From: Luteipulveratus flavus
GTDB lineage: Bacteria; Actinomycetota; Actinomycetes; Actinomycetales; Dermatophilaceae
Assembly (NCBI RefSeq): GCF_029439465.1
Contig: NZ_JAROAV010000008.1
Location: 124,001 to 188,000 of the forward strand
Direction of reading: 5' to 3'
DNA length: 64,000 nucleotides
Shown here: in pieces, positions 1-64,000 of the stretch
Layout: each line of letters starts with the position of its first letter
Position numbering within the stretch: the stretch's first letter is position 1
Position numbers and translations under genes: made by a program
Notes under the pieces: generated by a model
What the model saw: only the letters and a program-made list of their open reading frames with translations
Databases searched by the model: none
What the model was told of the DNA's origin: nothing

Positions 1-1
1 C

Positions 2-91
2 CGGTCGTGGTCGTCCCTGGTGGACGAGCTCGTCGCGTACTACGCCTCCGTCATCGCCCCGAGCTGGGCCACCCCCGCCCCCGCCGCCTGA
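2..91 (+). CDS. C-terminal end of an unidentified protein (partial)
   Basis: An open frame enters from the left edge and stops with TGA at 89-91. The visible tail has the pattern W-S-S-L-V-D-E-L-V-A-Y-Y followed by an Ala/Pro-rich end. Third codon positions are almost all G or C, as in real genes of this window. It ends before a palindromic repeat and faces the sdh operon convergently. Thirty residues are too few to name the family. Confidence 0.4.
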   Translation, partial: RSWSSLVDELVAYYASVIAPSWATPAPAA

Positions 92-100
92 CCTCACCCC

Positions 101-226
101 CTCCGGCAAAAGCTGGCGCCCAGCACACGCATACCTGTGCCGACGACCAACCTTTGCCGCCCTCCCGGCAAAAGCTGGCGCCCTGCACACGCATACCTGT
201 GCCGACGGCCAGCTTTTGCCGGGAGG
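101..226. repeat. Two tandem units of palindromic repeat family B
   Basis: Two units of about 60 bp stand head to tail. Each has outer arms CGGCAAAAGCTGGC and GCCAGCTTTTGCCG around a core GCACACGCATACCTGTGC. In the second unit the arms at 162-179 and 208-225 match perfectly over 18 bp; the first unit has a decayed right arm. Related elements occur at 31303-31360 and 60717-60772. They lie between convergent genes and could fold into strong RNA hairpins. Confidence 0.8.
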
Positions 227-239
227 GGTGCGGACACAG

Positions 240-273
240 AGGTGCCCGGCTGCCGTGTGGCAGCCGGGCACCT
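240..273 (-). terminator. Hairpin terminator after sdhB
   Basis: A perfect 15-bp stem (240-254 with 259-273) and a GTGT loop begin 20 bp past the sdhB stop codon. There is no T-run, which is usual for high-GC actinobacteria. It probably ends the sdhCAB transcript. Confidence 0.7.
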
Positions 274-292
274 TTGAGAGGTCCGTCAGCGA

Positions 293-1032
293 CTAGGCGC
301 CGCGCTTGGCCTTCCGGAAGTCGGCGTTGAGCGTCGAGATGACGTCCAGCGGGATCTCCTTCGGGCAGGCGGCCGAGCACTCACCGATGTTGGTGCAGCC
401 GCCGAAGCCCTCGTGGTCGTGCTGGTTCACCATCGACACCACGCGCGCGTCGCGCTCCGCCTGGCCCTGCGGCAGCTCGGACAGGTGGGTGACCTTCGCG
501 CCCATGAACAGCATGCCGGAGGCGTTCGGGCAGGCCGCCACGCACGCGCCGCAGCCGATGCAGGTCGCGGTGTCGAACGCGCGGTCCGCCTTGACCTTCG
601 GCACCGGGGTGTTGTTGGCCTCCGGGGCCGCACCGGTGTTGACCGAGATGAACCCGCCGGCCTGGATGATCCGGTCGAACGCCGATCGGTCGACGACCAG
701 GTCGCGCACGACCGGGAACGCCTCGGCCCGCCACGGCTCCACCGTGATGGTGTCGCCGTCCTTGAACGAGCGCATGTGCAGCTGGCAGGTCGTGGTGACC
801 TCCGGGCCGTGCGCCTGCCCGCTGATCATCAGACCGCACATGCCGCAGATGCCCTCGCGGCAGTCGCTGTCGAAGGCGACCGGCTCCTCGCCGGAGGCGA
901 TCAGCTGCTCGTTGAGGGTGTCCAGCATCTCCAGGAAGGACATGTCCTCGGAGATCTCGCTGACCTGGTAGGTCACCAGCCGGCCGGCGACGTCCGCGCC
1001 GTCCTGACGCCAGATCTTCAGGGTGAGGTTCA

Positions 1033-1033
<1 letters not shown>
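293..1033 (-). CDS. sdhB: Succinate dehydrogenase iron-sulfur subunit
   Basis: Carries electrons from the flavoprotein to the membrane anchor of succinate:menaquinone oxidoreductase (complex II) in the TCA cycle and respiratory chain. The 246-aa product has a plant-type [2Fe-2S] domain with Cys58, Cys63, Cys66 and Cys83 ([10 protein letters not shown]), then a bacterial ferredoxin domain with [12 protein letters not shown] (158-169) and a second Cys set at 213, 219 and 223 for the [4Fe-4S] and [3Fe-4S] clusters. Its ATG overlaps the TAA of sdhA by one base, so the two are translationally coupled. Length is normal for the family. Last gene of sdhCAB. Confidence 0.97.
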
Positions 1034-3018
<1,985 letters not shown>

Positions 3019-3031
3019 CTGAGGGAGGTCC

Positions 3032-3751
3032 TTAATCGATCACGCCGAAGAGCACGAACAGCGGGGGCAGCACGAAGCCGACCGCCACGACCAGGGCCAC
3101 GGCGATCGCGACGGTGTTCGCGGTCCGACGGGCGCTGGTCGTGCTCGTCCAGCCCAGGGTCTGCGAGGCGCTCCAGATGCCGTGCCGCAGGTGCATGCCG
3201 AGCGCCACCATCGCGGCGACGTAGATCAGGGTCAGCCACCACGTCTGGAAGGAGTCGACCACGAGGGCGTACGGGTTGTGCTTGATGTCCGGCCCGTTGC
3301 CCTGGTCACCGACGTTGATCTTGGGGTTGGTGAAGTTCAGGATGTGCCAGATCACGAACAGCAGCAGCGCGAGACCGCCCCAGCGCATCCAGCGGGCCGA
3401 GAACGTCTGCGCCACGCGCTTCTTGACCGCGTACTTCTGCGGGCGGGCGGCGCCGGCACGGCGGGCCAGCACGACGGCCGAGTACACGTGCGCGACGAGG
3501 CACAGCACCAGGACGATCTCGATGATCGTCAGCAGGCCGTGCCGCGGGAGGATCGGCTCACCGAAGGTGCGCAGGTGCTCGGAGTAGGTGTTGAACGACT
3601 CCTCCCCCGCGAACAGCTTGAGGTTGCCGTACATGTGAGCGATGACGTAGAGGACGAAGACGACGCCGCTGAGGGCCATCAGTGTCTTCAGGAAGATCGT
3701 GCTGCCGACCTTCCCCGTCCGCTTCTTCGCGGGGAGGGTGTTCGTTGCCAC
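3032..3751 (-). CDS. sdhC: Succinate dehydrogenase cytochrome b subunit
   Basis: Membrane anchor that binds haem and quinone for complex II. The 239-aa sequence shows five hydrophobic helices (about residues 21-43, 72-95, 120-142, 168-188, 210-235) with helix-borne histidines in [26 protein letters not shown] and MHLRHGIWS, as expected for the di-haem single-subunit (TIGR02046-like) family. First gene of sdhCAB. A CRP-like palindrome lies about 60 bp upstream of its ATG. Confidence 0.95.
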
Positions 3752-3804
3752 AAGGCGAACATTACTGCGCGCTCAGCAGCCGCCCTGCGGTGAGGGCAGC
3801 CTCA

Positions 3805-3820
3805 CGTGACCGGGGTCACG
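3805..3820. promoter_or_regulatory. CRP/GlxR-like operator upstream of sdhC
   Basis: CGTGACCGGGGTCACG is a perfect palindrome matching 8 of 10 positions of TGTGA-N6-TCACA. Its centre is about 62 bp before the sdhC start, a usual place for CRP-family control. It overlaps the stop codon of the neighbouring gene. Regulation of sdh by GlxR/Crp is known in Corynebacterium; here it is inferred from sequence alone. Confidence 0.55.
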
Positions 3821-4349
3821 ACGAGGCGGCGCCGAAGTCGAACCGCCGGATCGAGCGCCAGACCTGGTCACGGCCGTGCTCGTAGAGGTCGAACCCGTCG
3901 ACGTCGAAGCTGCACTCGTACGCCGAGAGGGTGTCGAACGCCTCGTCCAGGCCGTCCTCGTCGATGCCGTGCGCGATGGTCACGTGCGGGTGGTACGGGA
4001 AGTCCAGCTCGCGGTGCACCGGCCCCGAGCGCACCTGCCGCTCCAGCATCTCGCAGGAGCTGATGCCCTCGGCGACCGCGACGAAGACCACCGGTGACAC
4101 CGGACGGAAGGTGCCCGTACCGCGCAGGGTCATCCGGAACGGCTTGGCGCCGGCGGCGATCGCGGCCAGGTGTGCGGTCAGCCGGCGCCACAGCGTGCGG
4201 TCGACCGGCGTCGGGGGCATCAGCGTGACGTGCGACGGGACGGCGTCCGCGAGCGGGTCGCCGACGTCACGACGGACCGCCTGCAGGTGCTCCCCGTGCG
4301 GGGCCGGGACGGGGACGGAGACCCCGATCGTCCTCTCCTCGCCGTTCAT
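3816..4349 (-). CDS. 2'-5' RNA ligase/cyclic phosphodiesterase family (2H) protein
   Basis: A 177-aa cytoplasmic protein of the 2H phosphoesterase fold. It has two His-x-Thr motifs, SHVTLMPP near residue 39 and HPHVTIAHG near residue 122, which form the active site of RNA 2'-5' ligases and cyclic phosphodiesterases. The real substrate is unknown. It follows trpS by 21 bp on the same strand, so the two are likely cotranscribed. The ATG at 4349 gives the natural family length. Confidence 0.85.
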   Translation of the reverse strand: MNGEERTIGVSVPVPAPHGEHLQAVRRDVGDPLADAVPSHVTLMPPTPVDRTLWRRLTAHLAAIAAGAKPFRMTLRGTGTFRPVSPVVFVAVAEGISSCEMLERQVRSGPVHRELDFPYHPHVTIAHGIDEDGLDEAFDTLSAYECSFDVDGFDLYEHGRDQVWRSIRRFDFGAASS

Positions 4350-4370
4350 GAGACCGAACTCTGCCCCACG

Positions 4371-6370
<2,000 letters not shown>

Positions 6371-6373
6371 TCG

Positions 6374-8362
6374 CTACTCCCGGCGCGAGGCCAGGCGCTC
6401 GGTGAAGAAGTCCAGGACGATCTCGCCCCGCATCCGCCGGTGGACCGGGGACCCGCTGCGCGACATCTCGTGGTCCTCGCCGGGGAACCGGTAGAACGTC
6501 ACGTCCTTGCCGAGCAGCCGCAGCACCAGGAACAGCTCCTCGGCCTGGCTGACCGGGCAGCGCAGGTCGTCCTCGGCGTGCAGGATCAGCAGTGGCACGT
6601 CGATGTCCTTGGCGTACCGCATCGGGGACATCGCGGCGTACGCCCCGGGGTCCTCGGCGACGTTCACGCCGAGGTAGACCTGGAACGCGCCGCCGATGTC
6701 GGAGGCGGCCTCCTCGCTGACCATGTTGTTGACCGCCCGCTCGGAGCAGACCGCCCTGAACCGGTCGCTGAACCGGCCGGCCAGCGTCGTCGCCATGTAC
6801 CCGCCGTAGCTGCCGCCCAGCATGCCGACCCGCTCGCGGTCGCAGAACGCGTAGGTGTCGAGGGTGTGGTCGAGCACCGCCATGACGTCGTCCACGTCGA
6901 CCGACCCCCAGCCGGTGCCGGGGATGGTGGGGTGCTTCGGCCCGACGATCGACTGCCCCCACACGGTGTCGCGTCCGCTGCCGCCGCGCGGGTTGCTCAT
7001 CAGGACGACGAAGCCGGCGGCCGCCTGCATCTGGGCCTCGTCGAAGAACGTCTCGCCGTACTGGGTGAACGGGCCGCCGTGCACGTTGAGCAGCACCGGG
7101 TAGCGGCGGGACTCCTCGAAGTCGTCGGGTCGCATGATCCACGCGTCGATCTCGCCCGAGCCGTCGGTGCACGGCACGGCAAACCTCTCCCAGCCGCGCA
7201 GGGACCGGGTGAGCCCCGTGATCTGACGGTCGAGGGTGACCAGCTCGGCCGGGCGCTCCACCCGTGCCTGCGCCATCGCGACGGTCCCACCGGCAGCCGA
7301 GAAGCCTTGCACCACAACGGGTCCCGAGGTCAGTGGTTTCGGGTCGGACGAGCCGTCGGCCGTCACCTCGTACACGTGGACCTCGCCGCGGTCCTCGGCC
7401 GTGGCGAGCAGCGTCGTGTCCCCGGTCCAGACCGGCGGACGCACCCCGGGGTACGGCGCGAACGAGCGGTCCAGCCCGGTGGACACCCACGTGATGCCGT
7501 CGTCGCCGGCGAGCGGGAGCACGCCGACGCGGGAGTTCTGCGGCTCGGTGCGCGGGTCGTCGTACCCGAGCAGCGCCACCCGGGTGCCGTCCGGGGAGAC
7601 CGACGGGCTGCCGTACACCCCGGTCTGCGAGGTCAGCGCGCGGATCTCGCCGTCGAGCGGCACCAGGTAGAGGTCCTCGGCCAGGTCGAGGTCCCAGCCC
7701 TCGTGCCGCTTCGCCGAGGTGACCACCGCGCTGGAGTCGGGCAGCCAGGAGATGCCACCGTGCTGGTACGGGCCCGGCGTGAGGTTGCGCGGCGTGCCGG
7801 TGCCGTCCGCCGCGACGACGTACACGTGCGCGGGCCGGTCGGCGATCCAGCCCTCGCCGTTGAGCCGGGTGAACAACGTCTCGATCCGTCGGGGCGGCTG
7901 CCAGCTCTCGTCCTTGGCGTCGTAACGGGCGTCCCGCGTCCGGCTGATGAAGGCCAGCCGACGGCCGTCCGGCGACCAGCGCAGGTCCTCGAAGCCTTCG
8001 TCCAGCGTCGCGACCGTACGGGTCTCCCCCGGACCGCCGACCGGAAGGACGTGGAGGGTCGCCTTCTCCTCCTTCTCGCTGCGCTTGGCGGTGAACGCCA
8101 GGAAGCGGCCGTCCGGCGACCACTGCGGCTGCCCGTCGTGCGGCCCGGCCGTCACAGGTGCGGGATCGCCGTCGGGGCCGCTGAGCCAGACGCGGGACCG
8201 CGTGGTGTTCTCGTCCAGGTCGATGGTCGAGACGACGAAGGCGATCCGCCGGCCGTCGGGCGCGACCTCGGGCGCGGAGACCCAGGTGCGGTCGTGGAGC
8301 AGGTCGGTGAGCATCGCCGCGAACGGCGACCGCTCCTTCTCGGAAGTGCGCGAGTCAGCCAC
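6374..8362 (-). CDS. S9 family prolyl oligopeptidase / acylaminoacyl-peptidase-like serine peptidase
   Basis: A 662-aa serine peptidase that probably trims peptides in the cytoplasm. The N-terminal 400 residues contain repeated WSPDGRxLAF blades of a WD40-like beta-propeller. The C-terminal alpha/beta-hydrolase domain holds the nucleophile in GMLGGSYGGYMAT, an Asp in LHAEDDLRCPVSQAEEL and the His in FPGEDHEMSRSGSP. No signal peptide is visible. It starts with GTG at 8362; ATG at 8314 is a possible shorter start. It converges on the DeoR gene with only 3 bp between stops. Confidence 0.9.
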   Translation of the reverse strand: MADSRTSEKERSPFAAMLTDLLHDRTWVSAPEVAPDGRRIAFVVSTIDLDENTTRSRVWLSGPDGDPAPVTAGPHDGQPQWSPDGRFLAFTAKRSEKEEKATLHVLPVGGPGETRTVATLDEGFEDLRWSPDGRRLAFISRTRDARYDAKDESWQPPRRIETLFTRLNGEGWIADRPAHVYVVAADGTGTPRNLTPGPYQHGGISWLPDSSAVVTSAKRHEGWDLDLAEDLYLVPLDGEIRALTSQTGVYGSPSVSPDGTRVALLGYDDPRTEPQNSRVGVLPLAGDDGITWVSTGLDRSFAPYPGVRPPVWTGDTTLLATAEDRGEVHVYEVTADGSSDPKPLTSGPVVVQGFSAAGGTVAMAQARVERPAELVTLDRQITGLTRSLRGWERFAVPCTDGSGEIDAWIMRPDDFEESRRYPVLLNVHGGPFTQYGETFFDEAQMQAAAGFVVLMSNPRGGSGRDTVWGQSIVGPKHPTIPGTGWGSVDVDDVMAVLDHTLDTYAFCDRERVGMLGGSYGGYMATTLAGRFSDRFRAVCSERAVNNMVSEEAASDIGGAFQVYLGVNVAEDPGAYAAMSPMRYAKDIDVPLLILHAEDDLRCPVSQAEELFLVLRLLGKDVTFYRFPGEDHEMSRSGSPVHRRMRGEIVLDFFTERLASRRE

Positions 8363-8441
8363 GCCCTGACGGTAGACCCGCGGGCTCGTGGCCCGACGCC
8401 GGCTCGAAGATCACGAATCGATAACGACCAGAGCGAGGTCT

Positions 8442-8457
8442 TGTGACGTAGATCACT
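8442..8457. promoter_or_regulatory. CRP/GlxR-like operator upstream of the M6 protease
   Basis: TGTGACGTAGATCACT matches 9 of 10 positions of TGTGA-N6-TCACA, the best match seen in the window. It lies in the 204-bp divergent space between the S9 peptidase and M6 protease genes, centred about 117 bp before the M6 start. A second inverted repeat surrounds it (GATAACGA at 8420-8427 and TCGTTATC at 8458-8465). Confidence 0.6.
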
Positions 8458-8566
8458 TCGTTATCAACTGCCCATGGCTGCGCCCGCAGCCCACATCCGG
8501 TCGGGACCGTCACCCCTCGGATCCCCCCACGGGTGCGCACACGGCGAATCATCGCTGGAGGAAGAC

Positions 8567-11017
8567 GTGCATCTGACTGCCCCCAAGGTGCTCGGGGCCG
8601 CTGCGGCCCTCGGGCTCAGCCTCAGCCTCGCACCCACGAGTCACGCCACATCGGCGCCACCACCTGGCCCGTCAACAGAGCTGTCGACCGCCGGCCGGCA
8701 CGAGCTGCCCAACCCGTTGGAGAGCAAGCGGCGGGCCCTGCGCCAGGAGGCGCTGACCAAGATCATCAACGGCCAGGCCAAGCCCGAGCGACGAGGCACC
8801 AGCACGGTGCTCAAGGTGGGCTCCGGAGCCGAGAGCGTCAAGGCCGACAAGTCCGGAAGACGCACCGCCGCGAAGAAGGGCAAGGACCAGTACGTCGAGC
8901 TGTCGCGGGAGAAGACCGACCGGATCTTCGTCGTCCTCGCCGAGTTCGGGAACCAGCGCGACCCCCGGTACCCCGACAAGGACATCAACCCGGCGACCCC
9001 TGGACCCGTCACCTGGAACGGTCCGCTGCACAACCAGATCCCCCAGCCGAACCGCGCCGACAACAACCGCACGATCTGGCAGCCGGACTACAACCGCCAG
9101 CACTACCAGGACCTGTACTTCGGCACCGGCGGGGCACCCGGGTCCGGCAAGGCCCCGGAGTCGGTGCGCCAGTACTACGAGCGCCAGTCCTCCGGTCGCT
9201 ACAGCGTGTCGGGCACGGTGACCGACTGGGTCAAGGTGCCCTACAACGAGGCCCGCTACGGCCGGTCCACCGACCCGAACGAGGGCAAGGCGGGCGACGA
9301 CCCGAACGTGTGCGGTGCCGTTGCCTGCTCCAACACCTGGAACCTCGTCGACGAAGCCGTCGACACCTGGGTCACCGAGCAGCGAGCGATGGGCCGCACC
9401 GAGGCGCAGATCAAGGCGGAGCTGAAGACGTTCGACGTCTGGGACCGGTACGACTACGACGGCGACGGCAACTTCAACGAGCCGGACGGCTACATCGACC
9501 ACTTCCAGATCGTGCACGCCGGCGGCGACGAGGCCGACGGCGATCCGCAGCAGGGTGAGGACGCCATCTGGTCGCACCGCTGGTACGTCGACCAGGCCGG
9601 CACCGGGTCCACCGGCCCCAGCACCAACAAGCGCGGAGGCGCGCAGGTCGGGACCACCGGGCTGTGGGTCGGCGACTACACCATCCAGCCGGAGAACGGA
9701 GGCATGAGCGTCTTCGCCCACGAGTACGGGCACGACCTCGGTCTGCCGGACCTCTACGACACCAACCGCAACGATCCTGGCGGCAACGGCGTCGACTGGT
9801 GGTCGATCATGGCGCAGAGCCGCCTGAGCGCACCGAACGACCAGGGCATCGGTACCCGCGCCGGCGACTTCGGCGCCTGGGAGAAGCTGCAGCTGGGCTG
9901 GCTCGACTACGAGACCGTGCTCCCGAGCCAGAACCGCACGCTGCAGCTCGGCCCGCACGAGTACAACAGCCCACGCGCCCAGGCCGTGGTGGCGGTGCTG
10001 CCCAAGAAACCGGTGACCACGGCGCTGGTCCAGCCCTTCGCGGGCAGCAAGACCTGGTGGAGCGGCAGCGGCGACGACCTCGACAACACCATGACCCGCC
10101 AGGTGGCGCTGCCCGCCGGGTCGCCGGCGTCGTTGACGATGCAGGCACAGTGGGACATCGAGGACTGCGGCAGCGACGCCTGCGACTACGCCTACGTCCA
10201 GGTCGACACCGGATCCGGCTGGACCGCGATCCCGGGCAGCATCACCAAGGCGGCCGAGGGCAACGGGATCGACGGCAAGAGCACCGGGTGGACACCCGCC
10301 ACCTTCGACCTGTCGGCGTACGCCGGTAAGACGATCGGGCTGCGCCTGCGGTACGCCACCGACGGAGCCGCCGGTGGCAAGGGCTTCTTCGCCGACGAGA
10401 TCGCGGTGAGGTCCGGGTCGACCACCCTCGTCTCCTCCGGCGCGGAGGCCTCGCCTGAGGGCTGGACACTGGCCGGCTTCTCCTCCGTGGGGGCGACCGT
10501 CACGAACAGCTTCGACAACTACTACATCGCCTCTCACCGGGACTACGTGTCGTTCGACAGGTACCTGCAGTCGGGTCCCTACAACTTCGGCTACGCGAAC
10601 ACCAAGCCGAACTTCGCCGAGCACTTCCCCTACCAGGACGGTCTGCTGGTGAGCTACTGGGACACCAGCTACACGAACAACAACACCACGCAGCACCCCG
10701 GCAACGGACTGATCCTGCCGATCGACGCGAACGCCCGTCCGCTCGTCCGGCTGGACGGCACGTACTGGCGCTCCCGCGTCGCCGGGTACGACGCGCCGTT
10801 CTCCCGGGAGAAGTCGGACTCGATCACGCTGCACGTCAACGGTCAGCCCAACTACATCCGGGGCCAGGCCGCGCAACCCACGTTCCGCGACAACGGACAG
10901 TACTGGTACGCCGAGACGCCCTACACCGGCGTCAAGGTGCCGAACAACGGTGTGAACATTAGCGTGCTCAACCAGCAGGGCACGACGATGAAGGTCAAGA
11001 TCTCTCAGCGCCGCTAG
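8567..11017 (+). CDS. Secreted M6 family metalloprotease, immune inhibitor A-like
   Basis: An exported zinc endopeptidase of the immune-inhibitor-A family. The start is GTG at 8567, preceded by GGAGGAAG; it gives an 816-aa preproprotein with a short signal peptide (hydrophobic AAAALGLSLSLAP, then Ala-rich cleavage region) and a basic propeptide. The zinc site is HEYGHDLGLPD around residue 385, preceded by VFA and followed by the WWSIMAQSR Met-turn. The C-terminal half contains beta-sandwich, carbohydrate-binding-like stretches ending in the conserved HRDYVSFDRYLQSGPYNFGY and SYWDTSYTNNNT regions. Likely scavenges extracellular protein; a CRP-like site sits upstream. Confidence 0.93.
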   Translation: MHLTAPKVLGAAAALGLSLSLAPTSHATSAPPPGPSTELSTAGRHELPNPLESKRRALRQEALTKIINGQAKPERRGTSTVLKVGSGAESVKADKSGRRTAAKKGKDQYVELSREKTDRIFVVLAEFGNQRDPRYPDKDINPATPGPVTWNGPLHNQIPQPNRADNNRTIWQPDYNRQHYQDLYFGTGGAPGSGKAPESVRQYYERQSSGRYSVSGTVTDWVKVPYNEARYGRSTDPNEGKAGDDPNVCGAVACSNTWNLVDEAVDTWVTEQRAMGRTEAQIKAELKTFDVWDRYDYDGDGNFNEPDGYIDHFQIVHAGGDEADGDPQQGEDAIWSHRWYVDQAGTGSTGPSTNKRGGAQVGTTGLWVGDYTIQPENGGMSVFAHEYGHDLGLPDLYDTNRNDPGGNGVDWWSIMAQSRLSAPNDQGIGTRAGDFGAWEKLQLGWLDYETVLPSQNRTLQLGPHEYNSPRAQAVVAVLPKKPVTTALVQPFAGSKTWWSGSGDDLDNTMTRQVALPAGSPASLTMQAQWDIEDCGSDACDYAYVQVDTGSGWTAIPGSITKAAEGNGIDGKSTGWTPATFDLSAYAGKTIGLRLRYATDGAAGGKGFFADEIAVRSGSTTLVSSGAEASPEGWTLAGFSSVGATVTNSFDNYYIASHRDYVSFDRYLQSGPYNFGYANTKPNFAEHFPYQDGLLVSYWDTSYTNNNTTQHPGNGLILPIDANARPLVRLDGTYWRSRVAGYDAPFSREKSDSITLHVNGQPNYIRGQAAQPTFRDNGQYWYAETPYTGVKVPNNGVNISVLNQQGTTMKVKISQRR

Positions 11018-11030
11018 GAGGCCGGGCACA

Positions 11031-11058
11031 GGGCCGGGAGGACTCGTCCTCCCGGCCC
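11031..11058 (+). terminator. Hairpin terminator after the M6 protease gene
   Basis: A perfect 12-bp stem (11031-11042 with 11047-11058) with a CTCG loop begins 13 bp after the M6 stop codon. It lies between convergent genes and may work in both directions. Confidence 0.75.
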
Positions 11059-11092
11059 TCTGCCGTCTCCGCGGGGGTCCGCGGAGACGACG

Positions 11093-11893
11093 TCAGTCGT
11101 GCGGCGCGAACTCGTCGATCAGCGGGACGACGTCGGCGATGGAGTCGACCACCCGCGTCGGGACGAACGGGTGGCGGTCCACCTGGTGCGGGCGGGTCGA
11201 GCCGGTCAGCACCAGGATGGTGCGCAGACCCGCCTCCAGCCCGCTCACGACGTCGGTGTCCATCCGGTCGCCGATCATGACCGTGGTCTCGGAGTGCGCG
11301 TCGATCCGGTTGAGGGCACTGCGCATCATCAGCGGGTTCGGCTTGCCGACGTAGTACGGCTCGACACCGGTCGCCTTGGTGATGAGCGCGGCGATGGAGC
11401 CGGTCGCGGGCAGCGGGCCCTGGGGGCTGGGGCCGGTCGCGTCGGGGTTCGTCGCGATGAACCGGGCGCCGTCACCGATGAGGCGGATCGCGCGGGTGAT
11501 CGCCGAGAAGGAGTACGTCCGGGTCTCGCCGAGGACCACGTAGTCGGGGTCGCGCTCGGTCAGGACGTAGCCGGCGTCGTGCAGCGCGGTGGTCAGCCCC
11601 GCCTCGCCGATGACGTACGCCGACCCGCCCTCGCGCTGGTCCTGCAGGAACTTGCCGGTCGCGAGTGCGGAGGTCCAGATGGCCTCCTCCGGGATGTCGA
11701 TGCCGGAGGCCTGCAACCGCGCGCGCAGGTCGCGGCGGGTGTAGATGGAGTTGTTGGTCAGCACCAGGAACCGTCGGCCGGTCTCCTGCAGCCGGTGCAG
11801 GAAGTCCGCGGCGCCGGGGATCGCCTGCTCCTCGTGCACGAGGACGCCGTCCATGTCGGTCAGCCAGCACTCGACGGGCTTGCGGTTCGTCAT
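11093..11893 (-). CDS. HAD-IIA family phosphatase (NagD-like)
   Basis: A 266-aa haloacid-dehalogenase phosphatase. It has the nucleophile motif LTDMDGVL (Asp13, Asp15), motif II TNNS near residue 47, a substrate-capping IIA domain, the Lys in YVGKPNPLMM, and the acidic motif IV IGDRMDTD. Relatives dephosphorylate pyridoxal 5'-phosphate, 4-nitrophenyl phosphate, nucleotides or sugar phosphates; the substrate cannot be told from sequence. ATG at 11893 places the Asp motif at the normal distance. xthA lies 31 bp upstream on the same strand. Confidence 0.9.
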   Translation of the reverse strand: MTNRKPVECWLTDMDGVLVHEEQAIPGAADFLHRLQETGRRFLVLTNNSIYTRRDLRARLQASGIDIPEEAIWTSALATGKFLQDQREGGSAYVIGEAGLTTALHDAGYVLTERDPDYVVLGETRTYSFSAITRAIRLIGDGARFIATNPDATGPSPQGPLPATGSIAALITKATGVEPYYVGKPNPLMMRSALNRIDAHSETTVMIGDRMDTDVVSGLEAGLRTILVLTGSTRPHQVDRHPFVPTRVVDSIADVVPLIDEFAPHD

Positions 11894-11924
11894 GGTCGTC
11901 AGTCTCCCGCGTACCGGGCCGAAC

Positions 11925-12713
11925 TCACAGGAGGTAGTCGACGACGACCGCGGCGTGGTCGCTCCACCGCTCGGCGTACGTGGGCGCCCGCCCAACCTCG
12001 GCGTGCTTCACCAGCGCGCCGAGGGTGGGACTGACGATCTGGTAGTCGATGCGCCAGCCGGCGTCGTTGTCGAACGCCTTGCCCCGCCAGGACCACCACG
12101 TGTACGGCCCGTCGACCTCGCCGGCGAACGTCCGGCCGACGTCGACCCAGCCGTCCTCGAACCAGCGCGTCAGCCGCGCCTGCTCCTCGGGCAGGAAGCC
12201 GGCCTTGCCGCGGTTGCCCTTCCAGTTCTTCAGGTCGCGCTCGGTGTGGCACACGTTGAGATCGCCCGTCACGACCGCGTGCTCCTCGCGCAGGTCGGTG
12301 AGCCGGGCGGTGATCGCGTCCAGCAGCGCGTACTTGTCGGTCTGCTTCGAGGTGCCGGCCTCGCCCGTGTGCACGTACGTGGAGGCGACCGTCACCGGCA
12401 CGCCCTCGGCCGTCCGGACGACGGCCTCGATCCACCGGCCCTCGTCGACGAGCCCGGGCAGCCGGGTGCTCGCGCTGAGGACGGGCAGCCGACTCAGCAC
12501 GGCCACGCCCGCCCGGCCCGCGGACGGACCGGGCGCGGCGACGACGTCCCAGGACTCGAAGGCCGTCCCCTTCAGGCTCGCGCCGAGCTGGTCGGCGTCG
12601 GCACGCACCTCCTGCAGGGTGACCACGTCGGCCTGCTGCGCGGCGAGCCAGTCCAGCCCGCCGCGCCGTACGGCCGCGCGAATCCCGTTGACGTTGGCCG
12701 TGATCAGGCGCAC
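11925..12713 (-). CDS. xthA: Exodeoxyribonuclease III / AP endonuclease
   Basis: Base-excision repair nuclease acting on abasic sites and 3' blocked ends. The 262-aa protein opens with MRLITANVNGIRAA and carries the Mg-binding Glu in TLQEVRAD, then STYVHTGEA, GDLNVCHTERD (Asp/Asn pair) and the C-terminal catalytic SDHAAVVVDY. Length is normal. It starts only 4 bp downstream of the icd stop codon, so it is likely in one transcript with icd and the HAD phosphatase gene. Confidence 0.95.
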   Translation of the reverse strand: MRLITANVNGIRAAVRRGGLDWLAAQQADVVTLQEVRADADQLGASLKGTAFESWDVVAAPGPSAGRAGVAVLSRLPVLSASTRLPGLVDEGRWIEAVVRTAEGVPVTVASTYVHTGEAGTSKQTDKYALLDAITARLTDLREEHAVVTGDLNVCHTERDLKNWKGNRGKAGFLPEEQARLTRWFEDGWVDVGRTFAGEVDGPYTWWSWRGKAFDNDAGWRIDYQIVSPTLGALVKHAEVGRAPTYAERWSDHAAVVVDYLL

Positions 12714-12717
12714 CTGA

Positions 12718-13938
12718 TCAGGCCGCCATCGCCTTCTGGAGGTTCTCGTCCAGGGCGGCGAGGAACTCCTCGGTCGTGAGGTACGGCTGGTCCTTGCTGA
12801 CCAGCAGGGCGAGGTCCTTGGTCATCTTGCCCTCCTCGACGGTCTCGACGCAGACGCGCTCGAGGGTCTCGGCGAACTGGGTGACCTCGGGCGTACCGTC
12901 CAGCTTGCCGCGGTGGGCCAGGCCCCGCGTCCAGGCGAAGATCGAGGCGATCGGGTTGGTCGAGGTCGGCTTGCCCTGCTGGTGCTGGCGGTAGTGGCGG
13001 GTGACCGTGCCGTGCGCCGCCTCGGCCTCGACGGTCTTGCCGTCGGGGCTCATCAGCACCGAGGTCATCAGGCCGAGCGAGCCGAAGCCCTGCGCGACGG
13101 TGTCGGACTGCACGTCGCCGTCGTAGTTCTTGCACGCCCAGACGTAGCCGCCCTCCCACTTCATCGCGGAGGCGACCATGTCGTCGATCAGGCGGTGCTC
13201 GTAGGTCAGGCCGAGCGCGTCGAACTGATCCTTGAACTCGGTGTCGAAGATGCGCTGGAAGATGTCCTTGAACGCACCGTCGTACGCCTTGAGGATCGTG
13301 TTCTTGGTCGACAGGTAGACCGGGACCTTGCGCTGCAGGCCGTAGTTGAACGACGCCCGGGCGAAGTCCTCGATGGAGCGGTTGTAGTTGTACATCGCCA
13401 TCGCGACACCACCGGAGGCGTCGTACTCGGCGACGTCGAGCTCCAGCGGCGTGCTGCCGTCGGCGGGCGTGTAGGTGATGGTGACCTTGCCGGCGCCGGG
13501 GACCTTGAAGTTCTGCGACTTGTACTGGTCGCCGTGGGCGTGGCGGCCGATGATGATCGGCTTGGTCCAGCCCGGCACCAGGCGCGGGATGTTGCTGATG
13601 ATGATCGGCTCGCGGAAGATCACGCCGCCGAGGATGTTGCGGATGGTGCCGTTCGGGCTCTTCCACATCTCCTTGAGGCCGAACTCCTCGACGCGGGCCT
13701 CGTCCGGGGTGATCGTCGCGCACTTCACGCCGACGCCGAACTCCTTGATGGCGTTGGCGGAGTCGACCGTGACCTGGTCGTCGGTCGCGTCGCGGTTCTC
13801 GATGCCCAGGTCGTAGTACTTCAGGTCGACGTCCAGGTACGGGTGGATCAGCCGGTCCTTGATGAACTGCCAGATGATGCGCGTCATCTCGTCACCGTCG
13901 AGCTCGACGATGGGATTCTTGACCTTGATCTTCTCCAT
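12718..13938 (-). CDS. icd: Isocitrate dehydrogenase (NADP+), homodimeric
   Basis: TCA-cycle enzyme converting isocitrate to 2-oxoglutarate with formation of NADPH. The 406-aa sequence is of the dimeric type shared with eukaryotes ([20 protein letters not shown] start; [13 protein letters not shown] substrate loop; [19 protein letters not shown] Mg-binding region; [12 protein letters not shown] cofactor loop, where His/Arg favours NADP). It differs from the 740-aa monomeric enzyme found in many other actinobacteria. ATG at 13938. Confidence 0.96.
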
Positions 13939-13998
13939 GCTGACTTCTGGCTCCTGTGGGGTGAGGCTGATTCGGCGCGCAACGGCGGCCCCAGCAGG

Positions 13999-14538
13999 CT
14001 ACGCCCCTCGCTCGTCCGCGCGTGAATCGGCTGGACTGCTCCGTACCGCGTGCCACGGCGGTTCGTCGTCGCGGTAGCGCGACCACCGGTACGGGATCTC
14101 GGCCGCCGGGTTCGAGCGGCGCACGTCCATCGTGGCCGGGAAGCGTCGCCCCGCGAGGTCTCGGGCCACCAGCTCAACCGTCGGCCAGTCGGGAGGCGCG
14201 CCCGCGACCTCCCGGTGTGCCACGTCGACGGCTCGCAGGGTGTGACCTGTGGTCGCCAGCGCGGCGAGGACCGCACCCAGTGTCACGCCGGCCGCGTCTG
14301 CCTCCAGCCTGCCGACCATGCTCTTGCTGAGCCCGATCTGCTCGCTCAGCTCGCGCTGGCTCAGACCCAACTCCCGGCGGTGGCGGCGCAGCAGCATCGC
14401 GATCTCGGCGACGGCGTCGATGTCCGCGCGGGCACGCTGCACCTCGACCGCGAACGTGGGCTCGACCCTTCGGCCGCACCGCCAGGGCATCTTCAGCTGG
14501 ATCAGGCCGGCGGGCGCCACGGGGAAGTCGAGGTCCAT
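13999..14538 (-). CDS. XRE-family helix-turn-helix regulator
   Basis: A 179-aa protein with a central HTH_3/XRE DNA-binding domain around residues 45-100: LRRHRRELGLSQRELSEQIG, then LSKSMVGRLE and a final helix. The N-terminal 40 and C-terminal 75 residues show no domain that can be named; the C-terminus is Arg/Trp-rich (PYRWSRYRDDEPPW). It lies 60 bp upstream of icd on the same strand and borders a large repeat locus. Its target is unknown. Confidence 0.75.
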   Translation of the reverse strand: MDLDFPVAPAGLIQLKMPWRCGRRVEPTFAVEVQRARADIDAVAEIAMLLRRHRRELGLSQRELSEQIGLSKSMVGRLEADAAGVTLGAVLAALATTGHTLRAVDVAHREVAGAPPDWPTVELVARDLAGRRFPATMDVRRSNPAAEIPYRWSRYRDDEPPWHAVRSSPADSRADERGA

Positions 14539-14675
14539 GCCACCGACCCTGCTCGACCGCCCCCTCGCTGTCCGACCGGCGATCCGAGCTGTGGATGATG
14601 ACGCCGCCGGTCGAGGGATGTGGACGGCGCGCGCGTCGGGCCGTACTCGCCCGCACGCACTGTGCGTTGCCCACG

Positions 14676-14893
14676 CTGTGCGCTGCCCCGCGGTTCTTGC
14701 CCTGCCTCACCGGGCCAATCTGCGAGCGGCAGAGCCCCCCGCAACCTGCTGTGCACTGCCCCGCGGTTCTTGCACTGCCTCACCGGGCCAATCTGCGAGC
14801 GGCAGAGCCCCCCGCAACCTGCTGTGCACTGCCCCGCGGTTCTTGCACTGCCTCACCGGGCCAATCTGCGAGCGGCAGAGCCCCCGCAACCTG
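14676..14893. repeat. Three tandem 73-bp repeats (minisatellite)
   Basis: Units begin at 14676, 14749 and 14822 with CTGTGC[GA]CTGCCCCGCGGTTC. They are nearly identical; the third is one base shorter. A period of 73 is not a multiple of three and all frames stay open by base bias alone, so this is not a coding repeat. Together with the elements below it fills the 538-bp gap between the XRE gene and the racemase gene. No gene is seen in this gap. Confidence 0.92.
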
Positions 14894-15058
14894 CTGTGCG
14901 CTGCCCCACCGTTTGCACTGCCCCACCGTTTGCACTGCCCCACCGTTTGCACTGCCCCGCCGGGTTGCTGCCTCAGTGACGGGGCAGCGCACAGCAGCCG
15001 CCCGAGAAAACCCGTCGCGGACGACACCGTCTCCAGCCATAGGGCAGCGCACAGCAGC
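14891..15058. repeat. Dispersed inverted copies of the minisatellite head sequence
   Basis: CTGCTGTGCGCTGCCCC (14891-14907) is perfectly reversed as GGGGCAGCGCACAGCAG at 14981-14997, and with one mismatch at 15042-15058. The head of every 73-bp unit carries a near copy. The locus could therefore form alternative hairpins in DNA or RNA. Confidence 0.85.
14903..14953. repeat. Three tandem 17-bp repeats
   Basis: Perfect head-to-tail copies of GCCCCACCGTTTGCACT at 14903, 14920 and 14937, followed by a partial GCCCC. The unit is a shortened version of the 73-bp unit, sharing the GCACTGCCCC junction, so the locus probably grew by slippage. Confidence 0.92.
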
Positions 15059-15076
15059 CGCGCGCCCCCGCGAGGG

Positions 15077-15892
15077 TCAGGCGAGCGGGGTGCGGCCCGC
15101 GCGGGTGATCGTGGCCCGCGCGAGCGAGTCGACCGAGTCGACGATCCGTGCGTCACTGCTCAGCCGGTGCTCGTCGTAGGCGACCGACAGCTCGGTGCAG
15201 CCCAGCACCACGGCCGTACAACCGCGCTCGACCATCGCGTCCACGAGCCGCAGCAGCGCGTCCAGGTCGGTGGGCAGACCCGCCTTGACCTGGCCGTAGA
15301 TGATCCGCATGACCTCGCGCTGCTCGTCGTCGGTCGTGTCGACCGGATCTGCGCCGAGACCGCGGACGGCCCGGGCATAGATGCCGGCGGCGCGGGTGCC
15401 GTCGGTGGCCAGGATGCCGACCCGGGCAGAGCCGTCGCCGGATCGCGAGCGCGCCCGCTCGACCGCGGCCGCAGCCGTCACGTCGACGATGTCGATCATG
15501 GGGACGTCGACCTGGGCGGTCACCCCGTGCAGGAACTCGTGCGCGGTGTTGCACGGCACCGCGATCAGCTCCGCGCCGATCGCCTGCAGCCGCAGGGCGT
15601 CCGCGAGCAGCACGGGCGTCGGGTCCGGCGCCGACGCGTCCTTGATGCGCGCCGTGCGGTCGGGCGTGGTCGAGTGGCTCAGCAGCACCGCGTCCAGCTG
15701 CTCCTGGTCCGACGACGCCGGCGTGAGCAGGGTCAGGACGCGCAGGAAGGTCGCCCCGGCCAGCGGGCCCAGGCCGCCCATGATGCCGACGACCGGGCTC
15801 GACCAGCCCTGGTCCGCGGACACGCGCACCTGGGTCTCGAGACGGCTCGCCCTGGGGGGCTCGCCTCCTCGACCAGCGGAGTCGTTGCTCAC
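15077..15892 (-). CDS. Aspartate/glutamate racemase family protein
   Basis: Cofactor-independent racemase, probably making D-aspartate (or D-glutamate). The 271-aa frame has both catalytic cysteines of the family, in [10 protein letters not shown] and [10 protein letters not shown], plus the [14 protein letters not shown] phosphate/carboxylate loop. The start codon is GTG at 15892, which overlaps the TGA of the upstream ATP-grasp gene as GTGA. The first about 30 residues precede the normal family start, and residues 7-20 are encoded by a dispersed repeat (15833-15874). A later start just before VVGIMGG is possible. The pairing with an ATP-grasp ligase points to peptidoglycan bridge synthesis. 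Confidence 0.88.
15833..15874. repeat. Repeat family D copy inside the racemase N-terminus
   Basis: This 42-bp element beginning GGTCTCGAGACGGCTCGCC and ending CTCCTCGACC differs at only three positions from the reverse complement of 63593-63634. Here it is read in frame as part of the racemase gene; the other copy is intergenic. Confidence 0.85.
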
Positions 15893-17166
15893 GCCGGCTG
15901 CCCGTCACGGTCCCGCTTGGGCGGCGGGTAGACACGCGCGTACTTGCGCACCTGGTTGACGCCGTACGCGAGGACGTAGGCCCAGCGCCTGGGGTTCGGG
16001 TCCCGGACGTACATCATCGGGTTGGTCACCCGGCCGCGGGCGGCCATGCCGATCACCTTGCGGCGCAGGTCGTTCGGCAGGTAGCGCAGCAGCAGCGGCA
16101 CCGGCAGCGAGGTGTAGAGCTCCTCCTTGGACGACTCCAGCAGCGCCGGCTCGTCGGACAGGTCAGAACCCTCGACGTACTCCTCGACGTAGTACCGGAC
16201 CGGGTTGTGACCCGAGGCGGTGACGTAGAAGTTGGAGCGGCCCAGGCGCGGGTTCAGCTCGAAGAACTTGGTCCGCCCGTCGCGCGGGTCGTACTTGAGG
16301 TCGAAGTTGGCGTAGCCGCGCCAGCCGACGTGCTCCAGGAGCCGCTTGGCCTCCTGGACGACCTCGTGGTTCTCACCGGTGACGATCGCCGCCGGCACGC
16401 CGAGCGTGGCCGGCAGATGCTCCTCCATCAGCACGTGCCCGTACGACGCGAACCGCACGGCGCCGCTCTTGTCGCTGTAGCAGGTGAGGATCCGCATGCC
16501 CTCGTCCAGGCCGGGGATCATGTCCTGGAGGATGAAGGTGCCCGGGTAGCCGCTGTCGTGGACCCGCTGCATCAGGTCCATCAGCTCCTCGCGCGAGGCG
16601 GCGGTGTGGACCTTCTGCTTCCCCGGGAAGTCGTACTGGTGGTAGAGCGCGCTGTTGCCGGTCTTGGCGATGATCGGGAACTTCAGCCCGGCCAGCAGCT
16701 CGGCGTCGTCGCGCAGCTGCGGGTGGCGGGCCACCTCGTACACGACGGTCTGCGGGTGGGCGATGGCCAGCTCGCCGCACAGCTCGCTGAACTGCGCCTT
16801 GTCGGTCATCCGCTCGATCAGCGCCAGGTCGGGGTACGGGATGGTGAAGCGCGGCTCCAGCTTGTGCCGCAGCTCCACGATGCGACGGACCAGGAAGTCG
16901 GTGCTGGACAGCAGGATCAGCGGGGTCTCGCCGAACCGCTGCCCCAGCTCGAGCAGGTGCGCGACCAGGGCGTCCGCGTCGTCCAGGTCCGACACCTGCG
17001 AGGTCTCGATGATCCGCGAGTTGGCCACCGGCCCGGCACCGAGCCGCGACACCGCGACCGACACCACGTCGTACTCCTCGTGGAAGCTGCGCGCCAGGCT
17101 GTACGTGGAGGCGTCCGCGCCGAGCAGGACGGGGACGAAGCGCTGGGTGTCGGGTACTCGCGTCAC
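15889..17166 (-). CDS. ATP-grasp carboxylate-amine ligase, D-aspartate ligase-like
   Basis: A 425-aa ATP-grasp enzyme. The N-terminal domain has [22 protein letters not shown], the central part carries the ATP-binding Lys in [24 protein letters not shown] and the C-terminal part the metal-binding Glu/Asn in [22 protein letters not shown]. It shares gene context with the D-Asp ligase/racemase pair of Enterococcus faecium (Aslfm/Racfm), in which the ligase adds D-Asp to the Lys side chain of the peptidoglycan precursor. Assignment to that role is an inference from context; biosynthetic ligases for other amino acids are possible. GTG start at 17166; overlaps the racemase start by 4 nt. Confidence 0.82.
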
Positions 17167-17289
17167 GGTGGACCACCCTACGGCCCGCCGGCGCGACCGG
17201 CTCCACCGACGCGAGACCGACGATCAGCGTTTTCCCTTGCGCTGCTACGGTCCGAGGCGTTAATGCACGCCTTGCCCGAAGGGATCATC

Positions 17290-18282
17290 GTGACCACCAC
17301 GCCCATCAAGGTTGCCGTGACCGGTGCTGCCGGCAACATCGGCTACAGCCTTCTCTTCCGCATCGCCAGCGGTGCCCTGTTCGGGCCGGAGCAGCCGGTC
17401 GAGCTGCGGCTGCTGGAGATCACCCCCGCGCTGAAGGCCCTCGAGGGCGTCGTCATGGAGCTGGACGACAGCGCGTTCCCGACCCTCGCCGGCGTCCAGA
17501 TCGGCGACGACCCGAACACCGTCTTCGACGGCGTCAACCACGCCCTCCTCGTCGGCGCGCGCCCGCGCGGTCCGGGCATGGAGCGCGGTGACCTGCTCGA
17601 GGCCAACGGTGGCATCTTCGCCCCCCAGGGCAAGGCGCTGAACGACCACGCGGCCGACGACGTCAAGGTCACGGTGACCGGCAACCCGGCCAACACCAAC
17701 GCCCTCATCGCGCAGAGCAACGCCCCCGACATCCCGGCGTCGCGCTTCTCCGCGCTCACCCGTCTGGACCACAACCGGGCGATCGCCCAGCTCGCGGCCA
17801 AGACCGGCGCGACCGTGGCGGACATCAAGAAGATGACGATCTGGGGCAACCACTCCGCCACCCAGTACCCCGACCTGTTCCACGCCGAGGTCAAGGGTCA
17901 GAACGCCGCCCAGCTGGTCAACGACCAGGAGTGGCTGGAGGGCACCTACATCCCGACCGTGGCCAAGCGCGGCGCGGCGATCATCGACGCCCGTGGCGCC
18001 TCGTCCGCCGCGTCCGCCGCGTCGGCGACCATCGACCACGCCCGCGACTGGCAGCTCGGCACCGCCGACGGCGACTGGGTCTCGATGGCCGTCCCGTCCG
18101 ACGGCTCGTACGGCGTGCCCGAGGGCCTGATCTCCTCCTTCCCGGTCACGATCTCCGGTGGCGAGTGGAGCATCGTCCAGGGCCTGGACATCGACGACTT
18201 CTCCCGCGGCAAGATCGACGCCTCGGTCAAGGAGCTCGAGGACGAGCGCGAGACGGTCAAGAAGCTCGGCCTGCTCGGCTGA
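17290..18282 (+). CDS. mdh: Malate dehydrogenase
   Basis: TCA-cycle enzyme oxidising malate to oxaloacetate with NAD. The 330-aa protein has the nucleotide loop [19 protein letters not shown], the catalytic-loop region [16 protein letters not shown] and the active-site His in [14 protein letters not shown]; it belongs to the group of cytosolic-type MDHs of about 330 aa. GTG at 17290 with AAGGGA upstream matches family length; ATG at 17263 would add nine residues. It was probably once directly convergent with DUF3017-folD, now separated by an insertion. Confidence 0.95.
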
Positions 18283-18297
18283 CGCGACGACGTACGA

Positions 18298-18331
18298 CGA
18301 AGGCCCGGTCCGCGTGCGGACCGGGCCTTCG
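18298..18331 (+). terminator. Hairpin terminator after mdh
   Basis: A perfect 15-bp stem (18298-18312 with 18317-18331) with a CGTG loop begins 15 bp past the mdh stop. It stands just outside the left 51-bp repeat and may have served both mdh and the DUF3017 gene before the insertion. Confidence 0.85.
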
Positions 18332-18343
18332 TCGTCCCTGGAG

Positions 18344-18394
18344 TCAGGGCAGCTTGACCTGCTCGAAGATGACCGCGATCGCGGCGGCGAGCGC
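18344..18394. repeat. Left copy of 51-bp direct repeat (probable attachment site)
   Basis: Identical over 51 bp to 22998-23048, same orientation. The right copy is the last 51 bp of the DUF3017 gene, beginning exactly at its stop codon; the left copy is that gene end without the rest of the gene. This is the pattern left by site-specific insertion that duplicates a core at a gene's 3' end. Confidence 0.85.
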
Positions 18395-18412
18395 CTGAGG
18401 TGCTGCAGCGTG

Positions 18413-18805
18413 CTAGAATCGGTCCCCGCCGAAGAACTTGGCCTCCAGCGCATCCGCCGTTCTCATGACCAGTTCGAAAGGCTCCTCGAACTCGTCGACA
18501 TCCAGCGTTCCGAGCGGCACAGCGTGCTTCACGCACAACATGTCCGCGTACTGCACGACTCCCCCGGCCACGTACTCGGATGCCTCGCGGAGCACGATCT
18601 GCAGGTCGACCTGTGCCGCCGAGCCGAAGGGTGATGCGATGATCGCCCAGTCCTGAGAGCTCGAAGGCATCTGCGCCCTTGAGACCATGACGACCTGGGA
18701 GCGATGGTTGTCCAGCCTGAACAACAGCTCGAGAAAAGTTCCGTCGTCGTTCTTGATCTTGTAGGTGTTCCGGATGTAGCCGGCCAGGTCTTCCCAACGT
18801 GCCAT
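18413..18805 (-). CDS. Hypothetical 130-aa protein (YbjN/secretion-chaperone-like appearance)
   Basis: Not firmly recognised. The 130-aa soluble protein begins [17 protein letters not shown], has an alternating beta-strand core ([31 protein letters not shown]) and ends with an amphipathic helix ([20 protein letters not shown]). The layout recalls YbjN/CesT-type alpha-beta proteins, but this is an impression, not a match. A clear AGGGGAG ribosome site precedes the ATG. It is divergent from the zinc-ribbon gene over a 265-bp spacer. Its lower GC content agrees with recent arrival. Confidence 0.65.
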
Positions 18806-18923
18806 GTCTTCGTCTCCCCTGTGAGCCGTGTGAGCCGTACGAGCGGGTCTCAGTGATGAGAACGAGCGCCTTGAGACGCTGCGTCCTCTCCGGTCGTGAC
18901 CTGATCCTGGCCGAGCGAGTCAC

Positions 18924-18976
18924 CGCTCGCCTGTCCCGAAATTCCACTACATCCGGTTCGGACGAACAGGCGAGCG
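18924..18976. promoter_or_regulatory. Inverted repeat in the divergent promoter region
   Basis: CGCTCGCCTGT (18924-18934) and ACAGGCGAGCG (18966-18976) are perfect 11-bp inverted arms 31 bp apart in the 265-bp space between the two divergent small genes of the island. It may be an operator or a hairpin; no -10/-35 pair could be assigned with confidence. Confidence 0.4.
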
Positions 18977-19070
18977 CGCAGTTCAAGTCCCGAGAAAGCA
19001 GGACTCCACCCAACGGCGCGACCCGCATACGGTCCCTACTGCCAAGAACCACCAGATAGAGGAGGACGTC

Positions 19071-19226
19071 ATGAACAAGTGCACGAAGTGTTACCGGCCT
19101 CTGCACGACTGCTCTGACTGCAAGGGGGGGACGTTGAAGGACTTCGGGAACTCACTCACCTGCAGCACGTGCAACACCACGGGTCTCGTCTGCTCCGAGC
19201 ACGGTGGCCACCACGGGCACCGGTGA
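19071..19226 (+). CDS. Small zinc-ribbon protein (51 aa)
   Basis: A strong ribosome site GAGGAGG (19058-19064 region) precedes ATG at 19071. The 51-residue product starts [20 protein letters not shown] and continues with [18 protein letters not shown] and a His-rich tail (GGHHGHR). It has four Cys-x2-Cys-type pairs or equivalents (C4/C7, C14/C17, C31/C34, C41 plus histidines), enough for two zinc sites as in DnaJ-type ribbons. Function unknown; it could bind DNA, RNA or a partner protein, or chaperone metal. It is divergent from the 130-aa gene, and the two may form a unit. Confidence 0.7.
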
Positions 19227-19242
19227 TCCGACCGGCGTTGCC

Positions 19243-19356
19243 ATGGTCGAGCTCATCGCGACGGTCATCGCCATCGTCCTCGGTGGCTACGCGGACCTCT
19301 GCGTACAGCACGCCGTGATCGTCGTCGTGCCGAGCGGGAGTTGTGCCGTGACGTGA
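19243..19356 (+). CDS. Possible 37-aa hydrophobic peptide
   Basis: An ATG 16 bp after the zinc-ribbon stop opens a 37-codon frame starting MVELIATVIAIVLGGYADL, with a single hydrophobic helix at residues 3-14 and a second hydrophobic run at 24-29. No convincing ribosome site is visible, so translation could depend on coupling. It may be a small membrane peptide or chance. Confidence 0.25.
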   Translation: MVELIATVIAIVLGGYADLCVQHAVIVVVPSGSCAVT

Positions 19357-19440
19357 TGGCGAGTCGGCTCGCGGCTCAACGCCAACGGCTCATCCGGCAG
19401 CAGCTGCTGCTCCGACCGGCACAACGAGCACCACCTACCC

Positions 19441-19478
19441 TCGAGGCCGGCGCTTCCGGGGAGAAGCGTCGGCCTCGA
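19441..19478 (-). terminator. Hairpin terminator after the island response regulator
   Basis: Arms TCGAGGCCGGCGCTT (19441-19455) and AAGCGTCGGCCTCGA (19464-19478) pair over 15 positions with one G-U wobble and an 8-nt loop. It is 1 bp beyond the response regulator stop and can also end transcripts from the small genes on the other strand. Confidence 0.75.
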
Positions 19479-19479
19479 G

Positions 19480-20139
19480 TCACAGGTCGAGGTGTCCGTC
19501 GCGCGTCGCCTCCCATACGCTCCCGTACGCGTTGGCGACCGGCCGGCCCAGCTGGGCGTAGCGTCCGGCGATCCGCTGGAGGTAGGTGTCCACGGTGTGC
19601 GCGGACACCGGAGGCTCCATGTGACGACCGATCGCCTTCTTGGGGATGCCGTCCGCCAGCAGACGCAGCACCGTCAACTCGCGCGGTGCTAGGTGGCTGA
19701 CCAACGACGCGTCGTGCGCCAGGGAGTCGGCGAGGTGGCTGGACGTGCCGAACTCCCCCGCGGCGACCTGGCGGATCGTTGCGGCGAGTGTGTCCACGTC
19801 ATCGGACTTCAAGATGAGGCCGCGCGCTCCGAGCCGGATCAGGCTTTGCGCCCGCGCGGGTCGCAGCTCCGCGGTGAAGAGCACGACTGGGACGCCTGCC
19901 CCCGTCAGCAGGTGCACTCGTTCCTCGGCCGGCACGTCACCTGGGACGCTGATGTCGAGCAGCACCAGATCGAGGTCTTGGACCGACGGGAGCATGTCGG
20001 CCACACACGCGGCCACCTGAACCAGGCTGATGTCGTCCGCCTGCTCGGCGAGCACGCTCATGACGCCGCGCAGCACTACAGGATGGTCGTCGATCGCGCC
20101 GACTCTGATGTTTCCCCGCGTAGAAGCGCGGTCGGGCAT
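19480..20139 (-). CDS. NarL/LuxR-type response regulator of the island
   Basis: A 219-aa regulator. The receiver domain (about 11-130) has the acidic pair in AIDDHPVV, the phosphoacceptor Asp62 in LVLLDIS and the Lys in LILKSDD. The C-terminal helix-turn-helix (LAPRELTVLRLLADGIPKKAIGRHM, AHTVDTYLQRI) resembles LuxR domains but with unusual spacing. ATG at 20139 is supported by AGGAGGT; the frame is open upstream inside the kinase gene. The start lies 64 nt inside the 3' end of the kinase gene, so the pair is cotranscribed and coupled. Confidence 0.88.
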   Translation of the reverse strand: MPDRASTRGNIRVGAIDDHPVVLRGVMSVLAEQADDISLVQVAACVADMLPSVQDLDLVLLDISVPGDVPAEERVHLLTGAGVPVVLFTAELRPARAQSLIRLGARGLILKSDDVDTLAATIRQVAAGEFGTSSHLADSLAHDASLVSHLAPRELTVLRLLADGIPKKAIGRHMEPPVSAHTVDTYLQRIAGRYAQLGRPVANAYGSVWEATRDGHLDL

Positions 20140-22397
20140 GGCGGGACCTCCTGGTAGTGACGCACGTCGTCGGGGCAGGTCGGTGAAGAAGGTGCGTCCG
20201 GTGGTGGGGCGATGATGCACTGCGTGCTATCCGCGTCGTGGACGACCTCGACGCCGAGCATCGCCCGCGCGGCGCGTCGCAGGGTCTCACTGCCAGGAAT
20301 CACGGTGACGGTGAGGCGTTCGCCTCCTGCGGCGGTCGTCGTACGGATCGTGACTGTCGATCCTGAATGAGGCGGGACGTACCCGAGGAGGGTGCCCAGC
20401 CGGTGCGCCGACGGGAGTCCCGCGTCCAGCCGCAGCTGTACACGCCACCCCCCGCTCCGTAGCCGCCACAGCGCCCTTCGCACCTCCTGGTGCACGGGGC
20501 GCCCGAGCTCGAGAGTGTCCCGCACCTCACCTTCCAGCGCCGCAGCGCGAGCCGCAACCGCAACGCCCGACAACGGCTGCGCTCCGCGAGCCACCGCATC
20601 GCACAGCGGGAGAACTTCTAGCCGCAGGTACTCCGCACGCTCACGCAGATCAGCCTCCTTCACCCGCAGCCGGGTGGTGCGGGCGCTCACGCGCAGGATC
20701 CGCTCCTCCTCGATCTCCGCGCGTCCCTGGATGCGGTCGCAGAGAATTCGAAGGATGTACGCACACAGGATGGGTAGAGCGGGAGCGGCCAGCACCGAAG
20801 CCTGAGCCGCGATGGCGGACGGTCCACCGCCCGCCTCGCACAGCCAGAACGCCACGACCACGACGAGCGCGAGCGCGGGTGGGACCGACTCGCGCAGCGG
20901 ACGAAAGAAGATCACGGCCAGGACGAGCGGACAGAGCCCTCCTGCGAGCCAGTACAGGCCGCCGTCGGAGAAACCCGGTGGCAGCGCACTGCCATCCACC
21001 CACGCAGCAACGACTGCAGACCAGCCGGCGATGCTGGTTGGCCCCGTCAGCCGGCCTGGCCGAAGAAGCCGTGTGGCGACCGCCAACCACAGGAGGGCAC
21101 CCAGGATCGTGGCAAGGACCGGCAGTGCGGGGTCGGCGAGGAGTGGGCTCTTCCACCAGCTGAACCAGACCGCCATGGCCACGGTCGGGGTGGCGCTCAG
21201 CACGAATGCGCTGCTCAGCCCGTCGATGAAGGCCAGTCGGGTCGCCCGCGGTACCGAGTCGACCTCAGGCGACCAGGTAAGGCGGACCCTACAGCCCCGC
21301 GACGGTGACGAGACGACCTCGCAGGTGCCGCCGATGTCCCGCATTCGCTCGTTCATCGACAGCCGTACGCCGAGCCCGGCCCCGGTGTCGTCGAACCCCT
21401 CGCCGTGATCGGTGACCTCCACCGTGATCGTCGTACCCGATCGAGTTGTTGTCACCCACGCCTCGTCGACGTAGGCGTGGCGTCGCGTGTTGCTGAGCGC
21501 CTCCCGCGTCGCGGAACCGATGGCGTGGGCGACCTCCGCCGGAACCCAGGCGGGCACGCCGGTGAGTGTCACAGCCAGCCCGAGATCGCGTGCCGCGGCG
21601 CGTAACTGCGGGGCGAGCGCCACGGGGCCGGAATCCGGCACCCCCTCCAGTTCTTCACGGAAGACGGCGCACGCGCGCCGGCACAGCGCCCGGACCTCGG
21701 ACGCCGGGACGGATCCTGTGGGGAGAGTGAGCACCTTGAGCGCCTGCAGGACGTGATCGTGCACGATCCGGTCGACCTCCCTGCGCTGTGCTGTGGCTGT
21801 GCGGAGCTCGAGCTCATGTCGATGACGAGTCCGCCGATCCTGCAGCAGTGCGTCGTAGGAACGGAGGACACGGCGGATACCCTTCATCGCCCACGTGAGA
21901 GTGGCCGGGATGACCAGCAGAAAGCCCCCGTCGGTAGCCGCGACCTCTGCCGCCTTCCAGGACGGCCCGGCATTCAGAAGGCTGGCGAGCCCGTACGCGC
22001 AGGCCAGCGCCGCCGAGGCACCCATGCACTGACGACTCGGCAGGACGACCGCAAGGGCGACCACCGGGACGAGCATCCACGGGTATACCCACGATCCGCC
22101 GCTGGGCTGCTGGGCATCGGCGAGCGGGAGGAGGACGACACCGGTCGCGCCCACAGCCGTCGCGCTGCACACCATGAGCGGACCCGCTCGCTCGACCGCG
22201 AGCGCCGCGGACAGGAGGAGCGCGTCCAGGAGCAGCAGACCGACGACCCCGCGGGCCGAGTTCGTCCGAGGTAAACCCTGCTGGAGCAGCATGGCGCTGC
22301 CACTGACCGTGTTGCCGACCGTCAGGAGGATCGACAACGCTCGCACACTCAGCTCGAACGTGTCGCTCCACGACCGGCTCCGCTCCTGGAGCGCCAT
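20076..22397 (-). CDS. Sensor histidine kinase with two membrane/kinase-like modules
   Basis: A 773-aa protein, about twice the usual size. Module 1: six hydrophobic segments (about 18-180), a dimerisation helix with the likely phospho-His in DRIVHDHVLQAL (about 209-220), and a HATPase domain with N-box EALSNTRRHA (about 299-308) and DHGEGFDDTGAGLG (about 330-343). Module 2: a further five or so hydrophobic segments (about 390-550), a long coiled coil (about 555-600), and a tail resembling a kinase core but lacking a clear N-box or G-box. The second half looks like a degenerate duplicate kinase. Module 1 suggests partnership with the downstream response regulator; the signal is unknown. Confidence 0.85.
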   Translation of the reverse strand: MALQERSRSWSDTFELSVRALSILLTVGNTVSGSAMLLQQGLPRTNSARGVVGLLLLDALLLSAALAVERAGPLMVCSATAVGATGVVLLPLADAQQPSGGSWVYPWMLVPVVALAVVLPSRQCMGASAALACAYGLASLLNAGPSWKAAEVAATDGGFLLVIPATLTWAMKGIRRVLRSYDALLQDRRTRHRHELELRTATAQRREVDRIVHDHVLQALKVLTLPTGSVPASEVRALCRRACAVFREELEGVPDSGPVALAPQLRAAARDLGLAVTLTGVPAWVPAEVAHAIGSATREALSNTRRHAYVDEAWVTTTRSGTTITVEVTDHGEGFDDTGAGLGVRLSMNERMRDIGGTCEVVSSPSRGCRVRLTWSPEVDSVPRATRLAFIDGLSSAFVLSATPTVAMAVWFSWWKSPLLADPALPVLATILGALLWLAVATRLLRPGRLTGPTSIAGWSAVVAAWVDGSALPPGFSDGGLYWLAGGLCPLVLAVIFFRPLRESVPPALALVVVVAFWLCEAGGGPSAIAAQASVLAAPALPILCAYILRILCDRIQGRAEIEEERILRVSARTTRLRVKEADLRERAEYLRLEVLPLCDAVARGAQPLSGVAVAARAAALEGEVRDTLELGRPVHQEVRRALWRLRSGGWRVQLRLDAGLPSAHRLGTLLGYVPPHSGSTVTIRTTTAAGGERLTVTVIPGSETLRRAARAMLGVEVVHDADSTQCIIAPPPDAPSSPTCPDDVRHYQEVPPCPTALLRGETSESARSTTIL

Positions 22398-22466
22398 GGG
22401 CCCGATGGTAAGAAGCGGCCACCCGCGACACCGGACTTCTTACGCGCCGGCCGCCGCAGGGCAAGA

Positions 22467-22919
22467 TCACTCCTCACTCATCGGGCTCGGCAGCCCGCCG
22501 GTCAGTCCGAGCGGCCGCGCCTCGCCCAGAACCAGAGCGAAGGAGGTGGTCCCGGACATGCTCACCCTGATCTCCCGCCGAAGCGCCTGGACCACATCAA
22601 GGTCGAGCGGCACCGCCCTACCGAACGGCACGGACTGCGACCAGAACTTTCATCCGCCGGCGAAGACCTCCACGGTTTGCGGTGCGCGTAGGGTCGTCGG
22701 ACTCGTTGTGGAGAGCCGGGGTGGAGCGCAACCGCCGGTAGTTCTTACCGAGTGATAGGCCATCATTTCGTCGAGGATGTCGAAGGAGTCGCCCGGGGCG
22801 CACCGCCTTGAACGCCAGCGACCGTCCCCCTGATCCCGGCCAAGCCAGACCCGACCACTCGCCTCCGTGCCGACCAGCATCTCGAGGACGTACGTGATCC
22901 CCGGCGCACGTTCCGTCAT
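22467..22919 (-). pseudogene. Probable decayed gene of unknown function
   Basis: An ATG at 22919 opens a frame with plausible coding character (LEMLVGTEASGRVWLGRDQG, GDSFDILDEMMAYH) that stops with TGA at 22650. Beyond that stop the same frame continues for 60 codons with good composition (KFWSQSVPFGRAVPLDLDVV, then LVLGEARPLGLTGGLPSP) to a TGA at 22467. A second frame in the middle also looks protein-like, so a frameshift pair plus a nonsense change is likely. The family is not recognised. It is upstream of the kinase on the same strand. The rest of 22398-22997 shows nothing clear. Confidence 0.35.
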
Positions 22920-22997
22920 CTACAGGAAGTCGGGTCGGCCGCCTCAAGTGTCACGTCCGGTGACGTCGGGTCGGCGAGGCGAGTGATCAGGCCTCGA

Positions 22998-23048
22998 TCA
23001 GGGCAGCTTGACCTGCTCGAAGATGACCGCGATCGCGGCGGCGAGCGC
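22998..23048. repeat. Right copy of 51-bp direct repeat (probable attachment site)
   Basis: Same 51 bases as 18344-18394. It encodes the last residues of DUF3017 ([14 protein letters not shown]) and the stop codon, so insertion at this point leaves the gene intact. Confidence 0.85.
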
Positions 23049-23261
23049 GACGTACATCACGGCGTCCAGGAACCGCGACCGGACGGCGACGCCGGCGCAC
23101 AGCGAGCCCGGTAGCACCAGTCTGGCCAGCGCGGCGAGGACGAGGACGGCGGCCAGGAGGTAGCCGCCGGTGCGCAGCGGACCGACCACCATGACCGTCA
23201 CGGCCACAGCACAGCCGCTCGCCAGGAACCACCAGACCGGCCCGAGCCGGCTGGGGATCAC
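22998..23261 (-). CDS. DUF3017 membrane protein
   Basis: An 87-aa integral membrane protein with three predicted helices (about 8-26, 33-51 and 66-82). DUF3017 proteins are found next to folD in Actinobacteria; their role is unknown. The start is GTG at 23261, overlapping the folD stop as GTGA, so the pair is translationally coupled. Its 3' end forms the right-hand boundary of the island. Confidence 0.85.
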
Positions 23262-24103
23262 CGGGGCTGCCGCTCGGCGTTGGCCACGACGTTGGTGAGC
23301 AGCATGGCCCGCGTCATCGGGCCGACGCCGCCGGGGTTCGGGGACAAGAAGCCGGCGACCTCGGCCACGTCCTCGGCGACGTCGCCGGCGATCTTCCCGT
23401 CGACGCGCGAGACCCCGACGTCGAGCACCGCCGCGCCGGGCTTGACCATCGCCTTGGTGATCAGACCGGGGACGCCGGCCGCCGCCACGACGATGTCGGC
23501 CCGCCGGACGTGGTCGGCGAGGTCGCGGGTCCCCGTGTGGCAGAGGGTGGTCGTCGCGTTCTCCGACCTGCGGGTGAGCAGGAGGCCGAGCGGGCGACCG
23601 ACGGTGAGACCACGGCCGACGACCACGACGTCGGCGCCGGCGATCGGGACGCCGTACCGGCGCAGCAGCTCGATCGCACCGATCGGCGTGCAAGGCAGCG
23701 GCCCGTCCTCGCCGAGGACGAGCTTGCCGAGGTTGACCGGGTGCAGGCCGTCGACGTCCTTGTCCGGGTCGACCCGCGACAGCAGCGCGAACTCGTCCAG
23801 ACCCGTGGGCTGCTGGACCAGGAAGCCGGTGCACGCGGGGTCGGCGTTGAGCTCGTCGATGACCGCCTCGACCTCGGCCTGCGTGGCGGTGGCGGGCAGG
23901 TCGCGCCGGATGGAGGTGATGCCGATCGAGGCGCAGTCCTGGTGCTTCGCACCGACGTACCAGCGCGAGCCGGGGTCGTCCCCGACGAGGACGGTGCCGA
24001 GGCCGGGCGTGACGCCCCGGGCCTGGAGAGCGGCGACCCGGCGGCGCAGCTCGTCCTTGATCGTCGCCAGCGTGGCCTTACCGTCCATCAGGGTCGCAGT
24101 CAC
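23258..24103 (-). CDS. folD: Bifunctional methylenetetrahydrofolate dehydrogenase / methenyltetrahydrofolate cyclohydrolase
   Basis: Interconverts 5,10-methylene- and 10-formyl-tetrahydrofolate, feeding the formyl steps of purN and purH nearby. The 281-aa sequence has the cyclohydrolase Tyr/Lys in [26 protein letters not shown], the [15 protein letters not shown] motif and the NADP fold [17 protein letters not shown]. It ends with the conserved [20 protein letters not shown] start at 24103; divergent from an acetyltransferase gene. Confidence 0.96.
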
Positions 24104-24122
24104 GGGCCCTTATCCTGCCACG

Positions 24123-24587
24123 GTGACTTCCGCGCCCGACTGGACGTTGCAGACCGTCCCGTACGAAGACCCCACCGCCCAGCGGCTGGTGGCCGAGCTC
24201 AACGCCGACCTGGCCCAGCGGTACGGCGGTGGCGACGCGACCCCGGTTCAGCCTGCCCAGTTCGCCCCGCCCTCCGGCACGTTCCTCGTGGCCTCCGACG
24301 AGACGGGGCCGATCGGCTGTGCCGGCGTGCGGATCAACGGCGCCGACGCCGAGCTGAAGCGGATGTTCATCCGGCCCTCCCGTCGTCGCGAGGGCCACGC
24401 TCGGCGGCTGCTGGCGGCCATCGAGGAGTACGCCCGCGGCCGTGGGTTCAGCCGGGTGATCCTGGAGACCGGCATCGCCCAGCCCGAGGCGATCGCCCTG
24501 TACGAGAGCGCCGGCTACGTGCCGATCCCCTCGTACGGCTACTACCGGGACGAGCCCGACTGCCGCTGCTACGCCCGCTGGATCTGA
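24123..24587 (+). CDS. GNAT family N-acetyltransferase
   Basis: A 154-aa acetyltransferase. Acetyl-CoA binding is indicated by KRMFIRPSRRREGHARRLLAAIE (motif A, R/Q-x-x-G-x-G/A type) and by the C-terminal LETGIAQPEAIALYESAGYVPI. The substrate is unknown. Starts with GTG at 24123, 19 bp from the divergent folD start; the very short leader suggests a leaderless or nearly leaderless mRNA. Confidence 0.85.
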   Translation: MTSAPDWTLQTVPYEDPTAQRLVAELNADLAQRYGGGDATPVQPAQFAPPSGTFLVASDETGPIGCAGVRINGADAELKRMFIRPSRRREGHARRLLAAIEEYARGRGFSRVILETGIAQPEAIALYESAGYVPIPSYGYYRDEPDCRCYARWI

Positions 24588-24597
24588 TCGCCGTTCA

Positions 24598-25002
24598 CTA
24601 GCCGGCGAGGAAGGACAGCCGCACGCTGCGGTCGAGGTTGTCCACATTGAGGTCGACCAGGCAGATGCTCTGCCAGGTGCCGAGGGCGAGCCGGCCGCCG
24701 ATGACCGGCACGGTCGCGTACGGCGGGATCAGCGCGGGCATGACATGGGACCGGCCGTGACCGCGACTGCCGTGCCGATGCGTCCAGCGGTCGTCCGCCG
24801 GCAGCAGCTCGCGCAGCGAGGCGAGCAGGTCGTCGTCGCTGCCCGCGCCGGTCTCGATGATCGCGATGCCGGCCGTCGCGTGCGGGACGAACACCTGCAG
24901 CAGGCCGTCGCCCTCGTCCGCGACGAAGTCCTGGCAGTCGCCGGTGATGTCCAGGACGGCCTCGCGGTCGCCCGTGCGGTACTCCTGGGTCGTCGAGCGC
25001 AT
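24598..25002 (-). CDS. YjbQ/UPF0047 family protein
   Basis: A 134-aa cytosolic protein of the YjbQ family, some of which have thiamine-phosphate synthase activity as a side reaction. Signature stretches are FVPHATAGIAIIETG, the charged DDRWTHRHGSRGHGRSHVMP region and LGTWQSICLVDLN at the C-terminus. ATG at 25002 gives the normal family length; the open frame upstream lacks family character. Converges on the GNAT gene. Confidence 0.88.
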   Translation of the reverse strand: MRSTTQEYRTGDREAVLDITGDCQDFVADEGDGLLQVFVPHATAGIAIIETGAGSDDDLLASLRELLPADDRWTHRHGSRGHGRSHVMPALIPPYATVPVIGGRLALGTWQSICLVDLNVDNLDRSVRLSFLAG

Positions 25003-25033
25003 GCCCTCATCCTGACGTGAATCTCGCGCGGCG

Positions 25034-25606
25034 TCAGCCGACGCCGAGGGCGTGCTCGACCTGCTCCAGGTCCGGGTCGCGCAGGCCCACGCAGTCCAGG
25101 TCCCAGAACACCTGCGGGTACACCAGGGTGCCAATCATCCATTCCTGCGCGGCGGGCAGAGGGAGCACCTGGAACGCCGGGGCCGGGACCCGCAGGCTCG
25201 GACGTCGATGACCGCGCTCCTCCCCCGACTCGAACCCGAAGCGTGCGTAGTACCCCGGCGCTCCCTCCAGGAACACCATCGGCCACGCGCTCGCCCGCAG
25301 CTCCTCCAGCGCCCACCGGATCAGGCCGCTCCCGATGCCGCGCCCCTGAGCGGCCGGTGCGACCGAGACCGGGCTGAGGACCAGGACGTCGACGAGCGCC
25401 CGCCGGGTGTCCAGCAGCGCCCGCGTGAACGCGACATGACCGACGATGCCCCCGTCGTCCTCCGCCACGAACGACAGGTCGAGCCAGGCCGGCGAGAGGC
25501 GCATCGCGTCGACCAGCGCGGGCACCTTCTGGTCGCCGAACGCGTCGGCGACCACTCCTCGTACGGCGTCGTGGTCGTCCGCCCGCTCGGAGCGGTGGGT
25601 GGTCAT
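25034..25606 (-). CDS. GNAT family N-acetyltransferase
   Basis: A 190-aa acetyltransferase of the YhbS-like group. It shows VGHVAFTRALL, the acyl-CoA loop SVAPAAQGRGIGSGLIRWALEE and VFLEGAPGYYARFGFE. Its ATG overlaps the stop of the upstream GNAT gene as ATGA, so the two are cotranscribed. Substrate unknown. Confidence 0.87.
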   Translation of the reverse strand: MTTHRSERADDHDAVRGVVADAFGDQKVPALVDAMRLSPAWLDLSFVAEDDGGIVGHVAFTRALLDTRRALVDVLVLSPVSVAPAAQGRGIGSGLIRWALEELRASAWPMVFLEGAPGYYARFGFESGEERGHRRPSLRVPAPAFQVLPLPAAQEWMIGTLVYPQVFWDLDCVGLRDPDLEQVEHALGVG

Positions 25607-26208
25607 CGGACTGCTGCCACGGCGGTCGGCGCGGTCTCGGTGCGGGCGGCCCACTCCCGGTCGAGGATCGCGTAGGTGTAGCCGTCGAGCCAGCCGAGCT
25701 CGGCGTGCCAGGAGTCCTCGACGCCGTACTGCTCGCGCCGCATGCCGAGCGACTCCATGATCTTCCAGGACGGCGTGTTGTCGGCGAAGCAGCCGGCGGT
25801 CACGCGGTGCAGCCCGAGCTCGTCGAACGCCGCCGCCACCATGCTCGCCGCGGCCTCCTTCGCGTAGCCGTGACCGGCGTACGCGGTGTCGAAGATGTAA
25901 CCGAGCAGCCCCTCGGAGCGGGGCGACGGCCCGGCCTTGTCCTGGCCCATCCCGTCCTGGACCTCGATGCTGCACCAGCCGATCACCGCGCCGTCGAGCT
26001 CGACCACGGCGGGGTGGTCGAGCGGGTCGGCGACGCCGTCGGCCCACGCCTGCGTGAACGCGGCCGGGTCGACCTCGGTCCTCAGCAGCCAGCGCCACAC
26101 GTCGGGGTGGTTGCGGATCTGCAGCAGCCGGCCGGCGTCCTCCGCGCGGTACGGCCGCAGGACGAGGCGTCGAGTACGCCGGGGCCAGGTCACGGAAGGT
26201 GAGGTCAC
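25603..26208 (-). CDS. GNAT family N-acetyltransferase, RimJ/RimL-like
   Basis: A 201-aa acetyltransferase of the Acetyltransf_3 type: RRLVLRPYRAEDAGRLLQI start, IGWCSIEVQD, the CoA site YAGHGYAKEAAASMV and the ADNTPSWKIMESLGMRRE signature typical of RimJ-like enzymes that modify proteins or small amines. Heads a two-gene unit with the next GNAT gene. Confidence 0.88.
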   Translation of the reverse strand: MTSPSVTWPRRTRRLVLRPYRAEDAGRLLQIRNHPDVWRWLLRTEVDPAAFTQAWADGVADPLDHPAVVELDGAVIGWCSIEVQDGMGQDKAGPSPRSEGLLGYIFDTAYAGHGYAKEAAASMVAAAFDELGLHRVTAGCFADNTPSWKIMESLGMRREQYGVEDSWHAELGWLDGYTYAILDREWAARTETAPTAVAAVR

Positions 26209-26278
26209 CGGACCAGGAGTAGCACCGAGCGGCGGCCGCCTCCAACCGGATTACGCGCGAGCCGGCGCGGCGGACCGG

Positions 26279-27217
26279 TCAGGCGCGCGATGCCGCCCAG
26301 CCGGCGCCGGCCGCCGCGACCAGGGTGATCAGCAGGCCGAGCACGAGGCGTCCGCCGACCTCGTCGCGGGTGGAGGCGTCCAGAAGGTCCAGGACGAGCG
26401 CGGCCATCAGCTGCCCCGCGACCGACACCAGGCCGAACACCAGCACGCCGATCTCGCCGACCGCCCACGCCATGATCCCGATCACGCCGATGCCGAGGAC
26501 ACCGCCGAACCACGCCCACCACGGCGACCCGGTCGGCAGGTCCCAGGGGCCGCCCGACACGGCCGCCTGGTACCCCGCGACGGCGAGCAGGACGACCAGA
26601 CCCACCAGGAAGTTCTGCCAGGTGGTCGACATCGGCTGCCCGGTCACCTGGTTGACCCGCCCGTTGACGGCCTGCTGGGCCGCGAGCAGCAGGCCGACAG
26701 CGAACGCCGCGGCGGCGGGCAGCAGCGACACCTCGTGCCCGCCGGAGTGCGCGGTCGACGACACGACCACCCCGACCACGGCGAGCGCAGCAGCCGCCAC
26801 CCGGGCCGGCGTGATGTGCTGCACGCCGGCCGGTCCGAGCCCGGCGCGGTCGACGACCAGCGCACTGAGCGTCTGCCCGCCGACGACGCCGATGCTGAAG
26901 ACCGCCACGCCGACCAGCGGGACCGACCAGGACTGCACCGCGACCAGCAGGCCGCCCGCCGCGCCGCCGATGCACTGCCACCAGCGCAACCGGCCACCGC
27001 GGACGGCCCGCCCGATCTCCCGTACTCCGGCGCGGATGCGCGGGACCAGCAGCACCATCAGGCTCAGCACGACCAGACCGGAGCCGAAGCTCCACAGCGC
27101 GGCCTCGACCGGCTGACCGCTGTGCACGCTGAGCGCGCCGTTCATCCGCGACTGCACGGCGAGCAGCGCGCCGGAGACCACGCCCCCGGCGAGCGCCGCC
27201 GACCGTGCCGACGACAT
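26279..27217 (-). CDS. DMT-superfamily transporter, DUF606 (YdcZ) type, internally duplicated
   Basis: A 312-aa membrane protein of about ten helices made of two similar halves. Each half begins with the family motif around a Gln/Asn (LLAVQSRMNGALS near residue 20, LLAAQQAVNGRVN near residue 181) followed by helices rich in Gly/Val. The substrate is unknown. Its ATG overlaps the purH stop by one base, so it is read from the purine operon. Confidence 0.85.
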   Translation of the reverse strand: MSSARSAALAGGVVSGALLAVQSRMNGALSVHSGQPVEAALWSFGSGLVVLSLMVLLVPRIRAGVREIGRAVRGGRLRWWQCIGGAAGGLLVAVQSWSVPLVGVAVFSIGVVGGQTLSALVVDRAGLGPAGVQHITPARVAAAALAVVGVVVSSTAHSGGHEVSLLPAAAAFAVGLLLAAQQAVNGRVNQVTGQPMSTTWQNFLVGLVVLLAVAGYQAAVSGGPWDLPTGSPWWAWFGGVLGIGVIGIMAWAVGEIGVLVFGLVSVAGQLMAALVLDLLDASTRDEVGGRLVLGLLITLVAAAGAGWAASRA

Positions 27218-28824
27218 CAGTGCGCGAAGTGGCGGGTTCCGGTGAAGTAGAGGGTCACACCGGCCTGCTCGGCGGCCTCGATCACTTCGGGGTCGCGCTT
27301 GGAACCGCCGGGCGCGACCACGGCCCGCACGCCGGCGTCGAGCAGCACCTGCAGGCCGTCGGCGAACGGGAAGAACGCATCGGACGCGGCGACCGCACCC
27401 CGGGCGCGCTCCTCGCCGGCACGCTTGACCGCGAGCTCGCAGGAGTCGACCCGGTTGACCTGGCCCATGCCGATGCCGACGGACGCGCCGTCACGGGCGA
27501 GCAGGATCGCGTTCGACTTCACCGCGCGGACCGCCCGCCAAGCGAACTGCAGGTCGGCGAGCGTCGCCTCGTCGGCGGCCTGCCCCGCGACCAGCCGCCA
27601 GCGCGACGCGTCGTCCCCCGTGAGGTTGCCGTCGGCGTCCTCCCCCTCTGCGTCGACGGCGTCCCGGTGCTGCATGAGCAGACCGCCCGAGACGGGCCGG
27701 GTCTCCACGCCACCGCGGGCCGGCGCAGCCGCCTTGAGCAGCCGCAGGCTCTTCTTGGCGGTCAGGACCTCCAGCGCCTCCGGCTCGAACTCCGGCGCCA
27801 CGACGACCTCGGTGAAGATGTCCTTCACCGTCTCGGCCATCTCCTTGGTCACCGGCCGGTTGGTGGCGATGATGCCGCCGTACGCCGACACCGGGTCGCA
27901 CGCGTGCGCCTTGCGGTGGGCGTCCGCGATCGTGCTGCCGGTGGCGATGCCGCAGGGGTTGGCGTGCTTGATGACCGCGACGGTCGGCTGGTCGCCATGG
28001 TCGTACGCGGCGCGGTGGGCGGCGTCGGCGTCGACATAGTTGTTGTACGACATCGCCTTGCCGTGCAGCTGCTCACCCTGCGCGAGACCCGGCTGCGGCT
28101 GAAAAGTGTTGGTGTACAACGCTGCCGGCTGGTGCGGGTTCTCGCCGTACCGCAGCGTGTCCGCCTTCTGGAAGGTCGCGCCCGCCCAGGCCGGGAACCC
28201 GTCGCCGCCGCTGGTGTCGGTGAGGACGTTGCCCATCCACGAGGCGACGGCGACGTCGTACGTCGCGGTGTGGACGAACGCCTGCGCCGCGAGCTGCTGA
28301 CGCTGCGCAAGGGTGAAGCCGCCGGCGCGGACGGCCTCCAGCACGGCGTCGTAGGAGGTGGGGTCGGTCACGGTGGCGACGCTCGCGTGGTTCTTGGCGG
28401 AGGCGCGCACCATCGACGGGCCGCCGATGTCGATCTGCTCGACGCACTCCTCCTGGCTCGCGCCCGAGGCCACCGTCTGGGTGAACGGGTAGAGGTTGGA
28501 GATCACCAGGTCGAACGGCTCGACACCCAGCTCGCCGAGCTGACGGACGTGGTCGGGGTTGCGGGTGTCGGCGAGCAGGCCGGCGTGCACCTTCGGGTGC
28601 AGCGTCTTCACCCGTCCGTCGAGGCACTCGGGGAAGCCGGTGAGGTCCTCGACCTTCGTCACCGGGAGGCCGAGGTCGCCGATCAGCCTGGCGGAGCCAC
28701 CGGTGGAGACCAGCTCGACGCCGGCCTCGTGCAGGCCGCGGGCGAGGTCGTCCAGCCCGGTCTTGTCGTAGACGGAGACGAGCGCGCGCTTGATCGGTCG
28801 GCGCTGGTCGGGGGCAGAGGTCAC
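27217..28824 (-). CDS. purH: Bifunctional AICAR formyltransferase / IMP cyclohydrolase
   Basis: Catalyses the last two steps of IMP synthesis, using 10-formyl-THF supplied via folD. The 535-aa protein has an N-terminal MGS-like cyclohydrolase domain ([42 protein letters not shown]) and a C-terminal transformylase domain with the KHANPCGIA motif and the [18 protein letters not shown] region. GTG at 28824 with AAGGAG upstream is chosen over an upstream in-frame ATG that lies in the riboswitch segment. A ZTP-type riboswitch occupies the leader. Confidence 0.96.
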
Positions 28825-28849
28825 GGGCACTCCTTGAGAACGCTTCGGT

Positions 28850-28930
28850 CGATGAGGGCACCCAGGCGTTCGATGCACTCGACGTCACTCCCTGGTGGTC
28901 ACCCACCTGCGCCAGTCGTGTGCGGCCAGG
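28850..28930 (-). ncRNA. ZTP (pfl) riboswitch upstream of purH
   Basis: Read on the minus strand, the leader has CGACTGGCG, then CAGGTGGGTGACCACCAGG with GGTGG/CCACC pairing, GGGAG, and downstream CGCCTGGG followed by GCCC. These are the conserved blocks, in order and spacing, of the pfl/ZTP RNA, including the CUGGC and CGCCUGGG segments that form the pseudoknot. It begins directly after the purN stop codon and ends about 25 bp before the purH start, so it sits between two genes of one operon. It probably turns purH on when ZMP/ZTP accumulates. Confidence 0.8.
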
Positions 28931-29551
28931 CTAGTCGACGCCGCCGAGCCTCACCCTGCGCCCGTCGATGGCGAAGCCCTCGCGGGCCATCCGGCCGACG
29001 TACTCGACCAGCTGCGGGCGCTCCGCCTGCTTGATCCGCTCGGTGAGCGCCTCGACGTCGTCGTCGTCCTCGACCGGCACCACGCACTGGGCGACGATCA
29101 CCCCGGTGTCGACGCCCTCGTCCACGACGAACAGCGTCGCGCCGGCGACCTTCACGCCGTAGTCCAGCGCGTCGCGCGGTCCGTGGATCCCGGGGAAGGC
29201 CGGGAGCAGCGCGTTGTGGCTGTTGAGGTAGCGGCCGGCGAACCGGGCGAGGAAAGCAGGCCCGACGAGCTTGAGGAATCCGGCGGACACCACCAGCTCG
29301 GGCTCGTACGCGGCGACGTCGGCGGTCAGCGCGGCGTCCCACGTCTCCCGGGAGGTGAAGTCCCGGACGCGGCGGACGAAGGTCGGGATGCCGGCGCGCT
29401 CGGCTCGCGCCAGCCCCTCGATACCGTCGCGGTCCGCACCGACCGCGGCGATGCGCACGCCGTACGCCGGGTCCGCGCTCGCCTCGATCAGGGCCTGCAG
29501 GAGGGTGCCCGATCCGGAGACCAGGACGACGATCGGGGTCGGTGCTGTCAC
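28931..29551 (-). CDS. purN: Phosphoribosylglycinamide formyltransferase
   Basis: Third step of purine synthesis, formylating GAR with 10-formyl-THF. The 206-aa protein has the GAR phosphate loop VLVSGSGTLLQAL, the catalytic Asn/His region LNSHNALLPAFPG, and the Asp in DEGVDTGVIVAQ. The residue after the catalytic His is Asn instead of the usual Pro. GTG start at 29551. Followed by the ZTP riboswitch and purH. Confidence 0.95.
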   Translation of the reverse strand: MTAPTPIVVLVSGSGTLLQALIEASADPAYGVRIAAVGADRDGIEGLARAERAGIPTFVRRVRDFTSRETWDAALTADVAAYEPELVVSAGFLKLVGPAFLARFAGRYLNSHNALLPAFPGIHGPRDALDYGVKVAGATLFVVDEGVDTGVIVAQCVVPVEDDDDVEALTERIKQAERPQLVEYVGRMAREGFAIDGRRVRLGGVD

Positions 29552-29634
29552 GGCGGGAAGGCTACCGAGTCAGACCCCGGGCGCGGCCGCCGCAGGTGCT
29601 GGGAGAGGATGAGGGCCCAGCGACAAGGAGTGAT

Positions 29635-30030
29635 GTGACCGAGCAGAAGCGGGTGCTGCCACCCGGAGCCGTCCACTCACGTCGCGCTGCGTTCTACCTC
29701 CTGCTGGGGTTCCTCGCCTCGCTCATGCCGATGCCGTTCAACCTCGTCGCCCTCGTCCCGCTCGCCGTCGCCGTGTGGGCGTCGGTGCAGTGCCTGCGCG
29801 CCCTCGGCGCCTCGGGCGCTTCCAAGGGCATGCGGCTGTGGAGCGGCATCGGGCTCGCGCTGACGGTGGTGCTGTTCGTCATCGTCGCGATCCCGTACGC
29901 CTTCTACGAGTCGACCTTCGACTACCAGGAGTGCCAGGCCGGAGCCAACACTCAGGCCGCGCAGACGGCCTGCCAGACCCGGTTCGGCGAGAGCTCGGAC
30001 CTGCTGCACCGGTTCATGCGGGAGGGCTGA
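29635..30030 (+). CDS. Small membrane protein of unknown function
   Basis: A 131-aa protein with two to three hydrophobic helices (about 18-47 and 69-92) and a polar C-terminal tail holding two cysteines (YQECQAG, QTACQTRFG) that may form an outside disulfide. GTG at 29635 has AAGGAG upstream. Divergent from purN and convergent with DUF6350 (2 bp between stops). No family can be named with confidence. Confidence 0.7.
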   Translation: MTEQKRVLPPGAVHSRRAAFYLLLGFLASLMPMPFNLVALVPLAVAVWASVQCLRALGASGASKGMRLWSGIGLALTVVLFVIVAIPYAFYESTFDYQECQAGANTQAAQTACQTRFGESSDLLHRFMREG

Positions 30031-30032
30031 CC

Positions 30033-31247
30033 TCAGCGGCGGGTCCGCCACAGGTGCAGCGTCGTCGTGCTGACGAGCGCCCCGACGACGAGCTCGCCGA
30101 TCAGCAGCGGGATGGCCAGCACCGACGGACCCACGTAGTCCAGCCTGGAGCCGGCGACGCCCATGCTCCCGGCGTACGCCACCGCCACCACACCGACGCC
30201 CGCGAGCGTCGCGGCCACGACGGCGGTCTGGACCTTCGACCGCCAGGAGGCCAGGGCCGCGAGCCCGCGCAGGGTGTACCAGCCGACGAAGGCGCCGACG
30301 GCGACCGGCGCCAGCGGAGCCAGCGGCGCCCACCACGGAGCCGCGCCCGCCTCGGGAAGCGCACCGAGCACGGGGACGAGCGGCAGGATCCCCGGCGTGA
30401 CCGAGGCGTGGCCCACGGTGACCGCCCCCAGGTGCAGGCTCGCGCCGCTCAGCCAGGTCGCGGCGTAGGCGGCGAAGTTCGGAGCGGCGAACAGCTGGCC
30501 GCCGGTCAGGATCGTCCCGCCGATGATGCCGGCGTCCAGCTCGCCGTTGATCTGGGTCACCCGGCTCCAGGAGGTCACGACCGCGAGGAGTACGAGCGCC
30601 AGGCCGAGCGCCAGCAGGACGCCCGTGCCCACCAGGGCCGGACGCAACGCGCGGACCAGGACGGCCGGCCGCTCGCGCACCCAGCGGGCGGGCCGCGCGG
30701 AGGCGATGCCGTCGCCGCGGCGGTCGTCGCGCCACAGCGCCCACAGCACACCGAGGACCGCCACCACCACGGCACCGGGGACCACCAGGAGCGGGTTCGG
30801 GCGAGCGGGGCCGGTCCACCCGACGAGCGCGAGCACGACGCCGGTGAGGGCGTACCCGGCCACGTACGCCAGCGCGACCCGGAACCATAGGCCGCTCGTC
30901 CGCCGCGTCAGCTGCACCAGAACGCTGGTCGCGGCCAGACGGGCGAGCAGGACCGCGGCCGCCGTGAGCAGGAGAGGCGGTGCGACCACGCTCGCCCCGT
31001 CGTCCGGCACACCGAGCGGGGCGCGGTGGGCGAGGGTCCACCCGTCGGCGGCGATGCTGAGGGCGTCCGACCAGCTCGTGGTGCTGTGGGCGTCGGCGAA
31101 CCAGGCGGCCATCACCGGCAGGACCAGCAGCAGCGCGAGGGCGACCGCCCCGACCGCGCCGTACCCGGCGGCGGCGAGCAGCAGGCGTGGTGGCCGGTCG
31201 GTGGACGGCGTCGGGACGATCTGGCGGGTGCGTTCGAGCAGACTCAT
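30033..31247 (-). CDS. DUF6350 multipass membrane protein
   Basis: A 404-aa integral membrane protein with about ten hydrophobic helices, the first at residues 25-45 (LLLAAAGYGAVGAVALALLL). Position between purN and sucCD is the conserved context of DUF6350 in Actinobacteria. Function unknown. ATG at 31247 (MSLLERTRQIV) is preferred; the upstream open frame is encoded by an intergenic repeat. Confidence 0.8.
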   Translation of the reverse strand: MSLLERTRQIVPTPSTDRPPRLLLAAAGYGAVGAVALALLLVLPVMAAWFADAHSTTSWSDALSIAADGWTLAHRAPLGVPDDGASVVAPPLLLTAAAVLLARLAATSVLVQLTRRTSGLWFRVALAYVAGYALTGVVLALVGWTGPARPNPLLVVPGAVVVAVLGVLWALWRDDRRGDGIASARPARWVRERPAVLVRALRPALVGTGVLLALGLALVLLAVVTSWSRVTQINGELDAGIIGGTILTGGQLFAAPNFAAYAATWLSGASLHLGAVTVGHASVTPGILPLVPVLGALPEAGAAPWWAPLAPLAPVAVGAFVGWYTLRGLAALASWRSKVQTAVVAATLAGVGVVAVAYAGSMGVAGSRLDYVGPSVLAIPLLIGELVVGALVSTTTLHLWRTRR

Positions 31248-31302
31248 GGCCGCTCCATCGTCACCGCCGCGCACCCCGAACCCCGGGAGCCGCGCCGTCC
31301 CT

Positions 31303-31360
31303 CCGGCAAATCGTGGCCAGCAGTACAGCCATGCGTGTGCCGGGGGCCAGCTTCTGCCGG
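31303..31360. repeat. Palindromic repeat family B, diverged copy
   Basis: CCGGCAAATCGTGGCC and GGCCAGCTTCTGCCGG flank a core with CATGCGTGTGC. It has the same arm order and core as the units at 101-226, with several mismatches. Intergenic between DUF6350 and sucD. Confidence 0.7.
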
Positions 31361-31382
31361 ACAGGGCGGCGGGGGACGACGA

Positions 31383-31415
31383 ACGGCCGGTCATCCACGA
31401 GGGGTGACCGGCCGT
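31383..31415 (-). terminator. Hairpin terminator after sucCD
   Basis: Perfect 11-bp arms (31383-31393 with 31405-31415) 13 bp beyond the sucD stop codon, loop 11 nt. Confidence 0.7.
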
Positions 31416-31428
31416 CGTACGCGTGGAC

Positions 31429-32319
31429 CTACTTCGTGAGGCCCTGCATGATCTCGCGCATCAGCTCCGCGGTCTCGGACGGCGTCTTGCCGACCTTGAC
31501 GCCGGCGGCCTCGAGGGCTTCCTTCTTCGCGGCGGCCGTGCCGGAGGAGCCGGACACGATGGCGCCGGCGTGGCCCATGGTCTTGCCCTCCGGAGCGGTG
31601 AAGCCGGCGACGTAGCCGACGACCGGCTTGGTCACGTGGTCCTTGATGTACGCGGCCGCGCGCTCCTCGGCGTCGCCGCCGATCTCGCCGATCATGACGA
31701 TCGCGTCGGTCTCGTCGTCCTTCTCGAACGCCTCGAGCGCGTCGATGTGGGTGGTGCCGATGATCGGGTCGCCGCCGATGCCGATGGCCGAGGAGAAACC
31801 GAACTCCCGCAGCTCGTACATCATCTGGTACGTCAGCGTGCCCGACTTGGAGACCAGGCCGATGCGGCCGGGGCCGGCGATGTCGGCCGGGATGATGCCC
31901 GCGTTGGACTTCCCGGGGCTGATCAGGCCCGGGCAGTTCGGGCCGATGATGCGGGTCGCCTTGTTGACCGAGTAGTTGTAGAACTCCGCGGTGTCCTTGA
32001 CGGCGATGCCCTCGGTGATGACGACGGCCAGCGGGATCTCGGCGTCGATCGCCTCGATGACGGCCGACTTGGCGAACGCCGGCGGCACGAAGACGACCGA
32101 GACGTTGGCGCCGGTGGCCTCGATGGCTTCCTTGACCGTGCCGAAGACGGGGATCTGGTGCCCGCCGTCGAACTCGACCTCGGTGCCGGCCTTACGCGGG
32201 TTCACACCACCGACGATGGTGGTGCCGGACGCGAGCATGCGCTGGGTGTGCTTCATGCCCTCGGAGCCGGTCATGCCCTGGACGATGACCTTGCTGTCAG
32301 CGTTGAGAAAGATTGCCAT
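31429..32319 (-). CDS. sucD: Succinate--CoA ligase, ADP-forming, alpha subunit
   Basis: Substrate-level phosphorylation step of the TCA cycle. The 296-aa alpha subunit has the CoA-binding Rossmann motif ([15 protein letters not shown]), [10 protein letters not shown], the [12 protein letters not shown] loop and the phosphorylated active-site His in [12 protein letters not shown]. It follows sucC with a 12-bp gap. Confidence 0.97.
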
Positions 32320-32331
32320 TGCTCCGGGTCC

Positions 32332-33525
32332 TTACTTCGCCGCGGCGAGCTCGGCGGCCTTGGCCGCGGCGCCGTCCATGGTCTCTTCGATGGTGACGAG
32401 CGGGTGGTTGCGCTCGGCGAGGATGCGGCGACCCTCCTCGACGTTGTTGCCGTCCAGGCGGACGACGAGCGGCTTGGTCGCCTCGTCGCCCAGCTTGTCC
32501 AGGGCGCCGACGATGCCGTTGGCGACCGCGTCGCAGGCGGTGATGCCGCCGAAGACGTTCACGAACACGCTCTTGACCTGCTCGTCACCGAGGATGACGT
32601 GCAGACCGTTGGCCATGACCTCGGCCGAGGCGCCGCCGCCGATGTCGAGGAAGTTGGCCGGCTTGGGGTGCTCGCCCGCACCGCCCGTGACCTTCTCACC
32701 CGCGTACGCGACGACGTCCAGGGTCGACATGACCAGGCCCGCGCCGTTGCCGATGATGCCGACGTCGCCGTCGAGCTTGACGTAGTTGAGGCCCTTCTCC
32801 TTGGCCTGTGCCTCCAGCGGGTCGGCGGCGGCCTTGTCCTCCAGCGCCGCGTGCTCCGGCTGGCGGAAGTCGGCGTTGCCGTCCAGCGTGACCTTGCCGT
32901 CGAGGGCGACGATCTCGCCGTCGTCGGTCTTGACCAGCGGGTTGACCTCGACCAGGGTCGCGTCCTCGTCGCGGTAGACCTCCCACAGCTTCTGCAGGAC
33001 GGGCACGATCTTGGCGCCCGTCTCGGCGTCGAAGCGGGCGGCGTCCACGATCTCGCGGGCCTTCGCCTCATCGATGCCGACGTTCGGGTCGACGGCGACG
33101 CGGGCCAGCGCCTCCGGACGCTCGACCGCCAGCTGCTCGATGTCCATGCCGCCCTCCTTGGAGCACATGGCGAGGTAGCGACGCTCGGCACGGTCCAGCA
33201 GGATCGAGAAGTAGTACTCCTCGGCGATCTTGGCGCCCTGGGCGATCATCACGGTGCCGACGGTGTGGCCCTTGATGTCCATGCCGAGGATCTGCGCGGC
33301 GTGCTGCTCGGCCTCGTCCGCGGACTTGGCGACCTTGACGCCGCCGGCCTTACCGCGACCGCCGGTCTTGACCTGTGCCTTGACGACGGTGACCCCGCCC
33401 GACCTGGCACCGATCTCCTCGGCCGCGGCCTTGGCGTCCGCCGGCGTCGTGGCGACCTTGCCCGCCAGCACCGGTACACCGTGCGCCTCGAACATGTCGC
33501 GCGCTTGGTACTCGAAAAGATCCAC
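32332..33525 (-). CDS. sucC: Succinate--CoA ligase, ADP-forming, beta subunit
   Basis: Nucleotide-binding partner of SucD. The 397-aa protein begins [19 protein letters not shown], has the ATP-grasp region [20 protein letters not shown], the magnesium ligands VEVNPLVKT and the conserved [20 protein letters not shown] start at 33525. A CRP-like palindrome lies about 157 bp upstream. Confidence 0.97.
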
Positions 33526-33674
33526 GGGGAATCTGCTCCATCGTCATTGAAGGGATCGTCCTTGGTGAGGGTATCCCCGCGCCGAGGGGCCGCTGACGGC
33601 GAGCAGCGCGGACCACGCTCACGCGCAACGTTCTACACCCGCGAGGCCGCGAAGCCGTACTCGGGGAACGTGCG

Positions 33675-33690
33675 CGTGAGCGGGGTCACA
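33675..33690. promoter_or_regulatory. CRP/GlxR-like operator upstream of sucC
   Basis: CGTGAGCGGGGTCACA matches 9 of 10 positions of TGTGA-N6-TCACA and closely resembles the sdhC site (CGTGACCGGGGTCACG). It lies between the end of the M28 gene and sucC, centred about 157 bp before the sucC start. The rest of this 169-bp spacer holds nothing else clear. Confidence 0.5.
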
Positions 33691-33694
33691 CGGG

Positions 33695-34699
33695 TCAGGC
33701 GGCCTTCGGGACCGTGATCGTGTTGAGGTCCTTCGTGGCGTACGACCACACCATGGCGCCGATGGTGTCGGTGTTCTTGTCGAGCGCGTCCAGGTCCAGG
33801 TTCTGGCTGGTGTCGCACGACTGGTGGTAGCAGGGATCGAACTCAGCGCCCGCCTCGCCGCCCCACTTGTCCGCCTGCGCCTGGGACTTGGTCTCCTCGC
33901 CGCCGGAGTAGACGCCACCGGTCGGGATGCCGGCGTCGATGAACGCCGCGTGGTCGCTGCGGCCCTGCGGGTCGGTGTACTCCCACTTCACACCGACCTC
34001 GTCGTAGTGCGCGGTGAGATCGTCACGGATGCCGTTGCCGTTGGAGTTGTCGTCGTAGACGAAGTAGCCGGGGTTCGGCGAGGCGATCATGTCGAAGTTG
34101 GTGTAGCTCGCGATGGCCGACGTGTCGCCGCTGCTGAGCGAGTCGACGTAGTGGGTCGAGCCGTAGAGGCCCTGCTCCTCGGCGCCCCAGAACGCGAACC
34201 GCACGGTGTTCGTGGGCTTCTCGCCGGACTTCGCGTACGTCAGGGCGGTCTCCAGGACGCCGGCGGTGCCGCTGCCGTTGTCGTTGATGCCGGGCCCCTC
34301 CTCGACGCTGTCCAGGTGCGAGCCGAACATCACGACCTTGCCGGACGTGCCGCCCGGCCAGTCGGCGATGACGTTGTACGACGTGCCGTTCGGGCTGTCG
34401 AACTCCTGGACGGTGGTCGTGAAGCCGGCCTCGTCCAGCTTGCCCTTCACGTAGTCGACCGACGCCTGGTAGCCGGCGCTGCCGGCGGCGCGGTTGCCCC
34501 CGTTGTCGTCGGCGATCTTCTGCAGCTGGTCCAGGTGGGCCTTGGTCGCGTCGACCGGGATGTCGGGTCCGGCGAGGGTCGGCACGGCGGCGAGACCGGT
34601 CCGCTCGGGTGCGCTGATGGCTCCGGCCACGCTGGGGTGGGCGAACGTCGCGGCAGCGACGACTCCGGTCAGGGCGGCCAGGGGGCGCAGGTACGGCAT
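33695..34699 (-). CDS. Secreted M28 family aminopeptidase
   Basis: A 334-aa exported zinc aminopeptidase resembling the Streptomyces griseus enzyme. A signal peptide (RPLAALTGVVAAATFAHPSVAGA) is followed by the catalytic domain: GSHLDSVEEGPGINDNGSGT supplies the His and bridging Asp, FWGAEEQGLYGS the catalytic Glu and its neighbour, NFDMIASPNPGY an Asp, and CYHQSCDTSQN the last His within a probable disulfide. ATG at 34699 has GGAGGAG upstream. Likely releases free amino acids from peptides made by the other secreted proteases. Confidence 0.93.
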   Translation of the reverse strand: MPYLRPLAALTGVVAAATFAHPSVAGAISAPERTGLAAVPTLAGPDIPVDATKAHLDQLQKIADDNGGNRAAGSAGYQASVDYVKGKLDEAGFTTTVQEFDSPNGTSYNVIADWPGGTSGKVVMFGSHLDSVEEGPGINDNGSGTAGVLETALTYAKSGEKPTNTVRFAFWGAEEQGLYGSTHYVDSLSSGDTSAIASYTNFDMIASPNPGYFVYDDNSNGNGIRDDLTAHYDEVGVKWEYTDPQGRSDHAAFIDAGIPTGGVYSGGEETKSQAQADKWGGEAGAEFDPCYHQSCDTSQNLDLDALDKNTDTIGAMVWSYATKDLNTITVPKAA

Positions 34700-34897
34700 G
34701 GGTCTCCTCCGTCGGTTCACCCGACCGGTCGGCCGGGTGGCCCTCCACGCTGTCGGCCGTGGCGTCGTCTGTGAACCGCGGATGTCGAGAGTGAGTCCGT
34801 TCCTGACCGGAACATGGCCGGCCGCGGAGGTCGCCTTGGTACGCCGGGGCGGGCGGCCCGCCGCGGGGCTCCGTTCACCGTCGCGCCCCGGAACGGG

Positions 34898-34933
34898 GAA
34901 CGGCCCCCGGAGCCGCAGCTCCGGGGGCCGTTC
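34898..34933 (-). terminator. Hairpin terminator after the M4 protease gene
   Basis: A perfect 16-bp stem (34898-34913 with 34918-34933) and a CGCA loop, 24 bp past the M4 stop. Confidence 0.85.
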
Positions 34934-34957
34934 GGTGGACCGTCACGAGGTGATCGG

Positions 34958-36526
34958 TCAGGGGGTCTCGGCCTGCTTCGGCACACCGATCGCGTCGAAC
35001 GCCTTGGCGACGCCGACGCTCTGCGCCGAGCCCGCGCCGTACAGGTCCTTGGCGGACTTGATCGCGGCGTCGCGAGCGGCCGGGTAGTCGCTGCGCTTGG
35101 TCAGGTAGACCGACAGCGCGCGGTACCAGACCTTCTCGGCGGCGTCGCGGCCCACGCCGGTCACCGTCGAGCCGTCACACGTCGGGCTGTTGTACGCCAC
35201 GCCGTTGACCGTCTTGGCGCCCGAGCCCTCCGAGGCCAGGAAGAACCAGTGGTTCAGCGGGCCCGAGGAGTAGTGCGGGTCGAGCTTCTTGACCGTGGAG
35301 TCCCAGCAGTCGCGGGACTTGCCGTCCTTGGAGGGCTGGTCCATGTACCGCAGCGGCTTGCCGTCGCCGCGGATGTTGATCTCCTCGCCGATCAGGTAGT
35401 CACCCGGGTCGGAGGCATTGGCGGCGTTCCACTCCACGGCGGTGCCGAAGATGTCGGAGGTCGCCTCGTTCAGACCGCCCGCGTCGCCGCGGTAGACCAG
35501 GCCTGCGGTGTTCTCGGTGACACCGTGGCTCATCTCGTGGCCGGAGACGTCGAGCGAGGTCAGCGGGTTGGCGTTGTTGATGCCGTCGCCGTACGTCATC
35601 TGCGTGCCGTCCCAGAACGCGTTGACGTACGCGTCGCCGTAGTGCACCCGGGAGGGAGCGCCCTTGCCGGTGTCCCAGATGCCGCGCCGGCCGAGCACAG
35701 TGTTGTAGTAGTCGTACGTCTTGTCCGCGCCGTACTGCGCGTCGACGGCGGCCGACTGCCGGTCGGTGGTGGAGCCGTTGCCCCACACGTCGTCGGCGTC
35801 GGTGAACTGCGTGCCCGTGCCCTTGGTGGCGCCGTTGAGGTCGGTGGTGAACGCACCGGTCGTCGGGTTCTTCAGCTGGTAGGACGGGGCCGCGCCGCTG
35901 GTGGACAGGGTCACGTCGCCGACGTGGATGCCGTGGCCGGTGCCGTCGGCGATCTCGTCCCAGCTGTCCAGCACCTTGCCGTTGCGGGCGTCGACGAACG
36001 TGTGCAGCCGCGACGGGGTCTGGTCGGCGCGGACGCCGCTGCGCAGGATGTCGTACGCCAGCCGCGGGCCGTGGTCGGTGACCAGGACGACGAGCTCGGT
36101 CGTGGTCGAGGCGGCCTTGAGGTCACCGACGGCGACCTTGCTCGCGGCGGCCGAGCGGGACAGCGAGGCGCTGGTCGACGCGACGGCGACGGACGCCCGG
36201 CCCGATGTGCCGGCGAGAGCACCCTTGCCGTTGCGGTGGGCGACGAAGTCCCCGCCGACGACGCGCAGGCCCTGGAAGGTGCGCTCGTACCGGACGTGGG
36301 TCGTGCCGTCGCGGTCGCTCACGACCGTCTTGACCTGGAGGGCCTCGCCCGAGCCCAGGTGCAGAGCGGCGGCCATGTCGGCGACGCGTGACTTCTCGAC
36401 GGCCACGGAGGCCGGCCCGGACGGAGCCGGGCTCGCCGAGCCGAGGCCAGCGGCGTGGGCGGACAGGGGTGCGGCGACGGCCAGAGCCAGACAGGTCGTG
36501 CCGGCAGCCATGGTGATGCGCTTCAC
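34958..36526 (-). CDS. Secreted M4 family metalloprotease (thermolysin-like)
   Basis: A 522-aa preproenzyme with a signal peptide (about 1-26), an FTP/PepSY-type propeptide (VRYERTFQGLRVVGGDFVAH, YDILRSGV) and a mature thermolysin domain. The zinc site is HEMSH at residues about 330-334 in SGHEMSHGVTENTAGL, with the third ligand in GGLNEATSDIFGT and the catalytic His region near LNHWFFLASEG. GTG start at 36526 with GAGGAG upstream. Confidence 0.95.
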   Translation of the reverse strand: MKRITMAAGTTCLALAVAAPLSAHAAGLGSASPAPSGPASVAVEKSRVADMAAALHLGSGEALQVKTVVSDRDGTTHVRYERTFQGLRVVGGDFVAHRNGKGALAGTSGRASVAVASTSASLSRSAAASKVAVGDLKAASTTTELVVLVTDHGPRLAYDILRSGVRADQTPSRLHTFVDARNGKVLDSWDEIADGTGHGIHVGDVTLSTSGAAPSYQLKNPTTGAFTTDLNGATKGTGTQFTDADDVWGNGSTTDRQSAAVDAQYGADKTYDYYNTVLGRRGIWDTGKGAPSRVHYGDAYVNAFWDGTQMTYGDGINNANPLTSLDVSGHEMSHGVTENTAGLVYRGDAGGLNEATSDIFGTAVEWNAANASDPGDYLIGEEINIRGDGKPLRYMDQPSKDGKSRDCWDSTVKKLDPHYSSGPLNHWFFLASEGSGAKTVNGVAYNSPTCDGSTVTGVGRDAAEKVWYRALSVYLTKRSDYPAARDAAIKSAKDLYGAGSAQSVGVAKAFDAIGVPKQAETP

Positions 36527-36643
36527 GAATGAAACTCCTCTCGACGCGGTGCGCGACGGGGGTGGCGCACCGACCTTCAGGAGGATGCCGCAGCAGGGCC
36601 GATCATGGGCGGCAACGGCGGAACTCGTCGCGGGTCGCGCGGA

Positions 36644-37054
36644 TCAGGCCTGGGCGGAGGTGCCGACGTGCTCTCGGACCCAGCCGACGATCTCGCCGGT
36701 CGTGGCGCCCGGGGTGAACACCTTCTGCACGCCCATCCGCGCCAGCTCGGGCACGTCCTCGTCGGGGATGATCCCGCCGCCGAAGACCACGATGTCGGCG
36801 GCGTCGCGCTCGCGCAGCAGCTCGGTGACGCGAGCGAACTGCGTCATGTGGGCCCCGGAGAGGACCGAGAGGCCCACGGCGTCGGCGTCCTCCTGGATGG
36901 CGGCCTCCACGATCTGCTCCGGCGTCTGGTGCAGACCGGTGTAGATGACCTCCATGCCCGCGTCCCGCAGGGCGCGGGCGACGACCTTGGCTCCCCGGTC
37001 GTGCCCGTCCAGTCCGGGCTTGGCGACGACGACGCGCAACGGTGCGGCACTCAT
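36644..37054 (-). CDS. Standalone cobalamin-binding domain protein (methylmalonyl-CoA mutase C-terminal type)
   Basis: A 136-aa protein consisting of one B12-binding domain. It has [20 protein letters not shown], containing the D-x-H-x-x-G motif whose His ligates cobalt, then GLSVLSGAH and [11 protein letters not shown]. It could be the small subunit of a split mutase such as isobutyryl- or methylmalonyl-CoA mutase, or a B12-dependent regulator; no large subunit is in the window. ATG at 37054 gives the usual length of 135-140 aa. Confidence 0.92.
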
Positions 37055-37201
37055 GGGTCGCAGCGTAGCTCTCGGTGAGACGGCGCTCACACGCGCCTGG
37101 GCGCTGATAGCACCATCTGTGACCCACGTCGCTACTCATCGGTAAGGAGAGACAGAGGTCACACGAATGTCTGCGAAACCGCGCGTTCACAGGTGATCAG
37201 G

Positions 37202-37276
37202 CGAACAGATCAGCGGGCTCGGCCCCTTTCGTCCACAGATTTCGTCGCGTTCGGGCCACGTCACGAACAGATCACG
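37202..37276. promoter_or_regulatory. Repeated motifs upstream of the M23 peptidase gene
   Basis: CGAACAGATCA occurs at 37202-37212 and again at 37264-37274. The second copy is part of a tandem TCACG-N6-TCACG (37261-37276), a direct-repeat arrangement like that of MtrA-type sites that control cell-wall hydrolases. This is a suggestion only; the rest of the 272-bp spacer (37055-37326) shows no riboswitch. Confidence 0.3.
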
Positions 37277-37326
37277 TTAGGGTTGCGCCCGGCCCACCGT
37301 CCCCCATTGCAGAAGTTGGTGCCATC

Positions 37327-38199
37327 TTGTCCCGGAACTATCAGGGGCGTCACCGCGCTGTGTCGATCTCTCCGATGCAGAGCGCACGGGTCGCACTACC
37401 CGCTCTCGCAGCCGCGTCTCTCACCGTCGCCGCCGCCGGCACGGCGTTCGCGACCGATGGAGGCTCGCAGGCCAGCAGCGGTCACCTCACCACCGGCGCA
37501 GCGGACACCACGCAGTGGACCCGCGGTCAGGCCCAGACGGCCTCCCGGTCCATGTCGACCGTCGCGTCCAGCTCCGCCGCCGCCAAGGCGCGCACGGCCG
37601 CCGCCGCGAAGACGCGGGCCCGGATCGACGCGGCCAACAAGGCGCTCACCGCCAAGAACTTCGCTGCACGTCGCGCCGCGCTGGGTGCGATCGACTCCAG
37701 CAACGGCACCATGACCAGCTACTCGGCCCCCGCGCCGAAGCCGGCCGCCAAGCCCGCCGCGCCCGCTCCCCGGGTCAGCCGGTCCGCGCCCGCTCCGCAG
37801 GCGCCCTCGACCAGCAACGGCTGGGTCCGCCCGCTCAGCGGCGGCACGTACACCTCCGGCTTCGGCAGCCGTTGGGGCCGGCTGCACGCCGGTGTCGACT
37901 TCGCCACCCCGATCGGCACCACCCTGCGCGCCATGAACGACGGCGAGATCACCGCGGTGGGCTACTACGGCGGCCAGGGCCTGCGGGTCAACATCCGCTT
38001 CGACAACGGCACCGAGGCCGTCTACGCGCACATGTCGCGCGCGACGGTGTCCGTCGGCGAGCACGTGTCGGCCGGCGAGCGCCTCGGCCTGTCGGGCAAC
38101 ACCGGCAACTCCACCGGGCCGCACCTGCACCTGGAGATCCACATCGGCGGGGAGCCCATCAACCCCTACCCGTGGCTGTCCGCGCGAGGGCTCATCTGA
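37327..38199 (+). CDS. Secreted M23 family (LysM-less) peptidoglycan endopeptidase
   Basis: A 290-aa exported protein. The N-terminus has a long signal region (ARVALPALAAASLTVAAAGTAFA), then an Ala-rich coiled or helical linker (about 60-125), a Pro/Ala-rich segment, and the M23 LytM domain (about 165-290). Zinc and catalytic residues are seen in GRLHAGVDFATPIGT, YAHMSRATVS and TGPHLHLEIHI. The start shown is TTG at 37327 (SRNYQGRHRA); ATG at 37375 is an alternative that keeps the signal peptide. Probably cleaves peptide cross-links during growth. Confidence 0.88.
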   Translation: MSRNYQGRHRAVSISPMQSARVALPALAAASLTVAAAGTAFATDGGSQASSGHLTTGAADTTQWTRGQAQTASRSMSTVASSSAAAKARTAAAAKTRARIDAANKALTAKNFAARRAALGAIDSSNGTMTSYSAPAPKPAAKPAAPAPRVSRSAPAPQAPSTSNGWVRPLSGGTYTSGFGSRWGRLHAGVDFATPIGTTLRAMNDGEITAVGYYGGQGLRVNIRFDNGTEAVYAHMSRATVSVGEHVSAGERLGLSGNTGNSTGPHLHLEIHIGGEPINPYPWLSARGLI

Positions 38200-38212
38200 G
38201 TCCCAGCGCCTT

Positions 38213-38264
38213 GACGACGGCGAAGGCCGCCACCCCAGGTCGGGTGGCGGCCTTCGCCGTCGTC
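38213..38264. terminator. Very long bidirectional hairpin terminator
   Basis: Perfect 22-bp arms (38213-38234 with 38243-38264) with an 8-nt loop fill the gap between the convergent M23 and pcrA genes, ending exactly at the pcrA stop codon. Confidence 0.9.
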
Positions 38265-40685
38265 TCAGAGCTTCTCGACCGGGGCGTAGCGCAGCAGCAG
38301 CCGCTTCACGCCGGTGTCCCCACCGAAGTCGACGTGCGCCATGGCCCGCTCGCCCTGCCCCTCGACCCGCACGACCGTGCCGAGCCCGAACGAGTCGTGG
38401 GTGACCTTGTCGCCGGAGTCCAGCGAGATGACGGGACGGTTGCCGGGGCTGCGGACGCCCGGACGGCTCGCGAGCCGCGCCACGGCCGGGGTGGTCGAGC
38501 GCGGTGAGCCGGTCGGCGCCACCCGTTCCCAGTCGATGAGGTGGGACGGGATCTCGTCCAGGAACCGCGACGGCGGGTTGTACTGCGGGGCACCCCACGC
38601 CGACCGCACCTGGGCGCGGGACAGGTGGAGCCGCTCGCGCGCCCGGGTGATGCCGACGTACGCCAGCCGCCGCTCCTCCTCCAGCTCGGTGTTGTCCCCG
38701 AGCGAGCGCAGGTGCGGGAAGGTGCCGTCCTCCATGCCGGTGAGGAAGACGACCGGGAACTCCAGGCCCTTGGCAGTGTGGAGCGTCATCATCGTGATGA
38801 CGCCGCCGTCCTCGGCCTGTTCGGCGCCCTCCTCGTCGGGGATCTCGTCGGAGTCGGCGACCAGCGAGACCTGCTCCAGGAAGTCCTCCAGGCTGCCGTC
38901 GGGGTAGGCCTCGTCGAACTCGCGCGCGACCGCGACGAGCTCGGCGAGGTTCTCGACGCGGGTCTCGTCCTGGGGGTCGTGGCTGGCGCGCAGCTCGGTG
39001 AGGTAGCCGGAGCGGTCCAGGATCGCCTCCAGCAGGTCACCGGCGCCGGCGCCCGCCTCGCGGGTCTCACGCAACCCCTCCAGCAGTGCGGTGAACCCCT
39101 TGATGGCGGTGAGCGACCGGGTCGCGATGCCGGGTGCGTCCTCGGCCCGGCCCAGGGCAGCGACGAACGGGATGCGCTCCCGCTCGGCCAACGTGGACAC
39201 GCACGCCTCGGCCCGGTCGCCGATGCCGCGCTTGGGGACGTTGAGGATGCGTCGCAGGTTGACGGTGTCCGCGGGGTTGGAGACCACCCGCAGGTAGGCG
39301 AGCGCGTCCTTGACCTCGCGGCGCTCGTAGAACCGGGTGCCGCCGACGACCTTGTACGGCAGCCCGACCCGGACGAACACCTCCTCGATCGCGCGCGACT
39401 GGGCGTTGGTGCGGTAGAAGACCGCGACGTCCTGTGGCTTGACGCCCTCCTTGTCGCCGAGCCGGTCGATCTGGCGGGCGATGAAGGCCGCCTCGTCGTG
39501 CTCGGAGTCGGCGACGTACCCGATGATCGCGGCGCCGTCCCCGGAGGAGGTCCACAGGTTCTTCTTGCGCCGGTCGGGGTTCTTCTCGATCACGGCGTTG
39601 GCGGCCTGCAGGATGGTCTGGGTGGAGCGGTAGTTCTGCTCCAGCAGGATCGTGCGGGCGTCGGGGTAGTCCTTCTCGAACTCCACGATGTTGCGGATGG
39701 TCGCCCCGCGGAAGGCGTAGATCGACTGGTCGGCGTCGCCCACCACGCACAGCTCGGCCGGCGGGACGGTGCCCAGCGCCGGGTCCTCCAGGGTGTGACC
39801 GACCAGCTCCTTCACCAGGACGTACTGCGCGTGGTTGGTGTCCTGGTACTCATCGACCATCACGTGCCGGAACCGGCGTCGGTAGTGCTCGGCGACGTCC
39901 GGGAACGCCTGCAGGATGTTGACGGTGGTCATGATCAGGTCGTCGAAGTCCATCGCGTTGGCCTGCCGCAGCCGGCGCTGGTAGGCGCTGTACGCCTCGG
40001 CGAGCGTCCGCTCCTGATGGGTGCCCTCGACGACCTGCGAGGCGTACGTCTCCTCGTCGACCAGCTCGTTCTTGAGGTTGCTCACCTGGTGGGTGAACGA
40101 GCGTGGCGGGTAGCGCTTGGGGTCCAGGTCCATGTCGCGCAGCACCATCGCCATCAGCCGCTGGCTGTCCGCGGCGTCGTAGATGGAGAAGGTCGACCTC
40201 ATCCCGATCTTGCCGGCCTCGCGGCGCAGGATGCGCACGCACGCGGAGTGGAACGTGGAGACCCACATCGCCTTGGCCGCCCCGCCGACCAGCTGCTCGA
40301 CGCGCTCACGCATCTCGGCCGCGGCCTTGTTGGTGAAGGTGATCGCGAGGATCTGCCCCGGCTGCGCGCCGCGCTCGGCGAGCAGGTAGGCGATCCGGTG
40401 GGTGAGCACCCGGGTCTTGCCCGAGCCGGCACCGGCCACGATGAGCAGCGGGCTGCCGTGGTGGACGACCGCCTCGCGCTGCTGCGGGTTCAGCCCCTCC
40501 AGCAGCTGCTCGGCGTCGGGTCGTCCGGGCCGCTCCCCCTCCGGACCGTGACCGAGGCTCGCCCAGGTGGGTACGCCGCGCTCGTCCACCTCCCCCTGCC
40601 GCTGGTGATCCAGCAGGTCGGTGGTGGGAGACGCCTGGGCAGGCGTCAGTCCGGGCAGAGGAAGGTCATCGAACAGGCTGCTCAT
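38265..40685 (-). CDS. pcrA: ATP-dependent DNA helicase PcrA/UvrD
   Basis: An 806-aa superfamily-1 helicase for repair and for clearing replication blocks. Motif I GAGSGKT (85-91), motif II VDEYQDTN, motif III GDADQSIYAFRGA, motif IV ILLEQNYRST, motif V TLHTAKGLEFPVVFL and motif VI YVGITRARERLHL are all present. The C-terminus has the Tudor-like tail HDSFGLGTVVRVEGQGE typical of actinobacterial PcrA. ATG at 40685 (MSSLFDDLPLP) is chosen; the open frame upstream is repeat-derived. Confidence 0.96.
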   Translation of the reverse strand: MSSLFDDLPLPGLTPAQASPTTDLLDHQRQGEVDERGVPTWASLGHGPEGERPGRPDAEQLLEGLNPQQREAVVHHGSPLLIVAGAGSGKTRVLTHRIAYLLAERGAQPGQILAITFTNKAAAEMRERVEQLVGGAAKAMWVSTFHSACVRILRREAGKIGMRSTFSIYDAADSQRLMAMVLRDMDLDPKRYPPRSFTHQVSNLKNELVDEETYASQVVEGTHQERTLAEAYSAYQRRLRQANAMDFDDLIMTTVNILQAFPDVAEHYRRRFRHVMVDEYQDTNHAQYVLVKELVGHTLEDPALGTVPPAELCVVGDADQSIYAFRGATIRNIVEFEKDYPDARTILLEQNYRSTQTILQAANAVIEKNPDRRKKNLWTSSGDGAAIIGYVADSEHDEAAFIARQIDRLGDKEGVKPQDVAVFYRTNAQSRAIEEVFVRVGLPYKVVGGTRFYERREVKDALAYLRVVSNPADTVNLRRILNVPKRGIGDRAEACVSTLAERERIPFVAALGRAEDAPGIATRSLTAIKGFTALLEGLRETREAGAGAGDLLEAILDRSGYLTELRASHDPQDETRVENLAELVAVAREFDEAYPDGSLEDFLEQVSLVADSDEIPDEEGAEQAEDGGVITMMTLHTAKGLEFPVVFLTGMEDGTFPHLRSLGDNTELEEERRLAYVGITRARERLHLSRAQVRSAWGAPQYNPPSRFLDEIPSHLIDWERVAPTGSPRSTTPAVARLASRPGVRSPGNRPVISLDSGDKVTHDSFGLGTVVRVEGQGERAMAHVDFGGDTGVKRLLLRYAPVEKL

Positions 40686-40740
40686 CTCGACGCCAACCCT
40701 ACGTCGATTCACCGACACGGCATGAGCGTGCTCCCGCCTC

Positions 40741-40828
40741 CTCGCCGAGAGGACCAGCAATGGCCGAGAGGACCACCGTTCCGACCCGGATACGTGGTCC
40801 TCTCGGCGAGTGAGTGGGCCTCTCGGCG
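40741..40828. repeat. Palindromic repeat family C
   Basis: CTCGCCGAGAGGACCA (40741-40756) pairs perfectly with TGGTCCTCTCGGCGAG (40795-40810). An inner GGCCGAGAGGACCAC (40762-40776) and an outer GGGCCTCTCGGCGG (40817-40830) are further copies of the same half-site, so alternative hairpins can form. Lies between the divergent pcrA and GNAT genes; seen at only this locus in the window. Confidence 0.75.
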
Positions 40829-40880
40829 GGGGCCCGGAACGGGGGCTACGGCGGCCGGCGGGATGCCGTACGGTCGGCGC

Positions 40881-41402
40881 GTGATCCGACTGATCGAGCC
40901 CGACGCCGCGCTGCACACCACCTGGCTGGAGGCGATGGCCGAGTTCGACGGCGCCCGTCTGCACGGGTTCGGGACGCACCGCTTCGAGGGCGTCGACCTG
41001 TCGGACCCGAGCGAGTTCGGACGCTGGCTGGAGGAGCAGCAGCGCGGTCGTACCGATCCGCCCGAGGGCCTGGTTCCCGCGTCGCTGTACTGGATCGTCG
41101 ACGACGCCGAGCCCGGCCGGGTCCTGGGGTCGCTCAGCCTGCGGCACGAGCTCAACGAGTTCCTGCTGAACGAGGGCGGCCACATCGGGTACGGCGTACG
41201 CCCGTCCGCCCGCGGTCGCGGCGTGGCGACCGCCGCCCTGCGCGCCTCCCTGGACGAGGCGCGCGCGCTCGGACTCGAACGGGTCCTGGTGACCTGCGAC
41301 GACGACAACGAGGCGTCCCGCCGGACGATCCTGGGCGGCGGCGGTGTCCTGGAGGACGTCCGAAACGGACGTGAGCGCTACTGGATCGACCTGCAAGACT
41401 GA
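40881..41402 (+). CDS. GNAT family N-acetyltransferase
   Basis: A 173-aa acetyltransferase (COG3981-like): VLGSLSLRHELNEFLLNEGGHIGYGVRPSARGRGVATAAL contains the CoA site, and VTCDDDNEASRRTILGGGGVLED the end of motif B. GTG at 40881 follows a TACGGT -10-like element by a few bases, which suggests leaderless transcription; ATG at 40863 would add six residues. Substrate unknown. Confidence 0.85.
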   Translation: MIRLIEPDAALHTTWLEAMAEFDGARLHGFGTHRFEGVDLSDPSEFGRWLEEQQRGRTDPPEGLVPASLYWIVDDAEPGRVLGSLSLRHELNEFLLNEGGHIGYGVRPSARGRGVATAALRASLDEARALGLERVLVTCDDDNEASRRTILGGGGVLEDVRNGRERYWIDLQD

Positions 41403-41406
41403 GCCG

Positions 41407-42768
41407 GTGACGGCTACTCCCGCGACCCCGTACCTCGACGCTCGCCTCGCGAAGGAGCAGCAACAACAACGGCTTCCGTCGATCGCGGCGGCCCTGGTCC
41501 GTGGCGGACAGGTCGTGTGGAGCGGCGCGGCGGGCACGGTCGACGCTCGTGCGGACGGGCCGGCCGCGACCCCGGAGACGCAGTACCGCATCGGGTCGAT
41601 CACCAAGTCCGTCGTGGCGGTCGGCGTGCTGCGGCTCGTCGCCGACGGGCGGGTGGCGGTCACCGACCCGATCCGACGACACCTGCCCGAGCTCGACGAG
41701 ACGCTCGACGGAGTCAGCGTCCTGCAGCTGCTCACCCAGTCCGCGGGCCTGCACGCCGAGACCACCGGGCCGTGGTGGGAGCGCTCCCCCGGCATCACCT
41801 GGGAGGACCTGCTGCCGTCCGTCCGGCCCGCGCACGACCCGGGCCGGCGCTTCCACTACAGCAACGTCGGGTACGCGGTGCTCGGCCGCCTGATCGAGGT
41901 CGAGCGCGGGCGGCCGTGGTTCGAGGTGCTGCAGGAGGAGGTCCTGCGCCCGCTCGGGATGACGCGCACGTCGTACGACGCCGTCGCGCCGAGCGCACCC
42001 GGACTGGCCGTGCACCCGCTGACCGACCTGGTGCACACCGAGCCCGCGCACGACGCCGGCGCGATGGCACCGGCGGGCCAGCTGTGGTCGACCGTCGGCG
42101 ACCTGGCCCGGTTCGCGACGTTCCTGCAGGCCGGCGACACCGACGTCCTGCCCGAGGAGCTGCACCGGGCGATGCAGGTCCCGACCACGGTCGTCGACAC
42201 CCCCGGGCAGTCGTGGACGCGGGCGTACGGGATCGGACTGGACGTCTACAACCGTGACGGCACCCGGTTCGTCGGGCACGGTGGGTCGATGCCCGGCTTC
42301 CAGGCCGGCGTGCGGGTGGACCCGGAGACCGGCGACGGGGTCACCCTGCTCACCAACTCCACCGGCGGCCCGGGCGCGGCCGTCGCCTGGGACCTGCTGG
42401 AGCTGCTGGAGCAGCACGACCCGCGGCGGGTCACCGCCTGGCACACCGAGACGGACGCGACCGACATGGCGCACGTCGTCGGCGGCTGGCACTGGGGTCC
42501 GCGCCGGATGGAGCTGCGCAGCGCACCCGGCGGCGAGCTCGAGCTCAGCGTGCCCGGCGAGTCGGGTCGCTGGTCCCGGTTCGTGCCGGCGGCGGACGGC
42601 ACCTGGACCGGCACGGAGGACTACTGGGCCGGCGAGACGCTGCGCGCGCACGGCGACGGGCCTCGCGCGGCGTACCTGGACCTGGGTTCCTTCCGCCTCA
42701 CCCGCGACCCGTACGACCCGGCCGCGGACCTGCCCGGCGGAGCCGACCCGGCGGGCTGGCACGCCTGA
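41407..42768 (+). CDS. Serine hydrolase, beta-lactamase/penicillin-binding-protein-like
   Basis: A 453-aa class C-type hydrolase. The nucleophile is the Ser of SITKS (S-x-x-K) near residue 64, the Tyr is in HYSNVGYAVLG, and the third motif is HGGSMPGF. No signal peptide is evident, so it may act in the cytoplasm as an esterase or D-amino peptidase. It starts 4 bp after the GNAT stop, with GTG at 41407. Confidence 0.87.
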   Translation: MTATPATPYLDARLAKEQQQQRLPSIAAALVRGGQVVWSGAAGTVDARADGPAATPETQYRIGSITKSVVAVGVLRLVADGRVAVTDPIRRHLPELDETLDGVSVLQLLTQSAGLHAETTGPWWERSPGITWEDLLPSVRPAHDPGRRFHYSNVGYAVLGRLIEVERGRPWFEVLQEEVLRPLGMTRTSYDAVAPSAPGLAVHPLTDLVHTEPAHDAGAMAPAGQLWSTVGDLARFATFLQAGDTDVLPEELHRAMQVPTTVVDTPGQSWTRAYGIGLDVYNRDGTRFVGHGGSMPGFQAGVRVDPETGDGVTLLTNSTGGPGAAVAWDLLELLEQHDPRRVTAWHTETDATDMAHVVGGWHWGPRRMELRSAPGGELELSVPGESGRWSRFVPAADGTWTGTEDYWAGETLRAHGDGPRAAYLDLGSFRLTRDPYDPAADLPGGADPAGWHA

Positions 42769-42784
42769 CGGGCACAATGCTCGG

Positions 42785-43432
42785 GTGAACGTCGACCACT
42801 GGCTGCTGACGATCCCACCCGTGGCGGTCTACCTGCTCGCGGGCGCGGTGGTCGGGCTGGAGAGCCTCGGGATCCCGCTGCCGGGTGAGATCGTCCTGGT
42901 CGCCGCGGCCGTCCTGTCCAGCCGGCACGAGCTCGCGGTCAGCCCGCACGGTGTCGCGATCGCGGGAGTGCTCGGGGCCGTGATCGGCGACTCCATCGGG
43001 TACGTCGTCGGCCGCCGCTACGGGGACCGCCTGTTCGGGGTGCTCGGACGCCGGTTCCCCGACCACGTGAACGACGACGTCCTCGCGTACGCCCGTCACG
43101 TGTTCAGCCGGTACGGCATGGCGGCGGTGTTCTTCGGGCGGTTCGTCGCCCTGCTGCGCATCTTCGCCGGCCCGCTGTCCGGCTCGATGCGGATGCACTA
43201 CCCGCGGTTCCTCCTCGCGAACGTCACCGGCGCGATCGCCTGGGCCGCCGGGACGACGTACCTCGTCTACTACCTGGGCACGGCGGCGGAGTCGTGGCTG
43301 AAGGGCTTCTCCTTCGTCGGGCTCGGGATCGCCCTGGCCTTCGGGATCACGCTGTCGACCCTGCTGCGCCGGCACCTGCAGGACAACGTCCGGGCGTACG
43401 CCGAGCAGCGCCGCTCGCAGGAAGCCGCCTGA
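42785..43432 (+). CDS. DedA family membrane protein
   Basis: A 215-aa membrane protein of the SNARE-associated (PF09335) family. It has five to six helices and the family features: GLESLGIPLPGEIVLV, GDSIGYVVGRRYGD, and FFGRFVALLRIFAGPLSGSMRM with the re-entrant-loop Arg residues. DedA proteins take part in lipid recycling (undecaprenyl phosphate or phosphatidylethanolamine transfer). GTG at 42785, 16 bp after the hydrolase gene. Confidence 0.92.
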   Translation: MNVDHWLLTIPPVAVYLLAGAVVGLESLGIPLPGEIVLVAAAVLSSRHELAVSPHGVAIAGVLGAVIGDSIGYVVGRRYGDRLFGVLGRRFPDHVNDDVLAYARHVFSRYGMAAVFFGRFVALLRIFAGPLSGSMRMHYPRFLLANVTGAIAWAAGTTYLVYYLGTAAESWLKGFSFVGLGIALAFGITLSTLLRRHLQDNVRAYAEQRRSQEAA

Positions 43433-43444
43433 GGCCTTCGGGCG

Positions 43445-44509
43445 CTACGGCGTGAGCCGGTAGAAGCGCCAGGTGTCGTGCTCGACCGGCAGCACCTCCA
43501 CCTGCGTGAAGCCCGCGTCGGTCGCGTACCGGCGCAGCGTCTGCGGACGCATCACCGTCCCGGTCGCGGCGGAGCCCGGCGTGGCCATGCTGTCCGGCAG
43601 GCATACCAGGATGCTGAAGCCGTACATCATCCGCTCGACGTCGTCCCCCGGTGCCGTGAGCTCCTCGGCCACCTTCATGTCGCCGACCAGGACGACCCCG
43701 TCGGGTGAGGCGAGCGCGCGCACGGCCCGGAGTGCCTCGACCGGGTGCGGCAGGTCGTGCAGGCACTCGAACGCCGTGACCAGGTCGTAGGAGGTGGCGG
43801 CCGGGACCTGTCCGATGTCGACGTGGCGGACCTCGACCCGCTCGGACAGGCCGGCGGCGGCGACGTTCGAGCGGGCCAGTGCCACGGATGCCTCGTCCAG
43901 GTCGAAGGCGTCCACGTGCGACTCGGGGAAGCCGTGCGCCAGGGCGATCGACGACCACCCGGCGCCGCACCCGACGTCGGCCACGCGACCTCCGGCGCGC
44001 AGCCGCTCGACCACGTCGGGCAGCGCCGGCAGCCACTCCGTGGCGAGCAGGTGCAGGTACGCCGGACGGTTGAGGTCCGCCTCGGACTCGCGCATGTCGG
44101 TGCCGTACGCCGCCCACGGCACACCGCCGCCGCTGGTGACCGCGTCGCCGATGGCCGGCACCATCCGCGCCGCGGCCGCGAGCTGCCGGGCCAGCGGCGC
44201 CAGGAACAGCAGCGAGTCGGCGTCGGTGAGCACCTCGGCCGCGCCCTCGGCGAGGGTGTGACGACGATCGGCGCAGGCGGCGGAGTCATCGATGACGACG
44301 AACCCGGTGACGGCCTGCTGCTCCAGCCACTCGCGCACGTACCGCTCGCTGGTGCCCGTGGCCGCGGCCAGCTCGGAGACGGTACGTCCCGGCTCGGCAG
44401 CGAGGGCACGGTAGAACCCGAGCCGGTCACCGAGCGCGATCGAGAGCACGTCCATCATCTGCACGCAGGCACCGGCGATCCGGTCGGCCAGGTCCTCGGC
44501 TGTGCTCAT
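43445..44509 (-). CDS. SAM-dependent methyltransferase with N-terminal winged helix
   Basis: A 354-aa protein. The N-terminal 85 residues form a dimerisation winged helix (GFYRALAAEPGRTVSELAAA, SERYVREWLEQQAVTGFV) and residues about 165-300 a class I methyltransferase with motif I VADVGCGAGWSSIALA and FECLHDLPHPVEALR. The fold is like methyltransferases of small molecules and rRNA-modifying relatives; the substrate is not known. ATG at 44509 has GGGAGG upstream. Converges on dedA. Confidence 0.88.
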   Translation of the reverse strand: MSTAEDLADRIAGACVQMMDVLSIALGDRLGFYRALAAEPGRTVSELAAATGTSERYVREWLEQQAVTGFVVIDDSAACADRRHTLAEGAAEVLTDADSLLFLAPLARQLAAAARMVPAIGDAVTSGGGVPWAAYGTDMRESEADLNRPAYLHLLATEWLPALPDVVERLRAGGRVADVGCGAGWSSIALAHGFPESHVDAFDLDEASVALARSNVAAAGLSERVEVRHVDIGQVPAATSYDLVTAFECLHDLPHPVEALRAVRALASPDGVVLVGDMKVAEELTAPGDDVERMMYGFSILVCLPDSMATPGSAATGTVMRPQTLRRYATDAGFTQVEVLPVEHDTWRFYRLTP

Positions 44510-44584
44510 GACGCCTCCCTGCCGCTCAGTGAACGCCGCCGTCACCGCCCGGTCAACAGCGCGCTGCGCCGCTGGCGGTGACCC

Positions 44585-44944
44585 CTAGTTCCAGCCGGCG
44601 GCGATGACGACGTTGAGGACTCCCAGCCAGCCGGCGGCGCTCACCAGGCCCACCTGGTCGCCACCGGCGCGGCGCGACCGGCCTCGCGCGATCTCGGCGA
44701 ACGCGACGGCCGCGAGCGCGACCAGCAGCTTCAGGCCGATCTTCGCGTGGTCGGGGTCCTTGTCGAGCGAGTCGACCCCCTCCGCCAGCCCGACGAGGAT
44801 CAGGCCGGTGACGATCTGCGCCCGCGCGCCCCACACCATCAGCGCGGTGGGACGAGGCGCCTTCATGACGGCGAACCAGCCGCCGACGAGCGCTGCCATC
44901 CCGAGCAGGTGGGCGATCACCACGACGTTGTAGACGAGGTCCAT
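44585..44944 (-). CDS. Four-helix membrane protein of unknown function
   Basis: A 119-aa membrane protein with four hydrophobic helices (about 5-25, 36-54, 70-86, 98-117). It starts MDLVYNVVVIAHLLGMAALVG. No family is recognised; similar small proteins are common in Micrococcales. It stands 23 bp from the GDPD gene, same strand. Confidence 0.7.
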   Translation of the reverse strand: MDLVYNVVVIAHLLGMAALVGGWFAVMKAPRPTALMVWGARAQIVTGLILVGLAEGVDSLDKDPDHAKIGLKLLVALAAVAFAEIARGRSRRAGGDQVGLVSAAGWLGVLNVVIAAGWN

Positions 44945-44967
44945 GACCGCGGAGCCTAGTCAGCGGA

Positions 44968-45960
44968 TCAGGCGCAGGGATGAACGCCGGGCCGACCGGG
45001 ACGCTCGATGCCGCGGGCGTCCAGGATCGACTCCAGCAGCGTCGGTCGCGCGGGCATCAGGCCGTCCGCGCAGGTGTCGATGATGCGGTTGTACGTGGCG
45101 GCGTCGTCCGGCGCCGTGCCGCTGAACCAGACGTGCACCGCGTACCCGTCGGGGTGTGCTCGGGCGACGAACTCCTTGGTCGCGACCGGGATGCCCTGGT
45201 ACGTCACGGGCACCTGCAGGGCGACCGTGCCCTCGATCGGCCGGACGCCGGCGAGGTAGTACTGCAGCAGCCCGTTCATCCCCGGGGCGAGCGGCACCCG
45301 CGGGGCGCGGGCGTGGAAGTCGGCCAGCGCCGTGTCGTTGAACGAGGTGACGATGACGTCGGTGCGACCGGACTTGTCCAGCAGGTCCGCGAGCAGCCGG
45401 CCGGTGCGCTCGAACGAGGCGGTGTCGGAGTCGGCGGTGCCCTTGATCTCGATGTTGATCGGCGTGGTCGGGAACGCCTTCAGCACCTCGCGCAGTGTCG
45501 GGACGGTGAAGTCCTTCGGCTTGTAGCCGGCGACCTTCGGGTGGCCGTGCCGGGCGCCGCGCAGCGGGTACGCGCTGTCCGGCAGGCCGTGCACCGCGCT
45601 ACGGCCCGGCACGAACCAGTACGCGGCGTCGAGCGCCTTGATCTGATCGAGCGTGTGGTCGACGACCCGGCCGGTGCCGTCGGTGGTCTCGTCGAGCGTG
45701 GCGTTGTGGATCACCACGAGCTGACCGTCGGCCGTGGACTGCACGTCCAGCTCGAGCATGTCCGCGCCGAGAGCGGCCGCCCGGCGGAAGGCGTACATGG
45801 TGTTCATCGGCGCCTCGGCCTCACCGCCGGAGTGCGCCATGTTCATGACCCGCTGCGTCAGCCAGGGGTTCGGCGGCGTGCCGGCCGCCCGGGCGGGGCT
45901 GCCCGAGACGACCGCGAGGAGCACGGCCAGGACGGTGACGACGACGGCACGCACGCGCAT
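44968..45960 (-). CDS. Secreted glycerophosphodiester phosphodiesterase
   Basis: A 330-aa exported enzyme hydrolysing glycerophosphodiesters from lipids or teichoic acids. A signal peptide (1-25) precedes a GDPD TIM barrel: MAHSGGEAEAPMNTMYAF (usually AHRGG...PENT), the metal-binding ELDVQ and the catalytic His in VVIHNATLDETTDGTG, then IEIKG. Ser replaces the usual Arg after the first catalytic His, and Met replaces Glu before Asn-Thr; both are notable changes in normally conserved positions. Confidence 0.9.
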   Translation of the reverse strand: MRVRAVVVTVLAVLLAVVSGSPARAAGTPPNPWLTQRVMNMAHSGGEAEAPMNTMYAFRRAAALGADMLELDVQSTADGQLVVIHNATLDETTDGTGRVVDHTLDQIKALDAAYWFVPGRSAVHGLPDSAYPLRGARHGHPKVAGYKPKDFTVPTLREVLKAFPTTPINIEIKGTADSDTASFERTGRLLADLLDKSGRTDVIVTSFNDTALADFHARAPRVPLAPGMNGLLQYYLAGVRPIEGTVALQVPVTYQGIPVATKEFVARAHPDGYAVHVWFSGTAPDDAATYNRIIDTCADGLMPARPTLLESILDARGIERPGRPGVHPCA

Positions 45961-45981
45961 GGGCCGAGGCTAGCGCCGGGA

Positions 45982-46962
45982 TCAGCGGCCGGCGGTCGGG
46001 TCGCGGAAGTCGATGTAGGCGTCGCTCATCCGCTTGGACTGGCCCGGCGTGAACATGTCCATGCACGAGTCCTGCGTGTAGTCCATGAAGTTGTGGATCG
46101 GGTCGAGCCCGGGCGCGGTGCAGGTGTCGGCGCCGACCGGGCAGTCGAACTGCGGCTGCGCCTCGCGCGGGGTGTCGGCCACGCCGTCGCCGCTGGCCGA
46201 GCAGCCGCCCTGGAAGGTGTGCTCCAGCATCAGCCAGTGCCCGACCTCGTGGACCAGCGTGTCGCCGAGGCCGTACTTCCAGGGCCGTCCCGTGTCGGGG
46301 TTCACGCCGCCGGGCATCGACTCGTCCAGCATCACGACGCCGTCGATGAAGTCGCGTCCGTTGTTGTAGCCCTTGGGGAAGTAGGACCAGCCGAGCAGGC
46401 CGCCCCCGATGTTGGCGACGTAGACGTTCAGGGTGCGCGCGTCGCCCTCGTACAGTGCCTTCTTCATGTCCCGCTCGACGCCCGCCTTGCCCGGGACGAC
46501 CGTCGACCAGGTCGGGTTGACCGTGTGCGTCGTCTTCACCAGCGAGAACCGGAACGGGGTGTTCGCGGCGGTGGACGCCGTACGGCCGGAGTAGGAGTCG
46601 TTCATCACCCGCATCTGCGCCGAGATCATCGTGTTCATGCGGGTGTTCTCGGCCGAGATGAGCGCGTGGTCGGAGACCACGTGGAAGATCGTCGGCACGT
46701 TCACCGAGCCGCTCGCCATGAGCGGGTGCGGCTTGATGACGCCGTACTTGTTCGCCTCGTTCTTGGAGTAGAGCTCCGGCTCCTTGACGGTCGATCCCTT
46801 GACGACGCGCGCGGCCGAGGGACCGCAGGAGGCGGAGCCGCTGGATGCCTTGGCGACCGGGGCACTGCCGACCGCGTGCGGCGACGCGACGCTGGGGCCG
46901 ACCCCCATCAGCACCGTCGCAGTCATCGCACCGCACACACCGAGAACACGTCGAGCCGTCAT
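45982..46962 (-). CDS. Secreted zinc metalloprotease, M43 (pappalysin-like)
   Basis: A 326-aa exported protease. After a signal peptide (about 1-27) it has the extended zinc motif HEVGHWLMLEH (three ligands, HExxHxxxxxH) followed by TFQGGCSASGDGVADTP and the Met-turn NFMDYTQDSCMDMFTPGQ. These are hallmarks of the M43 cytophagalysin family. Several cysteines suggest disulfides. It is upstream of GDPD on the same strand with a 21-bp gap. Confidence 0.92.
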   Translation of the reverse strand: MTARRVLGVCGAMTATVLMGVGPSVASPHAVGSAPVAKASSGSASCGPSAARVVKGSTVKEPELYSKNEANKYGVIKPHPLMASGSVNVPTIFHVVSDHALISAENTRMNTMISAQMRVMNDSYSGRTASTAANTPFRFSLVKTTHTVNPTWSTVVPGKAGVERDMKKALYEGDARTLNVYVANIGGGLLGWSYFPKGYNNGRDFIDGVVMLDESMPGGVNPDTGRPWKYGLGDTLVHEVGHWLMLEHTFQGGCSASGDGVADTPREAQPQFDCPVGADTCTAPGLDPIHNFMDYTQDSCMDMFTPGQSKRMSDAYIDFRDPTAGR

Positions 46963-47125
46963 GGGGAGCCACCTCGTTCGCGGGCCCGGGCGTCCCGCTG
47001 GAGGTCAGCAGACACCCGGCCACGGGCGCGGTCAAGCGATTCGGCGCGATCCGGCGGTCCGGCTCCGCCTTCCGCCCGGCGTCCGGCGCCGCCGTCCGGC
47101 GTGCCCGCCCTCCCTCCCGCTCGGC

Positions 47126-47182
47126 CGAGTGCGCGTGTCCTGCGGGTTTCACTGTGGAAAACCAGCAGGACAGGCGCACTCG
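47126..47182. repeat. Palindromic repeat family A, diverged copy
   Basis: CGAGTGCGCGTGTCCTGCGG and CAGCAGGACAGGCGCACTCG flank a 17-bp loop GTTTCACTGTGGAAAAC. It has the same arms and inner TTTCAC/GTGAAA-like hairpin as the copies at 50722 and 51775, with a few mismatches. Lies between the divergent or convergent ends of the M43 and DUF779 genes; the rest of the 236-bp gap shows nothing else. Confidence 0.85.
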
Positions 47183-47198
47183 GCACGGCAGGCGTACG

Positions 47199-47588
47199 TC
47201 AGATCAGGTCGTACGCCTTCAGCTCGGGCTCGGTCATCAGGCGGGAGCGAATCAGGAACCGCACGCCCTCGGGCGCCTCCAGGCTGAAACCGCTCCCCCG
47301 GCCCGGCACCACGTCGACGGTCAGGTGGGTGTGCTTCCAGTACGCGTACTGCGAGACCGACATCCAGAACGGGATGGGCTTCTCCACGCCCTCCACGAGC
47401 AGGTCCTGCAGATGGATGTCGGCGTCGCCGGTGATGAAGTCACCGTCGGCGAAGCACATGGGCGAGCTGCCGTCGCAGCAGCCGCCGGACTGGTGGAACA
47501 TCACGGGTCCGTGCGTGCCGACGAGACGGCGGAGCAGGTCCGCCGCCTCGTCGGTGAGCTCGACCCGGGTGGGCGTGCTCGTGGTCAC
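47199..47588 (-). CDS. DUF779 protein
   Basis: A 129-aa cytosolic protein with a conserved Cys-rich core FHQSGGCCDGSSPMCF and a second half holding WKHTHLTVDVV. DUF779 genes are usually next to acetaldehyde dehydrogenases, as here, but their role is not known; a redox or metal function is possible from the cysteines. GTG at 47588 has AAGGGAG upstream. The gene follows the dehydrogenase after a repeat-filled 162-bp gap. Confidence 0.9.
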   Translation of the reverse strand: MTTSTPTRVELTDEAADLLRRLVGTHGPVMFHQSGGCCDGSSPMCFADGDFITGDADIHLQDLLVEGVEKPIPFWMSVSQYAYWKHTHLTVDVVPGRGSGFSLEAPEGVRFLIRSRLMTEPELKAYDLI

Positions 47589-47640
47589 GGGGCTCCCTTC
47601 CTGTCGCGAGGTCTCGCACGGTGTCGCCGGCTCTCCCTCG

Positions 47641-47708
47641 GCCTCGCCGCGTCTCGACACGCTCGGTCTCGACCTCGCAGGCTCGGTCGAGCTCGCTGCT
47701 CGACCTAC
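47641..47708. repeat. Short GAGACC/CTCGACC-type repeat between ALDH and DUF779 genes
   Basis: The gap has overlapping GTCTCGACACGCTCGG, GTCTCGACCTCGCAGGCTCG and GGTCGAGCTCGCTGCTCGACC blocks. These resemble half-sites of the family D repeats at 15833 and 63593. A possible hairpin follows at 47708-47750. Confidence 0.5.
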
Positions 47709-47750
47709 AGCCGCGACGCGCCGCGCTCGTTCCTCGCGCGACGCTGCGGC

Positions 47751-49274
<1,524 letters not shown>

Positions 49275-49329
49275 GCGTCGTCTCCGTTCATCGATCGTGC
49301 CGAGGGTTGGCTGCCCGGCGGCGGTTGGC

Positions 49330-49345
49330 TGTGACGCTAGTCACG
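49330..49345. promoter_or_regulatory. CRP/GlxR-like operator upstream of the aldehyde dehydrogenase
   Basis: TGTGACGCTAGTCACG matches 9 of 10 positions of TGTGA-N6-TCACA. Its centre is about 63 bp before the ATG, almost the same spacing as at sdhC. GlxR is known to bind the ald promoter in Corynebacterium glutamicum; here the role is inferred. Confidence 0.6.
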
Positions 49346-49364
49346 CCGACGTTGCATGCAGGTT

Positions 49365-49420
49365 GCGCCGCCGCGCCGCCGCGCCGCCGCGCCGCCGCGC
49401 CGCCGCGCCGCCGCGCGGCC
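49365..49420. repeat. 8-bp microsatellite (GCGCCGCC)
   Basis: Six perfect tandem copies of GCGCCGCC (49365-49412) and one imperfect copy (to 49420) lie between the CRP-like site and the end of the GAF-regulator gene. Slipped-strand changes in number are possible. Confidence 0.9.
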
Positions 49421-49429
49421 GCGTGCCGG

Positions 49430-50617
49430 TCAGCGCAGCTCGGCGTCGATGCGGTCCAGCTGGGCCTGCGCGAGCCGCCGCATCGGCGAGCTCAGCGGCA
49501 GGGCCCGGCGCAAGGCCTCCCAGGCGCGGTCGTCGTCCGCGCCCCACGTGCTGCGGGTCCAGGACGAGAGCAGGTCCGCCCGTCCGCACGCGATGACCGC
49601 CGAGGTCATCGCGGCGTGCACCCGGTCGCGGACGCGCACCACGCCCGGTGCGACCGAGTGCGGCAGCAGCGGCCCGCGGTACGCCCGGGCGGCGCCCACC
49701 ACGTCGCCGGCCGCCAGGCGCGCCTCGACACCCGTCCAGTCGGTCACGACGTCGGCGTGCAGGCGGTACGGCCGCGAGCGCAGCACGTCCTCGCCCAGCG
49801 CCCGCCGCAGCCGGATCAGCTCGGCGCGCACGGTGGAGTCCCCGGTGCCGGACTCGTACAACCCGCACGCCACCTCATCGCCCGAGAGCCCGTCCCGCGC
49901 GTCGACCAGCAGCGTCAGCAGCTCACTGTGGCGAGGGCTCAGCCGGTGCTGCCGCCCGTCGACAACGACACGCATCTCGTCCCGGCCGAGCCCGGTGACG
50001 TCCAGCGGGACGCCGCCGCCCGGCGTGTCCTGGACGAGCAGGCCGTGGCCGGAGTCCGGTCGCAGCAGCTCCAGCTCGGCCAGCCGGGCCGCGGCCCGCA
50101 GCATGGCCATCGTCTGGGGGACGACGATCTGGTCGCCGCCGGTCACGTCGAGGATGCCCAGCAGCGAGCCCGAGTGCAGGTCGTGGATGGGCACGGCCGC
50201 GCAGGACCACTGCTGCACCGACGCGCGGAAGTGCTCGGCGCGGACGACCTGGACCGGGCGGTCCAGGGTGAGCGCGGTTCCGGGCGCGTTCGTCCCCGCG
50301 ACCCGCTCGTCCCAGGAGCTGCCCTCGACGAAACCGATCGCCTCCGCGCGCCGCAACGTCGTCGGCGTACCGCACACCCACAGCAGCTGGCCGTGCTCGT
50401 CGGACACCGCCATCAGGGCGTCGCTGGAGCGAGCGGCGTCGGCGAGGACGTCCTCGAGCACGGGGAACGCCCGGAAGAGCGGGTGCGCGGACCGGTAGTC
50501 GGCGAGCTCGTCGTCCGGGATGGTGATCGGCGCCTCGGCCTGGTCGACCCGTACCCCCGCGGCCGCCGAACGCATCCACGACTCGGTCACGAGCGGCCGT
50601 ACGGGAGGGTGACCCAT
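49430..50617 (-). CDS. GAF-domain transcriptional regulator of aldehyde metabolism (inferred)
   Basis: A 395-aa protein. The N-terminus (about 10-60) resembles the start of AcoR-like activators (ESWMRSAAAGVRVDQ, HPLFRAFPVLEDVL), and a GAF domain covers about 65-190 (VSDEHGQLLWVCG, EGSSWDERVAGTNAPGTAL). The C-terminal part (about 215-300) looks like a winged helix (LSPRHSELLTLLVDARDGLS, TVRAELIRLRRALGEDVLRS) instead of the sigma54 ATPase of AcoR. Position before the dehydrogenase suggests that it controls it. Ends with a helical C-terminal tail. Confidence 0.82.
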   Translation of the reverse strand: MGHPPVRPLVTESWMRSAAAGVRVDQAEAPITIPDDELADYRSAHPLFRAFPVLEDVLADAARSSDALMAVSDEHGQLLWVCGTPTTLRRAEAIGFVEGSSWDERVAGTNAPGTALTLDRPVQVVRAEHFRASVQQWSCAAVPIHDLHSGSLLGILDVTGGDQIVVPQTMAMLRAAARLAELELLRPDSGHGLLVQDTPGGGVPLDVTGLGRDEMRVVVDGRQHRLSPRHSELLTLLVDARDGLSGDEVACGLYESGTGDSTVRAELIRLRRALGEDVLRSRPYRLHADVVTDWTGVEARLAAGDVVGAARAYRGPLLPHSVAPGVVRVRDRVHAAMTSAVIACGRADLLSSWTRSTWGADDDRAWEALRRALPLSSPMRRLAQAQLDRIDAELR

Positions 50618-50721
50618 GTCATCAGTAGAACCCCGGATCCGCGCCCTGTCACCCGATGCGCCGCGCTTCCCCGGCCCCTCCCCGGTCGAGAGCGCGTGTC
50701 CTGCGCCGCGCCTTCTCGGGT

Positions 50722-50778
50722 CGAGTGCGCGTGTCCTGCTGCATTTTCACGGTGAAACCAGCAGGACACGCGCACTCG
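50722..50778. repeat. Palindromic repeat family A (left of DUF559 gene)
   Basis: Perfect 20-bp arms CGAGTGCGCGTGTCCTGCTG and CAGCAGGACACGCGCACTCG around a 17-bp loop CATTTTCACGGTGAAAC that itself folds (TTTCAC/GTGAAA). A half-copy lies just upstream at about 50687-50706. Confidence 0.95.
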
Positions 50779-50846
50779 GCCGGACGGGTGGGCCTTGCAG
50801 CCTGTGGACGACGGCACGCCACCGGACGCGCCATCACAGTGCTGCC

Positions 50847-51731
50847 ATGCAAGCGCCCCTCCTCCTCCCGATCGCCGGCGACGAGACGTTCCTCGTCCGA
50901 GACGCCGCTCCCCTCGGCATCCCCGCTCACCGGTTGCGGAGCCGGCACCTGCACGTGCCCACGCGCGGCGTACGGCAGGTCGCACCGCCCACCTCGCTGA
51001 TCGGCCGCGCCCGAGGGATGGCCCCGGCGCTGCCGTACGGCGCCATGTTCAGCCACCAGACCGCGGCGCTGCTCCACGGCCTGCCCCTCCCCCTACGGCT
51101 GCAGGTCGAAGGAGCGCCGCTGCACATCACGACACGGACGGGTACGGCAGCCGTTCGACGTGCCGGTGTCATCGGGCACCGCGGCGCGCAGCTGCGTACC
51201 TCCACCACCGTGCGCGACGTGCCGGCGACGTCCGGGCGCGACACCTGGCTCGACCTGGCGCCACACCTGTCGATCCACGACCTCGTGGTGCTCGGTGACG
51301 CCGTGGTCGGCGCCGATGCGGAGGCGCTCGCCGCGCTGCGCAGGCTGGTGGCAGGTAGCCGAGGCATCCGGGGCGTGGTCAAGGCCCGCGCGGCGCTCGA
51401 TCTCGTCCGGCTCGGCAGCCGCTCACCACGGGAGTCGCTGACCCGGCTGATCTTCCTCGAGGGCGGTCTGCCCGAGCCTGAGCTGAACGCCGACGCGCAC
51501 GACGCTCACGGCGGGTGGCTCGCGACGGTGGACTTCCTCTGGCGGGACCAGCGGGTCGTCGTCGAGTACGACGGGGACGTGCACGCCGATCCGGACCAGC
51601 GGCGCAAGGACGCGCATCGCCGACGGCTGCTGACGGCTGCCGGGTGGACGGTCGTCGTGCTGACCTCCGCCGACATCCCGCGACGAGCACCGACCGTGGT
51701 GGAGGACATCCGCCGTCTGCTCGCCCGCTGA
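50847..51731 (+). CDS. AbiEi-like / DUF559 endonuclease-domain protein
   Basis: A 294-aa protein typical of Actinobacteria. The N-terminal half resembles AbiEi-type antitoxin proteins (SLIGRARGMAPALPYGAMFSHQTAALLHG, a helix-turn-helix/wing region). The C-terminal domain is Vsr/DUF559-like: LPEPELNADAHDAHGGWLATVDFLWRDQRVVVEYDGDVH holds the PD-(D/E)xK-type Asp, Glu and EYDG residues, followed by RRKDAHRRRLLTAAGWTVV. No partner toxin is adjacent. ATG at 50847. The gene is flanked by two near-identical palindromes. Confidence 0.8.
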   Translation: MQAPLLLPIAGDETFLVRDAAPLGIPAHRLRSRHLHVPTRGVRQVAPPTSLIGRARGMAPALPYGAMFSHQTAALLHGLPLPLRLQVEGAPLHITTRTGTAAVRRAGVIGHRGAQLRTSTTVRDVPATSGRDTWLDLAPHLSIHDLVVLGDAVVGADAEALAALRRLVAGSRGIRGVVKARAALDLVRLGSRSPRESLTRLIFLEGGLPEPELNADAHDAHGGWLATVDFLWRDQRVVVEYDGDVHADPDQRRKDAHRRRLLTAAGWTVVVLTSADIPRRAPTVVEDIRRLLAR

Positions 51732-51774
51732 TAGGCCCGGCCGAGAGCGCGCGTCCTGCCCAGCCCCGCCCGGT

Positions 51775-51831
51775 CGAGTGCGCGTGTCCTGCTGCATTTT
51801 CACCGTGAAACCAGCAGGACACGCGCACTCG
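51775..51831. repeat. Palindromic repeat family A (right of DUF559 gene)
   Basis: Same 20-bp arms as at 50722-50778; the 17-bp loop is CATTTTCACCGTGAAAC, differing by one base. A half-copy (CCGAGAGCGCGCGTCCTGCC) precedes it at about 51741. Confidence 0.95.
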
Positions 51832-51898
51832 GCCAGAAGGGTCGGTGCCGGGCGAACGGGGCGAGGCGGGCCCTGGCGGGCCGGGCGAACGGGCCGGG

Positions 51899-52585
51899 TC
51901 AGAGGAGGCGGCGGGACATGGCCCAGGAGGTCAGCTCGTGGCGCGAGGACAGCTGGAGCTTGCGCAGCACCGAGGACACGTGCGTCTCGACCGTCTTGAC
52001 CGAGATGAACAGCTCCTTGGCGACCTCCTTGTACTGGTACCCGCGCGCGATCAGCCGCATGACCTCGCGCTCGCGGGCCGAGAGGCGGTCCAGCTCCTCG
52101 TCCACCTCGGCGACCTCACCGGCGGCCGCGCCGAACGCGTCCAGCACGAATCCCGCCAGCCGCGGCGAGAACACCGCGTCCCCCTCGGCCACCCGGTGGA
52201 TCGCGCGCACCAGGTCCGAGGGCGAGATGGTCTTGGTGACGTAACCCCTAGCGCCGGCGCGGATCACGGCGATGACGTCCTCGGCGGCGTCCGACACCGA
52301 CAGTGCGAGGAACCGTACGGGTGCGCCTGCCTCGGTGGTGAGCCCGGCACAGCCGACGACGACGTCCGAGCCGCCCTTGCCGGTCCCCCCGGGCAGGTGG
52401 ACGTCCAGCAGGACGACGTCCGGACGCGTCTCCCGGACGGCGGCGACCGCGGCCTCGACGTCGGGTGCCTCGCCGACGACCTCGACGCTGTCGTCGAGCT
52501 CGGCCTTGACCCCGGAGCGGAACATCCGGTGGTCGTCGACGAGGACCACCCGGGTGGGCCGTTGCTGCGCGGCGGGTGTGGTCAT
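51899..52585 (-). CDS. NarL/FixJ-family response regulator (LiaR-like)
   Basis: A 228-aa regulator. Receiver domain with VVLVDDHRMFRSGV, phospho-Asp in VVLLDVHLPGG, and KT in ARGYVTKTIS; C-terminal LuxR helix-turn-helix with LSAREREVMRLIARGYQYKEVAKELFISVKTVETHVS. The receiver contains an insertion (GTGKGGSDVVVGCAGLTTEAG) after the phosphorylation loop. ATG overlaps the kinase stop as ATGA. Probably controls the divergent PspC operon. Confidence 0.94.
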   Translation of the reverse strand: MTTPAAQQRPTRVVLVDDHRMFRSGVKAELDDSVEVVGEAPDVEAAVAAVRETRPDVVLLDVHLPGGTGKGGSDVVVGCAGLTTEAGAPVRFLALSVSDAAEDVIAVIRAGARGYVTKTISPSDLVRAIHRVAEGDAVFSPRLAGFVLDAFGAAAGEVAEVDEELDRLSAREREVMRLIARGYQYKEVAKELFISVKTVETHVSSVLRKLQLSSRHELTSWAMSRRLL

Positions 52586-53811
52586 GGCTGGGCCTCCTCG
52601 ATGGCGGGCGTGGGCAGGTGCAGGGTGACCTCGGTGCCGTCGTCGCGGCGGCGGACCGTGGCCGATCCACCGTGCCGGGCCATTCTGCCGACGATCGACT
52701 CCCGGACGCCGAGCCGGTCGCCGGGGACGTCGTCCAGGTCGAAACCGGTCCCGTGGTCGCGGACGAATGCCTCGACCTCCCGCGGACCCACCTCGACGTA
52801 CGCGGAGACGGGCGGCTCGGCGTGGCGTACGGCGTTGGCGAGCGCCTCGCGCAGCGCTCGGACCAGAGCCGCCCCCTGGTCGTCCAGCGGCCGGTCGCCG
52901 GTCATGACGAGGTCGATGGGGACGCCGTGCAGGTCCTCGATCTCGTGCGCCGCCTCGGTCACCGCGGACGCGAGGGTCGCGGCGGCCGGCGCGGTGTCGG
53001 CGTACAGCCACTGCCGCAGCTCGCGCTCCTGGGCGCGGGCGAGTCGCTGGACGGCGACGGGGTCGTCGGAGCGGCGCTGGACCAGGGCGAGGGTCTGCAG
53101 CACGGAGTCGTGCAGGTGCGCGGCGATGTCGGCCTTCTCGGTCGCGCGGATCCGAGCGGTCTGCTCCTGGCGGAAGTCGTCCCACGCCCGGATCGCGAAC
53201 GGCGCACCGAGCAGCACCACCCCGACGAGGACGACGAGGGTGGCGATGGCGACGTCCCGGATGCCGGAGATGCCTCGCCCTTGGGACGCCACGAGAGCGA
53301 GCCCGGCCAGGACGAGGAAGCTGCCGATTCCTATGCGTACCAACGACTCTCGACGGGTGAGGTCGCCACCGGCGAGCCACTGCTCACGACGGGACCGGTC
53401 CAGCATCGACCAGGTGATCAGCAGACCGGCCACGATGGCGATGACCGGCAGCACCGCACGCGGCGCGATGTTCAGGCCCACGAACGCGGAGGTGGCCACC
53501 GAGCCGAGGACGACCACTCCCCCGATCAGCAGGATCGTCTTGGGAATGGCGCGCGGCGCCGGCGCGGCGCCACCGTGCTCGCCCTGCGGCATCGTCAGCC
53601 AGAGGAACCCGTAGATCACCCATCCGACGAGGAACACCCCGGTGACGGCGAAGAAGACCCGCACGGCGACAACCGGCAGGCCCAGGTGGTGACTGACGCC
53701 GGCGGCCACTCCACCCAGCAGCCGTCCGTACCGTGGCCGCAGCAGCGGCGGACGCTCCGGCCACGCACCCTGCTCGGGCAGGGGCGTCGCGGGACGGCCG
53801 GCGGTGGTCAT
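52582..53811 (-). CDS. PspC-domain sensor histidine kinase
   Basis: A 409-aa membrane kinase. Residues about 25-80 are a PspC domain (RYGRLLGGVAAGVSHHLGLP, VRVFFAVTGVFLVGWVIYGFLWL), followed by more helices, a HisKA_3 region with the phospho-His in AAHLHDSVLQTLALVQRR and a HATPase domain with REALANAVRHAEPP and DHGTGFDLDDVP. This arrangement is typical of actinobacterial envelope-stress kinases. Divergent from a PspC protein gene that it may sense or control. Confidence 0.93.
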   Translation of the reverse strand: MTTAGRPATPLPEQGAWPERPPLLRPRYGRLLGGVAAGVSHHLGLPVVAVRVFFAVTGVFLVGWVIYGFLWLTMPQGEHGGAAPAPRAIPKTILLIGGVVVLGSVATSAFVGLNIAPRAVLPVIAIVAGLLITWSMLDRSRREQWLAGGDLTRRESLVRIGIGSFLVLAGLALVASQGRGISGIRDVAIATLVVLVGVVLLGAPFAIRAWDDFRQEQTARIRATEKADIAAHLHDSVLQTLALVQRRSDDPVAVQRLARAQERELRQWLYADTAPAAATLASAVTEAAHEIEDLHGVPIDLVMTGDRPLDDQGAALVRALREALANAVRHAEPPVSAYVEVGPREVEAFVRDHGTGFDLDDVPGDRLGVRESIVGRMARHGGSATVRRRDDGTEVTLHLPTPAIEEAQP

Positions 53812-53936
53812 GGGTCCATCCTCGCGCAGGTCACCGCCCGATCAGGCCGCCCGAGGCCAGGACCAGGGGTCCGTCAGGGAGCCGTCAGGGTCGACCCTCA
53901 TGGCTGCTGGACGCCCGGATCAGCAGAGTGGGAGAC

Positions 53937-55487
53937 GTGAACGAGCAGACGCCTCGCGACGAGGAACCCACAGCCCAGGACCCGCCGGCCGGCGGCAGCC
54001 ACGCCGCCCCCGGTAGCCCGAGCGCCGCCTCCGGTAGCCCGAGCGCCGCCCCCGGCAGCGCGGACGCCGGCTGGCAGCAGTGGCACGGCGCCATGCAGAC
54101 TGCCGTACCCGGGCCGGGCCCGACGCAGGAGGAACCGTTCGACCGCCTCCTGCGCGCGCTCCGCTCGCTGCAGCTCAACCGCAGTGACGACAAGTGGATC
54201 GGCGGCGTATCGGGTGGTGTCGCGCAGCGGCTGCGCGTCGACCCGCTGATCGTGCGTGCTGCGTTCATCCTGCTCGGCCTGATCCTCGGCGCAGGCGTCA
54301 CCTTATACCTGATCGCCTGGCTGCTGCTGCCCGACCCGCGCGGCAGCATCATCCTCGAGCGTGCCGCCCGGCACCGGGACGGCGGCGCGATCGCCCTGCT
54401 GGTCGTCACGATCATCGTGGCGTCCAGCGGGTTCGGCTGGTTCTGGGGCTGGGGCGACGGTTGGGGTCCGGGGCCGATCGTGCCCCTGATCGTGGTCGGT
54501 GCCGTCGTGTGGGCCGTGCTGGCCCGGGACCGGCGGCCCACCTGGTCCGGTCCCTCTCCCGGCCAGGCCGGCCAGTCCGGCCCGACCGGCGCCCCCTTCC
54601 CACCGAGCGCCACCGCGCCGAGCGCCCCGGCCGGAGGCGAGCGCGCGCCGTACAGCACGGGCGGCAGCTTCACCTACGCCGCGCCGGCCGGTCCGGCGGC
54701 GCCCCCTGCCACGACTCCCCTGCCGTACACCGGCACCACGCCGCCACCGCCGCGCTCGACCTGGCCGACCGGGGGCGCGCCGTACGGCAACGGACCACAG
54801 CCTCCTGTCGCGCCCCAGCCCCCACGTCCCGTACGACGCCCGCTCGGGGCAGCACTGACCTGGGTCGTCCTCGGGCTGGCGGCCGCCGTCGGAGGCGCGA
54901 CCGCGCTCGTCCTCCAGCACACCTCGTACGACGACGTCGCCGGCCGGGTCGGGGTCGCCGCCGCTCTGGGCACGGTCGGTCTCGGAGTGCTGATCGCGGG
55001 ATTTGCCGGTCGCAGAGCGGGATTCGCGAGCCTGGTCGGCTGGGTCCTCGCACTGGTCACCGCGGTGCTCGTGGTGATCCCGAAGGACGTCACGCTCGGT
55101 GGCCGCTCCGGCGACGAGACCTGGACGCCCGCGAGCGTCGCTGCCGTCCAGTCCGACGAGCGCTACGAGCTGTCCACCGGAGAGGGGCGCCTGGACCTGA
55201 CCCGCCTCACCGCGCCGACCGCCCCGGTGACGATCCCGGCGAAGGTGTCGTTCGGCCACCTCGTCGTGGTCGTGCCCGACGGGGTCCCGGTCCAGATCCG
55301 CAACCACGTCGGCCTCGGCACGATCGAGGTCGATGACGACATCGAGTCCGAGGTGGGCTGGAAGTCGGACACCGGGGGCACCGACGTGCGGCGCACCGTC
55401 CGTCTGGGTACGCAGCCCGCCGCGCTCACCGTCGACGCCAACGTCGGCATGGGCGCGATCACGATCGAGAGGGAGTCCGCCCGATGA
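53937..55487 (+). CDS. PspC/LiaF-like envelope-stress membrane protein
   Basis: A 516-aa protein. After a disordered N-terminus there is a PspC domain (about 85-140; KWIGGVSGGVAQRLRVDPLIVRAAF), helices, a Pro-rich cytoplasmic stretch (about 200-290), more helices and a C-terminal LiaF-type beta domain (STGEGRLDLTRLT, VSFGHLVVVVPDGVPVQI, GLGTIEVDDD). Such proteins inhibit or sense cell-envelope two-component systems. GTG at 53937 with GGGAG upstream; GTG at 53928 is possible. Confidence 0.9.
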   Translation: MNEQTPRDEEPTAQDPPAGGSHAAPGSPSAASGSPSAAPGSADAGWQQWHGAMQTAVPGPGPTQEEPFDRLLRALRSLQLNRSDDKWIGGVSGGVAQRLRVDPLIVRAAFILLGLILGAGVTLYLIAWLLLPDPRGSIILERAARHRDGGAIALLVVTIIVASSGFGWFWGWGDGWGPGPIVPLIVVGAVVWAVLARDRRPTWSGPSPGQAGQSGPTGAPFPPSATAPSAPAGGERAPYSTGGSFTYAAPAGPAAPPATTPLPYTGTTPPPPRSTWPTGGAPYGNGPQPPVAPQPPRPVRRPLGAALTWVVLGLAAAVGGATALVLQHTSYDDVAGRVGVAAALGTVGLGVLIAGFAGRRAGFASLVGWVLALVTAVLVVIPKDVTLGGRSGDETWTPASVAAVQSDERYELSTGEGRLDLTRLTAPTAPVTIPAKVSFGHLVVVVPDGVPVQIRNHVGLGTIEVDDDIESEVGWKSDTGGTDVRRTVRLGTQPAALTVDANVGMGAITIERESAR

Positions 55488-55885
55488 GCACGCCCGAGCA
55501 CCTGCAGCCCCAGTCCGACGGCGGCCACGACCCCGACCGGGTCCAGGACACGGCGCCGACCCATTCGGCCGTGGGCACCGAGGAGACGAGTCCCGCGGCC
55601 GCGCCGACCACGCACGAGCAGCCGGCGGCTGCCACCCCGGACGACGTGACGCCGGCCCCGCCGGCCCCGCCCGCCCCGCCCGAGCAGAGGTGGATCAGCG
55701 GACCGTCGCCCCTCACCACGGTCGTCGGTGCGATCCTCCTGGCGATCGCCGGCCTGTCGATCGCGGTCGAGACCCAGGACTGGGACCCCAGCTGGACGAT
55801 CGTCCTCCCCGCTGCGGTCGTCGGCATCGGGCTGCTGCTCGCGCTGGCCGGCCTGGTCGCGGCGGTCAGGCGTACGACCGACTGA
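55484..55885 (+). CDS. Proline-rich membrane protein cotranscribed with the PspC gene
   Basis: A 133-aa protein with a Pro/Ala/Thr-rich disordered N-terminus (1-70) and two helices (about 77-93, 106-127). ATG overlaps the PspC stop as ATGA, so it is coupled. Similar small partners occur with actinobacterial PspC/LiaF genes; the function is unknown. Its last 20 bp overlap the end of the convergent NUDIX gene. Confidence 0.8.
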   Translation: MSTPEHLQPQSDGGHDPDRVQDTAPTHSAVGTEETSPAAAPTTHEQPAAATPDDVTPAPPAPPAPPEQRWISGPSPLTTVVGAILLAIAGLSIAVETQDWDPSWTIVLPAAVVGIGLLLALAGLVAAVRRTTD

Positions 55886-56579
55886 GCAGCGGCTGTGCCC
55901 ACCGCGTGACCCGCACCCGGCCGATCTGCCACCCGTCCATCCACGCGGACGCGGCCGTCGTCCCGCCGACGTCGTGCACCACGGGGTCGGTCGGCGTCGC
56001 GCACCCGGCCCGGTAGACGAGGCGGATCGCGTGGAAGTCCTCCAGCCGCCCGCTCGGCGCCCGACCCACCCAGTGCTGGGTGACGACGTCGAGCGGGCCG
56101 CTCAGCTGGACGTGCTGACCGGTCTCCTCCCAGACCTCGCGGACGACCGCGTCGTCGGGGTCCTCGTCCGCGTCGAGGCCACCGCCCGGCAGCCCCCACT
56201 GACCGGCGACGCCGGTCCGTCGGGACGCCTGACTCATCAGCGTGCCCCGGTCGCTCGTCACCACCGCGTACGCCGCCACCCGCTGGAACCGCACCGGCCA
56301 CTCGCCGTCGGCGACGGTGAGGCCCGGCGCACGCGGGACGTCGTACGCCTCGGGCTGCTGGGCCGGGACGCGCGTCACCCGGTAGTCGAGCGCGATCTCG
56401 ACGTCGGGGGTGCGCAGCGTGGTGATGCTGACGAGGGAGTCGATCTGCCAGCCGCCGGCGAGCAGGACCCGGTGCGGGTCGTCACCGTGCCGCAGCCATC
56501 GGTCGAAGCACAGGCTGCCGCTGCGGTCGACGCCGCGGACGTGCACTCTCGGCGCGGCCGCGTCCCTGGTGGCTGGCAC
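55866..56579 (-). CDS. NUDIX hydrolase
   Basis: A 237-aa protein with a complete Nudix box GGGLDADEDPDDAVVREVWEETGQ at about residues 145-168 that hydrolyses a nucleoside-diphosphate derivative. About 100 extra N-terminal residues form no known domain. GTG at 56579 is chosen as the nearest plausible start; the frame is open further upstream. It follows the glycosyltransferase gene by 83 bp on the same strand. Confidence 0.85.
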   Translation of the reverse strand: MPATRDAAAPRVHVRGVDRSGSLCFDRWLRHGDDPHRVLLAGGWQIDSLVSITTLRTPDVEIALDYRVTRVPAQQPEAYDVPRAPGLTVADGEWPVRFQRVAAYAVVTSDRGTLMSQASRRTGVAGQWGLPGGGLDADEDPDDAVVREVWEETGQHVQLSGPLDVVTQHWVGRAPSGRLEDFHAIRLVYRAGCATPTDPVVHDVGGTTAASAWMDGWQIGRVRVTRWAQPLLSRSYA

Positions 56580-56662
56580 TCTGCGGATGCTAGCGGCACT
56601 GGCGGGTTCCCGGGGTCCTGGGCGAGGATCCTGCGCGGCGCGCACGACGCGCCGCAGAGAGC

Positions 56663-57787
56663 TCAGCGCGCGGCGGCGTGACGCTCCGCCCGCTCGTACA
56701 GCGCGATCGTCTGCTCGACCACGGTCGGCCACGCCTGGTCAGGCTGCGTGTGCACGTTGTGCGCCCGCATCCGCTCCCGCAGGGCCGCCTCCCGGGCGAG
56801 CCGGGCGATGGCACCGGCCATCTCGCTGTCGTCGTCGACCAGCAGCCCGTTCACGCCGTCCTGGACGAACTCGCTGATGCCGCTGCGCTTCGGACCGACG
56901 ACAGGCAGCCCGGTCGTGCGGGCCTCGAGCGCGGCGATGCCGAACGCCTCGAGCTCGGCCGGGGCGATGTACAGGTCGGAGCGGACGTACTCGTCGTGCA
57001 GGTGCTCGCGGGGCAGACGGCCGGGCAGGTTCACCCAGCCGGCGGCGTCGTGCTCGGCGACCCAGCGCTCCATCCCTCCACGCTGCGGTCCCTCCCCGAG
57101 AACCTCCAGCCGCAGGTCGACACCGGCCGCGAGCTCCCGCGCACGATGCATCACCTCGAGCAGCTGCACGGGACGCTTGCGCGCGGCCAGGCGCATCGCC
57201 GTGACGACCCTGACGACGTCGTTCGGCTCGCGGTCGACGGGTGTCCACCGACGGACGTCGATCCCGTTGGGCAGGACGGTGACCGGCACGTCCGGGCCGA
57301 CCATCCGGTGCAGTGGCTCAGCGGCCACGGCCGACACCGCGGACAGCGCGACACCGCGTCGCGACCAGCGCCCGACGTACCCGAGGGTGCGCACGGCCGG
57401 CGCCGCCCAGGCGAGCACGCAGTGCCAGGTGACCGCGGTCGGCAGACCGAGCCCGAGCAGCACGCGGACGCTGTCCATCCCGAACGGGCTGACCACGCCC
57501 ATGTGCACGTGGGCGGCGTCGAACCCGCCCGACCGCAGGCGGCGCCGCAGCTCCGGCGGGGCGAACGGGTTGACCGGCAGGTCGCCCGGCAGCGGGATGG
57601 CGAGCCGGTGCACGGGGACGCCGTCGATCACCTCGGTGACCTGGCGCTGGCCCGACGCGGACCGCGTGGCCGTGAACGCCTCCACCTCGTGCCCAGCCTC
57701 CCGCAGATGGCGCGCGAGGTCGTGGACCTGCACCTCGATGCCGCCCAGACGCGGCAGGTAGCAGTCGGAGAGCAGGGCCACCTTCAC
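56663..57787 (-). CDS. GT4 family glycosyltransferase
   Basis: A 374-aa retaining GT-B enzyme. It begins VKVALLSDCYLPRLGGIEVQVHDLARHL (acceptor-binding loop), and the donor site has VLPNGIDVRRW, MRLAARKRP and the E-x7-E motif ELEAFGIAALEARTTGLPVVG. It probably adds a sugar to a lipid or a small-molecule carrier. GTG at 57787, divergent from a PIG-L deacetylase gene with only about 34 bp between starts. Confidence 0.92.
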   Translation of the reverse strand: MKVALLSDCYLPRLGGIEVQVHDLARHLREAGHEVEAFTATRSASGQRQVTEVIDGVPVHRLAIPLPGDLPVNPFAPPELRRRLRSGGFDAAHVHMGVVSPFGMDSVRVLLGLGLPTAVTWHCVLAWAAPAVRTLGYVGRWSRRGVALSAVSAVAAEPLHRMVGPDVPVTVLPNGIDVRRWTPVDREPNDVVRVVTAMRLAARKRPVQLLEVMHRARELAAGVDLRLEVLGEGPQRGGMERWVAEHDAAGWVNLPGRLPREHLHDEYVRSDLYIAPAELEAFGIAALEARTTGLPVVGPKRSGISEFVQDGVNGLLVDDDSEMAGAIARLAREAALRERMRAHNVHTQPDQAWPTVVEQTIALYERAERHAAAR

Positions 57788-57821
57788 GGGCTACACCTTG
57801 TCATGCGTCAGGATGGCCCTG

Positions 57822-58646
57822 ATGCCGCACACGCTGGTCGCCTTCCACGCCCATCCCGACGACGAGGCCCTGCTCACCTCAGGCACGATGGCACGCGCCG
57901 CCGCCGAGGGACACCGGGTCGTCCTCGTCGTCGCCACGGACGGCGACCTGGGGCTCGCCGCGTCGTCGTACGGCTCGGGCTCCTCCCTGGGTTCGCGGCG
58001 CCTGGACGAGCTCGCGGTCAGCGCTGCTGCGCTCGGCGTCGCGCGGGTGGAGCACCTCGGGTACGCCGACAGCGGGCTCGGCCCCGTCCTGTACGACGAC
58101 CCGCCCGGCCGGACCCGGTTCGTCCGGGCGCCGGTCGAGGAGGCCGCCGGTCGGCTCGCGGCGATCCTGCAGGAGGAGCATGCCGACGTCCTGCTGACGT
58201 ACGACGCGAACGGCGGGTACGGGCACCGCGACCACGTGCAGGTCCACCGCGTCGGCGCCCGGGCCGCGGAGCTGGCGGCGACGCCACGCGTCCTGCAGGC
58301 GACCGTCCCGCGCGACCTCATCGTCCGGGCGCTCGACCTCGTCGCGAAGGTGTACCGCTTCCCTGCGGACTTCGACCAGGACGCGTTCAAGCGCTCGTTC
58401 AGCGCCCGCGCCGACATCACCCACCGCATCTCGGTCCGCCGGCACATCCGCGCCAAGCGGGCGTCGATGCGAGCCCATGCGTCGCAGGCGTCGGCCGACG
58501 ACGGCGCCGACCGTACGCTCGGGATGTTCCTGAAGATCCCCCGTCCGGTGTACGACCTGGTGTTCGGGCGTGAGTGGTACGTCGACCCGGCCCACCACGG
58601 GCCGGTGCGGCGGGACGTCTTCGAGGGGCTGGCCGAGTCGCGATGA
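57822..58646 (+). CDS. PIG-L family deacetylase
   Basis: A 274-aa zinc hydrolase removing N-acetyl from a sugar amine. It has AHPDDEAL at its N-terminus (zinc His and catalytic Asp pair), ATDGDLGLA, and the third zinc His in YDANGGYGHRDHVQVH. It is related to MshB/LnbB-type enzymes. Start at ATG 57822 with AGGA upstream; ATG at 57813 is an alternative. Its stop overlaps the flippase gene start as ATGA. Confidence 0.9.
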   Translation: MPHTLVAFHAHPDDEALLTSGTMARAAAEGHRVVLVVATDGDLGLAASSYGSGSSLGSRRLDELAVSAAALGVARVEHLGYADSGLGPVLYDDPPGRTRFVRAPVEEAAGRLAAILQEEHADVLLTYDANGGYGHRDHVQVHRVGARAAELAATPRVLQATVPRDLIVRALDLVAKVYRFPADFDQDAFKRSFSARADITHRISVRRHIRAKRASMRAHASQASADDGADRTLGMFLKIPRPVYDLVFGREWYVDPAHHGPVRRDVFEGLAESR

Positions 58647-59761
58647 ACGAGTCCACCGACGACGCCGGTCAAGCGGGACAGGCCGGGGCGACGCGCCTGC
58701 AGGCGAGCCCGGAGGACGCGCCGACCCTGCCGCGGCCGAGCCTGCGGACGACGCTGCACGCCGTGCTCGGCCTCTCGCTGGCGGTCGCGATCATCGCCTG
58801 GGGGCTGCCGCACTTCGCCGAGACCACCTGGGGGCAGATCGGGCACCACCTGCAGCGGGTCGGCTGGATGGTGACGCTGGAGCTGTTCGGGCTGATGGCG
58901 CTCGGGCTGTGGCTGTACACCTTCACGCTGACCGGCTCGCTGCCCGGGCTGACCCACGGCAAGGCCCTGATGATGAACGTCGCGGGCTCCGCGGTCGGCA
59001 ACCTCCTGCCCGGTGGTGGCGCCGCCGGCGTCGGGGTCACCTACCTGTTCGCGCGCAGCTGGGGGTTCTCGCGGCTGGCGATCTCGACATCGGTGATCGT
59101 GAGCGGCGTCTGGAACGTCCTCGCCCGGGTCGGCCTGCCCTTCCTCGGCATCGCGATGCTCGCGCTCGATGAGACCGCCCTGCCCAAGGCGGTCCGCCGC
59201 GGTGCTCTGTTCGGCGGGCTCGGCGGCCTGCTGGTGCTGCTGGCGTTCATCGCGATGGTCGTGAGCGAGCGGTGGGCCGGGCGGCTCGGGGAGTTCCTCG
59301 ACCGGCACATCGGGCACTGGATCGCCCGGCTGCGGCGTGGTCCTCACAAGGGCGAGCGCGTCGACCTCAGGGCCCTCCTGCAGGACCAGCGCTCCCGGCT
59401 GGCGAGCGTGACCAAGACCGGCTGGCTGCCGATGACGGTCGGCGTGACCGGGTTCCTGGGGATCTACTTCGTGCTGTTCTGGCGGACCATGGCTGCCGTC
59501 GGCGTCGACATCCCGACGCCCAAGCTGTTCGCCGCGTACGCCATCGGCCGGCTGCTCACCGCGGTCGGTGTGACGCCGGGCGGGCTCGGCATCACCGAGG
59601 CGGGCACGCTCACCGTGCTGGTGGCGTGGGGGGCCGACAAGCCGGCCGCCGCGGCGGGCGTGCTGCTGTTCGCGATCTTCACGCACATCTCCGAGGTGCC
59701 GCTCGGTGCGCTCGGCTGGCTCGGCTGGACCCTCACCCCGAAGGTCACACCCCCCGACTAG
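58643..59761 (+). CDS. Lysylphosphatidylglycerol synthase-type membrane flippase (UPF0104)
   Basis: A 372-aa membrane protein with eight or so helices of the AglD2/UPF0104 family. Family features include NLLPGGGAAGVGVTYLF near residues 114-130, LPFLGIAMLALD, and GRLLTAVGVTPGGLGITEAG, which is typical. No catalytic lysyltransferase domain follows, so a lipid or glycolipid flipping role is likely. Coupled to the PIG-L gene by ATGA. Confidence 0.9.
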   Translation: MNESTDDAGQAGQAGATRLQASPEDAPTLPRPSLRTTLHAVLGLSLAVAIIAWGLPHFAETTWGQIGHHLQRVGWMVTLELFGLMALGLWLYTFTLTGSLPGLTHGKALMMNVAGSAVGNLLPGGGAAGVGVTYLFARSWGFSRLAISTSVIVSGVWNVLARVGLPFLGIAMLALDETALPKAVRRGALFGGLGGLLVLLAFIAMVVSERWAGRLGEFLDRHIGHWIARLRRGPHKGERVDLRALLQDQRSRLASVTKTGWLPMTVGVTGFLGIYFVLFWRTMAAVGVDIPTPKLFAAYAIGRLLTAVGVTPGGLGITEAGTLTVLVAWGADKPAAAAGVLLFAIFTHISEVPLGALGWLGWTLTPKVTPPD

Positions 59762-59765
59762 CCGC

Positions 59766-60620
59766 TCAGGCGAGGCGACGGTCGGCGTACGAGGCCGCCC
59801 AGGCGATCGCAACCGAGATGGCGACGCCGATGGACCCGAGCGCGACGACGGCCAGGCCGACGTTCACGTCGCCCTCGCCGGGTCGCACGCCCCAGGCGAC
59901 GAACACCAGCCCGACCAGAGCCGAACCCACGAGAGCCAGCCAGGAGCGGGCGGCGGGCGCGTCCGGGACCCGCGGCCGACGACGCCGCTGGGCGAGGGTG
60001 ACGACGGCGAGGGCGGCGCCAGTCCAGGCCAGGACGACACCGACAGCGGCGACGACGTCGGACGGGCGGTGCCACTGGCCGACGATCGTGCCGGCGGCGA
60101 CGAAGGTCGCGACGAACCCCGCGAGCGGCACCACCAGCCAGCGCCACACCGCCGGGGCCACGAGCACGGCCGCGACCGCGATCGACAGCGAGACGGTGGT
60201 GTGGCCGCTCGGAGAGCTGTTCGCGACATGATCGGTGCGCTCGAAGACCTGGTACTTCAGGACCTGGGTCGTGACGTTGCTCCCGACGATCAGGACGGCT
60301 GCCGACGCCGCCAGTGCGACCCGACCGCGCAGCAGCGCGACAGTGGCGCACCCGATGAGGCACACGGCGACGGACGCCACGGTCACCGATGTCAGGACGT
60401 CGACCATCTTCATCCACGCCTCGGCGGACGAACCGACCGAGCGCATCATCCGGTCGTCCAGCCGGATGCCCTGCTCGGAGCGCAGGCCGAAGGACGCGCA
60501 CGCCACGATCACCGCGACGCCGACCACGACCATCGCGACAGGCGCCGCGAGCGAGCGCGCAGCACCGGTCGACCCGGCGGCGAGGCGCTGGGTCGCGGGG
60601 CGGGTGGTCGGAGCGGTCAC
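59766..60620 (-). CDS. PAP2 family phosphatase
   Basis: A 284-aa membrane phosphatase of the PAP2/undecaprenyl-pyrophosphatase-like family. It shows six helices, KYQVFERTDH, SSPSGHTTVS (motif 2, catalytic His) and GQWHRPSDVVAA (motif 3, catalytic His and Asp). GTG at 60620 gives a normal length. Converges on the flippase gene with 4 bp between stops and lies downstream of guaA. Confidence 0.88.
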   Translation of the reverse strand: MTAPTTRPATQRLAAGSTGAARSLAAPVAMVVVGVAVIVACASFGLRSEQGIRLDDRMMRSVGSSAEAWMKMVDVLTSVTVASVAVCLIGCATVALLRGRVALAASAAVLIVGSNVTTQVLKYQVFERTDHVANSSPSGHTTVSLSIAVAAVLVAPAVWRWLVVPLAGFVATFVAAGTIVGQWHRPSDVVAAVGVVLAWTGAALAVVTLAQRRRRPRVPDAPAARSWLALVGSALVGLVFVAWGVRPGEGDVNVGLAVVALGSIGVAISVAIAWAASYADRRLA

Positions 60621-60716
60621 GAGGCCAGTGTGGGCGACCGGTTTGAGCGTCTCCTGAGTGTCGCCTGTGCACCTGGCATCGACGCTCCGCCGCGGCGACC
60701 ACCGGCACGAGCGGAC

Positions 60717-60772
60717 ACCGGCAAAAGTTGATGGATCGCACACGCATGCGTGTGCGATCCATCAACTAGTGC
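60717..60772. repeat. Family B palindrome: perfect 42-bp inverted repeat
   Basis: Positions 60726-60746 and 60747-60767 form a perfect 21 + 21 palindrome with no spacer; the centre is GCACACGCATGCGTGTGC. The outer part CCGGCAAAA at 60717-60725 and the centre match family B units. It lies 47 bp past the guaA stop and could be the terminator of that operon. Confidence 0.9.
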
Positions 60773-60813
60773 CGAGGAGGGCGGCGCTGTGCGCTCGGCT
60801 CAGGAGACCGTGG

Positions 60814-62391
60814 TCACTCCCACTCGATGGTGCCCGGGGGCTTGCTCGTCACGTCCAGCACGACGCGGTTGACCTCGGGGACCTCGTTGGTGATGCGCCC
60901 GGAGATCTTGGCCAGCACCTCGTACGGCAGGCGGGTCCAGTCGGCGGTCATCGCGTCCTCGGAGGAGACCGGGCGCAGCACGATCGGGTGACCGTACGTG
61001 CGACCGTCGCCCTGGACACCGACCGAGCGGACATCGGCGAGCAGCACGACCGGGCACTGCCAGATCTCACGGTCCAGCTCGGCGAGGGTGAGCTCCTCGC
61101 GGACGATCTTGTCGGCCGCGCGCAGCACGTCGAGGCGCTCGGCGGTGACCTCGCCGACGATGCGGATGCCGAGGCCGGGGCCGGGGAACGGCTGGCGCCA
61201 CACGATGCCCTCGGGGACGCCCAGCTCGAGGCCGACCTGGCGTACCTCGTCCTTGAACAGCGCCTTCAGCGGCTCGACCAGCGAGAACTGCAGGTCCTCG
61301 GGGAGGCCGCCGACGTTGTGGTGGGACTTGATGTTGGCCGCGCCCGTGCCGCCGCCGGACTCGACGACGTCGGGGTAGAGCGTGCCCTGGACGAGGAACT
61401 CGACCGGGTGCTCGTTGTCGCCGCGATCGTGGACGATGTCGCGCGCCGCCTGCTCGAAGACGCGGATGAACTCGCGCCCGATGATCTTGCGCTTCTCCTC
61501 GGGGTCGGACACCCCGGCGAGCGCCTCCAGGTAGCGCTCCTTCGCGTCGACCACGACCAGGTCGACACCGGTCGCGGCGACGAAGTCCTTCTCGACCTGC
61601 TCGGCCTCGCCCTCCCGCAGCAGGCCGTGGTCGACGAACACGCAGGTCAGCCGGTCGCCGATGGCCTTGTGCACCAGGGCGGCCGCGACCGAGGAGTCGA
61701 CGCCGCCGGACATCGCGCAGATCGCCCGGGACTCACCGACCTGCTCGCGCACCTGCTCGACGAGCTCCTCGGCCATGTTGGCCGGGGTCCAGGACGCCTC
61801 GAGCCCGGCGCCGCGCAGCAGGAAGTTCTCCAGGACGCGCTGGCCGAAGGTGGAGTGCAGCACCTCGGGGTGCCACTGGACGCCGTACAGCTTGCGCTCG
61901 TCGTCCTCGAACGCCGCGACCTCCGCACCCGGGGTGGTCGCCGTGACGCGCATGCCCTCCGGAGCCTCGCTGACGGAGTCGCCGTGCGACATCCACACCG
62001 ACTGCTCGTCCGGCTGGCCGTTGAACAGGGTCGAGGTGGTGTCGCGCACGCTCGCCCGGGTCGCGCCGTACTCGCGCAGACCGGTCCGCTCGACCGTGCC
62101 GCCGAGCGCGGTGACCATCGCCTGGAACCCGTAGCAGATGCCGAAGACGGGGACGCCGGCCTCCAGCAGCGCGGCGTCGAGCGCGGGCGCCTCGTCGGCG
62201 TACACCGACGACGGGCCGCCGGACAGCACGACCGCCTGCGGCTGCTTGGCGAGCATCTCCTCGACCGGCATCGTGTGCGGGACGACCTCGCTGTAGAGCG
62301 ACGCCTCACGCACCCGGCGGGCGATCAGCTGGGCGTACTGCGCGCCGAAGTCGACGACGAGGACGGGGTGGTCCTGGAGGGCATCAGTCAC
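60814..62391 (-). CDS. guaA: GMP synthase, glutamine-hydrolysing
   Basis: Converts XMP to GMP with glutamine and ATP. The 525-aa protein has an N-terminal glutaminase domain with the Cys in [10 protein letters not shown] and the His/Glu pair in VQWHPEV, and a C-terminal synthetase with the P-loop [16 protein letters not shown] and the dimerisation domain ending TIEWE. GTG start at 62391. Last gene of SURF1-DUF3817-guaA (9 bp after DUF3817). Confidence 0.97.
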
Positions 62392-62400
62392 CCCCCAAGG

Positions 62401-62772
62401 TTACCGGGCGGGCAGCTGCGTCCCCGCGCCCGCCAGGGTGGCCTCGGACTCGCGCGAGACCCTGCGCTCGACCCAGAACGACAGGAACGGGACGCACCCC
62501 GCGAGCACGACCAGCAACGTACGACCGAGCGGCCAGCGCAGCTCGAACCCGAGCAGCACCGTCGCCAGCACGTAGACGATGAAGATGAACCCGTGCGGCT
62601 GCGGCCACCAGTCGAGGGCGTTGTTGTCGAAGCCGTAGTGCAGCACCATCTCCAGGCACAGCACGAGCAGACCGATGCCGACGACGAACGCCATCACCTT
62701 GAAGAAGGTCAGCCGGGTACGCGCCTTGCCGACGTCGATGCGGGCGGCGGGCTGCGGAGCGGGGTCAGACAT
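62401..62772 (-). CDS. DUF3817 membrane protein
   Basis: A 123-aa protein with three helices (about 24-43, 55-74, 79-97). The DUF3817 pattern FKVMAFVVGIGLLVLCLEMV and PQPHGFIFIVYV is present; the family occurs in high-GC Gram-positives beside guaA. Function unknown. ATG at 62772; overlaps the SURF1 stop by 8 bp. Confidence 0.88.
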   Translation of the reverse strand: MSDPAPQPAARIDVGKARTRLTFFKVMAFVVGIGLLVLCLEMVLHYGFDNNALDWWPQPHGFIFIVYVLATVLLGFELRWPLGRTLLVVLAGCVPFLSFWVERRVSRESEATLAGAGTQLPAR

Positions 62773-63550
62773 GGAGGTCCTTCTGCGTGATCGGGTCGGG
62801 TGCGGGTCCATCATGCGCCCGGCCCCGGCCGAGCTCGTCACGGCGGTCCTCCTGGACGCTGCGCCACCAGAAGTACAGCGCGAACGCCGCGAACGCCCAC
62901 CACTGGAAGGCGTACCCGACGTTGCGCCAGTCGCGGTGGCCGACCTCGGGCTTCGGCGGCGGCACCTTCGTGATGGACGCGGGCGTCGCCGACGGCTGCT
63001 CGCTGATCCCGAACACGAACGCGTTGTACGCCTCGCCGCCCCAGACGTTGATCAGCGCGCCGATGTCGACGGAGCCGATCTGCCCGGACGGGTAGCCGGT
63101 GCCCTCGGCCGGTGACTCGCTCGGCGCGAGTGCCCCGACCACGGTCGTACGGCGGACCAGCGGCGCGGTCGCCTGCTCGGGCGAGGTCACGAACCCGCGG
63201 AGCACGGCCAGGCGCGCGCCGGTGCCGTCCACGACGAGCGGCGTGACGACCCAGAGGCCGGCGCGGCCGTCCAGGCGGCGGTCTGCGACGAGCACCTGGT
63301 GCGCGGTGTCGTACGTCCCGGTGGCACGCACCCGCTGCAGCGAGCCGTTGTTCGGGAACGGGGCGTGCGGCTGGAGATAGTCGGTGAGCGCGACGACCGG
63401 CCGCTGCTGACCCTGGCGCAGCGCCTCGGCGCGCGCGTCGTCGCCGGCGACGCCCCACTGCCAGCGGCCCAGCAGCACGAACACGACCGCCGCGACGACC
63501 GCGAGCGCGAGCAGCGCGAGGTTGCGCGGGCGAAGAGCGGTCTGCAGCAC
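62765..63550 (-). CDS. SURF1 family cytochrome oxidase assembly factor
   Basis: A 261-aa membrane protein with a helix at each end and the SURF1 patterns: LALLALAVVAAVVFVLLGRWQW, RVRATGTYDTAHQVLVADRRLDGRAGLWVVTPLV and the C-terminal WRNVGYAFQWWAFAAFALYFWW. It assists haem a3 insertion into cytochrome c oxidase. The start is taken as GTG at 63550; ATG at 63586 would add 12 residues. Confidence 0.9.
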   Translation of the reverse strand: MLQTALRPRNLALLALAVVAAVVFVLLGRWQWGVAGDDARAEALRQGQQRPVVALTDYLQPHAPFPNNGSLQRVRATGTYDTAHQVLVADRRLDGRAGLWVVTPLVVDGTGARLAVLRGFVTSPEQATAPLVRRTTVVGALAPSESPAEGTGYPSGQIGSVDIGALINVWGGEAYNAFVFGISEQPSATPASITKVPPPKPEVGHRDWRNVGYAFQWWAFAAFALYFWWRSVQEDRRDELGRGRAHDGPAPDPITQKDLHV

Positions 63551-63592
63551 GTCCTCCAGAGTAGGTCGCCCAGGTGGGAGACCCATCCCGCC

Positions 63593-63693
63593 GGTCGAGT
63601 AGGCGAGCCCCCAAGGGCGAGCCGTATCGAGACCAGCCGCGCGCGGTCACCAGGTCTCGATACGCGGCATCACTTCGTTCGCCCCTCCTCGAC
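63593..63693. repeat. Repeat family D, inverted pair
   Basis: GGTCGAGTAGGCGAGCCCCC (63593 onward) runs to TATCGAGACC (63634), and after an 18-bp gap GGTCTCGATACGC (63653 onward) returns toward CTCCTCGACC (63693). The left 42 bp equals the reverse complement of 15833-15874 except for three positions. Confidence 0.85.
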
Positions 63694-63780
63694 CCAGCGG
63701 TGGGACCGCCGCCCCTGCTCGACCGGCGAAGGCGAAAATGGGTTTATTCATGCGGGTTTCCGGGCCTAGCGTGGATCGCC

Positions 63781-64000
63781 GTGCAGCCTCTTCCCTACGC
63801 CGATCCCGGCACTCCGGACCTGCGCGGACCAGCCCGCTTCATGCTCTGGGTGGCCCGCGGCCAGGTGCGCTCGCTCTCCCTCGGCGTCGTCTGCGGCATC
63901 ACCTGGATGCTGTCGCAGGCGCTCGTCCCGGCAGCGGTCAGCCGCGCCATCGACGACGGCATCCGGGCGCACGACACCGGTCGGCTGTGGCTGTGGGCCG
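63781..64000 (+). CDS. ABC transporter permease/ATP-binding protein, N-terminal part
   Basis: GTG at 63781 opens a frame that runs off the right edge. The 73 visible residues start QPLPYADPGTPDLRGPARF and include a first membrane helix (about 32-50; SLGVVCGITWMLSQALVPAAV) and then SRAIDDGIRAHDTGRLWLWA, a typical beginning of the ABC-exporter transmembrane domain. A TAGCGT element 13 bp upstream of the GTG suggests leaderless transcription. Confidence 0.75.
   Translation, partial: MQPLPYADPGTPDLRGPARFMLWVARGQVRSLSLGVVCGITWMLSQALVPAAVSRAIDDGIRAHDTGRLWLWA

Follow-up and report, generated by a model that had tools for sequence, protein, structure and literature searches.

SGI1 is an island that carries its own integrase. 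In the parts of the published descriptions on which we draw, its target is trmE, at the 3′ end (PMC8409611), and dusA is documented as an integration target, at the 5′ end, of elements that also carry their own integrases (PMC4482086). AICEs (actinobacterial ICEs) reproduce the 3′ end of a gene in their direct repeats, with an attL of 81 bp in one Frankia element; their targets are usually tRNA genes, and they carry int, xis and transfer/replication genes (PMC3218068). CIMEs (cis-mobilizable elements), as defined in the corresponding part of PMC5704250, are elements flanked by attL and attR that have no integrase.

We analyzed a 64-kb stretch of DNA (“the window”) on contig 56 of a 57-contig draft assembly of 4.15 Mb, and compared it with two congeners, G001 and G002. 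In the window, a 4.6-kb cargo segment lies between two copies of a 51-bp sequence at the 3′ end of the gene encoding a DUF3017 protein. We consider this segment to be probably, though by no means certainly, a small genomic island of the CIME type with attL/attR-like ends, the integrase of which was either lost or acted in trans.

The repeat and the host junction

The features of the locus, in window coordinates, are as follows.

17290..18282, plus strand: mdh, malate dehydrogenase, the host gene on the left flank (Pfam PF02866/PF00056)
18294..18335, no strand: strong hairpin of the host mdh/DUF3017 junction, beside the outer repeat copy (inverted repeat I2; DNA fold)
18344..18394, no strand: outer repeat copy, attL-like, a detached DUF3017 3′ end (repeat comparison; G002 flanks)
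18413..18805, minus strand: orf130, 130 aa, predicted CesT/SigE-like (secretion-chaperone) fold (AlphaFold2 model; PDB match)
19071..19226, plus strand: 51-aa Cys-rich ORF, zinc-ribbon-like (weak zf-like match, E 0.047, below the cut-off)
19480..20139, minus strand: NarL-type response regulator (PF00072 and PF00196; start codon read from the sequence)
20076..22397, minus strand: 773-aa membrane histidine kinase (PF02518, E 8.6e-8)
22398..22997, no strand: right island end of ~600 bp, ORFs of 89 and 109 aa, without a credible gene (six-frame translation)
22998..23048, no strand: inner repeat copy, attR-like, the live DUF3017 end (repeat comparison)
22998..23261, minus strand: DUF3017 host gene, intact (PF11222, E 1.6e-10; start codon read from the sequence)
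23258..24103, minus strand: folD, host gene (PF02882/PF00763)

The two repeat copies (18344-18394 and 22998-23048) are identical, with no mismatch, and start 4654 bp apart; an earlier note on this DNA had claimed an exact 51-bp direct repeat around a 4.6-kb segment, and its coordinates are exact. The longest exact repeats in 20 simulated 64-kb sequences (Markov-1, with the dinucleotide statistics of the window) were 16-18 bp, and the length of 51 bp is far above chance. A 30-base piece of the 51-mer, with up to 3 mismatches, occurs at exactly two places in the 4.15-Mb genome, and this search revealed no third copy. Scanning 486 kb of the same genome for exact direct repeats of at least 24 bp, spaced 300-30000 bp apart, returned, besides the 51-mer, a single 26-bp pair and a palindromic repeat in two halves, of 32 and 30 bp.

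In elements that restore the 3′ end of their target gene, the identity between the repeats lies inside the coding sequence. Here, the repeat opens with the stop codon of DUF3017 (TCA on the plus strand), its inner copy serves as the live 3′ end of this gene and the identity lies inside the coding sequence. As the 51-bp copies reproduce the 3′ end, DUF3017 stays whole. The earlier note had described one copy as the functional end of the gene from its stop codon, as is found, and the site as protein-coding rather than a tRNA; Pfam confirms DUF3017, and no tRNA gene was detected in the 64-kb window.

The outer copy begins 8 bp past the hairpin that follows mdh (18294-18335; DNA fold −27 kcal/mol, z −8.3). 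This hairpin was not among the predictions of a consensus terminator scan. Sequence resembling it comes after DUF3017 in G002, and the hairpin is probably a bidirectional terminator that is now cut off from DUF3017.

Gain of the segment, its cargo and the junction in the family

An uninterrupted junction with a single 51-mer, for which the earlier note had advised searching the relatives, occurs in G002. This genome has one equivalent of the 51-mer, at a single DUF3017 end, and the matched ends of mdh and DUF3017 are ~105 bp apart. Of 30 flanking bases, 18 (best of 8 offsets) agree with the G002 site to the left of the outer copy, and 24 on the gene side of the inner copy. The island-internal flanks agree less well, at 10/30 for the inner copy (against the mdh-side flank of G002) and 8/30 for the outer copy. 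Entry of the 4.6-kb segment at a single 51-mer would be expected to produce this layout and, judged by these flanks, the G002 junction is the empty site.

G001 has a single DUF3017 end too, with a different ORF in a gap of 1.4 kb and no such repeat. Both the kinase and orf130 are absent from the two congeners, so the segment was gained. Two outcomes had been named as contrary to an island: island-free relatives with both repeat copies, and cargo that is ancestral at this place. Instead, the congeners have one copy (G002) and a single DUF3017 end (G001), and matches in the family, with the genome studied here counted, are limited to 2 of 186 genomes for the kinase (E ≤ 1e-40) and 4 of 186 for orf130 (E ≤ 1e-6). 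In each congener, 10 of the 51 positions are different, which would leave an element dedicated to the 51-mer with a very narrow range of hosts; by this comparison, the 51-mer would be a poorly conserved target.

The G+C content is 0.61-0.66 at the island ends, 0.69-0.70 left of the island and 0.73 right of it. The GC3 of the island ORFs is 0.73-0.87 (excluding the 109-aa frame, at 0.60), versus 0.93-0.96 in the flanking host genes. ORF89, in the right island end, has a value of 0.73, and this end (22398-22997) is possibly a remnant.

No Pfam, NCBIfam or PADLOC match to orf130 was obtained at the limits used. Its AlphaFold2 model (pLDDT 90) has as best PDB match the SigE structure 1k3s (E 4.3e-4); this predicted resemblance to type III secretion chaperones, such as SigE and CesT, would make it unlike a recombinase. 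A homolog of the Cys-rich ORF (62%) adjoins an orf130 homolog in G593 and, given this neighborhood, the two may travel together. The histidine kinase scored far below the cut-off of the MacS-like model NF047322, and its one other match in the family (E ≤ 1e-40), in G005, is likewise paired with a regulator. The search for anti-phage genes (PADLOC) returned one weak partial match only, of the regulator (E 0.0036), which falls short of a defense island.

The convergent mdh-DUF3017 gap was measured in 115 family genomes, and is <400 bp in 78, 400-2000 bp in 28 and >2 kb in 9, including the genome studied here. The input was 121 mdh and 121 DUF3017 rows, from genomes seen among the matches listed for both; six of the 121 were set aside (three with the genes on different contigs and three with them on the same strand), and G093 was left out, as it has two DUF3017 matches, one of them upstream of mdh on the same strand. 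The two genes, described in the earlier note as normally adjacent, are not always close.

No copy of the genome's own DUF3017 3′ end was found at 18 other occupied mdh-DUF3017 junctions, which include all 8 other gaps >2 kb and two genomes (G006 and G020) outside the 115. The best 3′-end matches among them were 20 bp in G006, in a tandem repeat beside the stop codon, and 22 bp (91%) in G178. The G134 junction, which has a PF00589 fragment, was rejected as a parallel because its DUF3017 3′-end matches are all ≤16 bp. Given that the gaps are often occupied, the junction tolerates insertions, but the occupants are various genes without a 3′-end copy, the 51-bp design was seen here only and DUF3017 was discarded as a recurrent hot spot. 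The papers covered by a literature text search do not name DUF3017. Overall, the earlier proposal of an acquired island at the 3′ end of DUF3017, with a duplicated end that keeps the gene whole and no recombinase found inside, is supported. A gene pair that is always closely adjacent, and DUF3017 as a recurrent attachment site, are not supported.

The search for a mover and the orf130 loci

No recombinase or transfer gene was recognized in the island ORFs, including those of 18395-19480, which were searched for families, or in the frame translations of the right end. The Pfam results for the island ORFs agree with the prior claim that no recombinase is inside. A degraded integrase at the right end was rejected, as the six frames of 22380-22998 have no Pfam match up to E 1. 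The genome encodes four PF00589 proteins, one PF00239 resolvase and no PF07508 protein. None of the PF00589/PF00239 proteins could be tied to the 51-mer site, though one of these recombinases is on a 4.6-kb contig that does not show its surroundings.

Among phages and plasmids, the att-like 51-mer had weak scattered matches (best E 0.03 and 0.07 among the matches listed). A degenerate 51-mer pattern occurred in 5 stretches of viral contigs and 31 stretches of genome contigs, all taken as chance on the basis of their record titles. The island DNA matched no plasmid or phage, and orf130 matched none of the plasmids, phages and viral contigs searched; for the kinase, five plasmids gave domain matches of 31-38% only. 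No relatives turned up when genome contigs were scanned with the kinase, or viral contigs with orf130, its alignment, folD and mdh.

An insert with host sequence directly duplicated on both sides could also be transposon-like, with a target-site duplication that measures 51 bp. We consider this highly improbable, as the island ORFs include no transposase by which to class the segment as a transposon, no inverted repeat among the 25 pairs listed (of 34) joins both ends of the island, and known transposon target duplications are far shorter than 51 bp.

A history in which no site-specific enzyme was ever involved would fit three findings: no recombinase was found in the island, the site differs in each congener at 10/51 bases, and the design did not recur in the 18 tested junctions. 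RecA or end joining may have integrated DNA that by chance shared 51 bp with DUF3017, either by a Campbell-type single crossover or by illegitimate insertion with duplication, and from a circle or a fragment. However, the edge of the repeat is exactly at the stop codon, by our estimate one of ~110 placements that would spare both neighbors, and, for RecA to exchange DNA efficiently, 51 bp is a short stretch. Searching the literature for REP/Vsr and for illegitimate insertion gave no match. We regard this explanation as unlikely, yet deserving of real weight.

A second case, found by following orf130 and thus because of the first, is in G014, a member of another genus. Its orf130 homolog (43%) is inside a 752-bp insert, with no room for an integrase beside it. 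A fatty-acid desaturase gene has its 3′ end repeated on both sides of this insert, over 103 bp and with 99% identity. The outer copy adjoins a hairpin-like sequence, and the similarity runs into a second, diverged one (156 bp, 89%). Similarity that reaches a diverged terminator is what donor DNA from a relative might give, and so favors RecA or end joining.

The G014 case also bears on a possible assembly artifact, in which the assembler would have placed the segment here through a k-mer that it shares with the host. The assembly is a draft, and assemblers can work with k-mers of 51. On the other hand, the sequence at each island junction is distinct from the host flanks, which requires reads that run from the 51-mer into the island, and G014 has the same design with a repeat that carries a mismatch, so its 103 bp is not a k-mer length. 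We therefore give an artifact very little credence.

Repeats of the 3′ end of a neighboring gene were found at two of nine orf130 loci, this one included, and the other seven are without them; the nine exclude the partial matches in G432 and G323, and L141 had 2.9 kb on its left. Background scans covered 1.25 Mb of fetched loci (≥40 bp; including most of the 486 kb from the genome studied here) and 415 kb (≥34 bp). In G432, the three background scans revealed a tandem duplication, and in G014 a large duplication. They also returned three pairs that contain palindromes, each around a single ORF, together with one pair of 26 bp and another of 36 bp. No further isolated insert bounded by the 3′ end of a protein gene was seen among the duplications and palindrome-containing pairs.

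The repeat of the metH 3′ end in G432 was rejected as a third case. The duplicated segment, which comprises part of the gene neighboring metH and a diverged gene pair, repeats the metH 3′ end in tandem. Such a history is therefore real, and could in principle apply here, if a segment ending in DUF3017 was duplicated in tandem and one cargo copy was then lost. This is extremely improbable for the present locus, where the outer copy is only 8 bp from the host hairpin, the kinase is at a single place in the genome and, on reading the sequence, no cargo remnants were seen left of 18344.

The two orf130-type cases are suggestive only. That a recombinase acting in trans brought tiny recombinase-free modules with orf130 to unrelated protein-gene 3′ ends (of DUF3017 here and of the desaturase gene in G014), leaving target-restoring duplications of 51-103 bp, strikes us as quite doubtful. 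If the orf130 association is true, it would suggest minimal cargo units that need a helper, with two defined att-like pairs for finding it. If it is false, this is an ordinary decayed island.

Proposed origin and comparison with known systems

The analysis shows the repeat and the gain of the segment, an empty site in G002, a reading frame that was kept and no recognizable recombinase. To these, the CIME-type reading adds a circular intermediate, the class of the enzyme and its loss or action in trans, all of which we infer. A DNA circle with the cargo and an attP-like stretch of 51 bp matching the DUF3017 3′ end would have recombined with the single chromosomal 51-mer (attB-like). The outcome would be two hybrid copies (attL/attR-like), a rebuilt DUF3017 end and an old terminator separated from its gene. 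The enzyme was probably a tyrosine recombinase, which may have been deleted later or supplied by another element. In favor of the CIME-type reading are the length of the repeat, its edge at the stop codon, the G002 flanks, the rarity of the kinase and orf130 in the family, the lower G+C at the island ends, the lower GC3 of the island ORFs and the second case in G014. Counting against it are the lack of any recombinase trace, the genome's own recombinases without a tie to the site, the lack of a further 51-mer copy in the genome, the 10/51 differences in each congener, the 18 junctions without recurrence, the weak 51-mer matches and the unmatched island DNA among phages and plasmids, the discovery of one orf130-type case through the other and the seven of nine orf130 loci without repeats.

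The comparisons that follow refer to the parts of the cited descriptions used above. Like AICEs, this island has a gene 3′ end copied as a direct repeat, but the int, xis and transfer/replication genes of AICEs, and the integrase and transfer genes of ICEs in general, were not found in it. It shares with the trmE and dusA islands a target that is a protein gene rather than a tRNA, and with trmE also the use of the 3′ end. However, those are recurrent targets of integrase-bearing elements, whereas DUF3017 is poorly conserved and no recurrence was seen. The earlier description of an unusual attachment site therefore holds in that DUF3017 is not a shared target, and fails in that protein-gene 3′ ends are documented ones.

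The CIME likeness lies in the flanking attL/attR-like repeats (with putative att function), one of which is the end of the target gene, and in the lack of recognizable integration and transfer genes in the island. In contrast to CIMEs, no integrase-bearing relative was found at the site and no tandem partner, and the segment is only 4.6 kb. CIMEs are also expected to descend from an ICE or IME and to be mobilizable in cis by a related element that shares their att site; both features would be putative here, and the plasmid, phage and viral-contig searches turned up no related intact element. What the locus adds is a recombinase-free island whose site is the 3′ end of an actinobacterial gene of poor conservation; the ICEs known from these descriptions mostly use tRNA genes. 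It is a known kind of element, some details of which are unusual.

Host gene ends in G134, G014 and G432

In G134, a genome of another genus, a 9.6-kb stretch separates DUF3017 from mdh, the host genes that flank the island, and contains a recombinase fragment:

L035 7089-7739, tyrosine-recombinase fragment (PF00589)

When the junction of this stretch was checked for a copy, the DUF3017 end was found not to be repeated. An insert in genome G014 carries a homologue of orf130, the island gene with a predicted CesT/SigE-like fold:

L104 6687-7541, insert of 752 bp with the orf130 homologue

On either side of this insert, the 3′ end of a desaturase gene is present as a 103-bp copy with a hairpin-like sequence next to it. 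Elsewhere in G014 (L143, 2232 and 10075), a 2882-bp stretch is present twice, 7.8 kb apart and with 0 mismatches.

Genome G432 (L111 with L164) has a tandem duplication adjoining a gene whose sequence we read as metH. Besides ~160 bp from the 3′ end of metH, the duplicated DNA takes in a portion of a neighbouring gene and a diverged pair of genes.

The island kinase in G005

G005 is the other genome of the family with a match to the island's membrane histidine kinase, and the regulator lies alongside:

L106 7039-10024, match of the island kinase and its regulator

By our reading of the gene names from sequence, the pair is placed after an apparent map, within the ribosomal-protein gene cluster.

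Repeat pairs around single ORFs

Exact 51-mers at 73-bp spacing mark a tandem repeat of period 73 bp at ~14702-15000 of the window. Palindrome-containing direct repeat pairs occur at three sites:

Window, 50719-50781 and 51772-51834
L163, 14835 and 15905
L159, 1681 and 2746

The repeats are 55-63 bp long, with nearly identical copies spaced ~1.05-1.07 kb apart, and each pair encloses one ORF. That in the window encodes a DUF559 protein (Pfam PF04480), and the L163 ORF looks similar to it; a Pfam search of the L159 ORF gave no match. Because the repeat sequence is particular to each site, the repeat pair with its ORF suggests a repeat-associated nuclease unit.
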